A stretch of 64,000 nucleotides of DNA, taken from contig NZ_BMNB01000007.1 in assembly GCF_014646235.1 (NCBI RefSeq), positions 1 through 64,000 on the forward strand. The letters run 5' to 3'. The notes beneath the pieces were generated by a model. The model saw only the letters and a list, made by a program, of their open reading frames with translations, did not search any database and was not told where the DNA came from. The position numbers and the translations under genes are program-made. Below, piece by piece: positions 1 through 64,000 of the stretch. Every line of letters begins with the position of its first letter. Within the stretch, counting starts at the first letter, position 1. The DNA comes from Micromonospora sonchi. Lineage in GTDB: Bacteria > Actinomycetota > Actinomycetes > Mycobacteriales > Micromonosporaceae.

Positions 1-198
1 CGGCGTTGGTCGTGTCCGACCTGCGGCACCCGACATGATCGGGACATCAACGCCGCCAAGAACATCGCCGTCGCCGCCGGGCTGGTGGAGACGAAAAACG
101 CCTGCGGAGCGGACGTCAGACACGAAGGCTCTCCTTCCGTGCGGTCTGCGATGAACCAGGAACTCCCATCCGCGAGGGTGGGAACCCCCCGCCTTTAG
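1..198 (+). CDS. tnpB: TnpB (IS200/IS605 OrfB) C-terminal fragment
   Basis: The window opens inside this gene, so only the last 65 residues are present, ending at TAG 196-198. They show the C-terminal zinc ribbon motif CPTCG (residues 5-9 of the fragment) and the conserved block [11 protein letters not shown] just after it, which carries the last acidic residue of the RuvC-like nuclease site in TnpB. TnpB is an RNA-guided DNA nuclease carried by IS200/IS605 elements, related to the ancestors of Cas12. The tail after the nuclease block is short and polar, as usual for the family. Whether the full gene is intact or accompanied by a tnpA transposase cannot be seen from here. Confidence 0.9.
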
Positions 199-215
199 GC
201 GGGAGAGGAAGTCAA
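100..215 (+). ncRNA. Candidate omega RNA (TnpB guide RNA scaffold)
   Basis: In this family the guide RNA scaffold is encoded by the 3' end of tnpB plus the right end, and its 3' extension past the element boundary is the guide. The hairpin at 188-203 and the conserved tail to 215 fit such a scaffold, so the bases from about 216 would be the guide copied from the insertion site. The 5' limit is not visible in the sequence and is only a family-based guess. Confidence 0.35.
188..215 (+). mobile_element. Right end of an IS200/IS605-type element
   Basis: A perfect hairpin (CCCGCC 188-193, loop TTTA, GGCGGG 198-203) overlaps the tnpB stop codon and is followed by GAGAGGAAGTCAA ending at 215. A subterminal hairpin followed by a short conserved tail is the usual structure of the right end of these elements, which have no terminal inverted repeats. 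The exact cleavage point is inferred, not proven; DNA after about 216 would then be chromosomal target. Confidence 0.6.
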
Positions 216-320
216 AGCATCGCATGCTACGACCCGGGTGGACGGAAGGCGGATACGCGACAGCGCCCGTGACGGCTCGGCTGCTTTCGGCGACCTGGTC
301 GGGCGAGCAGACTGCCAGGG

Positions 321-959
321 GTGAGGTGTCGAATCCCGTCCGCCGTCGTCCTGCTCACGACCCTGGCCGTGGTCGGCGCCTGCGCCGGTGAGCCGGCCCG
401 GCCGCCGGCGGTCGTTGCACCGGCCACCCCGTCGGCCGCTGTCGCACCGGCGACCCCGAGCGTCGGCGCGTCCGCCGTCGGCCCCGCCCCGTCGACCACG
501 ATGACGGGTCCCGCCGTGCCGCCCGCCGATGCGACCACGCCCTCCGGCGCACCGTCCATCCGGGCCCGGACCACCGAGCCGTCGGCCAGCGTCGACACCG
601 GCGGCACCACCCGTTGGCGACCGCCCGACCCTCCCCCGGTGCAACTGCCGCCCCGTCCGCCCGGTGCACCCGGCGCGCGGGAGGTCGTCGCGGCCTTCCG
701 GGCCGCCGGGCTCAAGGCGACCAACCTCCGGGACCGGTCGGTCGACTGCGGACCCGACGGGTTGGGGCTGGGCTGTTCGGAGTTGGTCGTCACCGACCAG
801 GTCGCGGTGTACGTCTTCCCCGACGAGATCAGCGCCGCCGAGTTGGCCGACCGCTGGGGCAGGGCCGCCTACCGCAGCCGCACGGTGATCCTCAACTACC
901 CCCAGGCCCCACCCCCCAACCACTCCCACTACGAAAAAGCCCTGACCACCCTCCCGTGA
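321..959 (+). CDS. Hypothetical lipoprotein, Ala/Pro/Thr-rich
   Basis: A 212-residue protein of unknown function. The N-terminus has a short hydrophobic stretch ending in the lipobox LAVVGAC (Cys about residue 21), so it is probably anchored to the outer face of the membrane. Residues about 24-125 are a low-complexity Ala/Pro/Thr/Ser linker; the C-terminal ~85 residues look folded, with two cysteines (in VDCGPDGLGLGC) that could form a disulfide. The GTG start at 321 lies seven bases after a CAGACT hexamer (308-313) with no good ribosome site, which suggests a leaderless message. It converges on the lhr gene. No family was recognised. Confidence 0.65.
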   Translation: MRCRIPSAVVLLTTLAVVGACAGEPARPPAVVAPATPSAAVAPATPSVGASAVGPAPSTTMTGPAVPPADATTPSGAPSIRARTTEPSASVDTGGTTRWRPPDPPPVQLPPRPPGAPGAREVVAAFRAAGLKATNLRDRSVDCGPDGLGLGCSELVVTDQVAVYVFPDEISAAELADRWGRAAYRSRTVILNYPQAPPPNHSHYEKALTTLP

Positions 960-978
960 CCGACCCCTCCCTGCCTCG

Positions 979-1037
979 CGTGATCAACAAGTTCCTGGAA
1001 GCGGCGTCTCTGTGACGAGACCTTCTTGATCAACTCG
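979..1037. repeat. Imperfect palindrome between convergent genes
   Basis: The region between the lipoprotein and lhr stop codons holds two TGATCAA-containing arms (near 980-992 and 1024-1036) facing each other around a GC-rich loop. It resembles the larger palindrome at 60343-60422. It may act as a bidirectional terminator or belong to a family of dispersed palindromes. Confidence 0.4.
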
Positions 1038-1043
1038 AAGGTC

Positions 1044-4000
1044 TCAGGTGCGGAGGCGGAGGCCGCGGGGGGTGGGGCGGAAGCCGGCGGCGGTGAGGGC
1101 GTCGTGCAGGGGGGACGAACGGACCGGTGCGCCGTCGGCGCGTTCGACGGAGAGCGGGCCCAACGCCCCGGATCCGACGGTGTCGGCCAGGGCCTTACCG
1201 GCCGTGGTCAGGGCGTCGACGTCGTCGCTGAAGGAGAGGATCGTCCGCCCGCCGCGTTCGACGTAGAGCACCAGATCGCCGGCGACCAGCACGACCAGCG
1301 CGCCGGCCTTGCGGCCGGCCCGGTGACCGGTGCCGGGCGGCGTTGTCGGGTTCCCGGAATCGACCACCCGTTCGGGCCAGGGCAGTGCCGCGCCGTACGG
1401 GTTGGCCGGGTCGGTGGCCGCCAGCACCACCGCCGGGCCACCGCGAACCCGCCCGCCGTCCAGCGGCTCGGCCAGCGCCCGGATCCGGTCCACCGCGCCG
1501 GGCACCGCGAACTGCGCCGCGCCCAGCCCGTCGACGAAGTAGCCACGTCGGGCGGCGCCGCGTTCCTCCAGCGCGGACAGCACCGGATAGACCGCGGCGA
1601 ACCCGCCGGACACCTGCTCGGCCATGACCGCGCCCCGGGTGAGCACCCCGTGCCGCTCCAGCAGCACGTCGGCCAGGGCTGCCGCGCGCCGGGTCGGGTC
1701 GAGGTCCCGCTCCGGCAGCCGGGACCAGCGACCCGCCACGCTCGGCGGACCACCCCGGCTGGGCAGGGCCACCCGCCCGGGCCGCCGGTAACGGCTGCGC
1801 GCGGCGGCCGGCCGGGACCGGTGCGCTCCACCGCCGCCCAGCACCGCCCGCAGCGGTGCCAGGGTGTCGTTGGTGAGATATCCGGCCCAGACGAGGTCCC
1901 AGACGACGGCGGTCAGTGCGGTGTCGTCGGTGGCGCCGACCCGGTCGGCCAGCGGCCGGAAGAACAACGCCTGCCCGTCGCCGAGGGCGTCCAGCACGGC
2001 GTCGTGCAGGGGTGTACGGGCGAGGGCCTCGTCCGGCGGCGGAAGCAGCAGCGGCGCGGTGTCGGCGTACGCCAGGCTGACCCAGCCGTCCCCGCCGGAG
2101 ATCGCGCCCGCCCCGGCCCAGAGCACCTCGCCGCTGGCGCACAACTCGTCCAGCAGGGCGGGGGAGTAGTCGGGGACCCGAGCCGGCAGCACCAGCCGCT
2201 CCAGCGCCGACGCGGGGACGGCGACGCCCTGCAACTGCTCCACCGTCGCGGCCACCGCCTCCACGCCACGGGCCGCGGAGCCCACCTGCTGCCAGCGGGG
2301 CAGGAAGGTGGCCAGCGCCCGGGGCGGCACCGGCTCGATCTCCCGGCGCAGCGCCGCGAGGGACCGCCGGCGCAGCAGGCGCAGCACCTCCGCGTCGCAC
2401 CACTGGGTGCCGACCGTGTCCGGGGTGAACTCGCCGGAAACCACCCGTCCGGTGGCGGCCAGCCGGCGCAGCGCCTGCTCCACCACGAAGACACCCAGCC
2501 CGAACCGTGCGGCGCAGCCGGCCGTGGTGAACGGGGCGTGGGTGCGGGCGTACCGGGCGACGAGATCGCCGAGCGGGTCGGCGACCGGTTCGAGGTACGC
2601 CTCGGCGATCCCCACCGGCAGGGCCACGCCGAGGGCGTCCTGCAGCCGCCCGGCGTCTTCCACGACCACCCAGCGCTCCTGCCCGGCGATGCGTACGCGT
2701 ACCACCCGCCGGGCGGCGGCCAGGTCGGTCAGCCAGTCGACCGGCACTGCCCGCTCGGCCAACTCGTCGGTGCTCAGGTCGCCGAGCTGGCGCAGCAGCT
2801 CGACCACGTCCTCCGCGTCCCGGGGCCGGCGCTGCGGGGTCAGCCAGCGCAGTTGTCGCTCGGTCTCGGCGAGCACCACCGGGTCGAGCAGCTCGCGCAG
2901 GTCGACCCGGCCGAGCAACTCACCGAGCAGGGCCGAATCCAGCGCCAGCGCCGCGGCCCGACGCTCGGCGAGCGGGGCGTCGCCCTCGTAGAGGAAGGCG
3001 CCGACGTAACCGAAGAGCAGCGACCGGGCGAACGGCGACGGCCGAGACGTCTCCACCTCGACCAGTCGCACCCGGCGACCAGCCAGGTCACGCATCATCT
3101 GGGTCAGGGCGGGCAGGTCGAAGACGTCCTGGAGGCACTCCCGGGCCGCCTCCAGGGTGACCGGGAAATCGGCGTACTCGCGGGCGACGTCGAGCAGTTG
3201 GGCGGCGCGCTGCCGCTGCTGCCACAGCGGCTGACGGCGGCGCGGGTCGCGGCGGGGCAGCAGCAACGCCCGCGCGGCGCACTCCCGGAACCGGGCGGCG
3301 AACAGCGCCGAGGTGCCGACCGACTCCTCGACCAGTTGGGCGATCTCCTCGGGGTCGAAGGCCACCACGTCGGCGCCGGGCGGGCTGTCGGCGGTGTCCG
3401 GCAGGCGTACGACGATGCCGTCGTCGGCGGGCATCACCTGGGCGTCCACGCCGTAGCGTTCGGCGAGCCGTCGGCCGATCGCCAGGGCCCAGGGTGCGTT
3501 CACCCGGGCGCCGAGAACGCTGTGCACGGCCAGCCGCCAGTCGCCCAGCTCGTCGCGGAACCGCTCGACCACCACCGTCCGGTCGTCCGGCAACGCGCGG
3601 GTGGCGGCCTGCTGCTCGCGCAGGTACGCCAGCAGGTTGCCGGCGGCCCAGTCGTCCAACCCGGCGGTACGCAACCCGGCCAGTGCCTCCTCGTCGCCCT
3701 GCCGCAGCAGGCCACGGACCCGGGCCCCGATCGCCCGGCCCAGCTCCACCGGCCGGCCGGGCTGGTCGCCCTTCCAGAACGGCATCTTGGCCGCCTGACC
3801 GGGGGCGGGGGAGACCAGCACCCGGTCCGGGGTGATCTCCTCGATCCGCCAGGACGAGGAGCCGAGCAGGAACACGTCGCCGACCCGGGACTCGTAGACC
3901 ATTTCCTCGTCCAGCTCGCCGACGCGGGCGGCGCGTTCCGCGCCGGCCAGGAACACGCCGAACAGGCCCCGATCCGGGATGGTGCCGCCACTGGTGACCG

Positions 4001-5615
4001 CGAGACGCTGCGCGCCCGGCCGACCGGTCAACACGTCGGTGGTGCGATCCCAGACCAGGCGTGGGCGTAGTTCGGCGAAGGCGGTCGACGGGTAGCGCCC
4101 GGAGAGCATGTCCAGCACCGCGTGCAGGGCCGAGTCGGGCAGCTCGGCGAAGGGCGCGGCGCGGCGGATCATCGTGGCCAGGTCGCCGACCCGCCACTGG
4201 TCCAGGGCGACCATCGCGACGATCTGCTGGGCCAGCACGTCCAGCGGGTTGCGGGGATGATGCAGCTCCTCGATCGCGGCGTCGCTCATCCGCTCGGCGA
4301 CCACCGCACAGGAGAGCAGATCACCGCGATGCTTCGGCAACACCACCCCACGGGAGACCGCACCGACCTGGTGCCCGGCTCGGCCCACGCGTTGCAGGCC
4401 GGCGGCCACGCTCGGCGGGGCCTCGATCTGCACCACCAGGTCGACCGCGCCCATGTCGATGCCGAGCTCGAGGCTGGAGGTGGCGACCACGGCGGGCAGC
4501 TGACCCGCCTTGAGCGACTCCTCGATGTGTCGGCGTTCCTCCCGCGAGACGCTGCCGTGGTGCGCGCGGGCGAGCACCGGTGGGGCGCCGGCCACCGCCC
4601 CCGCCTGGGCCATCATCTCCGCCGGGGTCCGGCCGGCGTGACCGGCCGCGGCCGGTGCCCCGGCGATCTCCTCGGCGGCCAGCTCGTTCAACCGGGCGCA
4701 GAGCCGCTCGGCGCTGCGGCGGGAGTTGGTAAAGACGATGGTCGACCGGTGTGCCCGGACCAGCGCGAAGACCCGTTCCTCCACCGCCGGCCAGATCGAC
4801 GCCGACCGTGGGCCGGCGAGGTCGTCCTCGGGCGCCGCGTGCTCGTCGAGGCGGGTCATGTCCTCCACCGGGACCTGGACGCTCACCTCGATCGTCTTGG
4901 CGCTCACCGGCGCGACCACGTCGACCGGTCGGGTGCCGGCGAGGAACCGGGCGCATTCGTCGATCGGCCGGACCGTCGCGGAGAGCCCGATCCGCTGGGC
5001 CGGGGCGGGCAGCAGCTCGTCCAGCCGCTCCAGGGAGACCGCGAGGTGGGCGCCGCGTTTGGTGCCGGCCACCGCGTGCACCTCGTCGAGGATCACCGTC
5101 TCGATGCCGCGCAGTGAATCCCGCGCGGCTGAGGTGAGCAGCAGGAACAGCGACTCCGGGGTGGTGATGAGGATGTCCGGCGGGGTGCGGGCGAAGGCTC
5201 GCCGCTCGTCGGCGGGGGTGTCGCCGGTGCGCATGCCGACGGTGATGTCCGGTGGGGTGAGCGCGAGCCGGGTGGCGGCCTGCCGGATGCCGGCGAGCGG
5301 GGCGCGCAGATTTCGCTCGACGTCGACCGCGAGCGCCTTGAGTGGACTGACGTAGAGCACCCGGCAGCGGTGCCGGGGGTCGGTCGGGGCGGGCTCGCGA
5401 GCCAGCCGGTCCAGTGACCAGAGGAAGGCGGCGAGGGTCTTGCCGGAGCCGGTCGGCGCCACGACGAGGGCGTGGTGGCCGGCGGCGACCGCCGCCCAGG
5501 CGCCGACCTGTGCCGCCGTCGGCGCGGCGAAGGCGGCGCCGAACCACTCCCGGGTGGCCGCGCCGAACCGGGAAAGCACCTCCTCGCCCGGCGATGCTTC
5601 GAGGGAATTCGCCAC
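1044..5615 (-). CDS. lhr: Lhr-type ATP-dependent superfamily 2 helicase
   Basis: A very large (about 1523 residues) superfamily 2 helicase of the Lhr family, which in mycobacteria is a 3'-5' DNA translocase and DNA:RNA unwinding enzyme linked to DNA damage tolerance. The N-terminal third carries the motor: Walker A in APTGSGKT (about residue 55), the DEVH box in VILDEVHA, the SAT motif, and a second RecA-like domain with TNSRRSAERL. It is followed by the long winged-helix/Lhr C-terminal region. An upstream in-frame ATG at 5678 exists, but GTG 5615 is preferred: an AGGA lies seven bases before it and conserved helicase sequence begins soon after. The gene is transcribed divergently from the gene at 5793, with an AT-richer palindrome between them. 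Confidence 0.93.
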   Translation of the reverse strand: MANSLEASPGEEVLSRFGAATREWFGAAFAAPTAAQVGAWAAVAAGHHALVVAPTGSGKTLAAFLWSLDRLAREPAPTDPRHRCRVLYVSPLKALAVDVERNLRAPLAGIRQAATRLALTPPDITVGMRTGDTPADERRAFARTPPDILITTPESLFLLLTSAARDSLRGIETVILDEVHAVAGTKRGAHLAVSLERLDELLPAPAQRIGLSATVRPIDECARFLAGTRPVDVVAPVSAKTIEVSVQVPVEDMTRLDEHAAPEDDLAGPRSASIWPAVEERVFALVRAHRSTIVFTNSRRSAERLCARLNELAAEEIAGAPAAAGHAGRTPAEMMAQAGAVAGAPPVLARAHHGSVSREERRHIEESLKAGQLPAVVATSSLELGIDMGAVDLVVQIEAPPSVAAGLQRVGRAGHQVGAVSRGVVLPKHRGDLLSCAVVAERMSDAAIEELHHPRNPLDVLAQQIVAMVALDQWRVGDLATMIRRAAPFAELPDSALHAVLDMLSGRYPSTAFAELRPRLVWDRTTDVLTGRPGAQRLAVTSGGTIPDRGLFGVFLAGAERAARVGELDEEMVYESRVGDVFLLGSSSWRIEEITPDRVLVSPAPGQAAKMPFWKGDQPGRPVELGRAIGARVRGLLRQGDEEALAGLRTAGLDDWAAGNLLAYLREQQAATRALPDDRTVVVERFRDELGDWRLAVHSVLGARVNAPWALAIGRRLAERYGVDAQVMPADDGIVVRLPDTADSPPGADVVAFDPEEIAQLVEESVGTSALFAARFRECAARALLLPRRDPRRRQPLWQQRQRAAQLLDVAREYADFPVTLEAARECLQDVFDLPALTQMMRDLAGRRVRLVEVETSRPSPFARSLLFGYVGAFLYEGDAPLAERRAAALALDSALLGELLGRVDLRELLDPVVLAETERQLRWLTPQRRPRDAEDVVELLRQLGDLSTDELAERAVPVDWLTDLAAARRVVRVRIAGQERWVVVEDAGRLQDALGVALPVGIAEAYLEPVADPLGDLVARYARTHAPFTTAGCAARFGLGVFVVEQALRRLAATGRVVSGEFTPDTVGTQWCDAEVLRLLRRRSLAALRREIEPVPPRALATFLPRWQQVGSAARGVEAVAATVEQLQGVAVPASALERLVLPARVPDYSPALLDELCASGEVLWAGAGAISGGDGWVSLAYADTAPLLLPPPDEALARTPLHDAVLDALGDGQALFFRPLADRVGATDDTALTAVVWDLVWAGYLTNDTLAPLRAVLGGGGAHRSRPAAARSRYRRPGRVALPSRGGPPSVAGRWSRLPERDLDPTRRAAALADVLLERHGVLTRGAVMAEQVSGGFAAVYPVLSALEERGAARRGYFVDGLGAAQFAVPGAVDRIRALAEPLDGGRVRGGPAVVLAATDPANPYGAALPWPERVVDSGNPTTPPGTGHRAGRKAGALVVLVAGDLVLYVERGGRTILSFSDDVDALTTAGKALADTVGSGALGPLSVERADGAPVRSSPLHDALTAAGFRPTPRGLRLRT

Positions 5616-5708
5616 GACTCCATCCTGCCCCCGCCCACCGACATCGCCCCGCCATCCCCCGGCGGGATACTCGGTCAAGGCATTGCAGCGGAGTTGACCG
5701 TTGATTCC

Positions 5709-5725
5709 GTTAAGTCTTACTTAAC
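5709..5725. promoter_or_regulatory. Palindromic operator-like site, divergent promoter region
   Basis: A perfect inverted repeat, GTTAAGT and ACTTAAC separated by three bases, lies in an AT-rich pocket between the divergent starts of lhr (5615) and the gene at 5793. Such short perfect palindromes in an otherwise GC-rich genome are typical of repressor binding sites. The regulator is unknown. Confidence 0.45.
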
Positions 5726-5792
5726 TGCTTGCTGTGGAGTCACAACATAAAGTAACTTCGCTCGCGATGCGGTGCGTGCTGGGGGAGGTCGG

Positions 5793-6146
5793 ATGGTCGT
5801 CGAGGAGCGCAGCTCTGAGCCCGGCAGCGACGTCCTCATTCGCAAGGTCGACAGCCGACTCGTCGCCCTCCGCGCCGGGCTGCACGGCCCCGACCTCGAA
5901 CTTGCCGAACGACTCGCCGGCTGTCTGCGTGAGCTGGTCCGTTCCACGGCCCGCGCCAGCGCCGCCGACCGTGCGCAGGTGCGCGTCGCCGTGCACTACT
6001 TCGTGCTGCGTCGGGAGAGCCGGGGCCGACTGCTGTCGGTGCGCTCGCTGACCGCCGCCCAGCGGCTCGTCGACCGGGCCGCGCTCCGGATCGGCCGGCC
6101 CGACCTCACGGTCGAGGGCCGAGGCGACCACGCCCCCCGGTTCTGA
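5793..6146 (+). CDS. Conserved hypothetical protein, charged, 117 aa
   Basis: A 117-residue soluble protein rich in Arg, Leu and Glu, predicted largely helical, with no signal peptide or membrane segment. The ATG at 5793 is chosen because GGGGGAGG stands five bases upstream; an in-frame ATG at 5772 has no ribosome site. The central part has an amphipathic pattern of leucines and arginines (around LAERLAGCLRELVRSTARAS) that could be a helical bundle or dimer interface. I do not recognise the family. It is divergent from lhr and 160 bases upstream of the Mrp operon, but no functional link to either is evident. Confidence 0.6.
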   Translation: MVVEERSSEPGSDVLIRKVDSRLVALRAGLHGPDLELAERLAGCLRELVRSTARASAADRAQVRVAVHYFVLRRESRGRLLSVRSLTAAQRLVDRAALRIGRPDLTVEGRGDHAPRF

Positions 6147-6195
6147 TGGTGCAGGGCGTGCGGCTCGCGCCGTTTCGCCCCGATCAGCGCTAAAG

Positions 6196-6221
6196 TGGGT
6201 CATTTTCGGGAAAACAACCCA
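6196..6221. promoter_or_regulatory. Inverted repeat upstream of the Mrp operon
   Basis: TGGGTCATTTTC (6196-6207) faces GAAAACAACCCA (6210-6221) with 10 of 12 positions paired and a two-base gap. It is AT-rich against its surroundings and sits about 90 bases before the mrpA start, so it may be an operator; an RNA hairpin ending the previous gene is the alternative. Confidence 0.4.
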
Positions 6222-6308
6222 TAGCGCGCGCCGACTAGCGTCTGATCGCTTCTAGGCGCCGTGCACCCGCCGAGGGGCGCCCCCTGCCCACCTCGATCGG
6301 GAGCGCGC

Positions 6309-9140
6309 GTGCTCGTACTGCTGATCCTGCACCTCGGGGCGGCCCTCGTGGCGCCGCTGCTGGTGCGTCGGTGGGGACCGCGCGCCTGTTTCCCGCTGGC
6401 GCTGGTGCCGGCCACGGCGTTCGGCTGGGCGCTGGCCCGCACACCGGCCGTCGTCGACGGGGGCGCGGTGGTGGAGACGTACGGCTGGATCCCCCGGCTG
6501 GGTCTGAACGTGGACCTGCGGATGACCACGCTGTCCTGGCTGATGACGCTGCTGATCGGCGGAGTCGGCGCCCTGGTGCTGCTCTACAGCGGGCGGTACT
6601 TCCCACCCGAGGCGGTCGGCACCGCCCGGTACGCCGGGGTGATGGTGGCCTTCGCCGGTGCCATGCTCGGGCTCGTCTTCGCCGACGACCTGCTGCTGCT
6701 CTACGTCTGCTGGGAACTCACCACGGTCTTCTCGTACCTGCTGATCGGGCACAGCACCGAGCGGCGGTCCAGCCGCTTGGCGGCCGCCCAGGCGTTGATC
6801 GTGACCACGTCCGGCGGCCTGGCCATGCTGGTCGGGTTCATCATGCTCGGTCACCACGCCGGCACCTACCGCTGGTCGGAGCTGGTCGGGCGCCCGTTGC
6901 CGGGTGGGGCGTACCTGGTTGTCGCCGTGCTGCTGATCCTGCTCGGGGCGCTGTCCAAGTCGGCGGTGCTGCCGTTCACCTCGTGGTTGCCGGTGGCGAT
7001 GGCGGCGCCGACGCCGGTGAGCGCGTACCTGCACGCGGCGGCGATGGTGAAGGCCGGCGTCTATCTGCTCGGCCTGCTCGCCCCGGTGCTCGCCCTGGTC
7101 GGCCCGTGGCGGCCGGTCGTCCTGGTCGCCGGGCTGGCCACCATGATGGTGGGTGGCTGGGCCGCGCTCCGGCAGACCGATCTGAAGCTGCTGCTGGCGT
7201 ACGGCACGCTCAGTCAGCTGGGCCTGCTGACGGCGGTGGTCGGGACGGGCACCGCCGACGCCGCCCTGGCCGGTGTCGCGATGCTGCTCGCCCACGCCCT
7301 GTTCAAGGCGGCGCTCTTCCTGGTCGTCGGCGTGATCGATCACGGCGCCGGCACCCGGGACCTGCGTGAGCTGTCCGGGCTGTGGCGCACCGCTCCGGTC
7401 CTGGCCGGGGTGGCGCTGCTCGCCGCCGCGTCGATGGCGGGCCTGCCACCGCTGGTCGGCTTCGTTGCCAAGGAGGCCATCTTCGCCGCCTTCACCGACC
7501 GGCCGCTGGCCCTGGCGGTGCTGGTCGCCGGCACCGCGCTCACCGTCGCGTACAGCATCCGGTTCTACTGGGGCGCGTTCGCCACCCGCCGCGCGGTGGC
7601 CCCCACCGAACTGGGCCGGGTCGCCGCGCCGATGCTGGTGCCGCCGGCGCTGTTGGCAGTGGCCGGGCTGGTCGCGGGCCCGGCGGCGGGCGGGCTGGAG
7701 CGGCTGCTGCGCCCGTACGCCGAACTCCTCGGCCCGACCCACGGACACCTGGCTCTGTGGCCCGGCCTCAACCTGGCGCTGGGCCTGTCCGCGCTGGCCG
7801 TGGCGGGCGGGGTGGTGCTGTTCGCGTTGCGCGGCCCGCTGGCGCCGGCGCTGGCCCGGCTGCGCTCGCCGGTCGCCGGCCTGCAGGGCTACGAGTGGAT
7901 CAGCCACCGCTTCGACCGGGCCGCGGTGGACATCACCAGCGTCACCCAGCGAGGTGCGCTGCCGCAGTACCTCGGCCTGATCCTGATCGTGCTGGTCGCC
8001 GTCCCGGGCGGCACGTTGCTGCTGCTGCGGCCCTGGGAGCAGCCACTCGCGCTGTGGGCCAACCCGGCGCAGCCGGTGGTGCTGCTGGTGATCAGCGTCG
8101 CCGCCCTGCTCGCCGTGGGCGCCTCCCGCCGGCTGACCGCGATGCTGCTGGTCGGCGTGACCGGATACGGCACCGCGATGCTCTTCGTGCTGTATGGCGC
8201 CCCCGATCTGGCGCTGACCCAGTTCCTGGTGGAGACCATGACCATCGCGATCTTCGTGCTGGTGCTGCGTCGCCTGCCGGAACGGTTCTCGGTGCGACCG
8301 CTGCGTCGTGCCCGCTGGGCGCGGCGGGCGATCGGCGTGACGGTGGGTGCGACGGTCGCCGGGCTCGCGGTGGCCGCCACCACCGGCCGGCGCGAGCCCT
8401 CCATCTCCGAGCAGTTTCCCCAACTGGCCGTCGAGCAGGGGCACGGCCGCAACGTGGTCAACGTGACCCTGGTCGACATCCGGGCCTGGGACACGTTGGG
8501 GGAGTTGACGGTGCTGGTGGCGGCCGCCACCGGGGTGGCCAGCCTGATCTTCCTGGGCTCCCGGATCGGACCTCGCCCCCGTCGGCTGGGCGCGGGCCAG
8601 CAGGAGACCTTCGCCGGCCGGCCGGTCTGGCTGCGCGGCGGCACCACCCTGAGCGAGCGACAGCGCTCGCTCGTGCTCGAGGTGATCACCCGGCTGATCT
8701 TCCACATCGCCGTGCTCTTCTCCTTCTACCTGCTCTTCTCCGGGCACAACGCGCCCGGCGGCGGCTTCGCCGGCGGTCTGGTGGCCAGCCTGGCGCTGAC
8801 CATGCGCTACCTCGCCGGTGGCCGTCAGGAACTGGCCGAGGCCGCGCCGATCGGCGCCGGCACCGTGCTCGGCCTCGGGCTCGCGGTCGCGGCCGGCAGC
8901 GGGGTGCTCTCGCTGCTGATCGGCGGGGTCGTGCTGGGCAGCGCGAAGATCGATCTCTGGCTGCCACTGATCGGGAACTTCTATCTGGTCACCTCGCTCT
9001 TCTTCGACATCGGCGTGTACCTGGTGGTGATCGGCCTGGCGCTGGACGTGCTGCGCAGCCTCGGCGCCGAGGTGGACCGGCACATCGAGGCGAGCTACCA
9101 GGCCGGCGGCGGATCCGACCCGCGAGGGGAGGCCCGGTGA
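6309..9140 (+). CDS. mrpA: Mrp antiporter subunit A fused to subunit B (MrpAB)
   Basis: The largest subunit of a multi-subunit Na+/H+ (cation/proton) antiporter, about 943 residues of mostly membrane helices, related to NuoL of complex I. The first ~450 residues form the proton-antiporter domain (lysine and histidine residues within helices around HAAAMVKAGVYLLG and AHALFKAALFLVVG). The central part is the MrpA-specific region; the last ~140 residues (from about 8660) match MrpB, with FSGHNAPGGGFAGGLVAS, so A and B are one polypeptide here. GTG 6309 is preferred over the upstream in-frame GTG at 6261 because GGGAG precedes it and the hydrophobic segment starts at once. It is the first gene of an operon in which every junction overlaps by four bases. 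Confidence 0.93.
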   Translation: MLVLLILHLGAALVAPLLVRRWGPRACFPLALVPATAFGWALARTPAVVDGGAVVETYGWIPRLGLNVDLRMTTLSWLMTLLIGGVGALVLLYSGRYFPPEAVGTARYAGVMVAFAGAMLGLVFADDLLLLYVCWELTTVFSYLLIGHSTERRSSRLAAAQALIVTTSGGLAMLVGFIMLGHHAGTYRWSELVGRPLPGGAYLVVAVLLILLGALSKSAVLPFTSWLPVAMAAPTPVSAYLHAAAMVKAGVYLLGLLAPVLALVGPWRPVVLVAGLATMMVGGWAALRQTDLKLLLAYGTLSQLGLLTAVVGTGTADAALAGVAMLLAHALFKAALFLVVGVIDHGAGTRDLRELSGLWRTAPVLAGVALLAAASMAGLPPLVGFVAKEAIFAAFTDRPLALAVLVAGTALTVAYSIRFYWGAFATRRAVAPTELGRVAAPMLVPPALLAVAGLVAGPAAGGLERLLRPYAELLGPTHGHLALWPGLNLALGLSALAVAGGVVLFALRGPLAPALARLRSPVAGLQGYEWISHRFDRAAVDITSVTQRGALPQYLGLILIVLVAVPGGTLLLLRPWEQPLALWANPAQPVVLLVISVAALLAVGASRRLTAMLLVGVTGYGTAMLFVLYGAPDLALTQFLVETMTIAIFVLVLRRLPERFSVRPLRRARWARRAIGVTVGATVAGLAVAATTGRREPSISEQFPQLAVEQGHGRNVVNVTLVDIRAWDTLGELTVLVAAATGVASLIFLGSRIGPRPRRLGAGQQETFAGRPVWLRGGTTLSERQRSLVLEVITRLIFHIAVLFSFYLLFSGHNAPGGGFAGGLVASLALTMRYLAGGRQELAEAAPIGAGTVLGLGLAVAAGSGVLSLLIGGVVLGSAKIDLWLPLIGNFYLVTSLFFDIGVYLVVIGLALDVLRSLGAEVDRHIEASYQAGGGSDPRGEAR

Positions 9141-9610
9141 GTGCCTCCGGCGCCAATCTGGTGTCCTTCGTCGCGATCGGCGTGCTCGTCGGCTGCGGGG
9201 TGACCCTGCTGCTGGAGCGCAGCCTGATCCGCGTGCTGCTCGGCATCGTCATGGCCGGCAACGGGGTCAACCTGCTGATCATCTTTGGTGGTCGGTCCGG
9301 TCGCGCGCCGGTGGTCGGGGTCCCCGGGACGGGGGCGATGAGCGACGCGCTGCCGCAGGCCATGGTGCTCACCGCCATCGTGATCACCTTTGGGTTCACC
9401 GCCTTCCTGCTGGCGATCAGCTATCGCAGCTGGTATCTGACCGGCGACGACGACGTGCCCGACGACCTGGAGGACCAGCAGATCGTGCGCCGCGCCGCGG
9501 CAAAGGAGGTCTCCACCGCCGACCTCAGCGACGAACGCGCCGATTCCGACTCCGAGCAGGTCGACGCCCCGGCACCCCGCCGGCCCCACCGGGGGGAGGG
9601 GCCGGAATGA
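9137..9610 (+). CDS. mrpC: Mrp antiporter subunit C (NuoK-like)
   Basis: A 157-residue membrane protein related to NuoK. Three transmembrane helices fill the first ~100 residues, with the conserved block GIVMAGNGVNLLII and the segment SDALPQAMVLTAIVITFGFTA. The C-terminal ~50 residues are an acidic, polar cytoplasmic tail longer than in many homologues. The GTG start overlaps the mrpA stop in GTGA, with GAGGGGA as ribosome site, so translation is coupled. It is part of the antiporter complex in the cytoplasmic membrane. Confidence 0.93.
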   Translation: MSASGANLVSFVAIGVLVGCGVTLLLERSLIRVLLGIVMAGNGVNLLIIFGGRSGRAPVVGVPGTGAMSDALPQAMVLTAIVITFGFTAFLLAISYRSWYLTGDDDVPDDLEDQQIVRRAAAKEVSTADLSDERADSDSEQVDAPAPRRPHRGEGPE

Positions 9611-11109
9611 ACGCCCTCGTGGCCCTGCCGGTGCTGCTGCCGCTGCTGGGCGCGGCGCTGACCCTGCTGCTGGCGACGCGGGACCGGCCCCAACGGGTGG
9701 TCAGCGTGGCCTGCCTGGCCGCCACCCTGGCGGTGGCGGCGGTGCTGCTGGTGCGGACGTACCGGCACGGGCCGCTGGTGATCGAGATCGGCGGCTGGCC
9801 CGCGCCGGTCGGCATCGTCCTGGTCGCCGACCAACTGGCGGCGCTGATGCTGGTGGTCTCCTCGGCGGTGACCCTCTGCGTGCTGCTGTACTCGATCGGC
9901 CAGGGGCAGTCGGATGCCAGCGAGAACACTCCGGTGGCCATCTTCCACCCGACCTACCTGGTGCTGACCGCCGGTGTGACCAACGCGTTCCTCGCCGGTG
10001 ACCTGTTCAACCTCTTCGTCGGCTTCGAGATGCTGCTCGCCGCGAGCTTCGTCCTGATCACCCTGAACGGCACCCCGCTGCGCATCCGCACCGGCTCGAC
10101 GTACGTGGTGGTCAACATCCTCGCCTCGATGATCTTTCTGATCTCGGTGGGCCTGGTCTACGCGGCCACCGGCACGCTCAACCTCGCCCACCTCGCCCAC
10201 CGGCTGGACGCGCTGCCCGACGGGTTACGGCTGAGTCTGCAACTGATGCTGCTGGTGGCCTTCGGCATCAAGGCGGCGGTCTTCCCGCTGTCGGCCTGGC
10301 TGCCCGACAGCTACCCGACCGCGCCCGCCCCGGTGACCGCCGTCTTCGCCGGCCTGCTCACCAAGGTCGGGGTGTACGCGATCATCCGTACCCAGACCCT
10401 GCTCTTCCCCGGACCGCGCGCCGCCGCGCTGCTGCTGGTGGTGGCCGGACTGACCATGCTGGTCGGCATCCTCGGCGCGGTGGCCCAGTCGGACCTGAAG
10501 CGACTGCTCTCGTTCACCCTGGTCAGCCACATCGGTTACATGATCTTCGGGATCGGACTCAGCACGGTCGCCGGGCTGGTCGGGGCCATCTTCTACGTGG
10601 TCCACCACATCACCATCCAGACCGCCCTGTTCCTGGTCACCGGCCTGGTCGAGGAGAAGACCGGCAGCACCGACCTGCGCCAGCTGGGCGGCCTCGCCCG
10701 GATCAAACCGCTGCTCGGGGTGCTCTTCTTCGTCTCGGCGATGAACCTCGCCGGCATCCCACCGTTCTCCGGCTTCCTCGGCAAGCTCGGACTGCTCCAG
10801 GCCGGTGTGGCGGCCGGCGGTCCACTGCCCTGGATCCTGGTCGCCCTCGGCACGCTGACCAGCCTGCTCACCCTCTACGTGGCCAGCCGGGTGTGGAGCA
10901 TCGCCTTCTGGCGGGCACCCGGTCCGGCCGTCGCGTCGACCGTCCCGCTGCCCACGTTGATGGTCGGCGCCACCGTGGCGCTGGTCGCGCTCGGGGTGGG
11001 CCTTACCGTCGTGGCGGGTCCGCTGTTCGACGTGACCACGGGCGCGGCGGTCGACCTGCACGAGCGCACCCCCTACATCCACGCCGTGCTGCCGGGCGGG
11101 CGGCCGTGA
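9607..11109 (+). CDS. mrpD: Mrp antiporter subunit D (NuoN/M-like)
   Basis: A 500-residue polytopic membrane protein of the proton-antiporter family, paralogous to the N-terminal part of MrpA and to NuoM/NuoN. It carries the conserved stretch GIKAAVFPLSAWLPDSYPTAP with the helix lysine implicated in proton transfer, and LVSHIGYMIFGIGL and FLGKLGLLQAG further on. It starts at an ATG overlapping the mrpC stop in ATGA. With MrpA it is expected to form the proton path of the antiporter. Confidence 0.94.
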   Translation: MNALVALPVLLPLLGAALTLLLATRDRPQRVVSVACLAATLAVAAVLLVRTYRHGPLVIEIGGWPAPVGIVLVADQLAALMLVVSSAVTLCVLLYSIGQGQSDASENTPVAIFHPTYLVLTAGVTNAFLAGDLFNLFVGFEMLLAASFVLITLNGTPLRIRTGSTYVVVNILASMIFLISVGLVYAATGTLNLAHLAHRLDALPDGLRLSLQLMLLVAFGIKAAVFPLSAWLPDSYPTAPAPVTAVFAGLLTKVGVYAIIRTQTLLFPGPRAAALLLVVAGLTMLVGILGAVAQSDLKRLLSFTLVSHIGYMIFGIGLSTVAGLVGAIFYVVHHITIQTALFLVTGLVEEKTGSTDLRQLGGLARIKPLLGVLFFVSAMNLAGIPPFSGFLGKLGLLQAGVAAGGPLPWILVALGTLTSLLTLYVASRVWSIAFWRAPGPAVASTVPLPTLMVGATVALVALGVGLTVVAGPLFDVTTGAAVDLHERTPYIHAVLPGGRP

Positions 11110-11684
11110 CCGGCCCGGGGCAGGGCCTGCGGGCCCGGGTACGCCGGTGGCGCGAGCAGTGGATCGCGGTCGGCGGGCTGGTGCTGATCTGGTTGCTCTT
11201 GTGGGGCGACATCAGCTGGGGGAATCTGCTGGGCGGGCTGCTGGCCGCCGCGGCGGTGCTGGTGTTCTTCCCGCTTCCCGCGGTGACCTTCGACGGTCGG
11301 CTGCGACTGCGCGGCCTGCTGATGTTCGCCGGACGGTTCGTCGTCGAACTGGTCTGGGCGAGCTTGCACGTGGCCCGGATCGGAATGCAACCGGGCTACA
11401 CGCCCCGCTCGGCCATCATCGCGGTACGGCTGCTCGTGCCCACCGACCTCAACCTGACCCTCACCGCCGAAGCGGTGTCGTTGGTGCCCGGCACGTTGAT
11501 CGTGGACGTGGACCGGAATGGCGGGGTGCTCTACGTGCACGTGCTCGACGTACGCGCCCCCGCCGACATCGCCACCGCCCGGAAGGAGATCCGCCTCCTG
11601 GAGCGGCGGATCATCGCCGCGGTCGGCTCGGCGGCCGAGCTGCGCCAGGTGCGCTCCGTACCCGTCGACAAGGAGTTGCCGTGA
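11106..11684 (+). CDS. mrpE: Mrp antiporter subunit E
   Basis: A 192-residue subunit E. Two N-terminal membrane helices (after a short basic start with RVRRWREQW) are followed by a cytoplasmic domain containing the family motif AEAVSLVPGTLIVDVD and a C-terminal helix. The GTG start overlaps the mrpD stop by four bases. MrpE is needed for a stable complex and binds the A-D core in characterised systems. The gene order A/B, C, D, E, F, G is the canonical one. Confidence 0.93.
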   Translation: MTGPGQGLRARVRRWREQWIAVGGLVLIWLLLWGDISWGNLLGGLLAAAAVLVFFPLPAVTFDGRLRLRGLLMFAGRFVVELVWASLHVARIGMQPGYTPRSAIIAVRLLVPTDLNLTLTAEAVSLVPGTLIVDVDRNGGVLYVHVLDVRAPADIATARKEIRLLERRIIAAVGSAAELRQVRSVPVDKELP

Positions 11685-11944
11685 ACCATCTGCTCACCGT
11701 GGTCATCGCCGGGCTGCTGTCGCTGACCGCCCTGCTCGCCCTCGTGCGGCTCTACCGAGGTCCAGCGCTGGTGGACCGGGTGGTCGCCGCGGACATGCTG
11801 CTGGCCACCATGATCGGCGCGGTCGGTGCCGAGGCGGCGATCAACCGGCACGCCACCACGCTGCCGGTGCTGGTGGTGCTCGCCCTGCTCGGCTTCGTCG
11901 GCGCGGTGTCGCTGGTCCGTTTCGCCGCCCCGGAGAAGCGGTGA
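11681..11944 (+). CDS. mrpF: Mrp antiporter subunit F
   Basis: An 87-residue protein with three membrane helices, typical of MrpF/PhaF. The conserved RLYRGPALVDRVVAADML segment is visible, as is the C-terminal VVLALLGFVGAVSLVRF helix. GTG start overlapping the mrpE stop in GTGA. It is a small subunit of the antiporter. Confidence 0.92.
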   Translation: MNHLLTVVIAGLLSLTALLALVRLYRGPALVDRVVAADMLLATMIGAVGAEAAINRHATTLPVLVVLALLGFVGAVSLVRFAAPEKR

Positions 11945-12339
11945 CGCCGCCGGCCGGCACCGGGCCGCTCGCCCCCGGACAGCCGGTCGCCGTCGACTGG
12001 GCGCTGTCGCCGATTGCCGTCGCGGACTGGCTGGGGGCCGTCAGCCTGGTGGCCGGCGCGCTGCTGAGCCTGGCCGCCGCGATTGGGGTACTGCGCTTCC
12101 CGGACACGCTGAGCCGGATGCACGCGGCCACCAAGCCACAGGTGCTGGGCGTACTGCTCCTGCTGCTCGGGTTGTCCCTGCGGCTGCGTACTCTCTCCGA
12201 TCTCGGCATGATCGCCCTGGTCGGGATCTTCCAGTTGGCCACCGCCCCGGTCGCCGCGCAGATGGTCGGCCGGGCCGCGTACCGCAGCGGACGGGTGGAC
12301 CGGCGTCTGCTCGACGTCGACGAGTTGGCCGAGCCCTGA
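11941..12339 (+). CDS. mrpG: Mrp antiporter subunit G
   Basis: A 132-residue subunit with three membrane helices. The family motif GVLRFPDTLSRMHAATKPQ lies between helices one and two. The N-terminal ~25 residues are a polar extension; the alternative is a shorter start, but GTG 11941 overlaps the mrpF stop exactly as at the other junctions. It is the last gene of the six-gene operon, which should confer sodium and alkali resistance and pH homeostasis. Confidence 0.92.
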   Translation: MTPPAGTGPLAPGQPVAVDWALSPIAVADWLGAVSLVAGALLSLAAAIGVLRFPDTLSRMHAATKPQVLGVLLLLLGLSLRLRTLSDLGMIALVGIFQLATAPVAAQMVGRAAYRSGRVDRRLLDVDELAEP

Positions 12340-12401
12340 TCCGCCCTGGTGGGAAGGGAGGCCCGTCGCCCCACACCATCCCCTTCCTGCTGGCCCGCCG
12401 G

Positions 12402-12407
12402 TAGAAT
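12402..12407 (+). promoter_or_regulatory. -10 element for a leaderless transcript
   Basis: TAGAAT ends exactly six bases before the A of ATG 12414, which places the expected transcription start on the start codon itself. No convincing -35 hexamer is visible. Confidence 0.5.
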
Positions 12408-12413
12408 GGCGGG

Positions 12414-12515
12414 ATGATCGACTCTTCTGCCCAGGAGGGCAGCAGTAGCCAGCCGGGTAAGCCCCGGCATGCGTACGACCCGACGACCCCGGGAGCCCTG
12501 AAACTCCCGTGTTGA
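12414..12515 (+). CDS. Small leaderless ORF (33 aa) before the CNNM gene
   Basis: A 33-codon frame starting at ATG 12414 directly downstream of a TAGAAT hexamer and ending at TGA 12513-12515, seven bases inside the next gene, whose GTG is at 12509. The product is hydrophilic (starts MIDSSAQEG, Ser/Gly/Pro-rich) with a single C-terminal Cys and no membrane segment. The overlap implies translational coupling. Either it encodes a small protein or it is a translated leader controlling the CNNM gene, which has no good ribosome site of its own. No homologue is known to me. Confidence 0.4.
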   Translation: MIDSSAQEGSSSQPGKPRHAYDPTTPGALKLPC

Positions 12516-13861
12516 TCCTCGTTGGTCTTTCTCTGATCATCGTTTTGACGGTCGCGACGGGGTACTTCGTCGCGCAGGAGTTCGGCTATGTCGCCGTGGA
12601 CCGGGGCAAACTGAAGCAGCTCGCCGCCGAGGGCGACCAGGCTGCCGCCCGCGCGCTGGAGGTGACCGGACGGCTGTCGTTCATGCTCTCCGGCGCGCAG
12701 CTCGGTATCACCGTCACCGCCCTGCTCGTCGGCTACTTCGCGGAGCCCTACCTCGGTGGCGGCCTGGCCGAGCTGCTCGGCGTCGCCGGCGTCTCCACCG
12801 CCGTCAGCCTGCCGCTGTCGATCGCGCTGGCCCTGGTCATCGCCACCGTCGTGCAGATGGTGGTGGGCGAGCTGGCTCCGAAGAACCTGGCCATCGCCCG
12901 CCCCGAGCAGGTCGCCCGGGCGCTGGCCCGGTCCACCATCATCTACCTGGCGGTCGCCGGCCCGGCGATCAAGCTGTTCGACCGGGCCGCGGTGCGGCTG
13001 CTGCGTCGCGTCGGCATCGAGCCGATCGAGGAACTGCCCAGCGGCGCCACCCCAGAGGACCTGGAGCAGATCATCGCCGAGTCCCGGCTGGAGGGGCACC
13101 TCGACGCCGAGATGTCCGAACTGCTGGACCGAGGGCTGGACTTCCGCCAGCTGACCGCCGGCGAGGCCATGGTGCCGCGGGTGGACGTGCACACCGTCCG
13201 GGCGGACGAGCCGATCAGCCGGGTGGTCGAACTGCTCGACACCGGCCGCTCCCGCTTCCCCGTACGGGGTGCCGAAGGCGTCGACGACCTGGTCGGCGTG
13301 ATCGGCATCGCCGACGTGCTCGGGGTGCCCCCGGCCGAGCGCGCCACCATGCCGGTCAGCGCGGTGGCCGTACCACCGCTGCTGGTGCCCGAGACGCTGC
13401 CGCTGCCCACGGTGCTGGACCGACTCCGATCCGGGCACCGGCAGCTCGCCTGCGTGGTCGACGAGTACGGCGGTTTCGCCGGCGTGATCACGCTGGAGGA
13501 CATCGCCGAGGAACTGGTCGGCCCGATCCGCGACGAGGACGACCCGCCGGAGCGCGCCCCGGCGCGGCAGGAGGACGGCTCCTGGGTGGTGCCGGCCCGG
13601 TGGCGGATCGACGAGGTCGCCGACAGCACCGGCATCGAGCTGCCCGAACACCCCGAGTACGACACCCTCTCCGGGCTGGTCATGCGGGAGCTGGGCCGGG
13701 TGCCCGAGGTCGGTGACCGGCTGGAGATCAGCCTGCCGGCCGACGGTGACAACGGCGACGTCCCGCCGCGCGCGCTCGTCGAGGTGCTCGCGGTCGACCG
13801 GCACGTGGCCGACTCGGTACGCCTCGAGGTGACCGGCGGGCGGGAAGAGGTGACGGCATGA
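12509..13861 (+). CDS. CNNM/CorC-type membrane protein with CBS domains
   Basis: A 450-residue member of the hemolysin III-like/CNNM family (DUF21 membrane domain, paired CBS domains, C-terminal CorC/HlyC domain), proteins linked to magnesium or cobalt export. The first ~180 residues hold about four membrane helices including VVQMVVGELAPKNLAIARPE. CBS domains follow around residues 210-345 with ACVVDEYGGFAGVITLEDI, and the C-terminal domain contains LPEHPEYDTLSGLVMRELGR. The GTG start lies within the end of the preceding small ORF. It overlaps its paralogue downstream in ATGA; the two may act as a heteromer. Confidence 0.9.
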   Translation: MLILVGLSLIIVLTVATGYFVAQEFGYVAVDRGKLKQLAAEGDQAAARALEVTGRLSFMLSGAQLGITVTALLVGYFAEPYLGGGLAELLGVAGVSTAVSLPLSIALALVIATVVQMVVGELAPKNLAIARPEQVARALARSTIIYLAVAGPAIKLFDRAAVRLLRRVGIEPIEELPSGATPEDLEQIIAESRLEGHLDAEMSELLDRGLDFRQLTAGEAMVPRVDVHTVRADEPISRVVELLDTGRSRFPVRGAEGVDDLVGVIGIADVLGVPPAERATMPVSAVAVPPLLVPETLPLPTVLDRLRSGHRQLACVVDEYGGFAGVITLEDIAEELVGPIRDEDDPPERAPARQEDGSWVVPARWRIDEVADSTGIELPEHPEYDTLSGLVMRELGRVPEVGDRLEISLPADGDNGDVPPRALVEVLAVDRHVADSVRLEVTGGREEVTA

Positions 13862-14925
13862 GCACCGGGCTCGCGCTGATCACCTCGGTGGTCCTGTTGG
13901 CGCTCAACGGGTTCTTCGTCGCCGCCGAGTTCGCCCTGGTGGCGAGCAAGCGATACCGCCTGGAGCAGGCGGCGACCGGCGGCGGGCGGGCGGCCCGTGC
14001 CGCGCTGGACGGCGCACGCGAGCTGTCGCTGATGCTCGCCGGCGCGCAACTCGGCATCACGCTGTGCACGCTCGGCCTCGGCGCCCTGGCCGAACCGGCG
14101 ATCGAACGCCTGCTCAGCCCACTGCTGCACGCGGTCGGCCTGCCGCACGGCGCCAGCCACGTGATCGCGCTGATCTTCGCGCTGAGCCTGGTCACCTTCC
14201 TGCACCTGGTGGTCGGCGAGATGGCGCCGAAGTCCTGGGCGATCACCCACCCGGAGCGCTCCGCGTTGCTGCTGGCCCTGCCCTTCCGGGCCTTCGCCCG
14301 GGTGTCCCGGCCGGTGCTGTCGGTCCTCAACGCGGTGGCCAACGTGCTTCTGCGACTGGCAAAGGTGAAGCCGCAGAACCAGCTCGCCCAGGTGCACGGC
14401 CCGGACGAGTTGCGGATGCTGCTGGAGCAGTCCCGCGAGCACGGGCTGCTCGGCGCCGCCCAGCACGAGATGCTGACCAGCATGTTGGCGTTGCAGCAGA
14501 CCACGGTCGCCCAGGTGATGGAGCCGTTCGACCGGATGGTGACGGTGCGGCGGAACGAACCGGCCGACCGGATCGAGCAGATCAGCCGGGACAGCGGCCG
14601 CTCGCGGCTGGCGGTGCTGGACGCCGCCGGTGACGTCTGCGGCCTGGTGCACGTACGGGAGGCGGTGCGGGCCACCGCCACCCGTCCCGACGCCCGGGCG
14701 GTGGACCTGATGAACGAGGCGATCACGCTGCCCGGCACGGCCACCGTGACCGAGGCGGTGGCCGTGATGCGCGCCCGCCAGTCCCAGCTCGCGCTGGTGC
14801 GCAACGGCGGCGGCCCGACCCGCCCGGTCGGTTTCGTCGCGCTGGAGGACCTGCTGGAGGAGGTCATCGGGGAGTTCGACGACGAGACCGACACGGTTCC
14901 GCGCGCGGTGCGCCGCCTGAGGTAG
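13858..14925 (+). CDS. CNNM-family CBS-domain membrane protein (second copy)
   Basis: A 355-residue paralogue of the preceding gene. It has the DUF21 membrane region (LNGFFVAAEFALVASKRYR, then HLVVGEMAPKSWAITHPE) and two CBS domains (residues about 205-345, ending in VGFVALEDLLEEVIGEF), but lacks the C-terminal CorC/HlyC domain. Such pairs of long and short CNNM genes in tandem are common in actinomycetes. The ATG overlaps the previous stop by four bases, so the two are co-translated. Probable role: divalent cation transport or its regulation. Confidence 0.9.
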   Translation: MSTGLALITSVVLLALNGFFVAAEFALVASKRYRLEQAATGGGRAARAALDGARELSLMLAGAQLGITLCTLGLGALAEPAIERLLSPLLHAVGLPHGASHVIALIFALSLVTFLHLVVGEMAPKSWAITHPERSALLLALPFRAFARVSRPVLSVLNAVANVLLRLAKVKPQNQLAQVHGPDELRMLLEQSREHGLLGAAQHEMLTSMLALQQTTVAQVMEPFDRMVTVRRNEPADRIEQISRDSGRSRLAVLDAAGDVCGLVHVREAVRATATRPDARAVDLMNEAITLPGTATVTEAVAVMRARQSQLALVRNGGGPTRPVGFVALEDLLEEVIGEFDDETDTVPRAVRRLR

Positions 14926-14936
14926 GAGCGACGCGG

Positions 14937-15851
14937 GTGCGGTTGACGGGGGTGTCACCGGAGTCGGGCGGTACAGGCCTGACGGTGCACACCGCCGTGA
15001 CCAACCCCAGCACCCGTCCCGGTCTGCGGCTGCCCGGGCGGGTGACCCTCGTGGCCGGTTCCGTCGACGTGCCGGTCTACCACGTCCGGCTCGGCCTGGT
15101 CAGCCAGGTCGAGCCGGACGATCCGGAGGCGCCCCGCCGGCTGGTGCAGTTCCACCAGGCACAGGTGGCCGATGCCCTGGTGCTGCGCGCCGGCCGGGCC
15201 CGCTCGATTGCGTTCCACTTCTCGCTGCCCTGGGAAACGCCGCTGACGACGTTCGGCGGCGTACCGCTGCTGAGCCTGCGCATGGGGCTGCGGACGGAGG
15301 TGGCCATCGAGCCCGCGCTGGACCAGGGCGCCATGGTGCCGATCTTCGTGCATCCGCTGCCCACCCAGCAGTACGTGCTGGCCGCCCTGGCCACCCTCGG
15401 CTTCAGCGTGCGTCAGGCCGGTCTGGTCGACGGTCGGCTGCCCGGGGTGGAGCAGACCCTGCCGCTGCACCAACGCTGGGGTTTCTGGGTCGGGCCGCTC
15501 TACGCCGGGCCGATCACCGAACTGGAAGTGATCTTCGTGGCCAACTCCGCGGGTCTCGAGGTGATCCTCTGGTGCGACCGCCGGTTGGCGCTGGCCGGGA
15601 TCACCCACACCAGCATCAGCCGGTTCCGGGTCTGGCACGCCGGTGCCGACCAGCGGGACTGGGTGGCGACCGTGGACGGCTGGCTGCGCGAGACGATCAA
15701 CCGGCACGCCGCCGCGGCGGCCCACGCCGACTGGTCGGCCACCATCACCGAGTCGGCCCACGTCAGCCGCCCGCCCGACGAGCTCCAGCCCGGTTTCGGC
15801 CCCGACGGCGCGGCGGGCGGCAGTGGCGGCGGTGGCGGCGACGGCACCTGA
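14937..15851 (+). CDS. Spo0M-like sporulation control protein
   Basis: A 304-residue cytoplasmic protein of the Spo0M/arrestin-like family. The N-terminal part is beta-rich with GRVTLVAGSVDVPVYHVRLGLV and the arrestin-type segment IAFHFSLPWETPLTTFGGVPL, followed by a C-terminal domain and a Gly-rich tail. Spo0M modulates early sporulation signalling in Bacillus; in actinomycetes its role is less clear. The GTG start is 11 bases after the CNNM gene, with GGAG eight bases upstream, so it is probably the last gene of that operon. It converges on the LysE-family gene with only four bases between stops. Confidence 0.82.
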   Translation: MRLTGVSPESGGTGLTVHTAVTNPSTRPGLRLPGRVTLVAGSVDVPVYHVRLGLVSQVEPDDPEAPRRLVQFHQAQVADALVLRAGRARSIAFHFSLPWETPLTTFGGVPLLSLRMGLRTEVAIEPALDQGAMVPIFVHPLPTQQYVLAALATLGFSVRQAGLVDGRLPGVEQTLPLHQRWGFWVGPLYAGPITELEVIFVANSAGLEVILWCDRRLALAGITHTSISRFRVWHAGADQRDWVATVDGWLRETINRHAAAAAHADWSATITESAHVSRPPDELQPGFGPDGAAGGSGGGGGDGT

Positions 15852-15855
15852 TTCC

Positions 15856-16518
15856 TCACCCCTGGGCGAGCTTGAGACCGAAGCCGATGAAGAGCGCGCC
15901 GACGGCGGAGGTGGCGCCGGCGGCGAGCCGGCGGCGCCGGCCGAACTGGGCGGCCAGGGACGTGCCCGCGAAGATCAGCGCGGTCAGGTAGAGCGCGCTG
16001 GCCACCTGCGCGATCAGGCCGAGCAGCAGGAAGGACAGCGCCGGCCACGGGTAGGTCGGGTCGACGAACTGGATGAAGAACGAGACGAAGAACAGGATCG
16101 CCTTCGGGTTCAACAGGCTGATCATGAGGGCCTTGCGGAACGGGCTGCGTATCGCCGCCGGCTCCGCGGCGTCGATCAACCGCGGCGTGGCCGGGTCGTT
16201 GCGGTCGCGCCAGCGCCGCCAGGCCCCGCGCAGCATGGTCAACCCCACATAGCCCAGGTACGCGGCGCCCGCGTACTTGATCACCAGGAAGGCCGGAGGG
16301 TACGCCCTGAGCAGCGACGCCACCCCGGCGGCGGAGAGGAACATGAGCACCCCGTCGCCGACGAACACCCCACCCGCGGCCCGGTAACCGGTGCGCACGC
16401 CCCGGCGGGCGGCGGTGGAGAGGACGAACAGCGAATTGGGTCCGGGCAGCAGCACGATGGCCACGGTGCCCAGCACGTACGTCCAGATGTCGGTGATCCC
16501 CAGCACGCCCGACATCAT
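15856..16518 (-). CDS. LysE/RhtB-family amino acid exporter (LeuE-like)
   Basis: A 220-residue membrane protein with six predicted helices. The conserved LysE motif is intact near the N-terminus (TVAIVLLPGPNSLFVLSTAARRG), and the sequence is closest in pattern to the leucine exporter LeuE. The ATG at 16518 overlaps the stop of the upstream PNPOx-GNAT gene in ATGA, so the two genes are translated together. Export of an amino acid or a modified derivative is likely; the substrate cannot be read from sequence. The neighbouring MocR regulator, which senses PLP or amino compounds, fits an amino acid theme. Confidence 0.85.
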   Translation of the reverse strand: MMSGVLGITDIWTYVLGTVAIVLLPGPNSLFVLSTAARRGVRTGYRAAGGVFVGDGVLMFLSAAGVASLLRAYPPAFLVIKYAGAAYLGYVGLTMLRGAWRRWRDRNDPATPRLIDAAEPAAIRSPFRKALMISLLNPKAILFFVSFFIQFVDPTYPWPALSFLLLGLIAQVASALYLTALIFAGTSLAAQFGRRRRLAAGATSAVGALFIGFGLKLAQG

Positions 16519-17759
16519 CCGGCCGCCGGCGCCGGCGCGCGAAGCCTTTCCCGGAGCCTGATCTGTGCCTTCGGCCACTCGTCAACGGTCATCGAATACT
16601 GCACGGTGTCCCGCCACGAGCCGTCGGGGCGCAGCAGGTGCATCCGCAGCACCCCCTCCCGGGTCGCGCCGAGCCGCTCGATGGCCCGCTGCGAGCGTTC
16701 GTTGCGGATGTCGGTGTGCCAGACCACCCGCACCGCGCCGAGCTCGCCGAAGGCCCGGCCGAGCAGCAGCAGCTTGGCCTCGGTGTTGAGGCCGGTACCC
16801 CACCACGGCCGGCCGAGGAAGGTGTGCCCGAGCGCCACCGACCGTCGCTCGGGGTCGATCTCGTAATAGGAGGTGCTGCCGACGATCGCACCGGTCGTCG
16901 CGCAGCGTTGCGCCCAGGCGACCCGCTCGCCGCGGTGCTGCGCGGCCAGCGCCGCGGCGAGGATGCCCCGCATCGCCACGGCGTCGGCCGGCGGGGGCGC
17001 GGACAGGTACCGCCAGACCTCCGGGTCGGCGGTGGCCGCGTGGAGGGCGTCGGCGTGCGTGAGGTCCAGCGGTTCCAGCAGCACGTGCGCGCCGCGCAGC
17101 ACCACCGGCTCGTGCCACGGCGTGCGGGCCGGCCGCAGGTACCCCGGCACCGGTGCGGTGACCCCGGCGTCGGGCTCCGGCGGCCCGGCGGTCAGCCGTA
17201 GCGGGACCACCCCCGCCCAGTGCGGCAGCGCCAGGTCGGCGGGTTCGTCGCGGACGCCGCCGGTGCGGGCGCGGACCGACACCTCGTGCAGCGGCAGTGC
17301 CAGCAGGGCGGTCTCGGCCAGTTCCCGCCGGCTCGGTGGGCGGCTCTCCGCCGCGCGGCCGGCGCCGACCTTCTCCACCAGGGCGGTGAAGACCTCGGCC
17401 CGTTCACCCGGGTCGGTGACCAGGTGGGCGGTGCCGTGCGCGACCACCGACCGGTAGTTGGCGCTGTGGTGGAAGTGCGAGCGGGCGTACACCAGCCCGT
17501 CGAGCAGGGTGACCGACACGCAGATCGGCAACCCGTCACCCCGGGCGGCCAGCAGTGGCCGGCTGCCGGTGGAGCCGTGCAGGTAGAGCGTGTCGCCGAT
17601 GCGCACGTGCAGGGTGGGCAGTACGCGTGGTTCACCGTCCACGGTGAACCCGAGCGCGCAGTGGTACGCCTCGTCGAGCACGGCGTGCGCGGCGTCCCGG
17701 TCGTAGCTCATCCGGTCGCGCGAGCGGCTGGCGGTGGTGCGGGCGGTCTGCGCGTACAT
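16515..17759 (-). CDS. PNPOx-like flavin-binding / GNAT acetyltransferase fusion
   Basis: A 414-residue two-domain protein. Residues about 15-200 form a pyridoxamine 5'-phosphate oxidase-like split-barrel domain (ARSHFHHSANYRSVVAHGTA is a typical FMN or heme-type pocket segment), and residues about 230-405 are a GNAT acetyltransferase of the RimJ/RimL type with the acetyl-CoA loop in LGRPWWGTGLNTEAK and the ending RNERSQRAIERLGATREG. It shares a divergent promoter with the MocR regulator and is coupled to an exporter, which suggests that a small molecule is detoxified by acetylation or oxidation and exported. AGGTGGAG precedes the ATG. Substrates are unknown. Confidence 0.85.
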   Translation of the reverse strand: MYAQTARTTASRSRDRMSYDRDAAHAVLDEAYHCALGFTVDGEPRVLPTLHVRIGDTLYLHGSTGSRPLLAARGDGLPICVSVTLLDGLVYARSHFHHSANYRSVVAHGTAHLVTDPGERAEVFTALVEKVGAGRAAESRPPSRRELAETALLALPLHEVSVRARTGGVRDEPADLALPHWAGVVPLRLTAGPPEPDAGVTAPVPGYLRPARTPWHEPVVLRGAHVLLEPLDLTHADALHAATADPEVWRYLSAPPPADAVAMRGILAAALAAQHRGERVAWAQRCATTGAIVGSTSYYEIDPERRSVALGHTFLGRPWWGTGLNTEAKLLLLGRAFGELGAVRVVWHTDIRNERSQRAIERLGATREGVLRMHLLRPDGSWRDTVQYSMTVDEWPKAQIRLRERLRAPAPAAG

Positions 17760-17768
17760 GCTCCACCT

Positions 17769-17782
17769 TTGTTCTAGTACAA
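17769..17782. promoter_or_regulatory. GntR/MocR-type operator and -10 element
   Basis: TTGTTCTAGTACAA pairs at 12 of 14 positions around a CTAG centre, the core seen in several GntR-family operators. It lies between the divergent starts of the PNPOx-GNAT gene (17759) and the MocR gene (17793). Its right half includes TACAAT (17778-17783), a good -10 for the regulator gene, so binding would also autoregulate. Confidence 0.6.
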
Positions 17783-17792
17783 TCTCCTGTTT

Positions 17793-19133
17793 GTGTCAGC
17801 ACGATATCAGGTGACCGGTGCGACAGCCGCCGAGATTTCGGTCAGCATCGAGTCCGGCATCCGCCGCGCCGCCCTCGCCCCCGGCGACCCGTTGCCGCCG
17901 GTGCGCGCGCTCGCCGCCGACCTGGCCGTCAGCCCGGCCACCGTCTCCCGCGCCTACGCCGAGCTGCGCCAACGCGGACTCATCGTCACCGCCGGCCGGC
18001 ACGGTACCCGGGTACGCCCACGTCCCCCGGTCGCCGCCCGCCGCGCGGCCCTGCGCCCGCCACCCGCCCCCGGCCTGCGCGACCTGTCCCAGGGCGAACC
18101 CGATCCACGACTGCTCCCACCACTCGGCCCGCACCTGGCCGCGCTCGCCGACACCGCCAGCGCGGCGATCAGCTACTCCGACGCCGGAACGCTGCCCGAA
18201 TTCGCCGAGGCCGCCCGCGACCGGCTCGTCGCCGACGGCGTGCCCGCCGCCGAACTGGCGCTCGCCGGCGGCGCGCTGGACGGCATCGAGCGGCTGCTCG
18301 GCGCCCACCTGCGCCCCGGGGACGCGGTCGCGGTCGAGGATCCGGGCTGGGCCAACCAACTCGACCTCATCGCCGCACTCGGCCTACGGCCGATCGGCGT
18401 ACCGGTCGACGACGACGGCCCACTGGTCGCCGGAGTGGCCGCCGCGCTCGCCGCCGGAGCCCGAGCGCTGATCGTGACCAGCCGCGCTCAGAACCCCACC
18501 GGCGCCGCGCTCTCCGCAGACCGGGCCGCCGCGCTGCGTACCCTGCTCGCCGGGTACGCCGACCTGCTGCTCATCGAGGACGACCACGCCGCCGAACTGG
18601 CCCGCGTACCCCTGCACCCGCTCGCCGGCGCGACCACCCACTGGGCCCTGATCCGCTCGGTCAGCAAGCCCTACGGGCCCGACCTGCGCCTGGCCGTACT
18701 GGCCGGCGACGAAACCACGGTGGCCCGGGTGGCCGGCCGCTCCCGGGTCGGCGCCGGCTGGGTCTCCACCGTGCTGCAACGACTGGTGCTCTCCCTCTGG
18801 CGCGACCCGGCGGTGACCGCGCTGATCGACCGGGCGGCGGACAGCTACGAACGGCGGCGGAACGCGCTGGTCGACGCCCTGACCGAACGCGGCCTGGCCG
18901 CACACGGTCGGAGCGGGATCAACGTCTGGGTGCCGGTCACCGACGAGACCGTCGCCGCGACCGTGCTGCGCGACGCCGGCTGGCTGGTCGCCCCCGGAGC
19001 GCTGTACCGCACCGCCGCCGGACCCGGCCTGCGGATCACCATCAGCCCCCTGGACGAGCCGGAACTGCCCGCCCTGGCCGATGCCCTCACCCGCGCCGCC
19101 CATCCCACCCCACCCCCCACCCTCACCGCCTGA
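17793..19133 (+). CDS. MocR/PdxR-family regulator (wHTH + aminotransferase fold)
   Basis: A 446-residue regulator with a GntR-type winged helix (residues about 10-75, with LPPVRALAADLAVSPATVSRAY) joined to a fold type I aminotransferase domain. The PLP-binding lysine is K292 in SVSKPYGPDLR, preceded by TSRAQNPTGA and IEDDHAAEL, which are standard PLP-pocket motifs. MocR proteins sense PLP or its adducts with amino compounds. The GTG start is ten bases after a TACAAT hexamer, so the leader is almost absent. The divergent fusion enzyme and LeuE-like exporter are its probable targets. Confidence 0.9.
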   Translation: MSARYQVTGATAAEISVSIESGIRRAALAPGDPLPPVRALAADLAVSPATVSRAYAELRQRGLIVTAGRHGTRVRPRPPVAARRAALRPPPAPGLRDLSQGEPDPRLLPPLGPHLAALADTASAAISYSDAGTLPEFAEAARDRLVADGVPAAELALAGGALDGIERLLGAHLRPGDAVAVEDPGWANQLDLIAALGLRPIGVPVDDDGPLVAGVAAALAAGARALIVTSRAQNPTGAALSADRAAALRTLLAGYADLLLIEDDHAAELARVPLHPLAGATTHWALIRSVSKPYGPDLRLAVLAGDETTVARVAGRSRVGAGWVSTVLQRLVLSLWRDPAVTALIDRAADSYERRRNALVDALTERGLAAHGRSGINVWVPVTDETVAATVLRDAGWLVAPGALYRTAAGPGLRITISPLDEPELPALADALTRAAHPTPPPTLTA

Positions 19134-19172
19134 CCCCCGCCTCGTCCCCGCCTCGTCCCCACCCCCGCCTCG

Positions 19173-19244
19173 TCGATCTTGCACTTTTGGTCGGGATGAA
19201 TCGGGGCATACTCCGTATATCGGCGACCGTAAGTGCAAGATCGG
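19173..19244. repeat. Dispersed palindrome, family A, copy 1
   Basis: The arm GATCTTGCACTTTTGGTC (19175-19192) is answered by GACCGTAAGTGCAAGATC (19225-19242). Two further copies stand at 48659 and 59885. This copy lies between the MocR and udgX genes, both on the plus strand. Confidence 0.8.
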
Positions 19245-19289
19245 CGGGGCTTGGGGCGAGGGCGGGGATGGGACGGGTAGAACAGTGGC

Positions 19290-19985
19290 ATGACCGAGAC
19301 CGCGCCCGGCGCCCAGCGGTTCATCCCGCCGCAGGCCGACACCCTCGACGACCTGCGTGCCGCCGCCACCGGCTGCCAGGGCTGCGAGCTGTACCGCGCC
19401 GCCTCACAGACCGTCTTCGGCCGAGGCGACGCCACCGCCCGGGTGGTCTTCGTCGGCGAACAGCCCGGCGACATGGAGGACCAGAAAGGGCTGCCCTTCG
19501 TCGGACCCGCCGGCCGGCTGCTGCGCAAGGCGGTCGACGACGCGGGACTGGACCCGGGACACATCTACCTCACCAACGCGGTGAAGCACTTCCGCTTCGA
19601 ACTGCGCGGAAAACGACGCATCCACCAGACCCCGGACCGGGTGCACATCACCGCCTGCCGACCCTGGCTGGTCGCCGAGTTCGCCCAGCTGCACCCGGAG
19701 GTCGTCGTGGTGCTCGGGGCGACCGCCGCGAAAGCCCTGCTCGGCCCGGCGTTCCGGGTCACCCGCCAACGCGGGGAACTGCTGCCCTGGCCGGCCGCCG
19801 CGCAACACCCCGAGGACTTCCAGCGGGTGCCGGTGGACAGCACCGGACGCACCGCCGACGCGCCACCGGCCCAACTGCTGGCCACCATCCACCCGTCCGC
19901 CGTGCTCCGCGCCGACAACCAGGACATCGCGTACGACGGGCTGGTCGCCGACCTCACCATCGTCGCCCGCGCCCTCAGCCGCTGA
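19290..19985 (+). CDS. udgX: UdgX-type uracil-DNA crosslinking glycosylase
   Basis: A 231-residue uracil-DNA glycosylase superfamily member of the UdgX class. Motif A reads GEQPGDMEDQ (residues 56-65), and the UdgX-specific loop KRRIH is present with H112, which corresponds to the histidine that forms a covalent bond with the deoxyribose after uracil excision. Cysteines C29, C32 and C123 are likely ligands of the iron-sulfur cluster; TIHPSAVLR is motif B. UdgX binds uracil in DNA irreversibly and is restricted mainly to actinobacteria. The start lies six bases after TAGAAC (19278-19283) with no ribosome site, suggesting a leaderless message. Confidence 0.93.
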   Translation: MTETAPGAQRFIPPQADTLDDLRAAATGCQGCELYRAASQTVFGRGDATARVVFVGEQPGDMEDQKGLPFVGPAGRLLRKAVDDAGLDPGHIYLTNAVKHFRFELRGKRRIHQTPDRVHITACRPWLVAEFAQLHPEVVVVLGATAAKALLGPAFRVTRQRGELLPWPAAAQHPEDFQRVPVDSTGRTADAPPAQLLATIHPSAVLRADNQDIAYDGLVADLTIVARALSR

Positions 19986-20065
19986 CAGCCACCGTCCACG
20001 CGGCCCGGCGGCGACCGACGGACGCCGCTGGGCCGGCCCGGGTGCCCGGTGCCACACTTGCCGCC

Positions 20066-21205
20066 ATGCAGCAGCACCTGTACGAACCGGACCACGACGC
20101 GTTCCGCGACCTGTGCCGCCGGTTCCTCACCCGCGAGGCCGTGCCGCACCACGACCGCTGGGAGACCGACGGCATCGTCGACCGCGACGTGTGGCGTGCC
20201 GCCGGCGCCGCCGGACTGCTCGGCATCGACGTCGACGAGACGTACGGCGGAGGCGGGCAACAGGACTTCCGGTACAACGCCGTCCTGGTCGAGGAAATCG
20301 TGACCGCCGGCTGCTCCGGGCTCGGCTTCGGCCTGCACAACGACGTGGTCGCGCCATACCTCACCGAACTGACCACCGACGAGCAGCGCACCCGCTGGCT
20401 GCCCGGATTCTGCTCCGGCGACCTGGTCACCGCCATCGCGATGAGCGAACCGGGCGCCGGCTCCGACCTGGCCGGCATCCGCACCAACGCCGTCCGCGAC
20501 GGTGACAGCTACCTGCTCAACGGGCAGAAAACATTCATCACCAACGGCGAACTCGCCGACCTCGTCATCGTGGTCGCACGCACCGCCGACCGGGGCGCGC
20601 ACGGGGTCAGCCTGATCGCGGTCGAGACCGGCACCCCCGGCTTCACCCGAGGCCAGCGGCTGGCCAAGGTCGGACTGAAAGCCAACGACACCGCCGAACT
20701 CTTCTTCGACGACTGCCGGGTACCGGCGAAGAACCTCATCGGCACCGAGAACCACGGCTTCTACCACCTGATGGCCAACCTGCCCCGGGAACGGCTGAGC
20801 ATCGCCGTCGCCGCGGTCGCCGCCACCGAGAAACTGCTCACGCTCACCCTCGAACACGCGCGCACCCGGGAGGCGTTCGGCCGGCCGATCGGCACATTCC
20901 AGCACAACCGGTTCCTCCTGGCCGAACTGGACACCGAGGTCACCATCGCGCGGACCTTCCTCAACCACTGCATCACCGAGTTCAACGCCGGCCGGTTGTC
21001 GGTGACCGACGCCGCCAAGGCCAAATGGTGGACCACCGAACTGCAGAACCGGGTCGCCGACCGCTGCGTGCAACTGCACGGCGGCTACGGCTTCATGCTG
21101 GAACACCCGGTGGCCAAGGCCTGGCTCGACGGCCGGGTGCAGACCATCTACGGCGGCACCACCGAGATCATGAAGGAGATCATCGGACGCGGCCTCGGGC
21201 TGTGA
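20066..21205 (+). CDS. Acyl-CoA dehydrogenase
   Basis: A 379-residue flavoprotein of the acyl-CoA dehydrogenase family, catalysing the first step of acyl-CoA beta-oxidation. The FAD-binding signatures TAIAMSEPGAGSDLAGI and LNGQKTFITNG are present, with the C-terminal QLHGGYGFMLEHPVAKAWLD and IYGGTTEIMKEIIGR. The usual catalytic Glu of the YEGT motif is Gly here (YGGT), so the base is probably the Glu in PRERLSIA, as in isovaleryl- and long-chain type enzymes. ATG 20066 follows CACACT by seven bases and has no ribosome site (leaderless type). Substrate chain length is not evident. Confidence 0.92.
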   Translation: MQQHLYEPDHDAFRDLCRRFLTREAVPHHDRWETDGIVDRDVWRAAGAAGLLGIDVDETYGGGGQQDFRYNAVLVEEIVTAGCSGLGFGLHNDVVAPYLTELTTDEQRTRWLPGFCSGDLVTAIAMSEPGAGSDLAGIRTNAVRDGDSYLLNGQKTFITNGELADLVIVVARTADRGAHGVSLIAVETGTPGFTRGQRLAKVGLKANDTAELFFDDCRVPAKNLIGTENHGFYHLMANLPRERLSIAVAAVAATEKLLTLTLEHARTREAFGRPIGTFQHNRFLLAELDTEVTIARTFLNHCITEFNAGRLSVTDAAKAKWWTTELQNRVADRCVQLHGGYGFMLEHPVAKAWLDGRVQTIYGGTTEIMKEIIGRGLGL

Positions 21206-21275
21206 CGAAAAACCGGGCCGCGGACACCGGCCGGAAGCGAGAGGATGAGTCACCCCGCACCAAGGAGCATGCCCG

Positions 21276-22598
21276 TTGGCGACCGACCTGACGACCCCCG
21301 CACCGGCGCACCCCGACGCCGCACGCATCCAGCGGCGTACCCTGCGCCTGCTCTTCACCACCCAGATCGTCGGCGGCATCGGAGTGACCATCGGCATCGC
21401 CGTCGGGGCGCTGCTCGCCGCCGAGATCGCCGGCACCGCAGTGGCCGGCCTGGCACAGAGCGCCGCCGTGGTCGGCGGTGCGCTGCTCGCCGTGCCGGTC
21501 ACCCACATCACCATCGGCCACGGCCGCCGACCCGGCCTGGCCTTCGCGTACGGCGTGGGCACCTTGGGCGCCATGCTGATCGTGCTGGCCGCGGCGACCC
21601 GATCGGTCCCGCTGCTCTTCGCCGGCATGCTGCTCTTCGGCGGCGGCTCCACCGCCAACCTCCAGGCCCGCTACGCGGCGGTCGACCTCGCCGAACCGAA
21701 CCGCCGGGCCCGACAACTGTCCCTGATCGTCTGGGCCACCACCATCGGCGCGGTGGCCGCCCCGAACTTCGCCGCCCTCGCCGACCACACCACCCGCGGT
21801 TGGGGACTGCCGGCACTCTCCGGCCCATTCGCGTTCAGCGCCGTCGCCTTCGTGCTCGCCGCCGGCGTACTCCAACTGTGCCTGCGGCCCGACCCGCTGC
21901 TCACCGCGCGCCGGCTCGCGGCCCCGATCCCGCCCGCCGACGCTCCGACGGCGGCCGAGCCGCTCACGGTGCCGGCTCCGCCCGCCCGGCGCGGCGCCGG
22001 CATGCGCGCCGCCTGGTCGGTGGTACGCGCCCGACCGGCCGCCCGGCTCGGCATCGCCACCGTGGCAGTGGGGCATCTGGCGATGGTGGCGGTGATGGCG
22101 ATGACCCCCGTGCACCTGCGGGAGTACCACCCGGTCGAGAAGGTGCTGCCGGTCGTCGGGCTGGTGCTGAGCCTGCACATCGCCGGCATGTACGCGCTGG
22201 CGCCCGTGATCGGCTGGCTCACCGACCGACTCGGCCGCCGCCCGGTCATCCTCGGCGGCATCGGCACCCTGCTCGCCGCCTGCGCGGTCGCCGGCACCGC
22301 CGGGCACCACACCCCCCGCCTCACCGTCGGGCTGGTGCTGCTCGGGCTGGGCTGGTCGGCGACCATGGTGGCCGGCTCCACCCTGCTGTCGGAGTCGGTA
22401 CCCGACGCGGTGCGACCCCAGGCGCAGGGCCTCTCCGACCTGGTCATGGGGTGCGCCGGGGCGCTGGCCGGCGCGCTCAGCGGGTTTGTCGTGCAGCTGT
22501 CCGGCTATCCGGTGCTGACCCTGCTCGCCGCGATCGCGGTGATGCCCCTGCTGGCGCTAGCGTTGCGACCGGTGGGCGCGGCGGGCGAGGAGGACTGA
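21276..22598 (+). CDS. MFS-type exporter
   Basis: A 440-residue major facilitator protein with 12 predicted helices in two halves separated by a Pro/Ala-rich loop (about residues 210-245). The motif A region is visible between helices 8 and 9 of the second half in GWLTDRLGRRPVILGG. The TTG start at 21276 is chosen because AAGGAG stands eight bases upstream; a nearby ATG at 21269 is in another frame. It is four bases from the DUF3046 gene and lies upstream of recA. A drug or metabolite exporter is likely, substrate unknown. Confidence 0.87.
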   Translation: MATDLTTPAPAHPDAARIQRRTLRLLFTTQIVGGIGVTIGIAVGALLAAEIAGTAVAGLAQSAAVVGGALLAVPVTHITIGHGRRPGLAFAYGVGTLGAMLIVLAAATRSVPLLFAGMLLFGGGSTANLQARYAAVDLAEPNRRARQLSLIVWATTIGAVAAPNFAALADHTTRGWGLPALSGPFAFSAVAFVLAAGVLQLCLRPDPLLTARRLAAPIPPADAPTAAEPLTVPAPPARRGAGMRAAWSVVRARPAARLGIATVAVGHLAMVAVMAMTPVHLREYHPVEKVLPVVGLVLSLHIAGMYALAPVIGWLTDRLGRRPVILGGIGTLLAACAVAGTAGHHTPRLTVGLVLLGLGWSATMVAGSTLLSESVPDAVRPQAQGLSDLVMGCAGALAGALSGFVVQLSGYPVLTLLAAIAVMPLLALALRPVGAAGEED

Positions 22599-22602
22599 TC
22601 AC

Positions 22603-22803
22603 GTGCGGCTGACCGACTTCTGGACGCGACTGGAGGAGGCGTTCGGGCCGGGGTACGCGGCCAGCATCGCCAGCGACCAGGTGCTGTCACAGCTCGACGG
22701 GCGGACCATCGAGCAGGCCCTCGCGGCCGGTGAGGAGACGCACGTGGTGTGGCGAGCGGTGGTCGCCGCCTACCCCGACCGGGTCCCCACCCGGCTACGC
22801 TGA
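22603..22803 (+). CDS. DUF3046 protein
   Basis: A 66-residue protein of the DUF3046 family ([17 protein letters not shown], then [19 protein letters not shown] and [10 protein letters not shown]). This family is a small actinobacterial protein nearly always encoded just before recA, as here. The GTG start has GAGGAGG upstream, within the end of the MFS gene. Function is unknown; the constant linkage to recA hints at a DNA repair connection but nothing in the sequence proves it. Confidence 0.92.
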
Positions 22804-22832
22804 GCAGCCGATTCGCTACTTCCGCGTGTCTC

Positions 22833-22863
22833 TTGCCGACTCGTACACCTGTTCGGCTATTGT
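22833..22863 (+). promoter_or_regulatory. recA promoter with SOS box
   Basis: TCGTACACCTGTTCGG (22841-22856) matches the actinobacterial LexA box (TCGAAC-N4-GTTCGA) at ten of twelve fixed positions. It sits between a TTGCCG hexamer (22833-22838) and TATTGT (22858-22863), so LexA binding would block RNA polymerase at recA. Confidence 0.75.
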
Positions 22864-22988
22864 CCACAGCGGGGTGCTCGTCCACAGGCCACGGCCGGCC
22901 GGCTGGTTTTCTGTCGGACCCAGCGCCTAGCGTGTTCCGCGTGACGCGAAGCTCAGGAAAGACGCCGGCGAAGGCAGGGGTGGCAACG

Positions 22989-25127
22989 ATGGCAGCAGGA
23001 CCTGACCGGGAGAAGGCGCTCGACCTTGCTCTCGCTCAGATCGACAAACAGTTCGGCAAGGGCTCGGTGATGCGCCTGGGGGAACGGCCGGTCGTGCAGA
23101 CCGCGGTGATCCCCACCGGCTCCATCGCGCTCGACGTCGCGCTCGGCGTGGGCGGCCTGCCCCGCGGCCGGGTGGTGGAGGTATACGGCCCGGAGAGCAG
23201 CGGGAAAACTACGGTCGCCCTGCACGCCGTGGCCAACGCCCAGCGCAACGGCGGCATCGCCGCCTTCATCGACGCCGAGCACGCGCTCGACCCGGAGTAC
23301 GCCCGGGCCCTCGGCGTCGACACCGACGCCCTGCTGGTCTCCCAGCCCGACACCGGCGAGCAGGCGTTGGAGATCGCGGACATGCTGGTCCGCTCCGGCG
23401 CGCTGGACATCATCGTGATCGACTCGGTCGCCGCCCTGGTGCCGCGCGCCGAGATCGAGGGCGAGATGGGCGACAGCCACGTGGGTCTTCAGGCCCGGCT
23501 GATGAGCCAGGCGCTGCGGAAGATCACCGGTGTGCTCAACAACACCGGCACCACCGCGATCTTCATCAACCAGTTGCGAGAAAAAATCGGTGTGATGTTC
23601 GGATGCATGTCGTACTCGACCAGGGTCACCCTGGCTGACGGCACGCAGGAGAAAATCGGCAAGATCGTCAACCAGCGGATGGATGTCGAGGTTCTCTCCT
23701 ACAACCCGGACACTGACCGGGTGGAGCCGAAGCGGATCACCAATTGGTTCAACAACGGCCCGGCGGAGCAGTTCCTTCAGTTCACCGTCGCCAAGTCGGG
23801 CGGGAATGGTCGAGCCCAGTTCGCCGCCACCGCCAACCACCTGATCCGTACGCCTGGTGGCTGGCGGGAGGCGGGCGAGTTGATCGCTGGTGACCGGGTG
23901 ATGCTTGCCGAGTCACGACGTCTCAGTGAGCAGCAGTGGCAGGTCGTGCTCGGTTCGTTGATGGGCGATGGCGCCCTTTCGCCGAACCGCCGGGACCGAT
24001 CCGGTGTCCGCTTCCGCCTCGGCCACGGCGCACAGCAGGTCGACTACCTCGACTGGAAGGTGTCGCTGCTCGGCAACATCGGCCACTCGCGGCGTACCGA
24101 CACACGGGGCGCGGCCTTCGTCGACTTCACCCCACTGCCCGAGTTGGACGAGCTGCGCCGCGCGGTTTACCTGGGCGATGGCAAGAAGCACCTCAGCTGG
24201 GATTATCTCAAGGCGCTGACCCCTCTGGCTCTCGCCGTGTGGTACATGGACGACGGGTGCTTCACGCTCCGGTCCAAGGGCCTGCAGAAGCGTACGGCAG
24301 GCGGCTCCGGCCGGATTGAGATCTGCGTCGAGGCGATGGCGGAGGGCAGCCGCAACCGTCTGGTCGAGCATCTGCGTGACGTGTACGGCATGGACGTGAA
24401 GCTGGTGTCTCGTGGCACCCGGCAGACGGCTTCGATCATGTTCACGACGGAATCATCGGCGAGGTTTCAGGCGCTGATCGCTCCGTATGTGCCGGCTGCG
24501 ATGGCGTCCAAGTTGCTGCCGCGTTTCCAAGGCCAATGCTCCGTCGAGCCGCAGTTCGTCCCAGCAGAGATCACGCCGGTGCCGGCCCGGATTATCGACG
24601 TGCGGGTCAAGCCGAAAACCCGTTCGATGAACCGATTCGACATTGAGGTGGAGGGCAACCACAACTACTTCGTGGACGGGGTCATGGTGCACAACAGCCC
24701 TGAGACGACCACGGGTGGGCGGGCGTTGAAGTTCTACGCTTCGGTCCGGCTCGATGTGCGGCGCATCGAGAGCCTGAAGGACGGCACCGATGTGGTCGGT
24801 AACCGCACTCGGGTCAAGGTCGTGAAGAACAAGGTGGCCTCACCGTTCAAGCAGGCCGAGTTCGACATCATGTACGGCAAGGGCATCTCCCGCGAGGGCT
24901 CGCTGATCGACGTCGGCGTCGAGCAGTCGATCATCCGCAAGTCCGGTGCCTGGTACACCTACGAGGGTGACCAGCTCGGCCAGGGCAAGGAGAAGGCCCG
25001 CGAGTTCCTCCGGGAAAACCCGGACGTGGCCGCCGAGATCGAGAAGAAGATCCTGGAGAAGCTCGGCGTCGGGGTCGGCGCGGGCGACGCCGCCGGTGGG
25101 CCAGAGTTGCCGCCGGTCGACTTCTGA
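22989..25127 (+). CDS. recA: RecA recombinase precursor with in-frame intein
   Basis: RecA forms ATP-dependent filaments on single-stranded DNA, drives homologous recombination and triggers LexA self-cleavage. The precursor has 712 residues; removal of a 364-residue intein (after G205) leaves a 348-residue RecA of normal length. Walker A is GPESSGKTT (G67-T74). The intein interrupts the start of DNA-binding loop L2, so no RecA activity is expected before splicing. ATG 22989 starts the conserved [12 protein letters not shown]; a GTG nine bases upstream is in frame but less likely. recX follows after eight bases. Confidence 0.97.
23604..24695 (+). other. RecA intein (364 aa) with LAGLIDADG endonuclease domain
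   Basis: The intein begins with Cys (codon 23604-23606) after ...KIGVMFG and ends in VMVHN before the extein Ser of SPETTTGG, so it is a standard class 1 intein with Cys1, a terminal His-Asn pair and Ser as +1 nucleophile. The [11 protein letters not shown] segment supplies the block B Thr and His. Two LAGLIDADG-like motifs, [10 protein letters not shown] and [10 protein letters not shown], keep their acidic residues, so the homing endonuclease may be active. Codon use is less GC-biased than in the flanking recA parts, in line with horizontal acquisition. The insertion point after residue 205 is, as I recall, the one used in Mycobacterium leprae recA. Confidence 0.96.
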
Positions 25128-25135
25128 TCTGACCC

Positions 25136-25813
25136 GTGGCTGGACGACGTGCCCGCACGGGGCGGGGCTGGGATGCCAGTCCGTCCCGTGCGGGCGACAG
25201 CACGCCGCGTCCCCGTCGCCGCTCCTCGGCGAGCGAGACCGACCCGGGCGAGGACGGGGGCGCGGGGCCGGCCCCGCGTGACGAGGGTGAGGTGGCCCGG
25301 GAGATCTGCCTGCGGCAGCTTTCGGTCCGCCCACGTACCCGGGCCGAGTTGGCTGCCGCGCTGGCCCGGCGGGGCATCTCCGAGGAGACCGCGAGCGAGG
25401 TTCTCGACCGGTACGACGAGGTCGGGATCATCGACGACGCCGCGTTCGCCCGGGCCTGGGTGACCAGCCGGCACGCCGGCCGAGGGCTGGCCCGCCGCGC
25501 GCTGGCCAACGAGTTGCGCCAGCGCGGAGTGGACGGCGACACCGCCAGCGAGGCGCTCGGCGAGTTGGACGAGACCACCGAGGCGGAGACCGCGCTGGCC
25601 CTGGTTCGGCGGAAGCTGCGTACCGCCCGGGGTGAGCCGGACGCGGTGTTCCGGCGGCTGGTCGGCATGCTGGCCCGCAAGGGCTATCCGCCGGGGGTGG
25701 CCATTCGGGCGGTGAAGGAGGCGCTGGCGGAGCAGAGCGCCGAGGCGGCCGAGTTCGCCGAGCAGATCGACGCCGACGCGCTGGCCGACGCCGAGGAGGA
25801 GGGTCTCCGCTGA
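25136..25813 (+). CDS. recX: RecX, regulator of RecA
   Basis: A 225-residue RecX family protein that inhibits RecA filament growth and ATPase activity. The N-terminal ~55 residues are a basic, low-complexity extension; the three-helix RecX repeats follow, with CLRQLSVRPRTRAELAAALARRG and IIDDAAFARAWVTSRHAGRGLARRAL as the hallmark segments. The GTG start is eight bases after recA, so the two are co-transcribed, as in other actinobacteria. A shorter start is possible, since the N-terminal extension is poorly conserved. Confidence 0.93.
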   Translation: MAGRRARTGRGWDASPSRAGDSTPRPRRRSSASETDPGEDGGAGPAPRDEGEVAREICLRQLSVRPRTRAELAAALARRGISEETASEVLDRYDEVGIIDDAAFARAWVTSRHAGRGLARRALANELRQRGVDGDTASEALGELDETTEAETALALVRRKLRTARGEPDAVFRRLVGMLARKGYPPGVAIRAVKEALAEQSAEAAEFAEQIDADALADAEEEGLR

Positions 25814-26509
25814 GACTCGCGCGTCGGCGCGGGTCGCGTGGGAGAGCTTCGGCCCGCGTAGCCGCCTTGTTTGTCCCTGGGCGTCCGACTCTTCGTTGGC
25901 GGTGTGTGACGACTCAACTTCTCTCCGTCCGGGTGGTTTGATCATGACTTCTTGACCGGAGCCCGTCGGAGACCTAGCCTCGCCATAAAGGCTCACATTG
26001 CCCGACCAAGCGCAGGCTAAGCGCACAACATAGAACGCGTAACAAGACAGCATCACTTTGGCCAGCTCCATCGGCCTGACGCCAGCTCCGGACAGGCCGG
26101 TCCGGTGCCGGCAGGACACCTTCAGCCGGCCCGTCGGCGCTCCACTCGGGAGACCGCCGGCGGAGAAAGCTGTCCCCATGGCCAGGCGCTCCGGTCGGGC
26201 GTCCAGAGTCGTAGGAGTGTGCCTACCGGCAGGTTCCTGCGGCGCGACGTTCAGGGGAGGCGCGCCATGGCGAGGCGACACGGATCCGCGGGGTGGCCGG
26301 CATGAGCGGGTGTGGGCGAACGAGCCATTGGTCGCTGTCTGATGGCGGCGCGGAGCGGCGGGGAGCGCCGGTAGCCAGCGAGCGGTTCGGCGTGCCGGTG
26401 ACCAGCGGGCGATGCGGAGTGCCGGCATGAGCGGGAAGGCGGCTGCCGGCCCGGCGGAGGCCGGTAACACCGACGACGGCGAGCAGCCGCCAGCGACGGG
26501 AGCGGCGGC
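25814..26509 (+). other. Gene-poor region: long leader of rny with linked small ORFs
   Basis: Nearly 700 bases without a recognisable gene. A promoter at 25952-25980 would give a leader of about 520 bases for rny. Its second half holds three minute frames joined by ATGA overlaps: 26267-26305 (12 codons, with AGGGGAGG in good position), 26302-26430 (42 codons, begins MSGCGRTSHW) and 26427-26513 (28 codons, begins MSGKAAAGPA), the last overlapping the rny ATG at 26510. Their third-position GC is moderate, below that of the flanking genes. A 94-codon frame from TTG 26058 also exists but lacks coding bias. No known riboswitch was recognised. Confidence 0.5.
25952..25980 (+). promoter_or_regulatory. 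Sigma-70-type promoter for the rny leader
   Basis: TTGACC (25952-25957), a 17-base spacer and TAGCCT (25975-25980). Transcription would start near 25987 and run through a long leader into rny. Confidence 0.6.
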
Positions 26510-28276
26510 ATGAGCGCCTTCGAGGTCGTACTGCTGATCGCCGTGCTGGTGCTCACCCTGGTGGTGCTCGGCGCCGTGGTGCTCGGGATGCGGATGGTGC
26601 GCGGGTTGCAGGCGCGCCCGGCGCCGGAGGATCCTGCCTACATCGCCGAGAAGGACCGCCAGGAGCAGTCCCTGGCCGCGTTGCGTACCGCCGCCGACGA
26701 GGCGAACAGCACGATCGACGTGGCGAAGTCCGCGGCGGCGGCGGCCCGCGCGGAGGCGGCTGCGGCCAGGGCCGAGGCGAAGGCGGCTCGGGCGGAGGCG
26801 CGTCGCATGCTCGACGTCGCCCGCGCCGAGGCGGACACGGTGCTGGAGCGCGCGCACAAGCAGGCCGAGGCGGACGCCGAGCAGTTGCGGACCACGGCCC
26901 GGCGCAGCGGTGAGCGGGAGGTGGCGGTGCTCGCCGCGACCACCCGCGAGCAGGCCGCCGAGGTGGAGCGGCGGGCGGCCCGGATGGATGAGCGGGAGCG
27001 GCTGCACACCGAGGAGGTGGAGCGACTCGCGGAGCGGGAGCGCCAGCTGACGGCGGCGAGCGCCGCCCTCGCCGCGCGGGAGGCCGCGCTGGCGGTCCGC
27101 GACGAGGAGCTGACCGAGGCGGAGAACCAGCGGCGGCGCGAGTTGGAGCGGGTCGCCGGGTTGACCGCTGACGCCGCGCGGGGCGAGTTGGTGGAGGTGA
27201 TCGAGACCCAGGCGAAGCGGGAGGCGGCGCTGCTGGTGCGGGACATCGAGGCGGATGCCCGGTCCACCGCCGAGCAGCGGGCCCGGCACATCGTGGTCGA
27301 CGCGATCCAGCGGGTTGCCAGCGAGCAGACCGCGGAGAGCGTGGTCAGTGTGCTGCACCTGCCGGGAGACGAGATGAAGGGGCGGATCATCGGCCGGGAG
27401 GGCCGCAACATCCGGGCCTTCGAGTCGGTCACCGGAGTCAACCTGATCATCGACGACACTCCCGAGGCGGTGTTGCTGTCCTGCTTCGACCCGGTGCGCC
27501 GGGAGGTGGGCCGGTTGACGCTGGAGAAGCTGGTGCTCGACGGTCGGATCCACCCGCACCGGATCGAGGAGGTGCACGAGTTGGCCCGGCAGGAGGTGGA
27601 CCAGCTGTGCCGGCGGGCCGCCGAGGACGCTCTGGTGGAGGTCGGCATCACCGAGATCCACCCGGAGCTGGTCACGCTGCTCGGCCGGCTGCGTTACCGC
27701 ACGTCGTACGGGCAGAACGTGCTCAAGCATCTGCTGGAGACGGCGCACATCGCCGGCATCATGGCCGCCGAGCTGCGCCTGGACGTGCCGTTGATCAAGC
27801 GGTCGGCGTTCCTGCACGACATCGGCAAGGCGTTGACCCACGAGGTGGAGGGCAGCCACGCCATCGTCGGTGCCGAGGTGGCCCGCAAGTACGGCGAGAG
27901 CGAGGACGTGGTGCACGCCATCGAGGCGCATCACAACGAGGTGCCGCCGCAGACGGTGGAGGCCGTGCTGACCCAGGCCTCCGACGCCTGTTCCGGGGGC
28001 CGGCCGGGGGCGCGGCGGGAGAGTCTGGAGGCGTACGTCAAGCGGCTGGAGCGGATCGAGGAGATCGCGGCCGGCAAGCTCGGGGTGGAGAAGGTCTTCG
28101 CCATGCAGGCGGGCCGGGAGATCCGGGTGATGGTCAAGCCCGACGACGTGGACGACATCGGTGCGGCGGTGCTGGCCCGGGACGTGGCCAAGCAGATCGA
28201 GGAGGAACTGACCTATCCCGGCCAGATCCGGGTGACGGTGGTCCGCGAGTCCCGCGTCACCGAGATCGCCCGCTGA
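26510..28276 (+). CDS. rny: Ribonuclease Y
   Basis: A 588-residue membrane-anchored endoribonuclease that initiates mRNA decay. It has an N-terminal membrane helix (residues about 4-27), a long Ala/Glu/Arg-rich coiled coil (about 45-250), a KH RNA-binding domain with GRIIGREGRNIRAFE, and an HD domain with the metal-binding pair H436-D437 in FLHDIGKALTHE, then the C-terminal RPGARRESLEAYVKRL signature. RNase Y is best known from Firmicutes, and its presence in an actinomycete is of note. The ATG overlaps the end of a 28-codon ORF in ATGA. Length and domain order are normal. Confidence 0.95.
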   Translation: MSAFEVVLLIAVLVLTLVVLGAVVLGMRMVRGLQARPAPEDPAYIAEKDRQEQSLAALRTAADEANSTIDVAKSAAAAARAEAAAARAEAKAARAEARRMLDVARAEADTVLERAHKQAEADAEQLRTTARRSGEREVAVLAATTREQAAEVERRAARMDERERLHTEEVERLAERERQLTAASAALAAREAALAVRDEELTEAENQRRRELERVAGLTADAARGELVEVIETQAKREAALLVRDIEADARSTAEQRARHIVVDAIQRVASEQTAESVVSVLHLPGDEMKGRIIGREGRNIRAFESVTGVNLIIDDTPEAVLLSCFDPVRREVGRLTLEKLVLDGRIHPHRIEEVHELARQEVDQLCRRAAEDALVEVGITEIHPELVTLLGRLRYRTSYGQNVLKHLLETAHIAGIMAAELRLDVPLIKRSAFLHDIGKALTHEVEGSHAIVGAEVARKYGESEDVVHAIEAHHNEVPPQTVEAVLTQASDACSGGRPGARRESLEAYVKRLERIEEIAAGKLGVEKVFAMQAGREIRVMVKPDDVDDIGAAVLARDVAKQIEEELTYPGQIRVTVVRESRVTEIAR

Positions 28277-28280
28277 GGTG

Positions 28281-28334
28281 TAAGGAGGGGCCCCTTTTTA
28301 ACGCCTCGTGCATAGGAAGGGCCCCTTCTTAACG
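28281..28334. terminator. Twin GGGGCCCC palindromes at a convergent junction
   Basis: Two copies of an AAGG-GGGGCCCCTT-type palindrome with trailing TTTTTAACG or TTCTTAACG (28281-28303 and 28313-28334) follow the rny stop. GC-rich hairpins with T-runs look like intrinsic terminators, and the unit repeated in tandem suggests a dispersed repeat family. Confidence 0.65.
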
Positions 28335-28462
28335 GCCGACGGCGCGTACCGTCGCCGGGTGCGCGGGCGCACGCACCCGTGCTCCGCGCCGCGCACGCCG
28401 GGCACCGCGTACTCCGCGCCGTAACCGGGGCGGTCACACGCTGAAGGCGGCGGTAGGACGCG

Positions 28463-28495
28463 AAGCGGCGCCAGCCAATCTGGCCGGCGCCGCTT
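28463..28495 (-). terminator. Terminator hairpin after gluD
   Basis: AAGCGGCGCCAGCCA and TGGCCGGCGCCGCTT form a stem with one mismatch and a three-base loop just beyond the gluD stop codon. There is no T-run, as is common in actinomycetes. Confidence 0.65.
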
Positions 28496-28508
28496 CCGGT
28501 GGGCCAGT

Positions 28509-29405
28509 TCAGCCCTGCGGTTCGGAGACGGTGACACCGCCCTCCGGGGTGGAGTCGGGCGCGTTGGCCGGGGCGGTCTGCTTCGGTACCCGGAAGGCCC
28601 GGACGCGGCTGCGCCGGTCCAGCCAACCGGCGAACCAGGTCAGCATGGAGTTGATGACGATGTAGATGACCGCGATCACCATCGCCGCGGCGATGATGTT
28701 GCCGTAGTTGGCGGCGAGGTCGTTGACGCCGCGTTGGAGCAGCTCCGGGTAGGCCACGATGTAGCCGAGCGCGGTGTCCTTGAGCAGCACCACCAGCTGG
28801 CTGACGATGATCGGCAGCATGGCCCGGGCCGCCTGCGGGATCAGGATCAGCTGCATGACCCGGGTCTTGCGCATGCCGATCGCGTACGCCGCCTCGGACT
28901 GTCCGGCGGGCAGGGACCGGATGCCGGCTCGGAACGCCTCGGCCAGCACCGACCCGTTGTAGAGGGTCAGGCCGATCACCACGGCCCAGAAGGCGGTCAC
29001 CGGCTGCTTGATGACGTACGGCAGGCCGTAGAAGACGAAGAAGATCATCAGAAGCAGCGGCACGGCTCGGAAGAACTCCACCACCGCGCCGGCCGGCACA
29101 CTGATCCACCGGTGGTCGGAGATGCGGCCGACGGCGAAGACGATGCCGAAGGCGAGCGAGAGCAGCATGCCGACGACCGCCGCCTTGAGGGTGGCCCACA
29201 GGCCCGGCAGGATGAACTGCGTCCAGGTGGTCGACCGGGTGAAGGGCTCCCACAGCCGGGGCTCCCACTGGTTGGCCTGGTCGAACTTGGTGTAGATCCA
29301 GTAGAGCAGCCCGAGCAGCGCGACGCCGAAGACGACGCTGAGCACCGTGTTGCGGACCCGGGCCCGCGGCCCCGGGTGGTCGTAGAGGACGCTGGTGGTG
29401 CTCAT
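28509..29405 (-). CDS. gluD: Glutamate ABC transporter permease GluD
   Basis: A 298-residue permease of the polar amino acid ABC family (HisM/GlnP type). It has five to six membrane helices and the EAA loop that contacts the ATPase (EAFRAGIRSLPAGQSEAAYAIGM). The C-terminal tail after the last helix is polar. The start codon shares one base with the gluC stop (TGATG), so the permease pair is co-translated. With GluC it forms the membrane channel for glutamate uptake. It is the last gene of the operon and is followed by a strong hairpin. Confidence 0.93.
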   Translation of the reverse strand: MSTTSVLYDHPGPRARVRNTVLSVVFGVALLGLLYWIYTKFDQANQWEPRLWEPFTRSTTWTQFILPGLWATLKAAVVGMLLSLAFGIVFAVGRISDHRWISVPAGAVVEFFRAVPLLLMIFFVFYGLPYVIKQPVTAFWAVVIGLTLYNGSVLAEAFRAGIRSLPAGQSEAAYAIGMRKTRVMQLILIPQAARAMLPIIVSQLVVLLKDTALGYIVAYPELLQRGVNDLAANYGNIIAAAMVIAVIYIVINSMLTWFAGWLDRRSRVRAFRVPKQTAPANAPDSTPEGGVTVSEPQG

Positions 29406-30079
29406 CAGCGCTTCACCGCCAGACGGTTGGCCAGCCAGCCGAAGAGGTAGCCGGTGGGGATCAGGAGCGCGGCGAAGGTGCCGGCGATGACCAGGAAGAT
29501 CGGGATGACCGCGTCACCGTTGCTGTTGATCAGGTCCTTCATGACGTTGGAGGACTCCATCAACCCGATGGTGCCGACGATGGTGGCGTTCTTGCAGAGC
29601 GCGATCAGGACACTGCCGAAGGGCGCGATCACCGAACGCGCGGCCTGCGGCAGCACCACGATCCGCAGGGTCTGCGCGAAGGACAACCCGATCGCCCGGG
29701 CCGCCTCGGCCTGCCCGGTCGGCACGGTGTTGATGCCCGAGCGGACCGCCTCGCAGACGAACGCGGCGGTGTAGACCGACAGGCCGATCACGCCGAGCCA
29801 GTAGCGGTTGAGGTCGAGTTCCTGCGACAGACTCAGCCCGAGAGTGGAGTACAGCCCGAAATAGCAGAAGAAGATGACCAGGGTGAGCGGGGTGTTGCGG
29901 AAGATGTTCACCCAGGCCGCGCCGAAGCCGCGCAGCACGGGTACGGGGGAGACCCGCATCCCGGCCAGCAGTACGCCGAGGAGCAGCGCGAAGACTGCAG
30001 ACGCGCCGGTCAGTTTGAGGATCCAGAGGAAACCCGACAGGTACGCGTCGAAGTTCTTCGGATCGGTGAATACGTGCAT
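29405..30079 (-). CDS. gluC: Glutamate ABC transporter permease GluC
   Basis: A 224-residue permease with the EAA loop EAVRSGINTVPTGQAEAARAIG and RNTPLTLVIFFCYFGL early on, standard for the GluC/GlnP family. ATG 30079 (MHVFTDP) is preferred over an in-frame ATG at 30103 because GGGAG stands eight bases before it. It is separated from gluB by an 80-base gap holding a perfect 12-base-pair hairpin, which may make the permeases less abundant than the binding protein. Confidence 0.93.
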   Translation of the reverse strand: MHVFTDPKNFDAYLSGFLWILKLTGASAVFALLLGVLLAGMRVSPVPVLRGFGAAWVNIFRNTPLTLVIFFCYFGLYSTLGLSLSQELDLNRYWLGVIGLSVYTAAFVCEAVRSGINTVPTGQAEAARAIGLSFAQTLRIVVLPQAARSVIAPFGSVLIALCKNATIVGTIGLMESSNVMKDLINSNGDAVIPIFLVIAGTFAALLIPTGYLFGWLANRLAVKR

Positions 30080-30119
30080 GCTTCGGCTCCCGAGGCACGT
30101 CATGGCGGCCGCTGACAGG

Positions 30120-30154
30120 CCGGAGCCGGCACCCCACTGGGATGCCGGCTCCGG
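30120..30154 (-). promoter_or_regulatory. Intra-operon hairpin between gluB and gluC
   Basis: CCGGAGCCGGCA (30120-30131) pairs perfectly with TGCCGGCTCCGG (30143-30154). Inside an operon such a stem usually causes partial termination or protects the upstream mRNA, raising binding protein over permease. Confidence 0.7.
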
Positions 30155-30160
30155 TCACGG

Positions 30161-31021
30161 TCAGACAGCGCCGCAGTGGGTCAGCTTGGTGGTGTCCAGC
30201 TCGGGCGCGGCGGTGCCGCTCTTGCCCAGGGTGGCGTCCCAGGCGGCCTTGTAGGTGCCGTCACCGGCGGCGGCCTTGAGGATTTCGTTGACCTTCTCGC
30301 AGCCGGCCTTGTCGTCCTTCTTCAGGCCGATGCCGTACGGCTCCTCGGAGAAGGGGCTGCCGACGACCTTGAACTTGCCGGCGTACTGGTCCTGCGCGGC
30401 GTAGCCGGCGAGGATGATGTCGTCGGTGGTCACCGCGTCGACCTGGCCGTTCTCCAGCAGCGGCAGGCACTTCGAGTACGCGTCGAACTGCTCCAGCTTG
30501 GCGTCCGGGTACTTCTCGGTGATCCGCTTGGCCGGGGTCGAGCCGGTCGCCGAGCAGACCGTCTTGCCGGCCAGTTGGTCCGGCCCGGTGAGCGTCGAGT
30601 CCGCCTTGACCAGCAGGTCCTGGCCGGCCATGTAGTACGGGCCAGCGAAGCCGACCTTCTGCTTGCGCTCGTCGCTGATGGTGTAGGTGGCAATCACCAG
30701 GTCGACGGTGCCCTGCTCGATGAAGGGCTCACGGTTGGAGGACACGGTGGTCTTCCACTCGATGTTGCCCTCCTCGACGCCGAGACCCTTCGCGATGATC
30801 TTCGCGATCTCGACGTCGAAGCCCTCGTACTTGCTGCCGGTCTGCAGGCCCAGGCCCGGCTGGTCGGCCTTGACCCCGATGACCAGCTTCTTCTGGCTCT
30901 CGGCCTTGCCCACGATGCCGCCGGCGCCGGAACCACCCTCGTCGCTGTCCCCGCCACAGGCGGCCATGGTGATCGCGAGGCCGGCAGCGGCGGCAATCGC
31001 CGCCATGCGCTTCATTCGCAT
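30161..31021 (-). CDS. gluB: Glutamate-binding lipoprotein GluB
   Basis: A 286-residue substrate-binding lipoprotein. A basic N-terminus and hydrophobic stretch end in a lipobox with Cys21 (TMAAC), followed by a Gly/Ser linker and the type 2 periplasmic fold with GFDVEIAKIIAKGLG, FVDLVIATYTIS-like and GPYYMAGQDLLV segments. ATG 31021 has AAGGAG seven bases upstream; an in-frame ATG at 31060 is rejected. It captures glutamate (or a related acidic amino acid) outside the membrane and delivers it to GluCD. Confidence 0.93.
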   Translation of the reverse strand: MRMKRMAAIAAAAGLAITMAACGGDSDEGGSGAGGIVGKAESQKKLVIGVKADQPGLGLQTGSKYEGFDVEIAKIIAKGLGVEEGNIEWKTTVSSNREPFIEQGTVDLVIATYTISDERKQKVGFAGPYYMAGQDLLVKADSTLTGPDQLAGKTVCSATGSTPAKRITEKYPDAKLEQFDAYSKCLPLLENGQVDAVTTDDIILAGYAAQDQYAGKFKVVGSPFSEEPYGIGLKKDDKAGCEKVNEILKAAAGDGTYKAAWDATLGKSGTAAPELDTTKLTHCGAV

Positions 31022-31082
31022 ACTTGTTCTCCTTCTGGAACTGGAGCCGGGCCGGGTCACGGCCCGCTCCGCTACGGAACGC

Positions 31083-31829
31083 CTAGTGCGTGAGAATCTT
31101 CGAAAGGAAGTCCCGGGCCCGCTCGCTGCGCGGATTGGCGAAGAAATCCGTGGGAGCCGCGTCCTCGACGAGCTTGCCGTCGGCCATGAAGATGACCCGG
31201 TTGGCGGCGTGCCGGGCGAAGCCCATCTCGTGGGTGACCACGACCATCGTCATGCCCTCGCGGGCCAGCGAGGTCATCACATCCAGCACCTCGCCGACCA
31301 TCTCCGGGTCCAGGGCGCTGGTGGGCTCGTCGAAGAGCATCGCCTTGGGCTGCATGGCCAGGGCGCGGGCGATCGCGACGCGTTGCTGCTGGCCGCCGGA
31401 GAGCTGGGCGGGGAACTTGTCGGCCTGGTTGGCGATGCCGACCCGGTCGAGCAGGGCGAGGCCGCGCTCGCGGGCGGCGGCCGGCTTCTCCCCGCGTACC
31501 TTGATCGGGCCTAGGGTGACGTTCTCCAGGATCGTCTTGTGCGCGAAGAGGTTGAACGACTGGAAGACCATGCCGACCTCGCTGCGCAGCTTTGCCAGGG
31601 CCCGGCCCTCGGCCGGCAGTTCCTGCCCGTCGAAGGTGATGGTGCCGGAGTTGATCGGCTCCAGCCGGTTGATCGTGCGGCACAGGGTCGACTTGCCGGA
31701 GCCGGACGGGCCGATCACCACAACCACCTCGCCGCGGTCCACGGAGAGTGAGACGTCGTCCAGCACGTGCAGCGGCCCGTACCACTTGTTGACCGAGTCC
31801 AGCACGATGAGCGGTTCGCCCGTCGCCAC
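31083..31829 (-). CDS. gluA: Glutamate ABC transporter ATPase GluA
   Basis: A 248-residue ABC ATPase with Walker [10 protein letters not shown], the signature LSGGQQQR, Walker [13 protein letters not shown] and the switch histidine in [10 protein letters not shown]. The GTG at 31829 is preferred to an upstream ATG at 31937, because GAGGGGG lies at the right distance and the conserved part starts there. It is the first gene of gluABCD, read from a probable promoter at 31881-31911. A GC-rich hairpin lies in its short leader (31853-31870). Confidence 0.93.
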
Positions 31830-31880
31830 GTCGTCCCCCTCGTTGCCTGGCGGGGGGCCGGTCGGCCCCCGGTAGCGGTC

Positions 31881-31911
31881 ACTGTAGGCGGGGTGAAGTG
31901 GCGGCACGCAA
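31881..31911 (-). promoter_or_regulatory. Candidate gluABCD promoter
   Basis: On the minus strand, TTGCGT (31911-31906) is followed after 19 bases by TACAGT (31886-31881). The spacing is slightly long. A GGGGGCC/GGCCCCC hairpin follows in the leader. Confidence 0.4.
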
Positions 31912-31958
31912 CTCAGATGGTCACGAGGCGGTAACACCGTTTCTGATCGGTGCCTCCG

Positions 31959-32030
31959 CGCCCGGAATTGCCCACTACGGGTGGCGCCCGCGCCCGGAAT
32001 TGCCCACTACGGGGTGGCGCCCGCGCCCGG
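31959..32030. repeat. 32-base tandem repeat before selD
   Basis: A unit with the core CCCGGAATTGCCCACTACGG occurs twice at 32-base spacing (from 31959 and 31991, one base difference in a G-run), and a third unit starts but breaks off near 32030. It ends 20 bases before the selD ATG and could carry repeated protein-binding sites. Function unknown. Confidence 0.75.
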
Positions 32031-32049
32031 CGACGAAGATCATGTGGGG

Positions 32050-33039
32050 ATGGACGAAGTCGTGCGGCTGACCCGGTACGCCCGCGGTGGCGGATGCGCC
32101 TGCAAGATTCCACCGGGCGAGTTGGAGACGATGCTCTTCGGCCTGGACCCGGCCACCGACACCGCCGACCTGCTGGTCGGGCTCGATCACGGCGACGACG
32201 CCGCGGTGGTCCGGCTCGACGCGCGCACCGGCGTGGTGACCACAGCGGACTTTTTCACCCCGGTGGTCGACGACGCGTACGACTGGGGGCGGATCGCCGC
32301 GACCAACGCGCTGTCCGACGTGTACGCGATGGGCGGCAACCCGTTGGTCGCGCTCAACCTGCTCTGCTGGCCCCGCGAGACGCTGCCGCTGGAGTTGGCC
32401 CGCGAGGTGCTGCGCGGCGGCCGGGACGTGGCCCGCGCCGCGGGCTGCCACCTGGCCGGCGGGCACAGCGTCGACGACGACGGTCCGAAGTACGGCCTGG
32501 CGGTGACCGGGCTGGTCCGGCCGCAGGAGTTGATCACCCTCGATGCCGGGCGGGCCGGGTTGCCGCTGTCGTTGACCAAGCCGCTCGGCGTCGGTGTGCT
32601 CAACAGCCGGCACAAGAACACCGGCGAGAGCTTCCCCGAGGCGGTCGCGTCGATGACCACGCTGAACCGGGAGGCGGCTCGCGCCGCCGTGGCGGCCGGG
32701 GTGCGTTGCGGCACCGACGTGACCGGGTTCGGCCTGCTCGGTCACGCCTCGAAGCTGGCCCGAGCCAGTCGGCTCACCGTGGCGATCGACGCCGCCCGGG
32801 TGCCGTACCTCGGCGGTGCCCGGGAGGCCGCCCGCGACGGGTACGTCAGCGGCGGTTCCCGGCGCAACCTGGAATGGGTGACCCCGTGGACCGACTTCGG
32901 CGCGGTCGCAGAGATCGACCGGCTGTTGCTCGCCGACGCGCAGACCTCCGGCGGCCTGCTGGTCGCCGGTGAGGTGCCCGGCGCGCCGGTCGTCGGTGAG
33001 TTGCTGCCCCGGGGCGAGCACCTGGTCGTGCTGCGCTGA
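32050..33039 (+). CDS. selD: Selenide, water dikinase (selenophosphate synthetase)
   Basis: A 329-residue enzyme making selenophosphate from selenide and ATP, the selenium donor for selenocysteine tRNA and for 2-selenouridine. The catalytic pair is visible as C16 and K19 in GGGCACKIPP, with Cys rather than selenocysteine, and the ATP-binding segments DHGDDAAVV and TTADFFTPVVDD follow. ATG 32050 starts the conserved MDEVVRLTRYA; upstream in-frame starts would translate the tandem repeat. No selA, selB, selC or selU is visible in the window, so its acceptor pathway must lie elsewhere. Confidence 0.93.
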   Translation: MDEVVRLTRYARGGGCACKIPPGELETMLFGLDPATDTADLLVGLDHGDDAAVVRLDARTGVVTTADFFTPVVDDAYDWGRIAATNALSDVYAMGGNPLVALNLLCWPRETLPLELAREVLRGGRDVARAAGCHLAGGHSVDDDGPKYGLAVTGLVRPQELITLDAGRAGLPLSLTKPLGVGVLNSRHKNTGESFPEAVASMTTLNREAARAAVAAGVRCGTDVTGFGLLGHASKLARASRLTVAIDAARVPYLGGAREAARDGYVSGGSRRNLEWVTPWTDFGAVAEIDRLLLADAQTSGGLLVAGEVPGAPVVGELLPRGEHLVVLR

Positions 33040-33228
33040 GAACCGACCGCGGGCACCATACCCGATAAACTGTCACCTTCCCGTTGCCCGGAGCGATGAG
33101 GCTCGCGGAAATTTTGCCCAGAATGGTCACAGACCGGTAACTTGCCCCCGGCTAGGGGCAAATGCCTACCACCATCGTCGGTAAGGCCCGATCTGGAGGC
33201 CGGTGGACGAGCACAGCGAGGAGGCGGC

Positions 33229-33708
33229 ATGACCGAGCTGTGGAGCTGGAGAATCGACGGCGTACGGCCGGTGGAGGTCTATCCGGCGCTCGCCGACGCG
33301 CTCGGCCGGGTGGTGATGCCACTGGCCGTCGCCGACCCGGCCCGGCTGCCGGCGTACGCGGTGGTCTGCGACGTGTGGCAGGCCCCGGGCGAGTTCGCCA
33401 CGGTCGTGGACTGCTACGGCGTGCCCGAGACCCTGCCCGAGCTGCCCAGCGTCGCGGCGCTGGCCCGGCTGCTCGGGCGCAACTGCGTGCTGCGCGACGA
33501 CACCCTCGACGCCACCCGGCACCTGCTGGTCGCTCCCGACGGCAGCATCCGGCCGGTGCACTTCGACGTACGGGAGACCGACGACGGCGAGGTGCTGAGC
33601 AACCGACGCCTGTGCACCGAGGCCGACCCGCGCTGCCGCGGCTGGTCGCGTTGCCACCGCTCCCGCTGGGTTCCCGACTCGGTGAACCCCGCCCTCGCCG
33701 CCGCCTGA
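33229..33708 (+). CDS. Hypothetical protein, 159 aa, Cys-containing C-terminus
   Basis: A 159-residue soluble protein. AGCGAGGAGG stands before ATG 33229. The centre shows a compact alpha/beta pattern; the C-terminus has a basic, cysteine-bearing stretch ([22 protein letters not shown]) that could bind metal or nucleic acid. I recognise no family. It follows selD by 190 bases that hold no obvious gene or promoter, and converges with the DUF2277 gene at a gap of four bases. Confidence 0.7.
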
Positions 33709-33712
33709 CACC

Positions 33713-33922
33713 TCATCGGCTGCGGACGACCAGGTCGTCGAGGAGGGTGCGGGTGGCGGCGGCGACCGCGGCCACCGCGGCGTCGAACGCGGCGGCGTTG
33801 TGCGCGGCCGGCGCCCGGAATCCGGAGATCTTCCGGACGTACTGCAACGCGGCGGCCTGCACGTCGGCGTCGGTGACCGCCGGGGTGTACGGCTCACGCA
33901 GCGTCTTGATGCTCCGGCACAT
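33713..33922 (-). CDS. DUF2277 protein
   Basis: A 69-residue DUF2277 protein with the typical start [14 protein letters not shown] and the motif [22 protein letters not shown] 33922 has GAGGAGGA at the right distance; a longer frame to 34021 would read through the miaB leader. These small proteins are widespread in actinobacteria and of unknown function. It is divergent from miaB with 52 bases between starts. Confidence 0.9.
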
Positions 33923-33974
33923 GGCTCCTCCTCGTTCCGTCGGTTCCCGCTGGTGCGGATACGCTGTGCACGTC

Positions 33975-35477
33975 ATGACTACCGCAGCGGCGAGCGGCCC
34001 GCGCACGTACCAGGTGCGCACCTACGGCTGCCAGATGAACGTGCACGACTCCGAGCGCATCTCCGGCCTGTTGGAACAGGCCGGCTACGTCCGCGCGGGC
34101 CAGGCCGACGACACCCCGGACGTGATGGTGTTCAACACCTGCGCGGTCCGGGAGAACGCCGACAACCGACTGTACGGCAACCTCGGTCAACTGCGTCCGG
34201 TCAAGGACCGGCACCCGGGGATGCAGATCGCGGTCGGTGGTTGCCTGGCCCAGAAGGACCGGGGCGACATCGTCCGCAAGGCGCCCTGGGTCGACGTGGT
34301 CTTCGGCACCCACAACATCGGCTCGCTGCCGGTGCTGTTGGAGCGTGCCCGGCACAACACCGCCGCCGAGGTGGAGATCCTCGAGTCCCTCGACGTCTTC
34401 CCCTCCACGCTGCCGACGCGCCGCGAGTCGACGTACGCCGGCTGGGTGTCGATCTCGGTCGGCTGCAACAACACGTGCACCTTCTGCATCGTGCCCGCGC
34501 TGCGCGGCAAGGAGAAGGATCGCCGCCCCGGCGACATCCTCAGCGAAGTACGGGCGCTGGTCGACGAGGGTGTGCTGGAGGTGACCCTGCTCGGGCAGAA
34601 CGTCAACTCCTACGGTGTGGAGTTCGGCGACCGGTACGCGTTCGGGAAGCTGCTGCGCGCCTGCGGGGAGATCGACGGGCTGGAGCGGGTGCGGTTCACC
34701 AGCCCGCATCCGAAGGACTTCACCGACGACGTGATCGCGGCGATGGCCGAGACACCGAACGTCTGCCACTCGCTGCACATGCCGTTGCAGTCGGGCTCCG
34801 ACGACGTGCTGCGGGCGATGCGCCGGTCGTACCGGTCGGAGCGCTATCTGGGCATCATCGAGAAGGTCCGCGCGGCGATGCCGGACGCGGCGATCACCAC
34901 CGACATCATCGTCGGCTTTCCCGGCGAGACCGAGGCGGACTTCGAGCGCACCCTGGACGTGGTCCGGGCGGCCCGGTTCTCCTCCGCCTTCACCTTCCAG
35001 TATTCGAAGCGCCCCGGCACGCCGGCCGCGACCATGGACGGCCAGTTGCCCAAGCAGGTCGTGCAGGAGCGGTACGAGCGGCTGATCACCTGCGTCGAGG
35101 AGATCACCTGGGCGGAGAACAAGAAGCTGGTGGGCGAGACCGTCGAGGTGCTGGTCGCCGTCGGCGAGGGCCGCAAGGACGAGCGCACCGGCCGGATGTC
35201 CGGCCGGGCCCGCGACGGCCGCCTGGTGCACTTCGACGCCGGCTCGTACGCCGGGTCGATCCGTCCCGGCGACATCGTGCACACCACGATTACCTACGCC
35301 GCCCCGCACCACCTCAACGCCGACGGTGAGCCGCTGTCGCACCGCCGCACCCGGGCCGGCGACGCGGCCGAGGCCGGGCGGTCGCCGCGTACCCCCGGGG
35401 TGTTGCTCGGGCTGCCCACGGTCGGCGCCCCGGCCGCGTCGCCCGCGCCGACCAGCGGCTGCGCCGTCACGCACTGA
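33975..35477 (+). CDS. miaB: tRNA-2-methylthio-N6-isopentenyladenosine synthase MiaB
   Basis: A 500-residue radical SAM methylthiotransferase that converts i6A37 to ms2i6A37 in tRNAs reading UNN codons. The N-terminal domain holds the three cysteines of the auxiliary cluster (in [22 protein letters not shown]), and the radical SAM cluster motif is CNNTCTFC in [14 protein letters not shown]; a TRAM domain follows near residue 380-450. The C-terminal ~50 residues are an unconserved Ala/Pro-rich tail. Its substrate is made by MiaA, encoded at 46848 in this window. Confidence 0.96.
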
Positions 35478-35578
35478 GCCGAGTCGGGCCCTTCTTCAGG
35501 CTTGAGCGCCCGCAGCCCGGCGGTCATTTTCGCCCAGACCCGCCGGCAGCTGCTGTGGTCGAACCCGCCAAGGCATTG

Positions 35579-35619
35579 ACCGCACCGTCACCGTCCTAAA
35601 TCGACGGTGCTGGTGCGGT
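35579..35619 (+). terminator. Hairpin downstream of miaB
   Basis: ACCGCACCGTCACCG (35579-35593) pairs with CGGTGCTGGTGCGGT (35605-35619) at 13 of 15 positions, followed by TTCTTGCT. It separates the core gene miaB from the accessory operon that starts at 35698 and could end miaB transcription. Confidence 0.55.
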
Positions 35620-35697
35620 TCTTGCTGTCAGATCTTGGTCGTTGCGGTCTGCCGGATCGGTGTCGGCCGTATCGTGCTGGCCGGTATGGAGGATTAA

Positions 35698-36651
35698 TTG
35701 ACTCACGTTAGACCGGCGGCCACGGTTGCGCAGTGGGTGGAGGTGCATCGGCTGGCGGTGGCGGGCCGGGAGCCGGTAATCGCCCGACACGTCGGGCACA
35801 GGGTGGCGAGGGTGTGGCTGCGCACGTCTCGGTTCGCGGATGTCGAGGCTCTCGCGACTGCGACCCTGACCCTCGGCCCGGACGCTGGCGCCTTCTATGA
35901 CCTGGGGTGGGCCCAAGCCGCCACCGGGCGACCCCGGCCAGCCCTCAAAAGCTACGAGCAGGCGCTGCATCTGCACCGCGAGGCCGACGACCACGGCAAC
36001 GAAGCCGCCACCCTCACCAGCATCGGCGCCATGTACGACGGGCTCGGGGATCGGCAGCAGGCCCTGACCTACTACCGGCAGGCCCTGCCCATCGCGCGGG
36101 AGGTCGGTGACCGTGCCGGCGAAGCCGCCGCCCTCAACAACATCGGGCGCGTGTACGACGGGCTTGGGGATCGGCAGCAGGCCCTCGCCTACTACCGGCA
36201 GGCCCTGCCCATCATGCGGGAGGTCGGTTATCGCACTGGCGAAGCCGTCACCCTCAACAACATCGGCCTGGCGTACGACGGGCTCGGGGATCGGCGGCAG
36301 GCGCTTACCTACTACCGGCAGGCCCTACCCATCCGGCGGGAGGTCGGCGACCGCGCCGGCGAAGCCACCACCCTCAACAACATCGGTTTAATCCGGTTTC
36401 AGGAGGGTGATCATGCTGGGGCGGAGAATGCGTTCGTTGAAGTTCTTGAGGTCTTCCGCACGGTCGGTGATCGCGGATCCGAGGCCATGGTCAGCTTCAG
36501 CATGGCCGTCCTGCTACTGCGGATGGCGCGAGTGGACGATGCCATCGGGGTCCAGCGCCGAGCGGTAGAGCTAGCCGAGGAGACGAACCATCCAGCGCTG
36601 GACGAGATGCAGGCGTTCCTCATTGAGCTTGAGCAAACAAAGAAGGGATAG
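35698..36651 (+). CDS. TPR-repeat protein 1 of the CHAT/NB-ARC operon
   Basis: A 317-residue protein. Residues about 10-80 form a conserved helical N-terminal part (WVEVHRLAVAGREPVIARHVG), followed by tetratricopeptide repeats with a regular period of 40 residues from residue 100 (units from 35995, 36115, 36235 and 36355), each centred on LNNIG-x-YDGLGDRQQAL-type sequence, and a diverged C-terminal segment. The TTG start is supported by GGAGG five bases upstream. It is the first gene of a four-gene operon and a paralogue of the gene at 39262. TPR arrays bind proteins or peptides; here it is probably the recognition or scaffolding part of an immune complex. Confidence 0.88.
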   Translation: MTHVRPAATVAQWVEVHRLAVAGREPVIARHVGHRVARVWLRTSRFADVEALATATLTLGPDAGAFYDLGWAQAATGRPRPALKSYEQALHLHREADDHGNEAATLTSIGAMYDGLGDRQQALTYYRQALPIAREVGDRAGEAAALNNIGRVYDGLGDRQQALAYYRQALPIMREVGYRTGEAVTLNNIGLAYDGLGDRRQALTYYRQALPIRREVGDRAGEATTLNNIGLIRFQEGDHAGAENAFVEVLEVFRTVGDRGSEAMVSFSMAVLLLRMARVDDAIGVQRRAVELAEETNHPALDEMQAFLIELEQTKKG

Positions 36652-36654
36652 CCG

Positions 36655-37005
36655 GTGGGAACTGCCGTACTTGAGGTGTCAGGGCCGAACGCCGCGCGTT
36701 CGGCTGCGGAACTACGCGCCGTTCTTGCCGCGAACGCCGGGCCTGGCGATGAGGTGTCCCCGGTTGAGGTGCGGCGTTCCGCAGAGCTGGTGATCGCGGT
36801 CATCGGGCTGGTGTTCGGCGGGGTTGGTGCGGCCAAGACGATCTGGGACTGGTGGCATTCCCGCCGTCCGGACGGGGTTGCCGTCACGGTCCTGCTCAGC
36901 GACGGCACCCGGGTCGAGCTGTCCAACGCCAGCAGTGGCGAGCTGAAGATCGCTTTCCAGCAGGTCGAGTCGCGGCAAGCCGAGGACGGGGACCAGCGTG
37001 GGTGA
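36655..37005 (+). CDS. EACC1-like small membrane protein
   Basis: A 116-residue protein with an N-terminal soluble part, one membrane helix (about residues 42-64, LVIAVIGLVFGGVGAAKTIW) and a C-terminal beta-rich part (VAVTVLLSDGTRVELS). This order matches the effector-associated constant component EACC1 found in NTP-dependent conflict systems of multicellular bacteria, where it accompanies proteases and STAND ATPases; the assignment rests on pattern recognition. The GTG start is four bases after the TPR gene stop, with AAGAAGGG upstream, and the end overlaps the CHAT gene. It probably anchors the complex at the membrane. Confidence 0.68.
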   Translation: MGTAVLEVSGPNAARSAAELRAVLAANAGPGDEVSPVEVRRSAELVIAVIGLVFGGVGAAKTIWDWWHSRRPDGVAVTVLLSDGTRVELSNASSGELKIAFQQVESRQAEDGDQRG

Positions 37006-39265
37006 GATGAGCGGGTACGAGTTGGAGGTCTTCGAGCAGACCTCCGACTTCTCCGAGCTGCGCCTGTCGACCGATGGGGGTCCGCCGAAGACCCGCGGTT
37101 TGGACAAGGCGGCTATCGACCGGCTGATCGAGGTGGTGGAACGCGATTACAGCCAGCACGCGGTGGCGCAGAAGGTGTTCGACGCGCCGCAGCTACGTGA
37201 TCTCGGTGCGAAGCTGGCTGCCTTTCTCGATGGCGATGAGCGGTGGCTGACCCAGGTGCTGGACCGCCCTGCCGGCACCACGCTGCGCATCACCGCCGAG
37301 AAACGGCTGCGGCACCTGCCCTGGGAACTGCTCGCCGCAGGCGACTCGCATCTGACCGTCTCCACCAGTGCACCGCTGCTACCGGTGCGGTCCGTCGGCA
37401 CCAACGCGGCGCTCAAGGGGCCGGTCGAGCCCGAGAACCGGCCGTTGCGGGTGCTGTTCATGGCCACCTCTCCGGAGGGTGTCGAGCCGGTGCTCGGCTA
37501 CGAGGCGGAGGAGGCAGCCATCCTGGAGGCCACGACCCGAACCGGAACCGAATTGGTCGTGGAGGAGAGCGGCACCCTGGAAGGGCTTCGCTTCGTCAGT
37601 CTCGACTACGGCGTGGGACACTTCGACGTCCTGCACTTGAGCGGCCACGCCACCGTCGGCGCGGACGGTCAACCCGTCTTCCTGGTGGAAAACGAGTTCG
37701 GTGGGCGCGCCTACGCCACCGCTGACCAGATCGCCCAGGCGATGGGCGGTCGCTGGCCCCGCTTGGTCTTTGTCTCCGGCTGCCTGACCGCGAACTCCCC
37801 TGACTCCGGTGCGTTCCCGTCTATGAGTGAAAGCCTGGTCCGCGCCGGAGCCCCGACTGTGCTGGGGTGGGCGCTGCCGGTCGGTGACGTCTCCGCGACC
37901 GAGTTCGCCGCCAAGCTCTACCAGTCGCTGGCCGCCGGGGAGGCCCTCGACCGGGCCGTGGTCGAGGCGCGCCAGCACCTGTACGCGAACAAGCGCGGCA
38001 ACTGGCATCTGCTGCGCGTCTACGCCGACAGATCCCCGCTCGCCCCCATGGTCACGCCGCTGCTCACCAAGTGGCGTGCCCGGATCCAGATCCGCCCCGC
38101 CGACCAGGAGTTCCTGGACCCGCAGACCCAACTGTCCCGAGTCGCCTCCCGCGCCGCGTTCGTCGGACGGCGGCGGGTCATCCAGCGCTGCCTGCGTACC
38201 CTCAAACAACCGCTCGGTGGCGACGGTGCGGCGGAGGCACTGGTCCTGGCCGGTATGGGTGGTCTTGGCAAGAGCAGCCTCGCCTCCCGGATGCTGGAAC
38301 GCATGCCCACCCACCAGCGTGCCGTCTGGTATGGCCGCGTTGACCTGCCCAAGTTCCGGGAACTCACCACCAAGGTCGACTTCCCCGGCATGGAGCAGCA
38401 GATCGAAGCGACCAAGCTGCTCGACAACAACGATGCCCCCCTGCCCGTCCGCCTACGTCACCTGCTGCACGTCGACGGACCGCTCGGTCAGACTCCCTGC
38501 CTGTTCGTGTTCGACGACTTCGAGGACGGCAACCTCGACGAACGCGACGGCGGGCACGTGCTGGCCCCGGAGATGGCCGACATCCTCCCGGCCCTGCTGA
38601 AGGCCATCCGCGACACCGGCAGCCCCAGTCGGGTCATCATCACAAGCCGCTACCGCTTCCCTCCACCGGTCGGCGCCGGCATCGTCGTCGAGTCACTGGA
38701 AACTCTCACCGACATCGAGCAGGCCAAGAAACTCGCGAACCTGCCTAACCTGCGCCCCGACTCCCCGGTCGACCCCGACATCCGCGAACGCGCCGTCGAG
38801 GCCGCGGCTGGCAACCCCCGCCTGCTCGACTGGCTCGACCTGATCGTCGCCGCCCCCGACCTCGACATCGACGGCCTCATCACCGCCATCGAGGCCGAAG
38901 CCGACCGATTCCGCCGGGAAACCATCCTCGCGAAGAACCTCCTCGGCTCCCAACCCGCCGAGTTGCAGAAGATGCTCGCCAAGGTCAACGTCATCGAACT
39001 CCCCGTCCCCGCCGACACCGTCCGCGCCGTCCACGACCACCCCGACGCCACCGTCCACGTCGAACGCGCCGTCCAACTCGGCCTGATGGAACACGGCACC
39101 GACCCGGAAACCCGCCAACCCCGCTACTACGTCTCCAACGTCCTGCGCCCCCTCATCCGCCCCCTACTCACCGACGACGAGCACACCCAAGCCTGCGCCG
39201 CCGCCGCCCGATCCCTCTACCAACTCTGGATCACCGACCCCGCCACGCCCGGACCCGCGTCATGA
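36998..39265 (+). CDS. CHAT protease - NB-ARC (STAND) ATPase fusion
   Basis: A 755-residue two-module protein. The N-terminal ~350 residues form a CHAT (caspase-like) protease with the catalytic dyad H217 in LHLSGHATVG and C262 in VFVSGCLTAN. Residues about 390-640 form an NB-ARC-type P-loop ATPase with Walker A GMGGLGKS (K425), Walker B FVFDDF (D506, D507) and the sensor-like IITSRYRF. The C-terminal ~110 residues are likely winged-helix. The start overlaps the EACC1 gene; ATG 37007 is an alternative to GTG 36998. The architecture is that of an NLR- or caspase-like switch: ATP-dependent sensing releasing a protease, for immunity or cell death. Trigger and target are unknown. Confidence 0.92.
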   Translation: MGEMSGYELEVFEQTSDFSELRLSTDGGPPKTRGLDKAAIDRLIEVVERDYSQHAVAQKVFDAPQLRDLGAKLAAFLDGDERWLTQVLDRPAGTTLRITAEKRLRHLPWELLAAGDSHLTVSTSAPLLPVRSVGTNAALKGPVEPENRPLRVLFMATSPEGVEPVLGYEAEEAAILEATTRTGTELVVEESGTLEGLRFVSLDYGVGHFDVLHLSGHATVGADGQPVFLVENEFGGRAYATADQIAQAMGGRWPRLVFVSGCLTANSPDSGAFPSMSESLVRAGAPTVLGWALPVGDVSATEFAAKLYQSLAAGEALDRAVVEARQHLYANKRGNWHLLRVYADRSPLAPMVTPLLTKWRARIQIRPADQEFLDPQTQLSRVASRAAFVGRRRVIQRCLRTLKQPLGGDGAAEALVLAGMGGLGKSSLASRMLERMPTHQRAVWYGRVDLPKFRELTTKVDFPGMEQQIEATKLLDNNDAPLPVRLRHLLHVDGPLGQTPCLFVFDDFEDGNLDERDGGHVLAPEMADILPALLKAIRDTGSPSRVIITSRYRFPPPVGAGIVVESLETLTDIEQAKKLANLPNLRPDSPVDPDIRERAVEAAAGNPRLLDWLDLIVAAPDLDIDGLITAIEAEADRFRRETILAKNLLGSQPAELQKMLAKVNVIELPVPADTVRAVHDHPDATVHVERAVQLGLMEHGTDPETRQPRYYVSNVLRPLIRPLLTDDEHTQACAAAARSLYQLWITDPATPGPAS

Positions 39266-40230
39266 CCACCCTCACCCAGTGGGTGGAGGTGCATCGGCTG
39301 GCGGTGGCGGGCCGGGAGCCGGTGATCGCCCGGCACGTCGGCCGCGGGGTGGCGAGGGTGTGGCTGCGCACGTCGCGGTTCGCGGATGTCGAGGCCCTCG
39401 CGACTGCGACCCTGACTCTCGGCCCGGACGCCAGCGCCTTCTATGACCTGGGGTGGGCCCAATCCGCCACCGGCCGGCCCCGGCTCGCTTTGGAAAGCTA
39501 CGAACAGGCCCTGCGCCTGTACCGCGAGGTCGACGACCACGGCAACGAAGCCGCCACCCTCAACAACATCGGCCACGTGTACGACAGGCTTGGGGATCGG
39601 CAGCAGGCCCTCACCTACTACCGGCAGGCCCTACCCATCGCGCGGGAGGTCGGTGACCGGGCCGGCGAAGCCGCCACTCTCAACAACATCGGCCTCGTGT
39701 ACGGCGGGCTTGGGGATCGGCAGCAGGCCCTTACTTACTACCGGCAGGCCCTACCCATCCGGGGGGAGGTCGGTGACCGGGCCGGCGAAGCCGCCACTCT
39801 CAACAACATCGGCCTCGTGTACGGCGGGCTTGGGGATCGGCAGCAGGCCCTTACTTACTACCGGCAGGCCCTACCCATCCGGCGGGAGGTCGGTGACCGG
39901 GCCGGCGAAGCAGTCACCCTGAACAACATCGGCCTCGTGTACGGCGGGCTTGGGGATCGGCAGCAGGCCCTTACTTACTACCGGCAGGCCCTACCCATCC
40001 GGCGGGAGGTCGGCGACCGCGCCGGCGAAGCAGTCACCCGATACAACATCGCAATGATCCATCGCGGTGAGGGAGATCTCGACAAGGCGATCGGCGAGCT
40101 CGAACTCGTCGTCGACCTCGACCGCCAAGCGGGCCACCCGGACCTCGCATCCGACACTGCCATGCTCGAACAAGTACGCCAAGAACGAGTAATCGCTCAG
40201 CGACCTGATCCGGGACCCGGCCAGGGCTGA
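39262..40230 (+). CDS. TPR-repeat protein 2 of the CHAT/NB-ARC operon
   Basis: A 322-residue paralogue of the protein at 35698, starting at an ATG that overlaps the CHAT gene stop in ATGA. The N-terminal ~85 residues are nearly the same as in TPR protein 1 (WVEVHRLAVAGREPVIARHVG), followed by about five 40-residue TPR units from 39541, three of which are almost identical, and a divergent C-terminus with ELVVDLDRQAGHPDLA. It lacks the C-terminal segment of protein 1. Near-identical repeats suggest recent expansion and a changing binding surface. Converges on the DUF397 gene. Confidence 0.88.
   Translation: MTTLTQWVEVHRLAVAGREPVIARHVGRGVARVWLRTSRFADVEALATATLTLGPDASAFYDLGWAQSATGRPRLALESYEQALRLYREVDDHGNEAATLNNIGHVYDRLGDRQQALTYYRQALPIAREVGDRAGEAATLNNIGLVYGGLGDRQQALTYYRQALPIRGEVGDRAGEAATLNNIGLVYGGLGDRQQALTYYRQALPIRREVGDRAGEAVTLNNIGLVYGGLGDRQQALTYYRQALPIRREVGDRAGEAVTRYNIAMIHRGEGDLDKAIGELELVVDLDRQAGHPDLASDTAMLEQVRQERVIAQRPDPGPGQG
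39541..40035 (+). repeat. Tandem 120-base TPR-coding DNA repeats
   Basis: Units start at 39541, 39661, 39781, 39901 and 40021 (the last partial). Units at 39661 and 39781 differ at one of 120 bases; 39781 and 39901 differ at six. Related units lie in TPR protein 1 at 35995, 36115, 36235 and 36355. Identity at synonymous sites means recent duplication or gene conversion. Confidence 0.95.
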
Positions 40231-40287
40231 AACGCCGTCGACGCTCAGGTGGTGGAGATCGGCGAACACGGCATGCATGGCCGCAGC

Positions 40288-40476
40288 TCAGGCGCGGGCG
40301 CCGTCCGTCTTGATGCCGTTGACGAAGGTGCCCCAGGCCGCAGGGTCGAAGCTCAGGGTTCCGGCGGTGGGGGCCTTGGAGTCGCGTACGTCAATTTCGG
40401 CGCCTCGGTCGCGGACCTCGACGCACTGGCCGTTGCTGCCGGAACGGCTCGACGTGCGCCAGACGTTACGCTCCAT
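40288..40476 (-). CDS. DUF397 protein
   Basis: A 62-residue DUF397 protein (VWRTSSRSGSNGQCVEVRD, then VRDSKAPTAGTLSFDPAAWGTFV). These small proteins are encoded beside XRE regulators with a DUF5753 domain in filamentous actinomycetes and behave like toxin-antitoxin or development regulators (the BldB/WhiJ-like pairs). The ATG overlaps the end of the upstream regulator remnant (40466). Because its partner appears deleted, this gene may be an orphan. Confidence 0.9.
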   Translation of the reverse strand: MERNVWRTSSRSGSNGQCVEVRDRGAEIDVRDSKAPTAGTLSFDPAAWGTFVNGIKTDGARA

Positions 40477-40645
40477 GCTCGCTCAGCTCCTTGATGAACT
40501 TCATCGACTCGGCCGGCGATCTGGCCAGCATCCTCAGATTGTCGTCCGCCGCCGACAGCCGCGCCAAGTGACGGCTCCGACCGCCGACATCGGTCCGCAG
40601 GGACGCCTCAGACAGGATGGTGGGCAGCCGCAGCGTGCTGGGCTG
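40466..40645 (-). pseudogene. Remnant of an XRE/DUF5753 regulator
   Basis: A frame ending at TAA 40466-40468 encodes about 59 residues without a start codon. It begins like the DUF5753 core (ILSEASLRTDVGG) and jumps to the DUF5753 C-terminal end (RMLARSPAESMKFIKELSEHG), so most of the domain and the whole HTH part are missing. The overlap with the DUF397 start is the normal arrangement of intact pairs. The upstream end is cut by the XRE-DUF5919 gene. Confidence 0.6.
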
Positions 40646-40647
40646 GC

Positions 40648-41391
40648 TCAGTCCTGTGGTTCAGTGGGCCTGCCATCGGCCCACAGCGACTCGAAGTGCT
40701 CCACGTACCGGTCGAATACTCCGCCGTCCTGCGCACGCCGCAGGTGCAGCGTCACAGAGTCCTGCCCGAGCCCCGCACCGATGTGCGTGGCAACGATGGC
40801 TTCGTCGTCGAAGACCCACACGGACATGGCGATATGGCGATCAGACAGCCGGACCGGAATCACGGCGTCGACTTTGCCGATCTCTGCCTGGGTCATCGCG
40901 ATACGAGTCGCCAACGTGAGCGGAGTCGCTTCCAGCCGATCTCGCTCGGCCGTGACTCGGCTGTCCGGGTCGCCGAGAAGGAACCGCAGGTCGGCCCCGG
41001 CGTTGACCTTCGCTTCGAGGGTTGCGGCGGCGTCGGGCACTTCCAGCCACACGAAGTAGCTGGTGTACCCACCAAACCACAGCCGAGTGCCAGCACGCCC
41101 GATCGCCTCACGAAAGACCGCTCGGGGAAGGTCGGCGCGGTGAGGGTACATGCCGACCAGTTCCCGATCAGCCCCTACCTTTGCAGCGCGTCGGATGATC
41201 TCAGGCCACAGCATCCCTACATCTTCGCCCAGTACCTCGGCCGCACGCACCCTTGAGCGGGGATGCGGCACCCGTCCTCGACTGACCCACCGCTCTACGG
41301 TCTTTGCGTCCACATCGCACCGTTGTGCGAGGTCAGCTGCGGTCAGGCCAGCTGCCACCATCGCTCTCCTGAGTCCATCGTTCCGCGCCAT
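40648..41391 (-). CDS. XRE regulator with DUF5919 / PLD-like domain
   Basis: A 247-residue protein with an N-terminal Cro/C1-type helix-turn-helix (residues about 5-60, LTAADLAQRCDVDAKTVERWVSRGRVPHP) and a C-terminal DUF5919 domain reminiscent of phospholipase D-like folds (FGGYTSYFVWLEVP, then DAVIPVRLSDRHIAMSVWVFDDEAIVATHIG). Such proteins probably sense a ligand through the C-terminal domain. It is divergent from the small membrane protein and XRE-TPR pair, with about 150 bases between, and lies beside the CHAT/NB-ARC operon, which it may regulate. Confidence 0.85.
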   Translation of the reverse strand: MARNDGLRRAMVAAGLTAADLAQRCDVDAKTVERWVSRGRVPHPRSRVRAAEVLGEDVGMLWPEIIRRAAKVGADRELVGMYPHRADLPRAVFREAIGRAGTRLWFGGYTSYFVWLEVPDAAATLEAKVNAGADLRFLLGDPDSRVTAERDRLEATPLTLATRIAMTQAEIGKVDAVIPVRLSDRHIAMSVWVFDDEAIVATHIGAGLGQDSVTLHLRRAQDGGVFDRYVEHFESLWADGRPTEPQD

Positions 41392-41449
41392 GACCGGGGA
41401 CCTTTCGTAGACGTCCCCTGATAGTCACACGCCAGCGGTGCAACCGTCC

Positions 41450-41479
41450 GTGACACACCGGCAACCTTTTGCATATATC
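41450..41479 (+). promoter_or_regulatory. Promoter of the small membrane protein-XRE pair
   Basis: GTGACA (41450-41455), 18 bases and TATATC (41474-41479), in an AT-rich pocket of a GC-rich region. Confidence 0.5.
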
Positions 41480-41546
41480 GCGGTCTTTGTCGCGAGGACC
41501 GAGGGTCATGGGCGCGGCAACGCCCTGCCCTCGGTCCACTCACGAT

Positions 41547-41705
41547 ATGAGGAGAATCGTGGCCTTCGTGGTCGTGTCGGTCGTACTCGGCGGGTTGGTA
41601 CCGGGTTTCCTGGCCGGGCTGTTTGCGTTTCGGGTGAAGTCGCGGTGGTGTCCGCGCTGCGGGGAGTCCACCCACGCCGCGCCGCCGGTGCAGGGGGACC
41701 GATGA
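41547..41705 (+). CDS. Small single-helix membrane protein with CxxC
   Basis: A 52-residue protein with one membrane helix (VAFVVVSVVLGGLVPGFLAGLFAF) and a short cytoplasmic tail holding CPRC. ATG 41547 or GTG 41559 can be the start; the second has AGGAG four bases before it. The stop overlaps the ATG of the XRE-TPR regulator in ATGA, so the two are coupled, and a thiol-sensitive membrane partner of the regulator is one possibility. Function unknown. Confidence 0.55.
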   Translation: MRRIVAFVVVSVVLGGLVPGFLAGLFAFRVKSRWCPRCGESTHAAPPVQGDR

Positions 41706-42853
41706 ACCGCCCACACCGGCGCGACCACAACTCCGTGCCCATCGGCCGGCGGGTCGCCGAGTTGCGGGCCCGCCGGGGCATGAGCCAGCAGGCGTTCGCC
41801 GACCGGCTCGGCAAGTCGAAAAGCTGGGTCGACAAAATCGAGCGCGGCGTACGCAAACTCGACCGCTACTCCGTCATCCGGGAGATCGCCGACGTGCTGC
41901 GCCTCGACCCGGAACTTCTCCTGGGTCCCCGCCAGCCGCCACCCACCGCACCCAGCCTCGACGGCGTCGACGGGGTGCGTGCCGCCCTCGCCCGCTACGA
42001 CGCTCGATCACAGCGCACCGTCACGGCGGACCAGGCGCGCCGGCAGGTTGCGTACGCCTGGATGGCCTACCAGCACGCCCGCTATCCGCACCTGCTCGAC
42101 GCCCTACCCGCCCTGCTCGACACCACCCACGGCACCCGGAGCCTGCTGGTTTCCACGTACCGGATCGCCGCCGCCGTGCTGGTCAAACTCGACCATGCCG
42201 ACCTCGCCTGGCTCGCCGCCGACCGGGCCGTCACCACCGCCGCTGGCGGCCCCACCCTCACCGCCACCGCCACCACCGCTGTCGGGCAGGCCCTACGCGC
42301 CCTCGGCCACCACCATCTCGCGCTCACCGCCGCCCTCAGCGCGGCGGACACCGCAGACGACGACACCGTACGCGGAACTCTGTTTCTCCAGGCCAGCCTC
42401 GCCGCCGCCGGCAGTGGCGACTGCCGCAACGCCCACGACCTGCTCGACCATGCCGCTGCCCTCGCCGACCGACACACCCGCGACACCGACCCGCACCACA
42501 TCGGCTTCGGGCCCGCCGCCGTCCAGTCGGCTCGCTTCCTCGCGGCCCACCACCTCGGCGACACGATCGAGGCCATCCACCGACACGAACACGCCATCCG
42601 AAGCGACGGCTGGCGACGACTACCGCCCGAACACCGCGCCGCCCATCTCATCGACGCCGCCCACGCCTACCTCGACACCGGCGACTCCATCCGAGCCGGC
42701 CAAGCTCTGCTCGACTCCGACAGGATTGCGCCCGCCGAAGTCCGCAGCCGACCTGTCGCCCGTACTCTCCTCGCCCAGGTCATCCAAGGCGGGCCGGCAG
42801 CGGCCGGCGTCGCGCGACTGGCCACCATCGTCGGCCTGACCCGACAACCCTGA
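41702..42853 (+). CDS. XRE-family regulator with TPR-like C-terminus
   Basis: A 383-residue protein with a Cro/C1-type HTH (residues about 15-70, VAELRARRGMSQQAFADRLGKSKSWVDKIERG) and a long helical region of degenerate tetratricopeptide-like repeats. Such proteins are numerous in Streptomyces and Micromonospora and often respond to peptide or small-molecule signals. ATG 41702 overlaps the preceding small gene. Its target is unknown; the accessory operon upstream is a candidate. The 178 bases after it hold no gene. Confidence 0.87.
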   Translation: MNRPHRRDHNSVPIGRRVAELRARRGMSQQAFADRLGKSKSWVDKIERGVRKLDRYSVIREIADVLRLDPELLLGPRQPPPTAPSLDGVDGVRAALARYDARSQRTVTADQARRQVAYAWMAYQHARYPHLLDALPALLDTTHGTRSLLVSTYRIAAAVLVKLDHADLAWLAADRAVTTAAGGPTLTATATTAVGQALRALGHHHLALTAALSAADTADDDTVRGTLFLQASLAAAGSGDCRNAHDLLDHAAALADRHTRDTDPHHIGFGPAAVQSARFLAAHHLGDTIEAIHRHEHAIRSDGWRRLPPEHRAAHLIDAAHAYLDTGDSIRAGQALLDSDRIAPAEVRSRPVARTLLAQVIQGGPAAAGVARLATIVGLTRQP

Positions 42854-43031
42854 CCCACGCCACTCACCGGTGCGCAGAACCGAACCCGAATGCGGCTGCG
42901 TCACGCAGCCCTGGGCCCTGCGTCGAAGTCCCGGGCCGGCCTGCGGCGGGCTCGCGCCACGCCTGGCCGGACGCCGCCTGGACTCCGCCTCGGCTCGACC
43001 GAGGACCTCGACACAGGCCCTGACCGCGCGG

Positions 43032-44471
43032 TCAGACCGAGATCCGGCCGGCGCCCGCGCCGCCCGTCACGATCGACTTCACGCTGCTCGCGCTGTCCAG
43101 GGTGTACGCGTACGGGATGCCGGCCACGCTGCCGCCGGTCTGCCCGCTGCCCGAGTTGACGAAGTGGTTGTTGCGGGCCACCAGCGAACCCGGGCCGGAG
43201 TCGCCCTCACCACGGTGGAACGGGTCGGGGGTGTTCTCGAAGTAGTTCCCCTCGACCAGCACGCCGGCGTTCATGGTGGAGGCCACGCCGTAGCCGCGCA
43301 CGTTGCCGTAGTAGTTGTTGTACACGTGCACCGGGTTGCCGAAGCGGACCCGCGGGTTGCGCTGGTTGCTGCCGTCGAACCAGTTGTGGTGGTAGCTCAC
43401 CCGCAGCCGTCCGACGTCCTGGCTGCCGTTGTCGTCGCTGTGTCCGAGCAGCATCGTCTTGTCGTGGCTGAAGACCCGGTTCCACGACACGGTGATGAAG
43501 TCCGAGCCGCGCTTGATGTCCACCGCGCCGTCGTAGCCGTTGCTGAAGGTGTTGTGGTCGATCCAGATGTTGGTGGCGGACTGCTCCACGTTGATCGCGT
43601 CGTCGCCCCAGTTCCGGAAGGTCAGGTTACGGATGATCACGTTGCGGTCACCGTTGATGGTGAAGCCGCAGCCGACGATGGTCGCACCCGCGTTGCCGAG
43701 GATGGTCTTGTTCGACCGGACGCGCAGCATCCCGGAGCAGTTGATGGTGCCGGAGACCCGGATCACCGCCGCGCTGGTGGAGTTGAGCGCGCTGGTCAGG
43801 GCCGAGGCGCTGGTGACCGTGGTGGTGCCGGCGTTGCCGCCGCCGCTGGTGCCGCCGTTCTGAGTGGCCCAGCCGACCAGGCCGGTCTGCGGGGCCGGGT
43901 TGGGTGGGGGAGTGCTGCCGCCGCCCAACTTGATCATCTGCCAGCGCTGGTTGGCGCCGTCGAGATCGGCGTACTGCGAGACCATCCCGCCGTCGGCGGT
44001 GGACCATTCCCACAGGTCGAGCGCCTTGCCGCTGTGCCGGTTGATGAACCGGACGTCGCCGTTGGCGGAGTCGCGCAGCGCCCAGTGCTGCTTGGTGTCG
44101 CTGCTCGCCGTGATCTGGGTGACCTGCACCCCGTCGTTCGAGTTCGGCACCGTGACGACCTTGCCGGAGTGCCGGTTGCGCAGCTGGTAGTAGCCGTTGC
44201 CCACGTCGACGAACTGGAACTGCTGGTTGTTGCCGTCACCGCGGGTGAACTGGCGGATCTCGCCGCCGTCGGCGGTGGACCAGTTCCACAGGTCCATCGC
44301 CTTGCCGCTGTTGCGGTTGACGAACACGTAGTAGGCGCCGGTGTCGACGGTGGCTGCGGCGGCGGGGGCGACGGTCGCCACGACCGCCGCCGCCGGCAGC
44401 GCGACCGCCGCCGCGGCCAGCGCCGCGAGCCGCCGCGCCGGACGACGCTTGACGATTGCGAGCACGGTCAT
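43032..44471 (-). CDS. Secreted pectate lyase (PL1) with ricin-type carbohydrate-binding module
   Basis: A 480-residue secreted enzyme. A twin-Arg-free signal peptide (about residues 1-40, ending near APAAAA) is followed by a ricin-type beta-trefoil module (about 45-180, with repeated YYVFVNRNSGKAMDLW and RWQMIKLG units) and a right-handed beta-helix pectate lyase domain of family PL1: calcium ligands around NIWIDHNTFSNGYDGAVDIKRGSD and the catalytic Arg in NPRVRFGNPVHVYNNYY. It cleaves polygalacturonate by beta-elimination, for use of plant cell walls. GAGGAGA precedes the ATG. Two operator-like sites lie upstream. A palindrome (43020-43035) covers the stop codon and may end transcription. 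Confidence 0.92.
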   Translation of the reverse strand: MTVLAIVKRRPARRLAALAAAAVALPAAAVVATVAPAAAATVDTGAYYVFVNRNSGKAMDLWNWSTADGGEIRQFTRGDGNNQQFQFVDVGNGYYQLRNRHSGKVVTVPNSNDGVQVTQITASSDTKQHWALRDSANGDVRFINRHSGKALDLWEWSTADGGMVSQYADLDGANQRWQMIKLGGGSTPPPNPAPQTGLVGWATQNGGTSGGGNAGTTTVTSASALTSALNSTSAAVIRVSGTINCSGMLRVRSNKTILGNAGATIVGCGFTINGDRNVIIRNLTFRNWGDDAINVEQSATNIWIDHNTFSNGYDGAVDIKRGSDFITVSWNRVFSHDKTMLLGHSDDNGSQDVGRLRVSYHHNWFDGSNQRNPRVRFGNPVHVYNNYYGNVRGYGVASTMNAGVLVEGNYFENTPDPFHRGEGDSGPGSLVARNNHFVNSGSGQTGGSVAGIPYAYTLDSASSVKSIVTGGAGAGRISV

Positions 44472-44491
44472 TCTCCTCGTGGTCGAAGGTG

Positions 44492-44505
44492 GGTAAGCGT
44501 TTTCC
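44492..44505. promoter_or_regulatory. LacI-type operator upstream of pectate lyase
   Basis: GGTAAGCGTTTTCC fits the LacI-family pattern GG-x-AA-x-CG-x-TT-x-CC at all fixed positions. It lies 21 bases before the pectate lyase ATG, where a bound repressor would block expression until a sugar is present. Confidence 0.6.
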
Positions 44506-44527
44506 CCAGGCAACCACAGATATCGGT

Positions 44528-44554
44528 CGATGTAAATGTCGTACGTTCACATCG
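44528..44554. promoter_or_regulatory. Second inverted repeat upstream of pectate lyase
   Basis: CGATGTAAA and TTCACATCG face each other with a nine-base spacer, eight of nine positions paired. GATGTGAAC-type half-sites are typical of sugar-responsive regulators in actinomycetes. It is upstream of the LacI-type site. Confidence 0.45.
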
Positions 44555-44569
44555 CCGGTCGCATCGACA

Positions 44570-44603
44570 AAGGCCCCCGGTCCCACACGGGACCAGGGGC
44601 CTT
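44570..44603 (-). terminator. Terminator after the DUF349 gene
   Basis: AAGGCCCCCGGTCCC and GGGACCAGGGGCCTT form a 15-base stem with one C-A mismatch and loop ACAC, with TTTG beyond it on the minus strand. Confidence 0.8.
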
Positions 44604-44617
44604 GGCGGTCGTACGGC

Positions 44618-45826
44618 TCAGCCGGCCTGCTCGGCGAGCTGAAGGAACTGGCGCTTCGAGGCGAGGGCCTGCTCGGCCTCCTTGATCCGCCGGGCGTCGC
44701 CGGCGGCCTGGGCCCGGGTCAGCCGCTCCTCGGCCTCCGCGACCTGGGCCCGCATCTGGGCCAGCAGCGGATTGTCCTCGCGGGTGGTGCGGCGCCACGC
44801 CGAGTCCATCACCTCGCGGACCTTCTCGTCCACGGCGCGCAGCCGTCGATCCAACCCGGCGGCCGCCTCGCGCGGCACCCGGCCGGCCTCGTGCCACTGC
44901 GCCTGGATCTCCCGCAGCCTGGCCTGGGCGCCCTTCGGGTCGCTGTCGACGTCGAGAGCCTCGGCCTCGGCGAGCAACGCCTGCTTGCGCTCCAGGTTGG
45001 CGCGCTGCTCGTTGTCCCGAGCGGAGAACACCTCACTGCGTCGGGTGAAGAAGGCATCCTGCGCGGCGCGGAACCGTTCCCACAGCCGCTGCTCGGCCTC
45101 CTTCGAGGCGCGCGGTGCGGCCTTCCACTGGGTCATCAGGTCCTTCAGCTGGTTGGCCGTGCTCGCCCAGTCCGTGGAGTCCGAGATCTTCTCGGCCTCG
45201 GCGACCAGCTCCTCCTTGACCGTCTGCGCCTGCTTGCGCTGCGAGTCCAGCGAGGCGAAGTGCGCGCCCCGGCGGCGGGTGAAGCCGTCCCGGGCGGCGG
45301 CGAAGCGCTTCCACAGCTCGCCGTCGGTCTTCTTGTCGACCCCCCGGATGGTCTTCCACTCGTCGAGGATCTCCTTCAGCCGGTCACCGGCGGTCTTCCA
45401 GCCGGTCGACTCGGCGGCCAGCTTCTCCGCCTCCTCCACCAGGGCCGTCTTGCGCGCGAGGGCCTCGCTGCGGGCGGCCTCCTTGGCGGCCCTGGCCTCA
45501 CCGGCCTTCTCCTCCGCCACGAGGACGAGCCGGTCCAGCCGGGCGGCCAGTGCGTCGAGGTCGCCGACCACGTGCGCCTCGGCGAGCGAGGTGCGCAGCC
45601 GCCGGATGGTGCTCAGCGACTGGTTGGCGTCCGCCGCGCCCGAGTTGAGCCGCGCTTCGGTCAGATCCACCTCGGTCACCAGGTCGGCGAAGCGGCGGGC
45701 GAAATGGGCCAACCCCTCCTCTGGTGCTCCCGCCTGCCAGGATCCGACCACCCGCTCGCCCTCGGCGGTCTTGACGTAAACGGTGCCGTCCGCGTCCACC
45801 CGTCCGAAGGCAGTCCAGTCGCTCAT
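44618..45826 (-). CDS. DUF349 coiled-coil protein
   Basis: A 402-residue, highly charged helical protein with about four DUF349 repeats; typical segments are LKEILDEWKTIRGVDKKTDGEL and LKDLMTQWKAAPRASKEAEQ, each followed by RLWERFRAA-type sequence. The N-terminal ~60 residues form a small domain (WTAFGRVDADGTVYVKTAEGER). DUF349 proteins are abundant cytoplasmic proteins of unknown function, suggested to bind RNA or ribosomes. ATG 45826 has GAGGATGG before it. It is divergent from the LigB-like gene across 290 bases with no recognisable gene. Confidence 0.88.
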   Translation of the reverse strand: MSDWTAFGRVDADGTVYVKTAEGERVVGSWQAGAPEEGLAHFARRFADLVTEVDLTEARLNSGAADANQSLSTIRRLRTSLAEAHVVGDLDALAARLDRLVLVAEEKAGEARAAKEAARSEALARKTALVEEAEKLAAESTGWKTAGDRLKEILDEWKTIRGVDKKTDGELWKRFAAARDGFTRRRGAHFASLDSQRKQAQTVKEELVAEAEKISDSTDWASTANQLKDLMTQWKAAPRASKEAEQRLWERFRAAQDAFFTRRSEVFSARDNEQRANLERKQALLAEAEALDVDSDPKGAQARLREIQAQWHEAGRVPREAAAGLDRRLRAVDEKVREVMDSAWRRTTREDNPLLAQMRAQVAEAEERLTRAQAAGDARRIKEAEQALASKRQFLQLAEQAG

Positions 45827-46119
45827 GTGCCCATCCTCGTTCTCCCGGTGCCCAGGAGGCAGCCTCCCGGGCCCCGCCACGGCGCAGCCAAGTTTCTCCG
45901 GGCATTGTCACAGGTCCGCCCCGGTCCGCGTCGAGCGCCTATCGCCGACCGTGACCATACGGTGTCCTAGGGCCGGTGTCGAAGCCCTTGACCGGTCCCG
46001 CGGCCGCTCCGGCGGGTGCCGGGACGCAACCGCCGATACCCGGATCAATTCGACCTTGCCGGACCGCTGTCGGCAGTCCACCCCGGCGACCGGTGCCGGT
46101 GGGCCGATACCGTTGGCTG

Positions 46120-46851
46120 GTGCCACTGGTCGCTGCCGCCGTCTGCCCCCACCCGCCACTGCTCGTCCCCGAGGTGGCCGGCGCGGCCGCCTCGGAACTG
46201 GACGATCTCCGTGCCGCCTGTGACGCCGCCGTCGCCCGGCTGCTCGACTCGGGCGCGCGGAGCGTCGTGGTGCTCGGCGCCGACGACCGTAGCGCCGATC
46301 TGGACTCCCCGTTCCGAGGCAGCTTCGCGCCCTGGGGAGTGCCGCTGGAGGTGCGCCTCGGCGGTCCGCCCCACGACCGGGTCGGCACCGACCGGCTCCC
46401 GCTCAGCCTGCTCGTCGGCGCCTGGCTGCTGGGCCGGCGGCCGGTCGCCGGGACCGGCGGCATCAGCTGGCGGATGCGGACGGTCGACGTCGACGAGCCC
46501 GTCGAGGCCTGCGCCGCCCGGGGCGCCCGCCTCGGAACCGACCAGCCGTGGGCACTGCTGGTGATGGGGGACGGGTCGGCCTGCCGGGGAGAGAAGGCGC
46601 CCGGCTACGCCGACCCGCGCGCCACGGCGTACGACGAGCGGGTCGCGCGAGCCCTGGCCGACGCGGACGGCGAGGCCCTGCTCGGCCTGGACCCCGACCT
46701 GTCGGCGCAGCTCAAGGTGGCCGGGCGGGCGCCCTGGCAGGTGCTCGCCGGGGCGGTCCGGGCCGCGGGCGGCGACTGGCGTGGCGAGCTGCGATACCAC
46801 GCCGCGCCGTACGGGGTGGCCTACTTCGTGGCGAGCTGGGAGCGGCGATGA
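46120..46851 (+). CDS. Class III extradiol dioxygenase-like (LigB-type) protein
   Basis: A 243-residue protein of the LigB/class III extradiol dioxygenase-like superfamily, found next to miaA in many actinobacteria. The first residues hold the metal-site type motif VCPHPPLLVPEV, and GDGSACRGEKAPGYADPRA lies later. Other iron ligands of true dioxygenases are not obvious, so the activity is uncertain. GTG 46120 is preferred to a longer frame: TACCGT ends six bases before it, indicating a leaderless start. It overlaps miaA in ATGA. Confidence 0.8.
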   Translation: MPLVAAAVCPHPPLLVPEVAGAAASELDDLRAACDAAVARLLDSGARSVVVLGADDRSADLDSPFRGSFAPWGVPLEVRLGGPPHDRVGTDRLPLSLLVGAWLLGRRPVAGTGGISWRMRTVDVDEPVEACAARGARLGTDQPWALLVMGDGSACRGEKAPGYADPRATAYDERVARALADADGEALLGLDPDLSAQLKVAGRAPWQVLAGAVRAAGGDWRGELRYHAAPYGVAYFVASWERR

Positions 46852-47765
46852 TCGCCCCGGGGACCGTGGTCGCCGTGGTCGGACCGACGGCCGCGGGCAA
46901 GTCCGCGCTCAGCATCGCGCTGGCCCACGCGCTCGGCGGCGAGGTGGTCAACGCCGACTCGATGCAGCTCTACCGGGGCCTGGACGTCGGCACGGCCAAA
47001 CTGACCGTGGCCGAGCGGGAGGACGTGCCGCACCACCTGCTGGACATTTGGGAGGTGACCGAGCCGGCCAGCGTCGCGCAGTACCAGCGGTTGGCGCGGG
47101 CGACGGTCGACGACATCCTGGCCCGGGGCCGGGTGCCGCTGCTGGTCGGCGGGTCCGGGCTGTACGTGCGGGCGGTGCTGGAGCAGTTCGAGTTCCCCGG
47201 CACCGACCCGGCGCTGCGCCGCCGCCTGGAGGACGAGCTGGCGACGGTCGGCCCGGCGCCGCTGCACGCGCGGCTGCGGGAGGCCGACCCGGCGGCGGCG
47301 GACGGGATCCTGCCCGGCAACGGCCGGCGGATCGTCCGGGCACTGGAGGTGATCGAGCTGACCGGGCAACCCTTCACCACCGCGCTGCCGCAGCCCACGC
47401 CGTACTACCCGGCGGTGCAGATCGGGGTCGACCTGGAGACCGCCCGGCTCGACGAGCGGATCGCGGCGCGGGTGGACCGGATGTGGGCCGACGGGTTGGT
47501 GGACGAGACCCGCGAGCTGGTCGGACGCGGCCTGGCCGACGGCCGTACGGCCAGCCGGGCGCTCGGCTACCAACAGGTGCTGCGTCTCCTCGCCGGCGAG
47601 CTGACCGAGACCGAGGCGCGCGACGAGACGATCCGGGCCACCCGCCGGTTCGTCCGTCGCCAACGCTCCTGGTTCCGGCGCGACCCGAGGGTGCACTGGC
47701 TGGACTCGGCCGACCCGGGGCTGGTCGAGGCCGCCCTGCGGATCCTCGGTGACGCTGCGCGATGA
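46848..47765 (+). CDS. miaA: tRNA dimethylallyltransferase MiaA
   Basis: A 305-residue enzyme that adds the dimethylallyl group from DMAPP to N6 of A37 in tRNAs reading UNN codons. The P-loop is GPTAAGKS (G12-S19), followed by NADSMQLYRGLDVGTAK, DIWEVTEPASVAQYQ, GGSGLYVRAVLEQF and, near the C-terminus, SRALGYQQVLRLLAGE, all typical. It starts at an ATG overlapping the previous stop. Its product is the substrate of MiaB (33975). Length is normal. Confidence 0.96.
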   Translation: MIAPGTVVAVVGPTAAGKSALSIALAHALGGEVVNADSMQLYRGLDVGTAKLTVAEREDVPHHLLDIWEVTEPASVAQYQRLARATVDDILARGRVPLLVGGSGLYVRAVLEQFEFPGTDPALRRRLEDELATVGPAPLHARLREADPAAADGILPGNGRRIVRALEVIELTGQPFTTALPQPTPYYPAVQIGVDLETARLDERIAARVDRMWADGLVDETRELVGRGLADGRTASRALGYQQVLRLLAGELTETEARDETIRATRRFVRRQRSWFRRDPRVHWLDSADPGLVEAALRILGDAAR

Positions 47766-47772
47766 TGGGGGC

Positions 47773-48609
47773 GTGGAGTTCACCAAGGGACACGGCACCG
47801 GCAACGACTTCGTGATCCTGCCCGACCCGGACGGCACGCTCGAGCTGACGTCCGATCTGGTGGCGGCGATTTGCGACCGGCGACGGGGGATCGGCGGCGA
47901 CGGCGTGCTGCGGGCGGTCCGGGCGGGCCGGCATCCTGATGGTGCCGCTCTGGCCGACGAGGCGGAGTGGTTCATGGACTACTGGAACTCCGACGGCTCC
48001 TTCGCCGAGATGTGCGGCAACGGTGCCCGGGTCTTCGTGCGGTACCTCCTGGAGACCGGGTTGGCCGCGCCGACCGCCGCCGGCGTGCTGCCGGTGGCCA
48101 CCCGGGCCGGCGTCGTGCGCGCGCGGGTCGACGGCGAGACCATCGCCGTCGAGCTGCGCCGCCCCCGGCTGTACGCGACCTCGGCGGCCGCCGTGGACGG
48201 GCTGACCCTGCCCGGCACGGCGGTGGACGTCGGCAATCCGCACCTGGTCTGCCCACTGCCCGCCGGGCTGGAACTGGCCGGGCTGGACCTCACCCGGGCA
48301 CCCGGGTTCGACCCGGCGCTCTTCCCCGCCGGGGTGAACGTCGAGTTCACCGCGCCCGGCGAGGCGGTCGACGGCGTCGACGCACACGTGCGGATGCGGG
48401 TCTACGAGCGCGGCTCCGCCGAGACCCTGTCCTGCGGCACGGGCGCCTGCGCGGTCGCCGCCGTCGCGCTGCACGACGCCGGCCGCCGAACCGGCACGGT
48501 GGCCGTGGACGTCCCCGGCGGGCGTCTCACCGCGACCGTGACCGACGACTCCTGCTGGCTCTCCGGCCCCGCCCTCCTCGTCGCCACCGGCACCCTCACC
48601 TTCCCCTGA
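47773..48609 (+). CDS. dapF: Diaminopimelate epimerase
   Basis: A 278-residue enzyme that converts LL- to meso-diaminopimelate for lysine and peptidoglycan synthesis. The two catalytic cysteines are C81 in FAEMCGNGARVF and C221 in LSCGTGACAVA. GTG 47773 starts the conserved MEFTKGHGTGNDF. It follows miaA after seven bases, and the same order is seen in other actinobacteria. It converges on the malic enzyme gene, with a family A palindrome between. Confidence 0.96.
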   Translation: MEFTKGHGTGNDFVILPDPDGTLELTSDLVAAICDRRRGIGGDGVLRAVRAGRHPDGAALADEAEWFMDYWNSDGSFAEMCGNGARVFVRYLLETGLAAPTAAGVLPVATRAGVVRARVDGETIAVELRRPRLYATSAAAVDGLTLPGTAVDVGNPHLVCPLPAGLELAGLDLTRAPGFDPALFPAGVNVEFTAPGEAVDGVDAHVRMRVYERGSAETLSCGTGACAVAAVALHDAGRRTGTVAVDVPGGRLTATVTDDSCWLSGPALLVATGTLTFP

Positions 48610-48658
48610 ACCACCCCCCGCTCGCCCCTCGCCGCCCCACTCTTCCCACCCTTCCCCG

Positions 48659-48731
48659 TCGATCTTGCACTCTTGGTCGCCGGAATGCCCCTGTTGATGG
48701 ACTTTTGTCCCGACGGAAAGTGCATGATCGA
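48659..48731. repeat. Dispersed palindrome, family A, copy 2
   Basis: The arm GATCTTGCACTCTTGGTC (48661-48678) faces GACGGAAAGTGCATGATC (48712-48729). It lies between the convergent genes dapF and malic enzyme and may serve as a two-way terminator. Confidence 0.78.
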
Positions 48732-48784
48732 CGCGGAGGGGCGACGGCGGGGGAGAGGGGGAGGGGGGAGGGAGAGAGCAGGGG

Positions 48785-50257
48785 TCAGGGGGTGGCGGAG
48801 GCGTTGGCGGCGATCTCGGGGAGGTCGGCGGGGCCGGGGTCGGCGGCGGGTGCGGGAGTGCGGGTCGGGTTCTGGGCGGCGGCGCGGACGGCCGCGGCGA
48901 CCGCAGGGGCGACCCGGGAGTCGAACACGCTGGGCACGATGACGGTCGGGTTGATCTTCTCCACGCCGACCACGTCGGCGATGGCCTGGGCGGCGGCGAG
49001 CGCCATCTCCTCGGTGAACTCCTCGGCGTGCGCGTCGAGCATGCCGCGGAACACGCCCGGGAAGGCGAGCACGTTGTTGATCTGGTTCGGTTGGTCGGAA
49101 CGGCCGGTGGCGACAACGGCGGCGTGCTTGCGCGCCTCCCGCGGGTCGACCTCCGGGTCCGGGTTGGCCAGCGCGAAGACGATCGCATCCTTCGCCATCG
49201 TGGCGATGTCCGCACCGGTGAGCAGGTTCGGTGCGCTCACCCCGATGAAGACGTCCGCACCTGCCAGCGCACCGGGCAGGTCGCCCGAGTAGCCGTCCCG
49301 GTTGGTGTGCTCGGCCAGCCACTGCCAGGCCGGGTTGAGGCCGGTCTGGCCGCGGTGCAGGGCGCCCTGGCGGTCGTACGCGATGATGTCCCCGACGCCC
49401 TGGCGCAGCAGCAGCTTCATGATCGCGGTGCCCGCCGCGCCAGCGCCGGAGACCACGACCCGCACGTCCGCGAGATGCTTGCCCACGACGCGCAGCGCGT
49501 TGGTCAGCGCGGCCAGCACGCAGATCGCGGTGCCGTGCTGGTCGTCGTGGAAGACCGGGATGTCCAGCGCCTCGCGCAGCCGTGCCTCGACCTCGAAGCA
49601 CCGCGGCGCGGCGATGTCCTCCAGGTTGATCCCGCCGTACGCGGGCGCGATCGCCTTGACGATGGCGACGATCTCGTCGGTGTCCTGGGTGTCGAGCACC
49701 ACCGGCCAGGCGTCCACCCCACCGAAGCGCTTGAACAGCGCCGCCTTGCCCTCCATCACCGGCAGCGACGCCGCGGGGCCGAGGTTGCCCAGCCCCAGCA
49801 CGGCCGAGCCGTCACTGACCACGGCGACGGTGTTGCGCTTGATGGTCAGCCGGCGGGCGTCGGCCGGGTTGTCGGCGATCGCCTGGCAGACCCGGGCCAC
49901 CCCCGGGGTGTACGCGCGGGAGAGTTCGTCGCGGGTGCGCAGCCCGACCTTGGAGTTCACCTCGATCTTGCCGCCGAGGTGCAGCAGGAAGGTGCGGTCG
50001 GAGACCTTGCGCACGTCCACGCCGTCCAGCACCCGCAGCGCGTCCACCACCTGGCCGGCGTGGCCGGAGTCGGCGGTGTCGCAGGTCAGGTCGACGATCA
50101 CGCAGTTCGGGTCGGAATCGACCACGTCCAGCGCGGTGACGACCGCGCCAGCCTCGCCCACCGAGGTGGTGAGCCGGCCGATCGACGAGGCGTCGGCGGG
50201 CACGGCGATGCGGATCGTGATCGAGAATCCGGCACTGGGCAGTCGAGTGGTGGCCAC
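48785..50257 (-). CDS. NAD(P)-dependent malic enzyme with ACT domain
   Basis: A 490-residue malic enzyme decarboxylating malate to pyruvate. An N-terminal ACT-like domain (residues about 10-85, TIRIAVPADASSIGRLTTSV) precedes the malic enzyme domain (RAYTPGVARVCQAI, then NTVAVVSDGSAVLGLGNLGP, metal ligands around EDIAAPRCFEVE and IPVFHDDQHGTA) and the NAD-binding domain (VVSGAGAAGTAIMKLLL). GTG 50257 has GGAGGGA six bases before it. A Pro/Ala-rich tail ends the protein. It is divergent from hflX. The ACT domain suggests allosteric control by a small molecule. Confidence 0.93.
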   Translation of the reverse strand: MATTRLPSAGFSITIRIAVPADASSIGRLTTSVGEAGAVVTALDVVDSDPNCVIVDLTCDTADSGHAGQVVDALRVLDGVDVRKVSDRTFLLHLGGKIEVNSKVGLRTRDELSRAYTPGVARVCQAIADNPADARRLTIKRNTVAVVSDGSAVLGLGNLGPAASLPVMEGKAALFKRFGGVDAWPVVLDTQDTDEIVAIVKAIAPAYGGINLEDIAAPRCFEVEARLREALDIPVFHDDQHGTAICVLAALTNALRVVGKHLADVRVVVSGAGAAGTAIMKLLLRQGVGDIIAYDRQGALHRGQTGLNPAWQWLAEHTNRDGYSGDLPGALAGADVFIGVSAPNLLTGADIATMAKDAIVFALANPDPEVDPREARKHAAVVATGRSDQPNQINNVLAFPGVFRGMLDAHAEEFTEEMALAAAQAIADVVGVEKINPTVIVPSVFDSRVAPAVAAAVRAAAQNPTRTPAPAADPGPADLPEIAANASATP

Positions 50258-50380
50258 GCAGATCCCTCCGTCGGCACTGAACGGCTCGTCCGCATTTCTA
50301 CTCGCCCGACCTGCGCGGTCAGCACCCACCCCCCGCTTTTGCCCTTTTGCGCGCTGGGCATATAGCGGGTGCGGACGGCG

Positions 50381-50410
50381 TTGACACGTGTCAGGATTGC
50401 TCGGTACATG
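50381..50410 (+). promoter_or_regulatory. hflX promoter with embedded palindrome
   Basis: TTGACA (50381-50386), 18 bases and TACATG (50405-50410). The -35 is embedded in the perfect 12-base palindrome TGACACGTGTCA (50382-50393), which may be a repressor site. Confidence 0.65.
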
Positions 50411-50433
50411 CACAGAACGGACAGGAGAGACGC

Positions 50434-51882
50434 TTGCGAGACCAGGAGACCTACGTTCCTTTCCCAGACGACGAGCTCGACCCCACCACCGGCGAGTACG
50501 AGCTCTCCGAGCGGCAGGCGTTGCGACGGGTCCCCGGCCTCTCCACCGAGCTGACCGACGTCACCGAGGTCGAGTACCGCCAACTCCGGCTGGAGCGGGT
50601 GGTCCTGGTCGGCGTCTGGACCGAAGGCACCCAGACCGACGCGGAGAATTCCCTCACCGAGTTGGCGGCACTGGCGGAGACCGCCGGCTCGCAGGTGCTC
50701 GAAGGGCTGATCCAACGGCGCAACCGGCCCGACCCGGCCACCTACATCGGTCGCGGCAAGGTCGACGACCTCGGCTCCGTGGTGCTTTCCGCCGGTGCGG
50801 ACACGGTGATCTGCGACGGTGAGCTGTCCCCGTCGCAGCTGCGCAACCTGGAGCAGCGCACCAAGGTCAAGGTGGTCGACCGCACCGCGCTGATCCTCGA
50901 CATCTTCGCCCAGCACGCCAAGAGCAAGGAGGGCCGGGCGCAGGTCGAGCTGGCCCAGCTCGAATACCTCCTGCCCCGGCTGCGGGGCTGGGGCGAGACG
51001 CTGTCCCGGCAGACCGGTGGGTCGGGCCGTGGTGGCGGCGCCGGCGGTGGCGTCGGCGTGCGTGGCCCCGGTGAGACCAAGCTGGAGACCGACCGGCGGC
51101 GCATCCGCCACCGGATCTCCCGGCTGCGCCGGGAGCTCAAGGCCATGCGGACGGTACGCGAGACCAAGCGGGCCCGGCGGACCCGCAACGCGGTGCCCGC
51201 AGTGGCCATCGCCGGCTACACCAACGCCGGCAAGTCCAGTCTGCTCAACCGGCTCACCGGGGCGGGCGTGCTGGTGGAGGACGCGCTGTTCGCCACGCTC
51301 GACCCGACCACCCGCCGGGCCAGCACCGCCGACGGGCGCATCTACACCCTCTCCGACACCGTCGGTTTCGTCCGGCACCTGCCGCACCAGATCGTCGAGG
51401 CGTTCCGCTCGACGCTGGAGGAGGTCGCCGAGGCCGACCTGGTCGTGCACGTGGTCGACGGTGCCCACCCGGATCCGCAGGAGCAGGTCCGGGCCGTGCG
51501 GGAAGTGCTGGGCGAGGTGGGCGCCGACCGGCTGCCCGAGCTGCTGGTGGTCAACAAGACCGACGCGGCCGACGAGGAGACCCTGCTTCACCTCAAGCGG
51601 CTCTGGCCCGACGCGGTGTTCGTCTCCGCCCACAGCGGGCGCGGCATCGACGAGCTGCACGAGGCGATCGAGCGGCGGCTGCCCCGCCCGGCCGTCGAGG
51701 TGCGGGTCGTGCTGCCGTACGACCGGGGCGACCTGGTGGCCCGCCTGCACCGGCAGGGCGAGGTGCTCAGCACGGCCCATCTGCCGGAAGGCACCATGCT
51801 GCACGTCCGGGTCAACGAGGCGCTCGCGGCCGAGCTGGCTCCGTTCGGCAACGCGGTGGAGGCGCTTCGTACCGCGTCGTGA
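50434..51882 (+). CDS. hflX: GTPase HflX
   Basis: A 482-residue GTPase that binds the 50S subunit and splits stalled or hibernating 70S ribosomes under stress. The N-terminal HflX domain contains NRPDPATYIGRGKVDDL; a Gly-rich linker leads to RGPGETKLETDRRRI and the G domain with G1 GYTNAGKSSLLN, G3 DTVGFVRHLP and G4 NKTD. The TTG start has GGAGAG upstream. It is divergent from malic enzyme and followed by a surface protein gene. Confidence 0.95.
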   Translation: MRDQETYVPFPDDELDPTTGEYELSERQALRRVPGLSTELTDVTEVEYRQLRLERVVLVGVWTEGTQTDAENSLTELAALAETAGSQVLEGLIQRRNRPDPATYIGRGKVDDLGSVVLSAGADTVICDGELSPSQLRNLEQRTKVKVVDRTALILDIFAQHAKSKEGRAQVELAQLEYLLPRLRGWGETLSRQTGGSGRGGGAGGGVGVRGPGETKLETDRRRIRHRISRLRRELKAMRTVRETKRARRTRNAVPAVAIAGYTNAGKSSLLNRLTGAGVLVEDALFATLDPTTRRASTADGRIYTLSDTVGFVRHLPHQIVEAFRSTLEEVAEADLVVHVVDGAHPDPQEQVRAVREVLGEVGADRLPELLVVNKTDAADEETLLHLKRLWPDAVFVSAHSGRGIDELHEAIERRLPRPAVEVRVVLPYDRGDLVARLHRQGEVLSTAHLPEGTMLHVRVNEALAAELAPFGNAVEALRTAS

Positions 51883-51933
51883 CCGCTCATCCGCGTCACA
51901 CAGCGGAGACCGGTGGCATGCGACACTTTCTTC

Positions 51934-53691
51934 ATGCACCGCACTGTTTCCTCCGTCACGGTCGCCCTCGGCCTGCTCGGGGGCACCGTGGCATTGGCCG
52001 GCGCGGCCGTGGCGGCACCGCCGCCGACGTTTTCCGCGGTTTCGCTGGCTGCTCCGGGGGTGCCGTTGGCTGGTGCGGGGGCGCCGTTGGCGGGTTTGGG
52101 GGCGCCGCTGATGGCGGCCCCGAAGAAGCAGTGCAGCGTCGACGATCCGCGGCTGCGTGAGCTGTCCGGCCTGGTGGTGACCAAGAACGGCTACATCGTC
52201 ATCAACGACAGCAGCGAGCAGGCCGACCGCAAGCAGGTCTTCTACCTCAGCAAGGACTGCGAGGTCATCAAAGGGGTCCCCTATTCCGGCGGTGGACCGT
52301 CCGACACCGAGGACCTCGCCCTCTCGCCGGACCGCAAGACGCTGTGGATCGCCGACACCGGCGACAACGCCACCAGCCGGCAACGCCGTGAGCGGGTAGC
52401 GGTCTGGAGCATGCCGGCCAACGGCAGCAAGCAGCCGAAGCTGCACCGGCTGTCGTACCCGGACGGTAAGCCCCGCGACGCCGAGGCGCTGCTGATCGGC
52501 GACGACAACCTGCCGTTGATCATCACGAAGGTCACCGCCGGCAAGGCGGAGATCTTCACCCCGGACGGACCGTTGAAGAGCGGTGACACCGAACCGGTGC
52601 CAATGAAGAGGCTCGGCGAGTTCGAGGTGCCGAAGACGGACACCGAGAACCCGCTCAGCACCTTCGGTCGCGTCGCGATCACCGGCGCCGCCCGGTCGCC
52701 GGACGGCTCCCGGGTGGTGCTGCGCACGTACGCCGACGCCTTCGAGTACGACGTCGCCAACGGCGACATCGTGGCGGCGCTGACCACCACCACGCCGCGG
52801 GTCACCGCGCTGGCCGACCCGTTCGGCGAGGCGATCGCCTACTCGACCGACGGCAAGACCTTCCTGACCGTCTCCGACGCGGGCCACCTGGACGACCAGG
52901 ATCCGGTCGACATCCTCAGCTACACCCCGTCCACCGAGGGGCCGAAGAACCTGACCGAGGATCCGGACGCGGCGAAGAAGTCCGCCGCCCGGTCCTTCAT
53001 CGACGGGTTGACCCTGGACGACATCACGTACCTGATCGCCGCCGTGGGGGTGCTCGGGGCGCTCCTGGTCGGCGCGGGCATCTTCGGCATCCTGCGGGCC
53101 CGCAAGCGGCCGGTGCCGCCCGGCAAGGACCGCGACCGTGACCGCGACGGTCCGGGCCCGACGGACAAGGACGGCGGGTCCGGACCGTCGCCGGATCGAC
53201 CGCGGGGCGGAACGTACGCAGGCGCGCCGGCCGGGAACGTCTACGGCGGCTCGCCGGACGGCGAGCGGTCCGCATCCCGGTCGGGGCCGGTCTACGGCGG
53301 CCGGAACGGCTCCGGTGGTGCTGTCTCCGCCCGCCCGGCCCAGGGAAGTGGCGTCTACGGCGGCGGTGGGCGGCCCGCGGAGGGCGCTCCCGGCTACGGC
53401 GGGCGGCCCGGTGCCGGCCGGCCGGCCGGTGGCGGTGGGCACGGCGGTGGCGTCTACGGCGGAGGCGGGTCCGGTGGCGGGCGTGCGGAGCCGCCTCGCG
53501 GTGGGCGTGCCGAGCCGCCTCGCGGCGGCCGCACGGAGCCGCCTCGTGGTGGTCGTGCCGAGCCGCCTCGGCGGGGTGGACCGGCCGAGCCCGACCAGCG
53601 GGGTCGACGCCCGGGTCGCTACCGCGAGGACGACTCCGAGCCGTACGGCCAGCCACACGGCAACTACGGCCATCGGGGCGACCGGTACTGA
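51934..53691 (+). CDS. Cell-surface protein: beta-propeller-like ectodomain, one TM helix, Gly/Pro/Arg-rich tail
   Basis: A 585-residue protein. A signal peptide (residues about 1-28) leads to an Ala/Pro/Gly-rich spacer and an extracellular domain with beta-propeller-like repeats (GPSDTEDLALSPDRKTLWIAD, AARSPDGSRVVLRTYADAFEYD). One membrane helix follows (about 360-385, YLIAAVGVLGALLVGAGIFG), then a basic cytoplasmic tail of low complexity containing YGG repeats and four copies of GGRAEPPR. The ATG follows GACACT by six bases (leaderless type). A sensor or cell-wall protein is possible, but no function is established. Confidence 0.8.
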   Translation: MHRTVSSVTVALGLLGGTVALAGAAVAAPPPTFSAVSLAAPGVPLAGAGAPLAGLGAPLMAAPKKQCSVDDPRLRELSGLVVTKNGYIVINDSSEQADRKQVFYLSKDCEVIKGVPYSGGGPSDTEDLALSPDRKTLWIADTGDNATSRQRRERVAVWSMPANGSKQPKLHRLSYPDGKPRDAEALLIGDDNLPLIITKVTAGKAEIFTPDGPLKSGDTEPVPMKRLGEFEVPKTDTENPLSTFGRVAITGAARSPDGSRVVLRTYADAFEYDVANGDIVAALTTTTPRVTALADPFGEAIAYSTDGKTFLTVSDAGHLDDQDPVDILSYTPSTEGPKNLTEDPDAAKKSAARSFIDGLTLDDITYLIAAVGVLGALLVGAGIFGILRARKRPVPPGKDRDRDRDGPGPTDKDGGSGPSPDRPRGGTYAGAPAGNVYGGSPDGERSASRSGPVYGGRNGSGGAVSARPAQGSGVYGGGGRPAEGAPGYGGRPGAGRPAGGGGHGGGVYGGGGSGGGRAEPPRGGRAEPPRGGRTEPPRGGRAEPPRRGGPAEPDQRGRRPGRYREDDSEPYGQPHGNYGHRGDRY

Positions 53692-53723
53692 CCTTTCCGG
53701 CCGGCGCCGGTCGCCCGGGACGC

Positions 53724-54506
53724 TCAGATGCGGCGCAGCACGGCCACCACTCGGCCCATGATGGTGGCGTCGTCGCCCGGGATGGGGTCGAAGGCCGGAT
53801 TCTGCGGCATCAGCCAGACATGGCCGTCGCGCCGGCGGTAGGTCTTCACGGTCGCCTCGCCGTCGAGCATGGCGGCGACGATCTCGCCGGAGTCGGCGGT
53901 CGGCTGCTGCCGGACCACCACCCAGTCGCCGTCGCAGATGGCCGCGTCGAGCATCGAGTCGCCCTTGACCTGGAGCATGAAGACCTCGCCCTCGCCGACG
54001 AGCTCCCGGGGCAGGGGGAAGACATCCTCCATCGACTGCTCGGCGAGGATCGGCCCACCGGCGGCGATCCGGCCGAGCATCGGCACGTACGCCGGCGTGG
54101 GACGCTGCGAGCGGGTCAGCTCGTCGTCCACGTCGCTGGGTGAGCGGACGTCCACCGCGCGCGGCCGGTTCGGGTCGCGCCGTAGAAAGCCCTTCTTCTC
54201 CAGCTCCTTGAGCTGGTAGGCGACGCTGGACGGGGAGACCAACCCCACCGCCTCACCGATCTCGCGCACGCTCGGTGGGTAACCGTGCCGCTCCACCCAG
54301 GTGCGGATGAAGTCGAGGATGCGCCGCTGCCGGGCGGTCAGGTCGACCGTCGTCGGGTCGGCGAAGGTGCTGGCCATCGGCGTCACCGGACGCAGGGCGG
54401 GCTGTCCGGCCCGAGCGCGGGAGACGCTGCGGCGACGGGCGGCCGGAGGGCCTGCCTCGGTGCTCTGTTGCGGGCCCTGTGGCCGGGTGGCCCGGTCCTC
54501 GGTCAC
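53724..54506 (-). CDS. lexA: LexA SOS repressor
   Basis: A 260-residue transcription repressor and self-cleaving protease. The winged helix lies around residues 55-115 ([20 protein letters not shown]), the cleavage site is A149-G150 in RIAAGGPI, and the catalytic dyad is S184 (GDSMLDAAI) and K221 ([10 protein letters not shown]). The N-terminal ~45 residues are an unconserved extension; an internal start at M44 is an alternative, but GTG 54506 has GGGAGG upstream. An SOS box stands at 54717. It converges on the surface protein gene. It should control recA (22841 site). Confidence 0.96.
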
Positions 54507-54716
54507 GTCCGTCCTCCCTGGTCGGCGTTGGTGCCTCGGCGGCTCGTGGTGCGTGCGAGAGTGCTGCGACCGGCGGGTCGACCATGGTCACCTCCGGCTG
54601 TTCATGACCGTATAGGTGAGATCGGTCATTTTCAAACGTCTGTACGACCTGGCTCCGCGTGTCGAGCCGGAAAACCGTGACAGTCGTACGTCTGTTCTGA
54701 TAAATGGTACGTCCGA

Positions 54717-54732
54717 TCGAACGGGTGTTCGA
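54717..54732 (-). promoter_or_regulatory. SOS box of lexA
   Basis: TCGAACGGGTGTTCGA is a perfect match to TCGAAC-N4-GTTCGA. On the minus strand its left end forms a -35 (TCGAAC 54732-54727) that is 17 bases from TACCAT (54709-54704), so lexA would start near 54697 with a leader of about 190 bases. Confidence 0.85.
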
Positions 54733-54867
54733 GCCCGTCCGGATTGCCGGCGATCCTGGCCGGTCGGACGGTAACCGGTGTCACCGCGTCGCGTTGGGCC
54801 CTCGGGTTGCGTCGTGAGCGGGTTGCCGGTGGGCTGTTCGGGTGACGCGCCGGACACGCCGGCCAAC

Positions 54868-54948
54868 TTGACCGCGGATCGCCAGCGGCATACGGTCGAC
54901 CCCTAGATGTAGTAGTCACAAGGGCGTAAGTCGCCTACAGGTTGGGTT
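54868..54948 (+). promoter_or_regulatory. nrdR-nrdJ promoter with candidate NrdR boxes
   Basis: TTGACC (54868-54873), 17 bases and TACGGT (54891-54896) place the start near 54903. Two opposed elements, ACCCCTAGATGTAG (54899-54912) and CTACAGGTTGGGTT (54935-54948), resemble NrdR boxes, the first over the start site. NrdR could thus repress its own operon. Confidence 0.55.
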
Positions 54949-55071
54949 CGACTACCGACCGCACTCCTGGTATCGGCGAGCCGGCGGCCATCCTGCAAGG
55001 ATGAATCCGTCGTGCTGACGCGTGCCCGGAGGCGGGCGGGGCGTACCCGTGTCGATCGAGGAGGTCGGGCG

Positions 55072-55560
55072 ATGCGGTGTCCGTACTGCCGGCACGCCGA
55101 CTCCCGCGTGGTCGACTCGCGGGAGGCCGACGACGGCCAGCTGATCCGTCGGCGACGCTCCTGCACGGAGTGCGGCAAACGGTTCACCACCGTCGAGGAG
55201 GCGGTGCTGGCGGTGGTCAAGCGCAGCGGGGTGACCGAGCCGTTCAGCCGTACGAAGATCATCGGCGGGGTGCGTAAGGCGTGCCAGGGCCGGCCGGTCG
55301 ACGAGGACTCGATCGCGCTGCTGGCGCAGCGGGTCGAGGAGACCATCCGGGCCAAGGGGGCCGCCGAGATCCCCAGCCACGAGGTGGGGCTGGCCATCCT
55401 GGGTCCGCTCCGGGACCTGGACGAGGTCGCCTACCTGCGCTTCGCCAGCGTCTACCGGTCGTTCGACTCGCTCGCCGACTTCGAGCGGGAGATCGAGACG
55501 CTGCGGGCCGCAGCGCGCGCCCGGGAGGGCGCCGGGGCCGGTACCACCGGCGAGCAGTGA
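55072..55560 (+). CDS. nrdR: NrdR, ribonucleotide reductase repressor
   Basis: A 162-residue repressor of ribonucleotide reductase genes. The zinc ribbon has C3, C6, C31 and C34 (CPYC...CTEC), followed by the basic RRRRSC segment and an ATP-cone domain (about residues 46-136, [19 protein letters not shown]), which senses ATP/dATP. ATG 55072 has GAGGAGG upstream. The nrdJ gene follows after 65 bases, probably in the same operon, so NrdR is made together with its main target. Confidence 0.96.
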
Positions 55561-55625
55561 ATTTTTTCAGCAGCAGTGACAGTCGGATCGCGCGGCGAGC
55601 CCGCGTGGACGAGGGGGCGGATGAG

Positions 55626-58600
55626 ATGCCGGGGGATGGTGTGACAACAAGCAGGTCACGGAGCAAGGCGAGCGCGGGCCTCAAGGTCGAGCGGGTCTGG
55701 ACCACGGAGGGGATGCACCCCTACGACGAGGTCGCCTGGGAACGCCGCGACGTCGTGATGACCAACTGGCGGGACGGCTCGATCAACTTCGAGCAGCGCG
55801 GCGTGGAGTTCCCCGAGTCGTGGAGCGTCAACGCGGCCAACATCGTGACGACCAAGTACTTCCGGGGCGCGGTGGGGACCCCGGAGCGGGAGTGGTCGCT
55901 GCGGCAGCTGATCGACCGGGTGGTCACCACCTACCGCACCGCCGGTGAGGAGTACGGCTACTTCGCCTCCCCGGCCGACGCCGAGGTCTTCGCCCACGAG
56001 CTGACCTGGATGCTGCTGCACCAGGTGTTCAGCTTCAACTCGCCCGTCTGGTTCAACGTCGGCACGCCCTCGCCCCAGCAGGTCAGCGCGTGTTTCATCC
56101 TCGCCGTCGACGACTCGATGGACTCCATCCTGGACTGGTACAAGGAGGAGGGGCTGATCTTCAAGGGCGGCTCCGGCTCCGGGGTGAACCTTTCCCGGAT
56201 CCGCTCGTCCAGAGAGCTGCTTTCCTCCGGCGGCACCGCCTCCGGCCCGGTCAGCTTCATGCGCGGCGCGGACGCGAGCGCCGGCACCATCAAGTCCGGC
56301 GGTGCCACCCGGCGGGCGGCCAAGATGGTCATTCTCGACGTCGACCACCCGGACATCGAGGAGTTCGTGGTCACCAAGGCGCGCGAGGAGGACAAGATCC
56401 GCGCGCTGCGGGACGCCGGCTTCGACATGGACCTGGGCGGGTCCGACATCGTCAGCGTGCAGTACCAGAACGCCAACAACTCGGTGCGGGTCTCCGACGA
56501 GTTCATGACCGCGGTCGAGAAGGGCGGCACCTTCGACCTGCGCGGCCGCCTCGACGGGCAGACCATCGAGACCATCGACGCGCAGAAGCTGTTCCGCACG
56601 ATCTCCCAGGCCGCCTGGGAGTGTGCCGACCCCGGCCTGCAGTACGACGACACCATCAACGACTGGCACACCTGCCCGGAAACCGGCCGGATCACCGCGT
56701 CGAACCCGTGCTCGGAGTACCTGCACCTGGACAACTCCTCGTGCAACCTGGCCTCGCTCAACCTGATGAAGTTCCTCCGCGCTGACGGCGGCTTCGAGGT
56801 GGAGAAGTTCGTCAAGTCGGTCGAGTTCGTCATCACCGCGATGGACATCTCGATCTGCTTCGCCGACTTCCCGACCGAGAAGATCGGCGAGACCACCCGG
56901 GCGTACCGGCAGCTCGGCATCGGGTACGCCAACCTCGGCGCGCTGCTGATGGCCTCCGGCCTGCCGTACGACTCGGAGCAGGGCCGCTCGGTCGCTGCCG
57001 CGATCACCTCGCTGATGACCGGCACCGCGTACCGCCGCTCGGCTGAGCTGGCCGGCGTCGTCGGCGCGTACGACGGTTACGCCCGCAACGCTGAGCCGCA
57101 CAAGCGGGTGATGCGCAAGCACGCCGCCGCGAACGACGAGATCAAGCCGTCCGGCACCGTGGCGACCGCCATCCAGCGGGAGGCCACCAAGCAGTGGACC
57201 CAGGGCAACAAGGTCGGTGACAAATTCGGTTGGCGTAACGCGCAGGCCAGCGTCCTCGCGCCCACCGGCTGCCTGACTCCGGACACGCTGGTCACCACCG
57301 ACCGGGGCCTGATGCGGCTGGGCGAGATCGGCGACGTGTACGGCGACCGTTGGCAGGACCTGGACATGCAGGTCTCCACCGACGAGGGCGCCCGCCGGGC
57401 GACGAAGTTCTTCGTCAACGGCGAGGAGCCGACCCGGCGGGTGGTCACCGGCGGCGGTTACTCGATCCAGGGCACCCTCGCCCACCGGATCAAGGTCGTC
57501 GACCCGGAGACCGGCGAGTGGGTTTGGAAGCGGATGGCGGACGTCACCCCGGGTGACCTGGTTCCGATCCAGCTCGGCACGCTGGTCGGCGAGCCGCGGC
57601 GGGTGCCGCTGCCGGTGCTCGACCAGGCGTACTACGCCGGTGACCGCCGGCTGTACGTGCCGGACCACGTCGACGCGGATCTGGCCGAGCTGGTCGGCTA
57701 CTTCATGGGCGACGGGAGCCTGCACGCCAAGGGCGTCCGCTTCTGTGTGGCGGACACCGACCTGGACGTCGTCGAGCGGCTCCGGGTGCTGGGCAAGGGG
57801 CTCTTCGGCCTGGAACCGGTCGTCACAGCGCAGGTCGGGTACCAGGAGGTGACGCTCCAGTCGGTGCGGCTGGCCCGGTGGTGGCAGGCGGCCGGTTTCG
57901 CGAAGAAACTGCCACACGCCGACCACAGCGGCAAGGGCTGGCTGCCGCGGGTGCCATCGGCGCTGCTGGAAACCAACGACGCCGTCGTGTACGCGGCGTT
58001 CCTGCGCGGTCTCTTCGAGGCTGACGGCAGCGTGACCGGCGGGGTGCCGTCGATCTCGACGTCGGCCGAGTCCTTCGCTGCCGAGGTGCGTACGCTGCTG
58101 CTCACGCTCGGGATGGCCACGACCACTCGGCGGACGACCAGCGGCATGGGCTCTGACATGTGGCAGATCCGGCTGCGCAACATGGAGCACGCAGTCGCGT
58201 TCGACGAGATTGTCGGCTTCATGAGTGACCGTAAGAACCGCCTGCTGGTGGTCGAGCCGAAGCAGGCCGGCAACCGGGATCGGATCCACCTGCCCGCCGC
58301 GATGTGGGACCTCCTGGTACCGGCCGGGCACGAGCTGCGCGACACGGTCACCCAGTCGCTGCGCAAGACCGGGGGCGTGTCCCGGGCGGTGGCCATGCGG
58401 CTCTTCGCCGAGACCGGCGACGACCGGCTCGGGCAGGCGCTCGGCTATCTGTTCGAGACGGTCGAGGCGAACGAGGACGGCGGCATCCAGCCGACGTACG
58501 ACCTGTCGGTGCCGGAGAACGTCACCTACGTCGCGGGCGGCTTCGTCAGCCACAACACCATCGGCCTGATGATGGATTGCGACACCACCGGTGTCGAGCC

Positions 58601-59792
58601 GGACCTGGCGCTGGTCAAGTTCAAGAAGCTGGTCGGCGGCGGCTCGATGCAGATCGTCAACCAGACCGTGCCGCGCGCCCTGCGTAGCCTCGGCTACCCG
58701 GAGGAGCAGGTCGAGGCGATCGTCGAGCACATCGCCGACCACGGCCACGTGGTGGACGGCCCCGGCCTGAAGCCGGAGCACTACCCGGTCTTCGACTGCG
58801 CCATGGGCGAGCGTTCCATCGCGCCGATGGGCCATGTGCGGATGATGGCGGCGGTCCAGCCGTTCATCTCCGGGGCCATCTCCAAGACGGTGAACATGCC
58901 GGAGCAGGCGACCGTCGAGGACGTCGAGAAGATCTACTTCGAGGGCTGGAAGCTCGGGCTCAAGGCACTGGCCATCTACCGGGACAACTGCAAGGTCGGC
59001 CAGCCGCTGTCGGCGGCGAAGAAGAAGGTCACCGAGCCGGCGACGACCGTTACCGCCGTCGAGCCGGTGGTGGAGAAGGTCGTCGAGTACCGCCCGGTGC
59101 GCAAGCGGCTGCCGAAGAAGCGCCCGTCGGAGACCATCTCCTTCTCGGTCGGTGGCGCGGAGGGCTACCTCACCGCCTCGTCGTACCCCGACGACGGTCT
59201 CGGCGAGGTCTTCCTCAAGATGTCCAAGCAGGGCTCGACGCTGGCCGGGGTGATGGACGCCTTCTCGGTGGCCATCTCCATCGGCCTGCAGTACGGCGTG
59301 CCGCTGGAGACGTACGTCAGCAAGTTCACCAACATGCGCTTCGAGCCGGCCGGTATGACCGACGACCCGGACGTGCGGATGGCCGCCTCGGTGATGGACT
59401 ACATCTTCCGTCGCCTGGCCCTGGACTTCCTGCCGTACGAGCGCCGCGCGGAGCTGGGCATCTTCACCGCGAAGGAGCGGGCCGCCCAGCTTCAGGCGGA
59501 GGCCGAGGCCGAGATGAACGGCACGGACCTGACCGCGATGGCCGCGTCGGCGCCGGTGGAGACCAGGCCGGAGGAGTCGAAGGCCGGCCCGGTGGCTCAG
59601 CCGGCGCAGGAACTCGCCGACGTCGCGGCCGTCAAGCCGGCGCCGCCCGTCGGTTCCAGCACCGAGCTGCTGGAGGCCGTGATCGGCAAGGCCGCTGACG
59701 CGCCGCTCTGCTTCACCTGCGGTACGAAGATGCGCCCGGCCGGTAGCTGCTACGTCTGCGAGGGCTGCGGTTCCACCAGCGGCTGCAGCTGA
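55626..59792 (+). CDS. nrdJ: B12-dependent (class II) ribonucleotide reductase with intein
   Basis: The adenosylcobalamin-dependent enzyme that makes deoxyribonucleotides with or without oxygen. The 1388-residue precursor contains a 429-residue intein; the spliced enzyme has about 959 residues, the usual length. Active-site segments NPCSEYLHLDNSSCNLASLNL (radical Cys and general acid/base residues) are visible, and the intein interrupts the phosphate-binding loop PTG/TIGLMMDCDTTG. The C-terminus is a redox-active cysteine tail (CFTCG, CYVCEGCG). ATG 55626 or GTG 55641 could be the start; the conserved part begins at VERVWTTEGMHPYDEVAW. A strong terminator follows. Confidence 0.96.
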   Translation: MPGDGVTTSRSRSKASAGLKVERVWTTEGMHPYDEVAWERRDVVMTNWRDGSINFEQRGVEFPESWSVNAANIVTTKYFRGAVGTPEREWSLRQLIDRVVTTYRTAGEEYGYFASPADAEVFAHELTWMLLHQVFSFNSPVWFNVGTPSPQQVSACFILAVDDSMDSILDWYKEEGLIFKGGSGSGVNLSRIRSSRELLSSGGTASGPVSFMRGADASAGTIKSGGATRRAAKMVILDVDHPDIEEFVVTKAREEDKIRALRDAGFDMDLGGSDIVSVQYQNANNSVRVSDEFMTAVEKGGTFDLRGRLDGQTIETIDAQKLFRTISQAAWECADPGLQYDDTINDWHTCPETGRITASNPCSEYLHLDNSSCNLASLNLMKFLRADGGFEVEKFVKSVEFVITAMDISICFADFPTEKIGETTRAYRQLGIGYANLGALLMASGLPYDSEQGRSVAAAITSLMTGTAYRRSAELAGVVGAYDGYARNAEPHKRVMRKHAAANDEIKPSGTVATAIQREATKQWTQGNKVGDKFGWRNAQASVLAPTGCLTPDTLVTTDRGLMRLGEIGDVYGDRWQDLDMQVSTDEGARRATKFFVNGEEPTRRVVTGGGYSIQGTLAHRIKVVDPETGEWVWKRMADVTPGDLVPIQLGTLVGEPRRVPLPVLDQAYYAGDRRLYVPDHVDADLAELVGYFMGDGSLHAKGVRFCVADTDLDVVERLRVLGKGLFGLEPVVTAQVGYQEVTLQSVRLARWWQAAGFAKKLPHADHSGKGWLPRVPSALLETNDAVVYAAFLRGLFEADGSVTGGVPSISTSAESFAAEVRTLLLTLGMATTTRRTTSGMGSDMWQIRLRNMEHAVAFDEIVGFMSDRKNRLLVVEPKQAGNRDRIHLPAAMWDLLVPAGHELRDTVTQSLRKTGGVSRAVAMRLFAETGDDRLGQALGYLFETVEANEDGGIQPTYDLSVPENVTYVAGGFVSHNTIGLMMDCDTTGVEPDLALVKFKKLVGGGSMQIVNQTVPRALRSLGYPEEQVEAIVEHIADHGHVVDGPGLKPEHYPVFDCAMGERSIAPMGHVRMMAAVQPFISGAISKTVNMPEQATVEDVEKIYFEGWKLGLKALAIYRDNCKVGQPLSAAKKKVTEPATTVTAVEPVVEKVVEYRPVRKRLPKKRPSETISFSVGGAEGYLTASSYPDDGLGEVFLKMSKQGSTLAGVMDAFSVAISIGLQYGVPLETYVSKFTNMRFEPAGMTDDPDVRMAASVMDYIFRRLALDFLPYERRAELGIFTAKERAAQLQAEAEAEMNGTDLTAMAASAPVETRPEESKAGPVAQPAQELADVAAVKPAPPVGSSTELLEAVIGKAADAPLCFTCGTKMRPAGSCYVCEGCGSTSGCS
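57270..58556 (+). other. NrdJ intein (429 aa) with LAGLIDADG endonuclease domain
   Basis: It starts with Cys (57270-57272) after ...SVLAPTG and ends in FVSHN before Thr of TIGLMMDC, a class 1 intein with Thr as +1 residue. QGTLAHRIKV carries the block B residues. LAELVGYFMGDGSL and FLRGLFEADGSV are the two LAGLIDADG motifs with both acidic residues, so the endonuclease may be active. It sits in the most conserved loop of the enzyme, where precise loss is hard and imprecise loss lethal. Confidence 0.96.
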
Positions 59793-59806
59793 CAGGCGAG
59801 GTACGC

Positions 59807-59845
59807 GACGAGCCCCGGGCGGATCACCCGCCCGGGGCTCGTTCG
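59807..59845 (+). terminator. Terminator after nrdJ
   Basis: GACGAGCCCCGGGCGG and CCGCCCGGGGCTCGTTC form a long near-perfect stem with a short ATCAC loop, followed by GTTC. Confidence 0.85.
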
Positions 59846-59884
59846 TTCCGCCGGGCCGGCACGCCCCGCCCTCCGCTCACCGCA

Positions 59885-59954
59885 TCGATCATGCACTTTC
59901 TGCCGGGTCAAATGCCGTGAAGGGGTCATTTCGGCGACCAAAAGTGCAAAATCG
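59885..59954. repeat. Dispersed palindrome, family A, copy 3
   Basis: Left arm starts TCGATCATGCACTTTC, right arm GACCAAAAGTGCAAAATC (59935-59952); the inner arms TCAAATGCC and GGGTCATTT also match copy 2. It lies after the nrdJ terminator and before the DUF5522 gene. Confidence 0.75.
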
Positions 59955-60064
59955 GCGGGCGCGTACGTCCGTCTGCTCGACTCGGCGGGGTTGGCGGGTG
60001 GAGGGCAGCGGCAGGGCGGGGGTGGCCGGGTCGGGAGGAGTTTCTCCTGCCTAGACTGCCCGGG

Positions 60065-60304
60065 GTGAGCGGAGAGCGACGGCCCCTGGCGGCGCGGCCC
60101 CTGACCGAGCCGCATCCGTCCCGGCTGTCGCCCGAGCATCCGGACCGGGAGCGGATCCTGGCCGCACACGCCGACGCCCTGTCCGCCGGGGCCGCCGGCT
60201 ACCTGGACCCGGCCACCGGCCTGTTCGTGCTCACCGCCGGGTTTCTCGCCGATCGCGGCACCTGCTGCGGTCGGGGTTGCCGGCACTGCCCGTATGCGCG
60301 GTGA
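60065..60304 (+). CDS. DUF5522 protein
   Basis: A 79-residue DUF5522 protein, recognised by its C-terminal cysteine motif (GTCCGRGCRHCPY) preceded by YLDPATGLFVLTAGFL. The four cysteines plus His suggest metal binding. GTG 60065 follows TAGACT (60052-60057) by seven bases with no ribosome site, which fits a leaderless message. Function unknown. Confidence 0.88.
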   Translation: MSGERRPLAARPLTEPHPSRLSPEHPDRERILAAHADALSAGAAGYLDPATGLFVLTAGFLADRGTCCGRGCRHCPYAR

Positions 60305-60342
60305 CCGGTGCCGGTGGCCCGGCGGCCCGCCGGGGGCCAGGC

Positions 60343-60422
60343 GTGATCAACTCCGTTTCGCCGGCATGGCGGTATCGGACTTGAGTTGATCACGCCATTG
60401 CGGCGAAACGGAGTCGATCAAG
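60343..60422. repeat. 80-base palindrome with nested arms, family B
   Basis: ATCAACTCCGTTTCGCCG (from 60346) pairs with CGGCGAAACGGAGT (60401-60414) across the whole element, while CGTGATCAACTC (60342-60353) also pairs perfectly with GAGTTGATCACG (60383-60394). Two mutually exclusive foldings are thus possible. It lies between the convergent genes DUF5522 and dtxR-like. Confidence 0.75.
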
Positions 60423-60480
60423 TGTGGCCCGGCCAAGCGGCGGACGCCGGGCTGGGCCGGGGGCGGGACGGCGGGCCCGG

Positions 60481-61170
60481 TCAGGCGGCGGCGACGAAGA
60501 CCCGGGAGGCGACCTCGCGGGGCAGCCGGATGCTCTCGCCGGAACGGTCGACGGACACCACGTCGCGTTCCTGCGACACCGTCACCGTGGCGCCCGGGTC
60601 GACGCCGGCGGCGTGCAGCTGTCGCAGCACCTCCGCGTCGCTCTGCACGCTCTCGCAGATCCGCCGGACGATCACCTTGCCGGTCAGGCCGGGGAAGGCC
60701 AGGTTGCGCTCGCTCTCGGCGGGCTCCGGCTCGGGGTGCCCGGGCGAGCCCAGCTCCTCGAGGCCGGGGATGGGGTTGCCGTACGGCGACCGGGTCGGCC
60801 GGTTGAGCAGGTCGTAGACCCGCTTCTCGACCGCGTCGCTCATCACGTGCTCCCAGCGGCAGGCCTCCTCGTGGGCCTCCTCGTAGGGCATCCCGATCAC
60901 GTTGACCAGGAGCAGTTCGGCGAGCCGGTGCTTGCGCATCACCGAGACGGCGGTGCTGCGGCCGAGTGGGGTGAGGGTGAGCTGCCGGTCACCCTCGACG
61001 GTGAGGAGGCCGTCGCGTTCCATCCGGGCGACGGTCTGGCTGACGGTGGGGCCGCTCTGGCGCAACCGTTCGGCGATTCGCGCGCGCAGCGGTGGCACCC
61101 CCTCCTCCTCGAGTTCGAGGATCGTCCGCAGGTACATCTCAGTGGTGTCAACAAGATCATGTTTGGCCAT
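60481..61170 (-). CDS. DtxR/IdeR-family metal-dependent repressor
   Basis: A 229-residue metalloregulator. The N-terminal winged helix (residues about 5-65, VDTTEMYLRTILELEEEGVPPLRARIAERL and GPTVSQTVARMERDGLL) is followed by the metal-binding/dimer domain (EEACRWEHVMSDAVEKRV) and an SH3-like C-terminal domain (about 150-225). It should repress iron (or manganese) uptake genes when metal is bound. ATG 61170 has GAGGTGG five bases before it, but that sequence is locked in a hairpin and preceded by a small ORF. Early codons are unusually AT-rich. Confidence 0.93.
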   Translation of the reverse strand: MAKHDLVDTTEMYLRTILELEEEGVPPLRARIAERLRQSGPTVSQTVARMERDGLLTVEGDRQLTLTPLGRSTAVSVMRKHRLAELLLVNVIGMPYEEAHEEACRWEHVMSDAVEKRVYDLLNRPTRSPYGNPIPGLEELGSPGHPEPEPAESERNLAFPGLTGKVIVRRICESVQSDAEVLRQLHAAGVDPGATVTVSQERDVVSVDRSGESIRLPREVASRVFVAAA

Positions 61171-61172
61171 GG

Positions 61173-61235
61173 TTACCACCTCTTTCCGGAGGTGGCTCCA
61201 CACACAATGGTGTCGACCAGGTCGTGAGACTTCAT
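61173..61235 (-). CDS. 20-codon upstream ORF mimicking the repressor N-terminus
   Basis: ATG 61235 opens a 20-codon frame beginning MKSHDLVDT, which echoes the start of the repressor itself (MAKHDLVDT), and ends at TAA two bases before the repressor ATG. It is in a different phase, so it is not an N-terminal extension. It overlaps the hairpin that covers the ribosome site, so translation of the uORF would open that hairpin. It is either a leader peptide or the relic of a frameshifted original start. Confidence 0.5.
   Translation of the reverse strand: MKSHDLVDTIVCGATSGKRW
61176..61195 (-). promoter_or_regulatory. Ribosome-site-sequestering hairpin before the DtxR-type gene
   Basis: On the minus strand CCACCTC (61195-61189) pairs perfectly with GAGGTGG (61182-61176) over a six-base loop. 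GAGGTGG is the ribosome site of the repressor, so this stem should lower its translation unless opened. Confidence 0.6.
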
Positions 61236-61330
61236 GGTGTCAGCGGCCCTCCAGTGATCGATGGTACCGTGCCGCACCTCGGATCAGCTCTGCCGAAGCG
61301 CCCGGTCACGGATGGTGTTGACTGGGCGTC

Positions 61331-62185
61331 ATGTCCGGTGCCGAGGAGCTTCTGATCGAGGCCGGGCGGCTCGCCGCCGAACTCGACGCGGTCGACCCGC
61401 CCACCCTGCTCGACGTGCGTTGGCGGCTGGTCGGGCCGCCCGGCCGCGACGACTACACGGCGGCGCACCTGCCCGGCGCGGTCTTCGTCGATCTGGACAC
61501 CGCGTTGTGCGGCCCGCCCGGCCCGGCGGGCCGGCACCCCCTGCCCGACCCGGCCGCGTTGCAGGCGGCGCTGCGGGCCGCCGGGGTGCGCGCCGGTCAC
61601 CCCGTGGTGGTGTACGACGGCGGCGACGGCATGTCCGCGGCCCGCGCCTGGTGGACGCTGCGCTGGGCGGGGCACCGGCCGGTACGGCTGCTGCACGGCG
61701 GCCTGCCGGCCTGGCTGTCCGCCGGCCTGCCCACCAGCACCGACGCGCCGACCCCGGCCGAGGGCGACGTCCTCGTCCGGCCGGGCGCCCTGCCGGTGCT
61801 CGACGCCCCGGCCGCCGCCGAACTGGCCGCCGGCGACGGCGTGCTGCTCGACGTCCGCGCCGCACCGCGCTACCGGGGCGAACACGAGCCGGTCGACCCC
61901 GTCGCCGGCCACGTTCCCGGTGCGGTGAACCTCCCGGCGGCCGAGTACGTCTCCGACGGCCGCTTCCCGGCCGCCGAGGCGCTGCGCGACCGGTTCGTCG
62001 TCACCGGGGTGATCGCCGGCGCGCCGGTCGGGGCGTACTGCGGTTCCGGGGTGGCCGCCGCGCAAGCTGTGCTGGCGTTGCATCTCGCCGGCCGCCCCGA
62101 CGCCGCGCTCTACGTCGGCTCCTGGAGCAACTGGGTCGCCGATCCGGACCGGCCGGTGGCCACCGGCTCGACACCAGGCGGCTGA
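61331..62185 (+). CDS. sseA: Thiosulfate/3-mercaptopyruvate sulfurtransferase (tandem rhodanese)
   Basis: A 284-residue protein with two rhodanese domains. The first (residues about 15-130, LLDVRWRLVG and HLPGAVFVDLDTALCG) is structural; the second carries the active Cys C237 in the loop CGSGVAA, preceded by LLDVRAAPRYRGEHEP and GHVPGAVNLPAAEY. The loop type CGSGV is found in 3-mercaptopyruvate enzymes. It transfers sulfur to cyanide or thiols. ATG 61331 starts a typical MSGAEELLIEAG; no ribosome site is obvious. Confidence 0.9.
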   Translation: MSGAEELLIEAGRLAAELDAVDPPTLLDVRWRLVGPPGRDDYTAAHLPGAVFVDLDTALCGPPGPAGRHPLPDPAALQAALRAAGVRAGHPVVVYDGGDGMSAARAWWTLRWAGHRPVRLLHGGLPAWLSAGLPTSTDAPTPAEGDVLVRPGALPVLDAPAAAELAAGDGVLLDVRAAPRYRGEHEPVDPVAGHVPGAVNLPAAEYVSDGRFPAAEALRDRFVVTGVIAGAPVGAYCGSGVAAAQAVLALHLAGRPDAALYVGSWSNWVADPDRPVATGSTPGG

Positions 62186-62213
62186 CCAGCCGGCCTCGTG
62201 CGACCATGGGCAG

Positions 62214-63395
62214 ATGTCCGACGACACGGTGGTGGTGTGGGACGAGTCGCTGCTCGCCTACGACCTCGGCGACCACCCGCTCGATCCGGTGCGGGTGGAG
62301 CTGACCATCGCGCTCGCCCGCGAACTCGGCATCCTGCGACGACCCGGCGTACGGCTGGTCGAGCCCGTGCCGGCCGATGACGCGCTGCTGGCCCGGGTGC
62401 ACGATCCGCGCTACCTCGACGCGGTCCGGATCGCGCCGCGTGACCCGCTCTTCGCCGGTTTCGGCCTGGGCACCCCGGACAATCCGGTCTTCGACGGGAT
62501 GCACGAGTCCAGCGCGCTGGTCGCCGGGGCGACCGTGGCTGCCGCCGAGGCGGTGTGGCGTGGTGCGGCACGCCGTGCCGTGAACGTGGCCGGCGGCCTG
62601 CATCACGCCATGCCGGCGCGGGCGGCCGGGTTCTGCGTCTACAACGACCCGGCGGTGGCCATCGCCCGGCTGCTCGACCTCGGCGCGGAGCGGATCGCGT
62701 ACGTCGATGTCGACGTGCATCACGGCGACGGGGTGCAGCAGATCTTCTGGGACGACCCCAGGGTGCTGACCGTCAGCCTGCACGAGACCCCGCTCGCGCT
62801 CTTCCCCGGCACCGGCTTCCCGGACGAGACCGGCGGGCCGGGCGCCGCGGGAACCGCGGTCAACATCGCGCTGCCGCCCGGGGTGGAGGACGCCGGCTGG
62901 CAGCGCGCCTTTCACGCGATCGTCCCGTCGGTGCTGCGCGCGTTCCGCCCGCAGCTGCTGTTCGCCCAGTGCGGTGCGGACGCCCACCGCGTCGACCCCC
63001 TCGCCGACCTGCACCTCTCCGTCGACGGGCAACGCGCGACCTACCTGGCGCTGCGGGCGCTCGCCGACGAACTGTGCGACGGACGCTGGGTGGCCACCGG
63101 CGGCGGCGGGTACGCGCTGGTGGAGGTGGTGCCCCGAGCCTGGACGCACCTGCTGGCGGTGGCTACCGGGGCGCCGCTGGAGCCGGCCACGCTGACCCCG
63201 CAGGCCTGGCGGGAGCTGGCCGCCAGTCGCCGACCCGGCTCCGACGTGCCGCTGCGGATGACCGACGACATCGACCCGGGGTACGAACCGTGGCAGCCCA
63301 CCGGTGAGCCCAGTCCGGTGGACCGGGCGATCGCCGCGACCCGCAAGGCGGTCTTCCCGCTGCTCGGCCTCGACCCGCACGATCCGCGCGACTGA
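62214..63395 (+). CDS. acuC: AcuC-type lysine deacetylase (class I HDAC family)
   Basis: A 393-residue zinc deacetylase of the histone deacetylase superfamily. The active site shows H130-H131 in GGLHHAMP, D165, D167, H169 and H170 in VDVDVHHGDG, and later CGADAHRVDPL and GGGGYALVEV. In Bacillus, AcuC removes acetyl groups from acetyl-CoA synthetase. Here the next gene encodes a Pat-type acetyltransferase, so the pair probably sets reversible acetylation of that enzyme or of other metabolic enzymes. GACCAT ends six bases before the ATG. Confidence 0.93.
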   Translation: MSDDTVVVWDESLLAYDLGDHPLDPVRVELTIALARELGILRRPGVRLVEPVPADDALLARVHDPRYLDAVRIAPRDPLFAGFGLGTPDNPVFDGMHESSALVAGATVAAAEAVWRGAARRAVNVAGGLHHAMPARAAGFCVYNDPAVAIARLLDLGAERIAYVDVDVHHGDGVQQIFWDDPRVLTVSLHETPLALFPGTGFPDETGGPGAAGTAVNIALPPGVEDAGWQRAFHAIVPSVLRAFRPQLLFAQCGADAHRVDPLADLHLSVDGQRATYLALRALADELCDGRWVATGGGGYALVEVVPRAWTHLLAVATGAPLEPATLTPQAWRELAASRRPGSDVPLRMTDDIDPGYEPWQPTGEPSPVDRAIAATRKAVFPLLGLDPHDPRD

Positions 63396-63420
63396 GCCGG
63401 CCGGGGGAGGGCCGTCCGAG

Positions 63421-64000
63421 GTGACCACAGCCGAACCAGCCGTGGACGTGCTGCTCAGCGACGGCAGCACCGTCCAGTTGCGGCCCATCCGCCCCTCGGA
63501 CGGGCCGGCGATCGTGGCCATGCACTCGCGATTCTCCGAGCGCACCCGCTACCTGCGCTACTTCTCGCCGTACCCGCGCATCCCCGAGCGGGACCTGCAG
63601 CGCTTCGTCAACGTCGACCACCGTGACCGGGAGGCGTTCGTGGTGCTGGCCGGCGACCGGATCGTCGCCGTCGGCCGGTACGAGCGGCTCGGCCCGGCCT
63701 CGCCGGACGCCGAGGTGGCCTTCGTGGTCGAGGACGCCTACCAGGGGCGGGGTATCGCTTCGGTGCTGCTGGAGCACCTCGCCGACGCCGCCCGGCGGGT
63801 CGGGATCGTCAACTTCGTCGCCGAGGTGCTGCCGGCCAACGGTCAGATGCTGCGGGTCTTCGCCGATTTCGGGTACCAGCTTCAGCGTGAGTTCGCCGAC
63901 GGTGTGGTGCACCTGACCTTCCCGATCGCCCCCACCGAGACCACCCTGACCGTGCAGCGCGGGCGGGAGCAGCGCACCGAGGCCCGCTCCGTCGCCCGGC
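63421..64000 (+). CDS. GNAT acetyltransferase (Pat/AcuA-like), start of a larger fusion
   Basis: The frame runs off the window after 193 residues. A GNAT domain covers residues about 15-170 (LRPIRPSDGPAIVAMHSRFS, acetyl-CoA loop EDAYQGRGIASVLLEHL, then VLPANGQMLRVFADFGY). The sequence continues with TTLTVQRGREQRTEARSVAR, the linker that in actinobacteria leads to an acyl-CoA synthetase (NDP-forming) domain, so the full protein is probably a bifunctional GNAT/acetyl-CoA ligase-like regulator. GTG 63421 is 26 bases after acuC with GGGGGAGG upstream. It should acetylate what AcuC deacetylates. Confidence 0.85.
   Translation, partial: MTTAEPAVDVLLSDGSTVQLRPIRPSDGPAIVAMHSRFSERTRYLRYFSPYPRIPERDLQRFVNVDHRDREAFVVLAGDRIVAVGRYERLGPASPDAEVAFVVEDAYQGRGIASVLLEHLADAARRVGIVNFVAEVLPANGQMLRVFADFGYQLQREFADGVVHLTFPIAPTETTLTVQRGREQRTEARSVAR

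Follow-up and report, generated by a model that had tools for sequence, protein, structure and literature searches.

Among described systems, the core of the locus analysed here comes closest to System 4, which the accessible text of Kaur et al. 2020 presents as an actinobacterial conflict system in which a gene for EACC1 (Effector Associated Constant Component 1) is followed by a second gene whose product has a caspase-superfamily peptidase at its N terminus and a variable module, STAND being one of those named, at its C terminus (PMC7159879). In that text, EACC1 has a single transmembrane helix and a possible sensor role, and the system is prevalent in actinobacteria, with sporadic proteobacteria as the only other bearers that it names (PMC7159879); a follow-up study on System 4 is also available (PMC8195603). 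Fungal NLRs with highly conserved repeats of the HET-E/HET-D type, as far as Dyrka et al. 2014 could be consulted, resemble the present locus in combining a STAND NTPase with near-identical repeats that are shuffled within and between genes and in concentrating replacement change on the binding face; unlike them, the cassette described here is bacterial, uses a CHAT protease as its effector, and carries sensor arms that are detached and present in several copies per locus (PMC4986451). Avs and bacterial NACHT anti-phage proteins share with it an N-terminal effector, a STAND centre and a C-terminal repeat sensor, whereas here the sensor is unfused, its repeats recombine, and an anti-phage role is putative (PMC10907252, in the part available). 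The same source describes sensors of STAND and other conflict systems that multicellular bacteria diversify with retroelements; these are C-terminal lectin-type domains altered by error-prone reverse transcription, in place of which the present locus has TPR repeats diversified apparently by recombination (PMC10907252).

The window, that is, the whole stretch of 64,000 nucleotides of Micromonospora sonchi that was analysed (positions 1 to 64,000 of contig NZ_BMNB01000007.1), is GC-rich and carries four tightly packed plus-strand open reading frames at 35698-40230, where the initial annotation had placed them. The first gene, G1 (35698..36651; 317 aa; TTG start behind GGAGG), is the 5' TPR arm and, by leader and cap profiles, consists of a leader, 120-bp repeats and a 5'-type C-terminal cap. 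G2 (36655..37005; 116 aa) encodes EACC1; G3 (36998..39265; 755 aa), the start of which might alternatively lie at the ATG at 37007, joins two domains in one protein: a CHAT protease at about residues 85-335, with H217 and C262, and a STAND NTPase with Walker A K425, D506/D507 and R551. G4 (39262..40230; 322 aa) is the 3' TPR arm, with a leader and repeats as in G1 and a 3'-type cap. The TPR identity first given to both outer genes is confirmed by Pfam TPR_12 matches of 171.6 bits for G1 and 272.4 bits for G4. G2 and G3 overlap by 8 bases, and G3 and G4 by the 4 bases ATGA, so that both of the overlaps claimed earlier are found; the gap between G1 and G2, given as 4 bases, measures 3.

G3 matches the Pfam CHAT profile with 78.0 bits (cut-off 24) over residues 85-335 and AAA_16 with 36.7 bits (cut-off 32.6), while NB-ARC (PF00931) reaches 12.6 bits, under its cut-off of 23.5, and nSTAND1 19.6 bits, under its cut-off of 27.1. 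The Walker A motif reads GMGGLGKS, with K425, and H217, C262, K425, D506 and R551 are invariant in 52 of 52 aligned sequences, an alignment that spans several phyla (actinobacteria, cyanobacteria, Polyangium, Acidobacteria, Pirellula, an Anaerolineales MAG and others); the His-Cys dyad of a CHAT protease and the Walker A and B residues of a STAND NTPase are thus all in place. Among the 120 close relatives listed of 885, H217 and K425 are kept in all and C262 in 118; the exceptions are P0116, a fused copy with serine, and P0057, with alanine or an unread residue, since unread residues were set to A. The fused CHAT-STAND-TPR copy in which serine replaces the catalytic cysteine (P0116, presumably the L122 copy) lies in a genome that also carries a four-gene-like locus (L121).

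The AlphaFold2 model of G3 has a mean pLDDT of 88.2, and its best Foldseek matches, at E 1e-9 to 1e-6, include CED-4, Apaf-1, SAVED-CHAT, a STAND-TPR protein, plant NLR resistosomes, Csx29 and separase; whole-chain TM-scores are just 0.2-0.3, each match covering one part of the chain. The ATPase groups with CED-4, Apaf-1 and plant NLRs in this search, although the NB-ARC label of the initial annotation falls short at the profile level; NLR/Apaf-like NTPase matches of the kind expected for STAND proteins are present. Judging from the model, G3 appears to unite a caspase-like protease with an apoptosome-like NTPase on one chain. Profiles, kept residues and fold matches together uphold what had been proposed for this gene: a CHAT domain with H217 and C262, a P-loop ATPase with K425, and a caspase- and NLR-like switch built from the two. 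Csx29 (TPR-CHAT) of Craspase, matched as 7zoq and 8eey, is likewise a CHAT protease with TPRs. In Csx29 the TPRs precede the CHAT domain, a STAND NTPase is not known to be present, and the partner is a CRISPR effector.

G2 matches EACC1 (PF19953) with 24.6 bits, barely above the cut-off of 23.6, which bears out, by a narrow margin, the EACC1-like identity proposed for it. Since G2 is followed directly by a 3' gene whose product begins with a caspase-superfamily peptidase and has a STAND-type module C-terminal to it, the EACC1 + CHAT pair is of a known kind, System 4, and the core of the cassette is not new, such a pair having been described, in the accessible text, as a two-gene conflict system (PMC7159879). 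This raises the question as to whether the locus is simply a System 4 pair with the TPR proteins as a mere scaffold, membrane sensing and activation of the CHAT protease both falling to EACC1. Such a role would suit the transmembrane helix and possible sensor function published for EACC1 (PMC7159879, as far as available), with which the top hydropathy window of G2 (2.1, residues 45-63) agrees. However, the model of G2 (pLDDT 90.6; near 90 in four of five models) folds these same residues as a strand and a helix of a ferredoxin-like fold, AlphaFold2 being membrane-blind, and the membrane label given to G2 is therefore uncertain: hydropathy favours it and the structure model does not. EACC1 is also the part most often lost; it scores at least 50 bits next to the module in 20 of 31 actinobacterial loci and is missing or reduced there in 11 of 31, and may thus be non-essential. 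A scaffold role, moreover, leaves the groove-focused replacement change described below unexplained, and we regard this reading as improbable. The earlier proposal that the protease acts at the membrane through EACC1 is doubtful, given the structure model and the 11 loci.

EACC1 is gone or shortened near the CHAT gene, with the TPR arms retained, in L009, L012, L013, L115, L116, L117 and L124, the shortened version in L116 still scoring above 50 bits; L020 has its EACC1 match on the far side of the 3' arm rather than upstream. In the outgroups, a purpose-built profile detects an EACC1-like gene in 30 of 61 loci within the 700 nt that precede the module; 29 of these loci are cyanobacterial and one is from Anaerolineales, and two of the loci lacking such a gene have less than 600 nt of upstream sequence. 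The outgroup proteins score 90.8% against the actinobacterial set in a profile comparison, and the Pfam EACC1 model reaches only 4 of 26 of them.

In comparison with System 4 as the accessible text presents it, related pairs here also occur in cyanobacteria, beyond those listed there, and the TPR arm is a separate and duplicated gene that flanks the pair on both sides (PMC7159879). The open-access literature searched yielded no description of an EACC1-CHAT core flanked by detached, paired TPR arms, in keeping with the earlier impression that two paralogous TPR genes around the effector are undescribed; this TPR part of the cassette appears to be new. PADLOC assigned no catalogued system to the cassette and returned just general TPR and other loose models, and BovA at E 0.003.

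A total of 885 relatives of G3 at E <= 1e-20 among 7993 scored candidates, together with a recurring neighbourhood, make the cassette more than a chance arrangement. The contig scan drew on the best 80 of 157 relatives, and among those found, the close ones belong to Micromonospora and its kin; with few candidates scored per genome, G3 was detected at the same threshold in 22 of 200 genomes of the family, 17 of which have a copy of at least 67% identity. Including the window, 31 actinobacterial loci were compared: upstream arms, whether co-directional or divergent, occur in 27 of them, downstream arms also in 27, and arms on both sides in 23, and the full co-directional gene order of the window is present in 13. 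The gene-order survey called for by the initial annotation thus finds that the neighbourhood recurs, and neither decayed catalytic residues nor a missing neighbourhood, which it had named as grounds for abandoning the idea, is what the relatives present.

In three Micromonospora loci (L005, L006, L007), the cassette occupies a common chromosomal site whose flanks are 83-94% identical in their main pieces; the adjoining gene was taken by eye for miaB, and the left flank of the site has no match in the other 27 actinobacterial stretches. Downstream of the cassette in the window lie, on the minus strand at 40280-41391, a short gene, presumably DUF397-like, beside a helix-turn-helix gene (40648-41391); a further helix-turn-helix gene (41690-42850), relatives of which occur on the opposite strand 3.7-4.9 kb upstream of further CHAT loci (L015, L016, L019, L118, L119); and, on the minus strand at 43032-44513, a gene for a secreted protein that by eye has a ricin-type lectin and pectate lyase look.

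Each arm is built around tandem 120-bp repeats on the plus strand, with TRF reporting 3.2 copies at 86% matches in G1 (36000..36386) and 4.2 copies at 95% matches in G4 (39546..40051). The shared leader was sought by profile in 92 stretches: 61 outgroup loci, 30 actinobacterial loci and the window itself. Of the outgroup loci, 52 have the leader directly after the CHAT-STAND module, and in 47 it falls within the open reading frame of the CHAT start; it was not found in the other 9, one of which (L040) is truncated at the end of its contig. Among the actinobacterial loci, the reading frame mostly stops after the module and the leader opens a new gene, with single-ORF CHAT-STAND-TPR fusions in L008, L016 and L122. 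Because the leader is fused to the module in most outgroup loci and in these three loci, G4 is taken to be the split-off C-terminal arm of G3. By sequence comparison, G4 corresponds to the C-terminal arm fused to CHAT-STAND in relatives, and G1 is a paralogue of this G4-type arm; G1 is tied to G2 in turn because the upstream TPR arm and EACC1 form a single open reading frame in L010 and L017. The largest set of arms found is that of L123, where a single CHAT-STAND gene is followed by four TPR-arm genes in tandem, at +2255 to +6623 counted from the CHAT start. The upstream arm is divergent in L014, L015, L016, L019 and L021, and the three of these that can be placed in the cap tree carry a 3'-type cap.

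The two arms of the window form a mosaic. Over 656 nt of leader and repeats, G1 (35731..36386) and G4 (39277..39932), both on the plus strand, are 89.8% identical by blastn and sliding identity, after which identity falls abruptly to about 50% or lower at the caps. Across species, 23 of 24 5' caps fall on one side of the cap tree (100/100) as against the 3' and divergent caps, L125 being the exception, in a comparison that left out 9 of the 62 TPR genes as cut by contig ends, broken in frame, N-containing or too divergent (L022_C5_1). In the leader tree, position in the locus groups sequences no better than shuffled labels do: the 3' label requires 22 changes against a shuffled mean of 20.9, and the 5' label 18 against 19.7. 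The two trees were computed from few columns, and bootstrap values had not converged in either. Taking one upstream and one downstream gene per locus in the 18 of 31 loci with both on the plus strand, the identity of 5' and 3' leaders of the same locus exceeds the mean 5'/5' identity between loci in 18 of 18 cases, and exceeds the best match elsewhere in only 5 of 18. Exact 120-nt copies amount to 15 pairs within genes and 3 pairs between genes of a locus, with none among the 46459 pairs between loci. Exchange of leaders and repeats between two old genes fits this pattern because independent duplication would yield like caps. That leaders and repeats have been exchanged among the genes of a locus while the caps stayed apart is well supported by these sequence trees, and the window mosaic agrees; the repeats of both arms are apparently kept alike by recombination, each arm keeping its own C-terminal cap across species.

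Magliery and Regan found TPR positions 2, 5, 9, 12, 13, 33 and 34 to be the most variable and exposed on the concave face, and the groove positions used here were fixed beforehand from that source, as far as accessible (PMC1261162). Repeat units, 311 of them from 62 genes, were set in register, those scoring under 90 against our consensus being excluded. From our alignment to the TPR consensus, we take TPR positions 2, 5, 9, 12 and 13 to be unit positions 4, 7, 11, 14 and 15. The six unit positions that differ most within genes are 4, 7, 11, 14, 15 and 33, and position 33, which lies outside the canonical five and is the most variable after position 11, may be a second contact site of this long 40-residue repeat. 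In 616 same-locus pairs at 85% identity or more from 26 loci, identical-unit pairs left out, pN/pS is 2.26 at the five groove positions against 0.49 at the rest, as a count over non-independent pairs and not a recombination-aware likelihood; in the same pairs, exposed convex positions give 0.57, packing positions 0.25 and position 33 a ratio of 3.28, and the figure for leaders is 0.39 (22 pairs). The observed groove pN is reached by 24 of 100000 random sets of five positions, and pN is at least equal to pS at the groove in all 18 loci with three or more pairs, L007 being a near tie. Within-gene pairs with loci resampled give 2.22 (1.81-2.73) at the groove and 0.47 (0.41-0.54) elsewhere.

By identity bin from 80% up, the actinobacterial groove ratio is 1.47, 2.02, 2.71 and 2.64; from 70% up, the outgroup ratio is 0.97, 1.18, 1.36 and 1.34, so that the excess seen in outgroups disappears at 70-80% identity. 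Since GC-rich codons can lower pS, and third-position GC is 0.87-0.90 in the actinobacterial bins and 0.42-0.47 in the outgroups (about 0.46 in the two closest bins), the smaller outgroup figures are the safer ones. In the closest outgroup bins, positions 11, 33 and either 4 or 7 lead, with 14 and 15 not among the top. The other TPRs of this genome, taken as a control, give a groove ratio of 1.47 on just 5 pairs, too few to use. By counting, then, and not by likelihood, replacement change is focused on the binding face, and it outpaces silent change at the groove positions predicted for the repeats. The selection pattern at the groove lends support to the idea, put forward in the initial annotation, that TPR arrays sense or hold the ligand.

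The same repeats could in principle be shaped by neutral slippage and gene conversion at a tolerant groove, the locus being a regulator of development or metabolism like the CHAT protein HetF or the STAND regulator MalT. The maltose-system regulator structure 8bob is indeed among the G3 fold matches, the outgroup excess is modest, and groove positions are variable in TPRs generally, as the available text of PMC1261162 has it; the HetF NCBIfam model also scores on G3, but with 43.6 bits against a cut-off of 1200 it is far off. Neutrality, however, predicts a pN/pS near 1 at most, as opposed to the 2.0-2.7 observed in the three closest actinobacterial identity bins, and the exposed convex positions stay at 0.57; we hold this explanation to be unlikely.

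The cassette is, in our judgement, probably an NLR-like switch: on binding a fast-changing ligand, the TPR arms would free the NTPase, whose oligomerisation would in turn activate the protease. The leader would dock each arm onto the NTPase in place of a covalent link, and the two cap types would tell the arms apart, one serving for example as the ligand sensor on the NTPase and the other as the partner of EACC1. Ligand bound in the TPR groove would then open the STAND protein and allow the NTPase to oligomerise; the assembled CHAT domain would cut a partner, possibly EACC1 or G3 itself, and this cleavage would lead to growth arrest or death of the infected cell. The repeat proteins are likely interchangeable sensors that would switch the protease on in a manner close to that of fungal immune receptors. 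The likeliest ligand is a phage or other foreign protein, recognition of non-kin cells being the main alternative.

In that alternative, which we place second to phage defence and consider rather unlikely, the TPR arms would recognise proteins from adjacent hyphae or filaments, and the protease would kill mixed cells, as fungal NLRs do in heterokaryon incompatibility. Many of the named relatives belong to filamentous genera of actinomycetes and cyanobacteria. Allorecognition would also account for the signs shared with fungal NLRs, near-identical repeats and change on the concave TPR face, the fungal precedent itself concerning this role rather than phage defence in the text consulted (PMC4986451), and a role of this type is raised in the accessible part of PMC10907252 for other sensors of multicellular bacteria. 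Against it stands the occurrence of G3 in only 22 of 200 family genomes at E <= 1e-20, a patchiness like that of accessory defence genes. Phage defence is our first reading of the switch.

More tentatively, the cassette may be a modular bacterial apoptosome, in which a constant CHAT-STAND core is served by a small expandable family of detached, repeat-swapping, groove-diversifying TPR arms whose caps set docking on the NTPase or on EACC1, so that the repertoire would change without a reverse transcriptase. Because the arms are detached, sensor and switch can be separately expressed, removed and purified, which makes recognition directly testable. If the reading as an NLR-like switch is right, bacteria have reached the recipe of the fungal NLRs, a fixed cell-death switch combined with recombining sensor repeats that are pressed to change at their binding face, and multicellular bacteria would have, besides diversity-generating retroelements, a second route by which to diversify their putative sensors.
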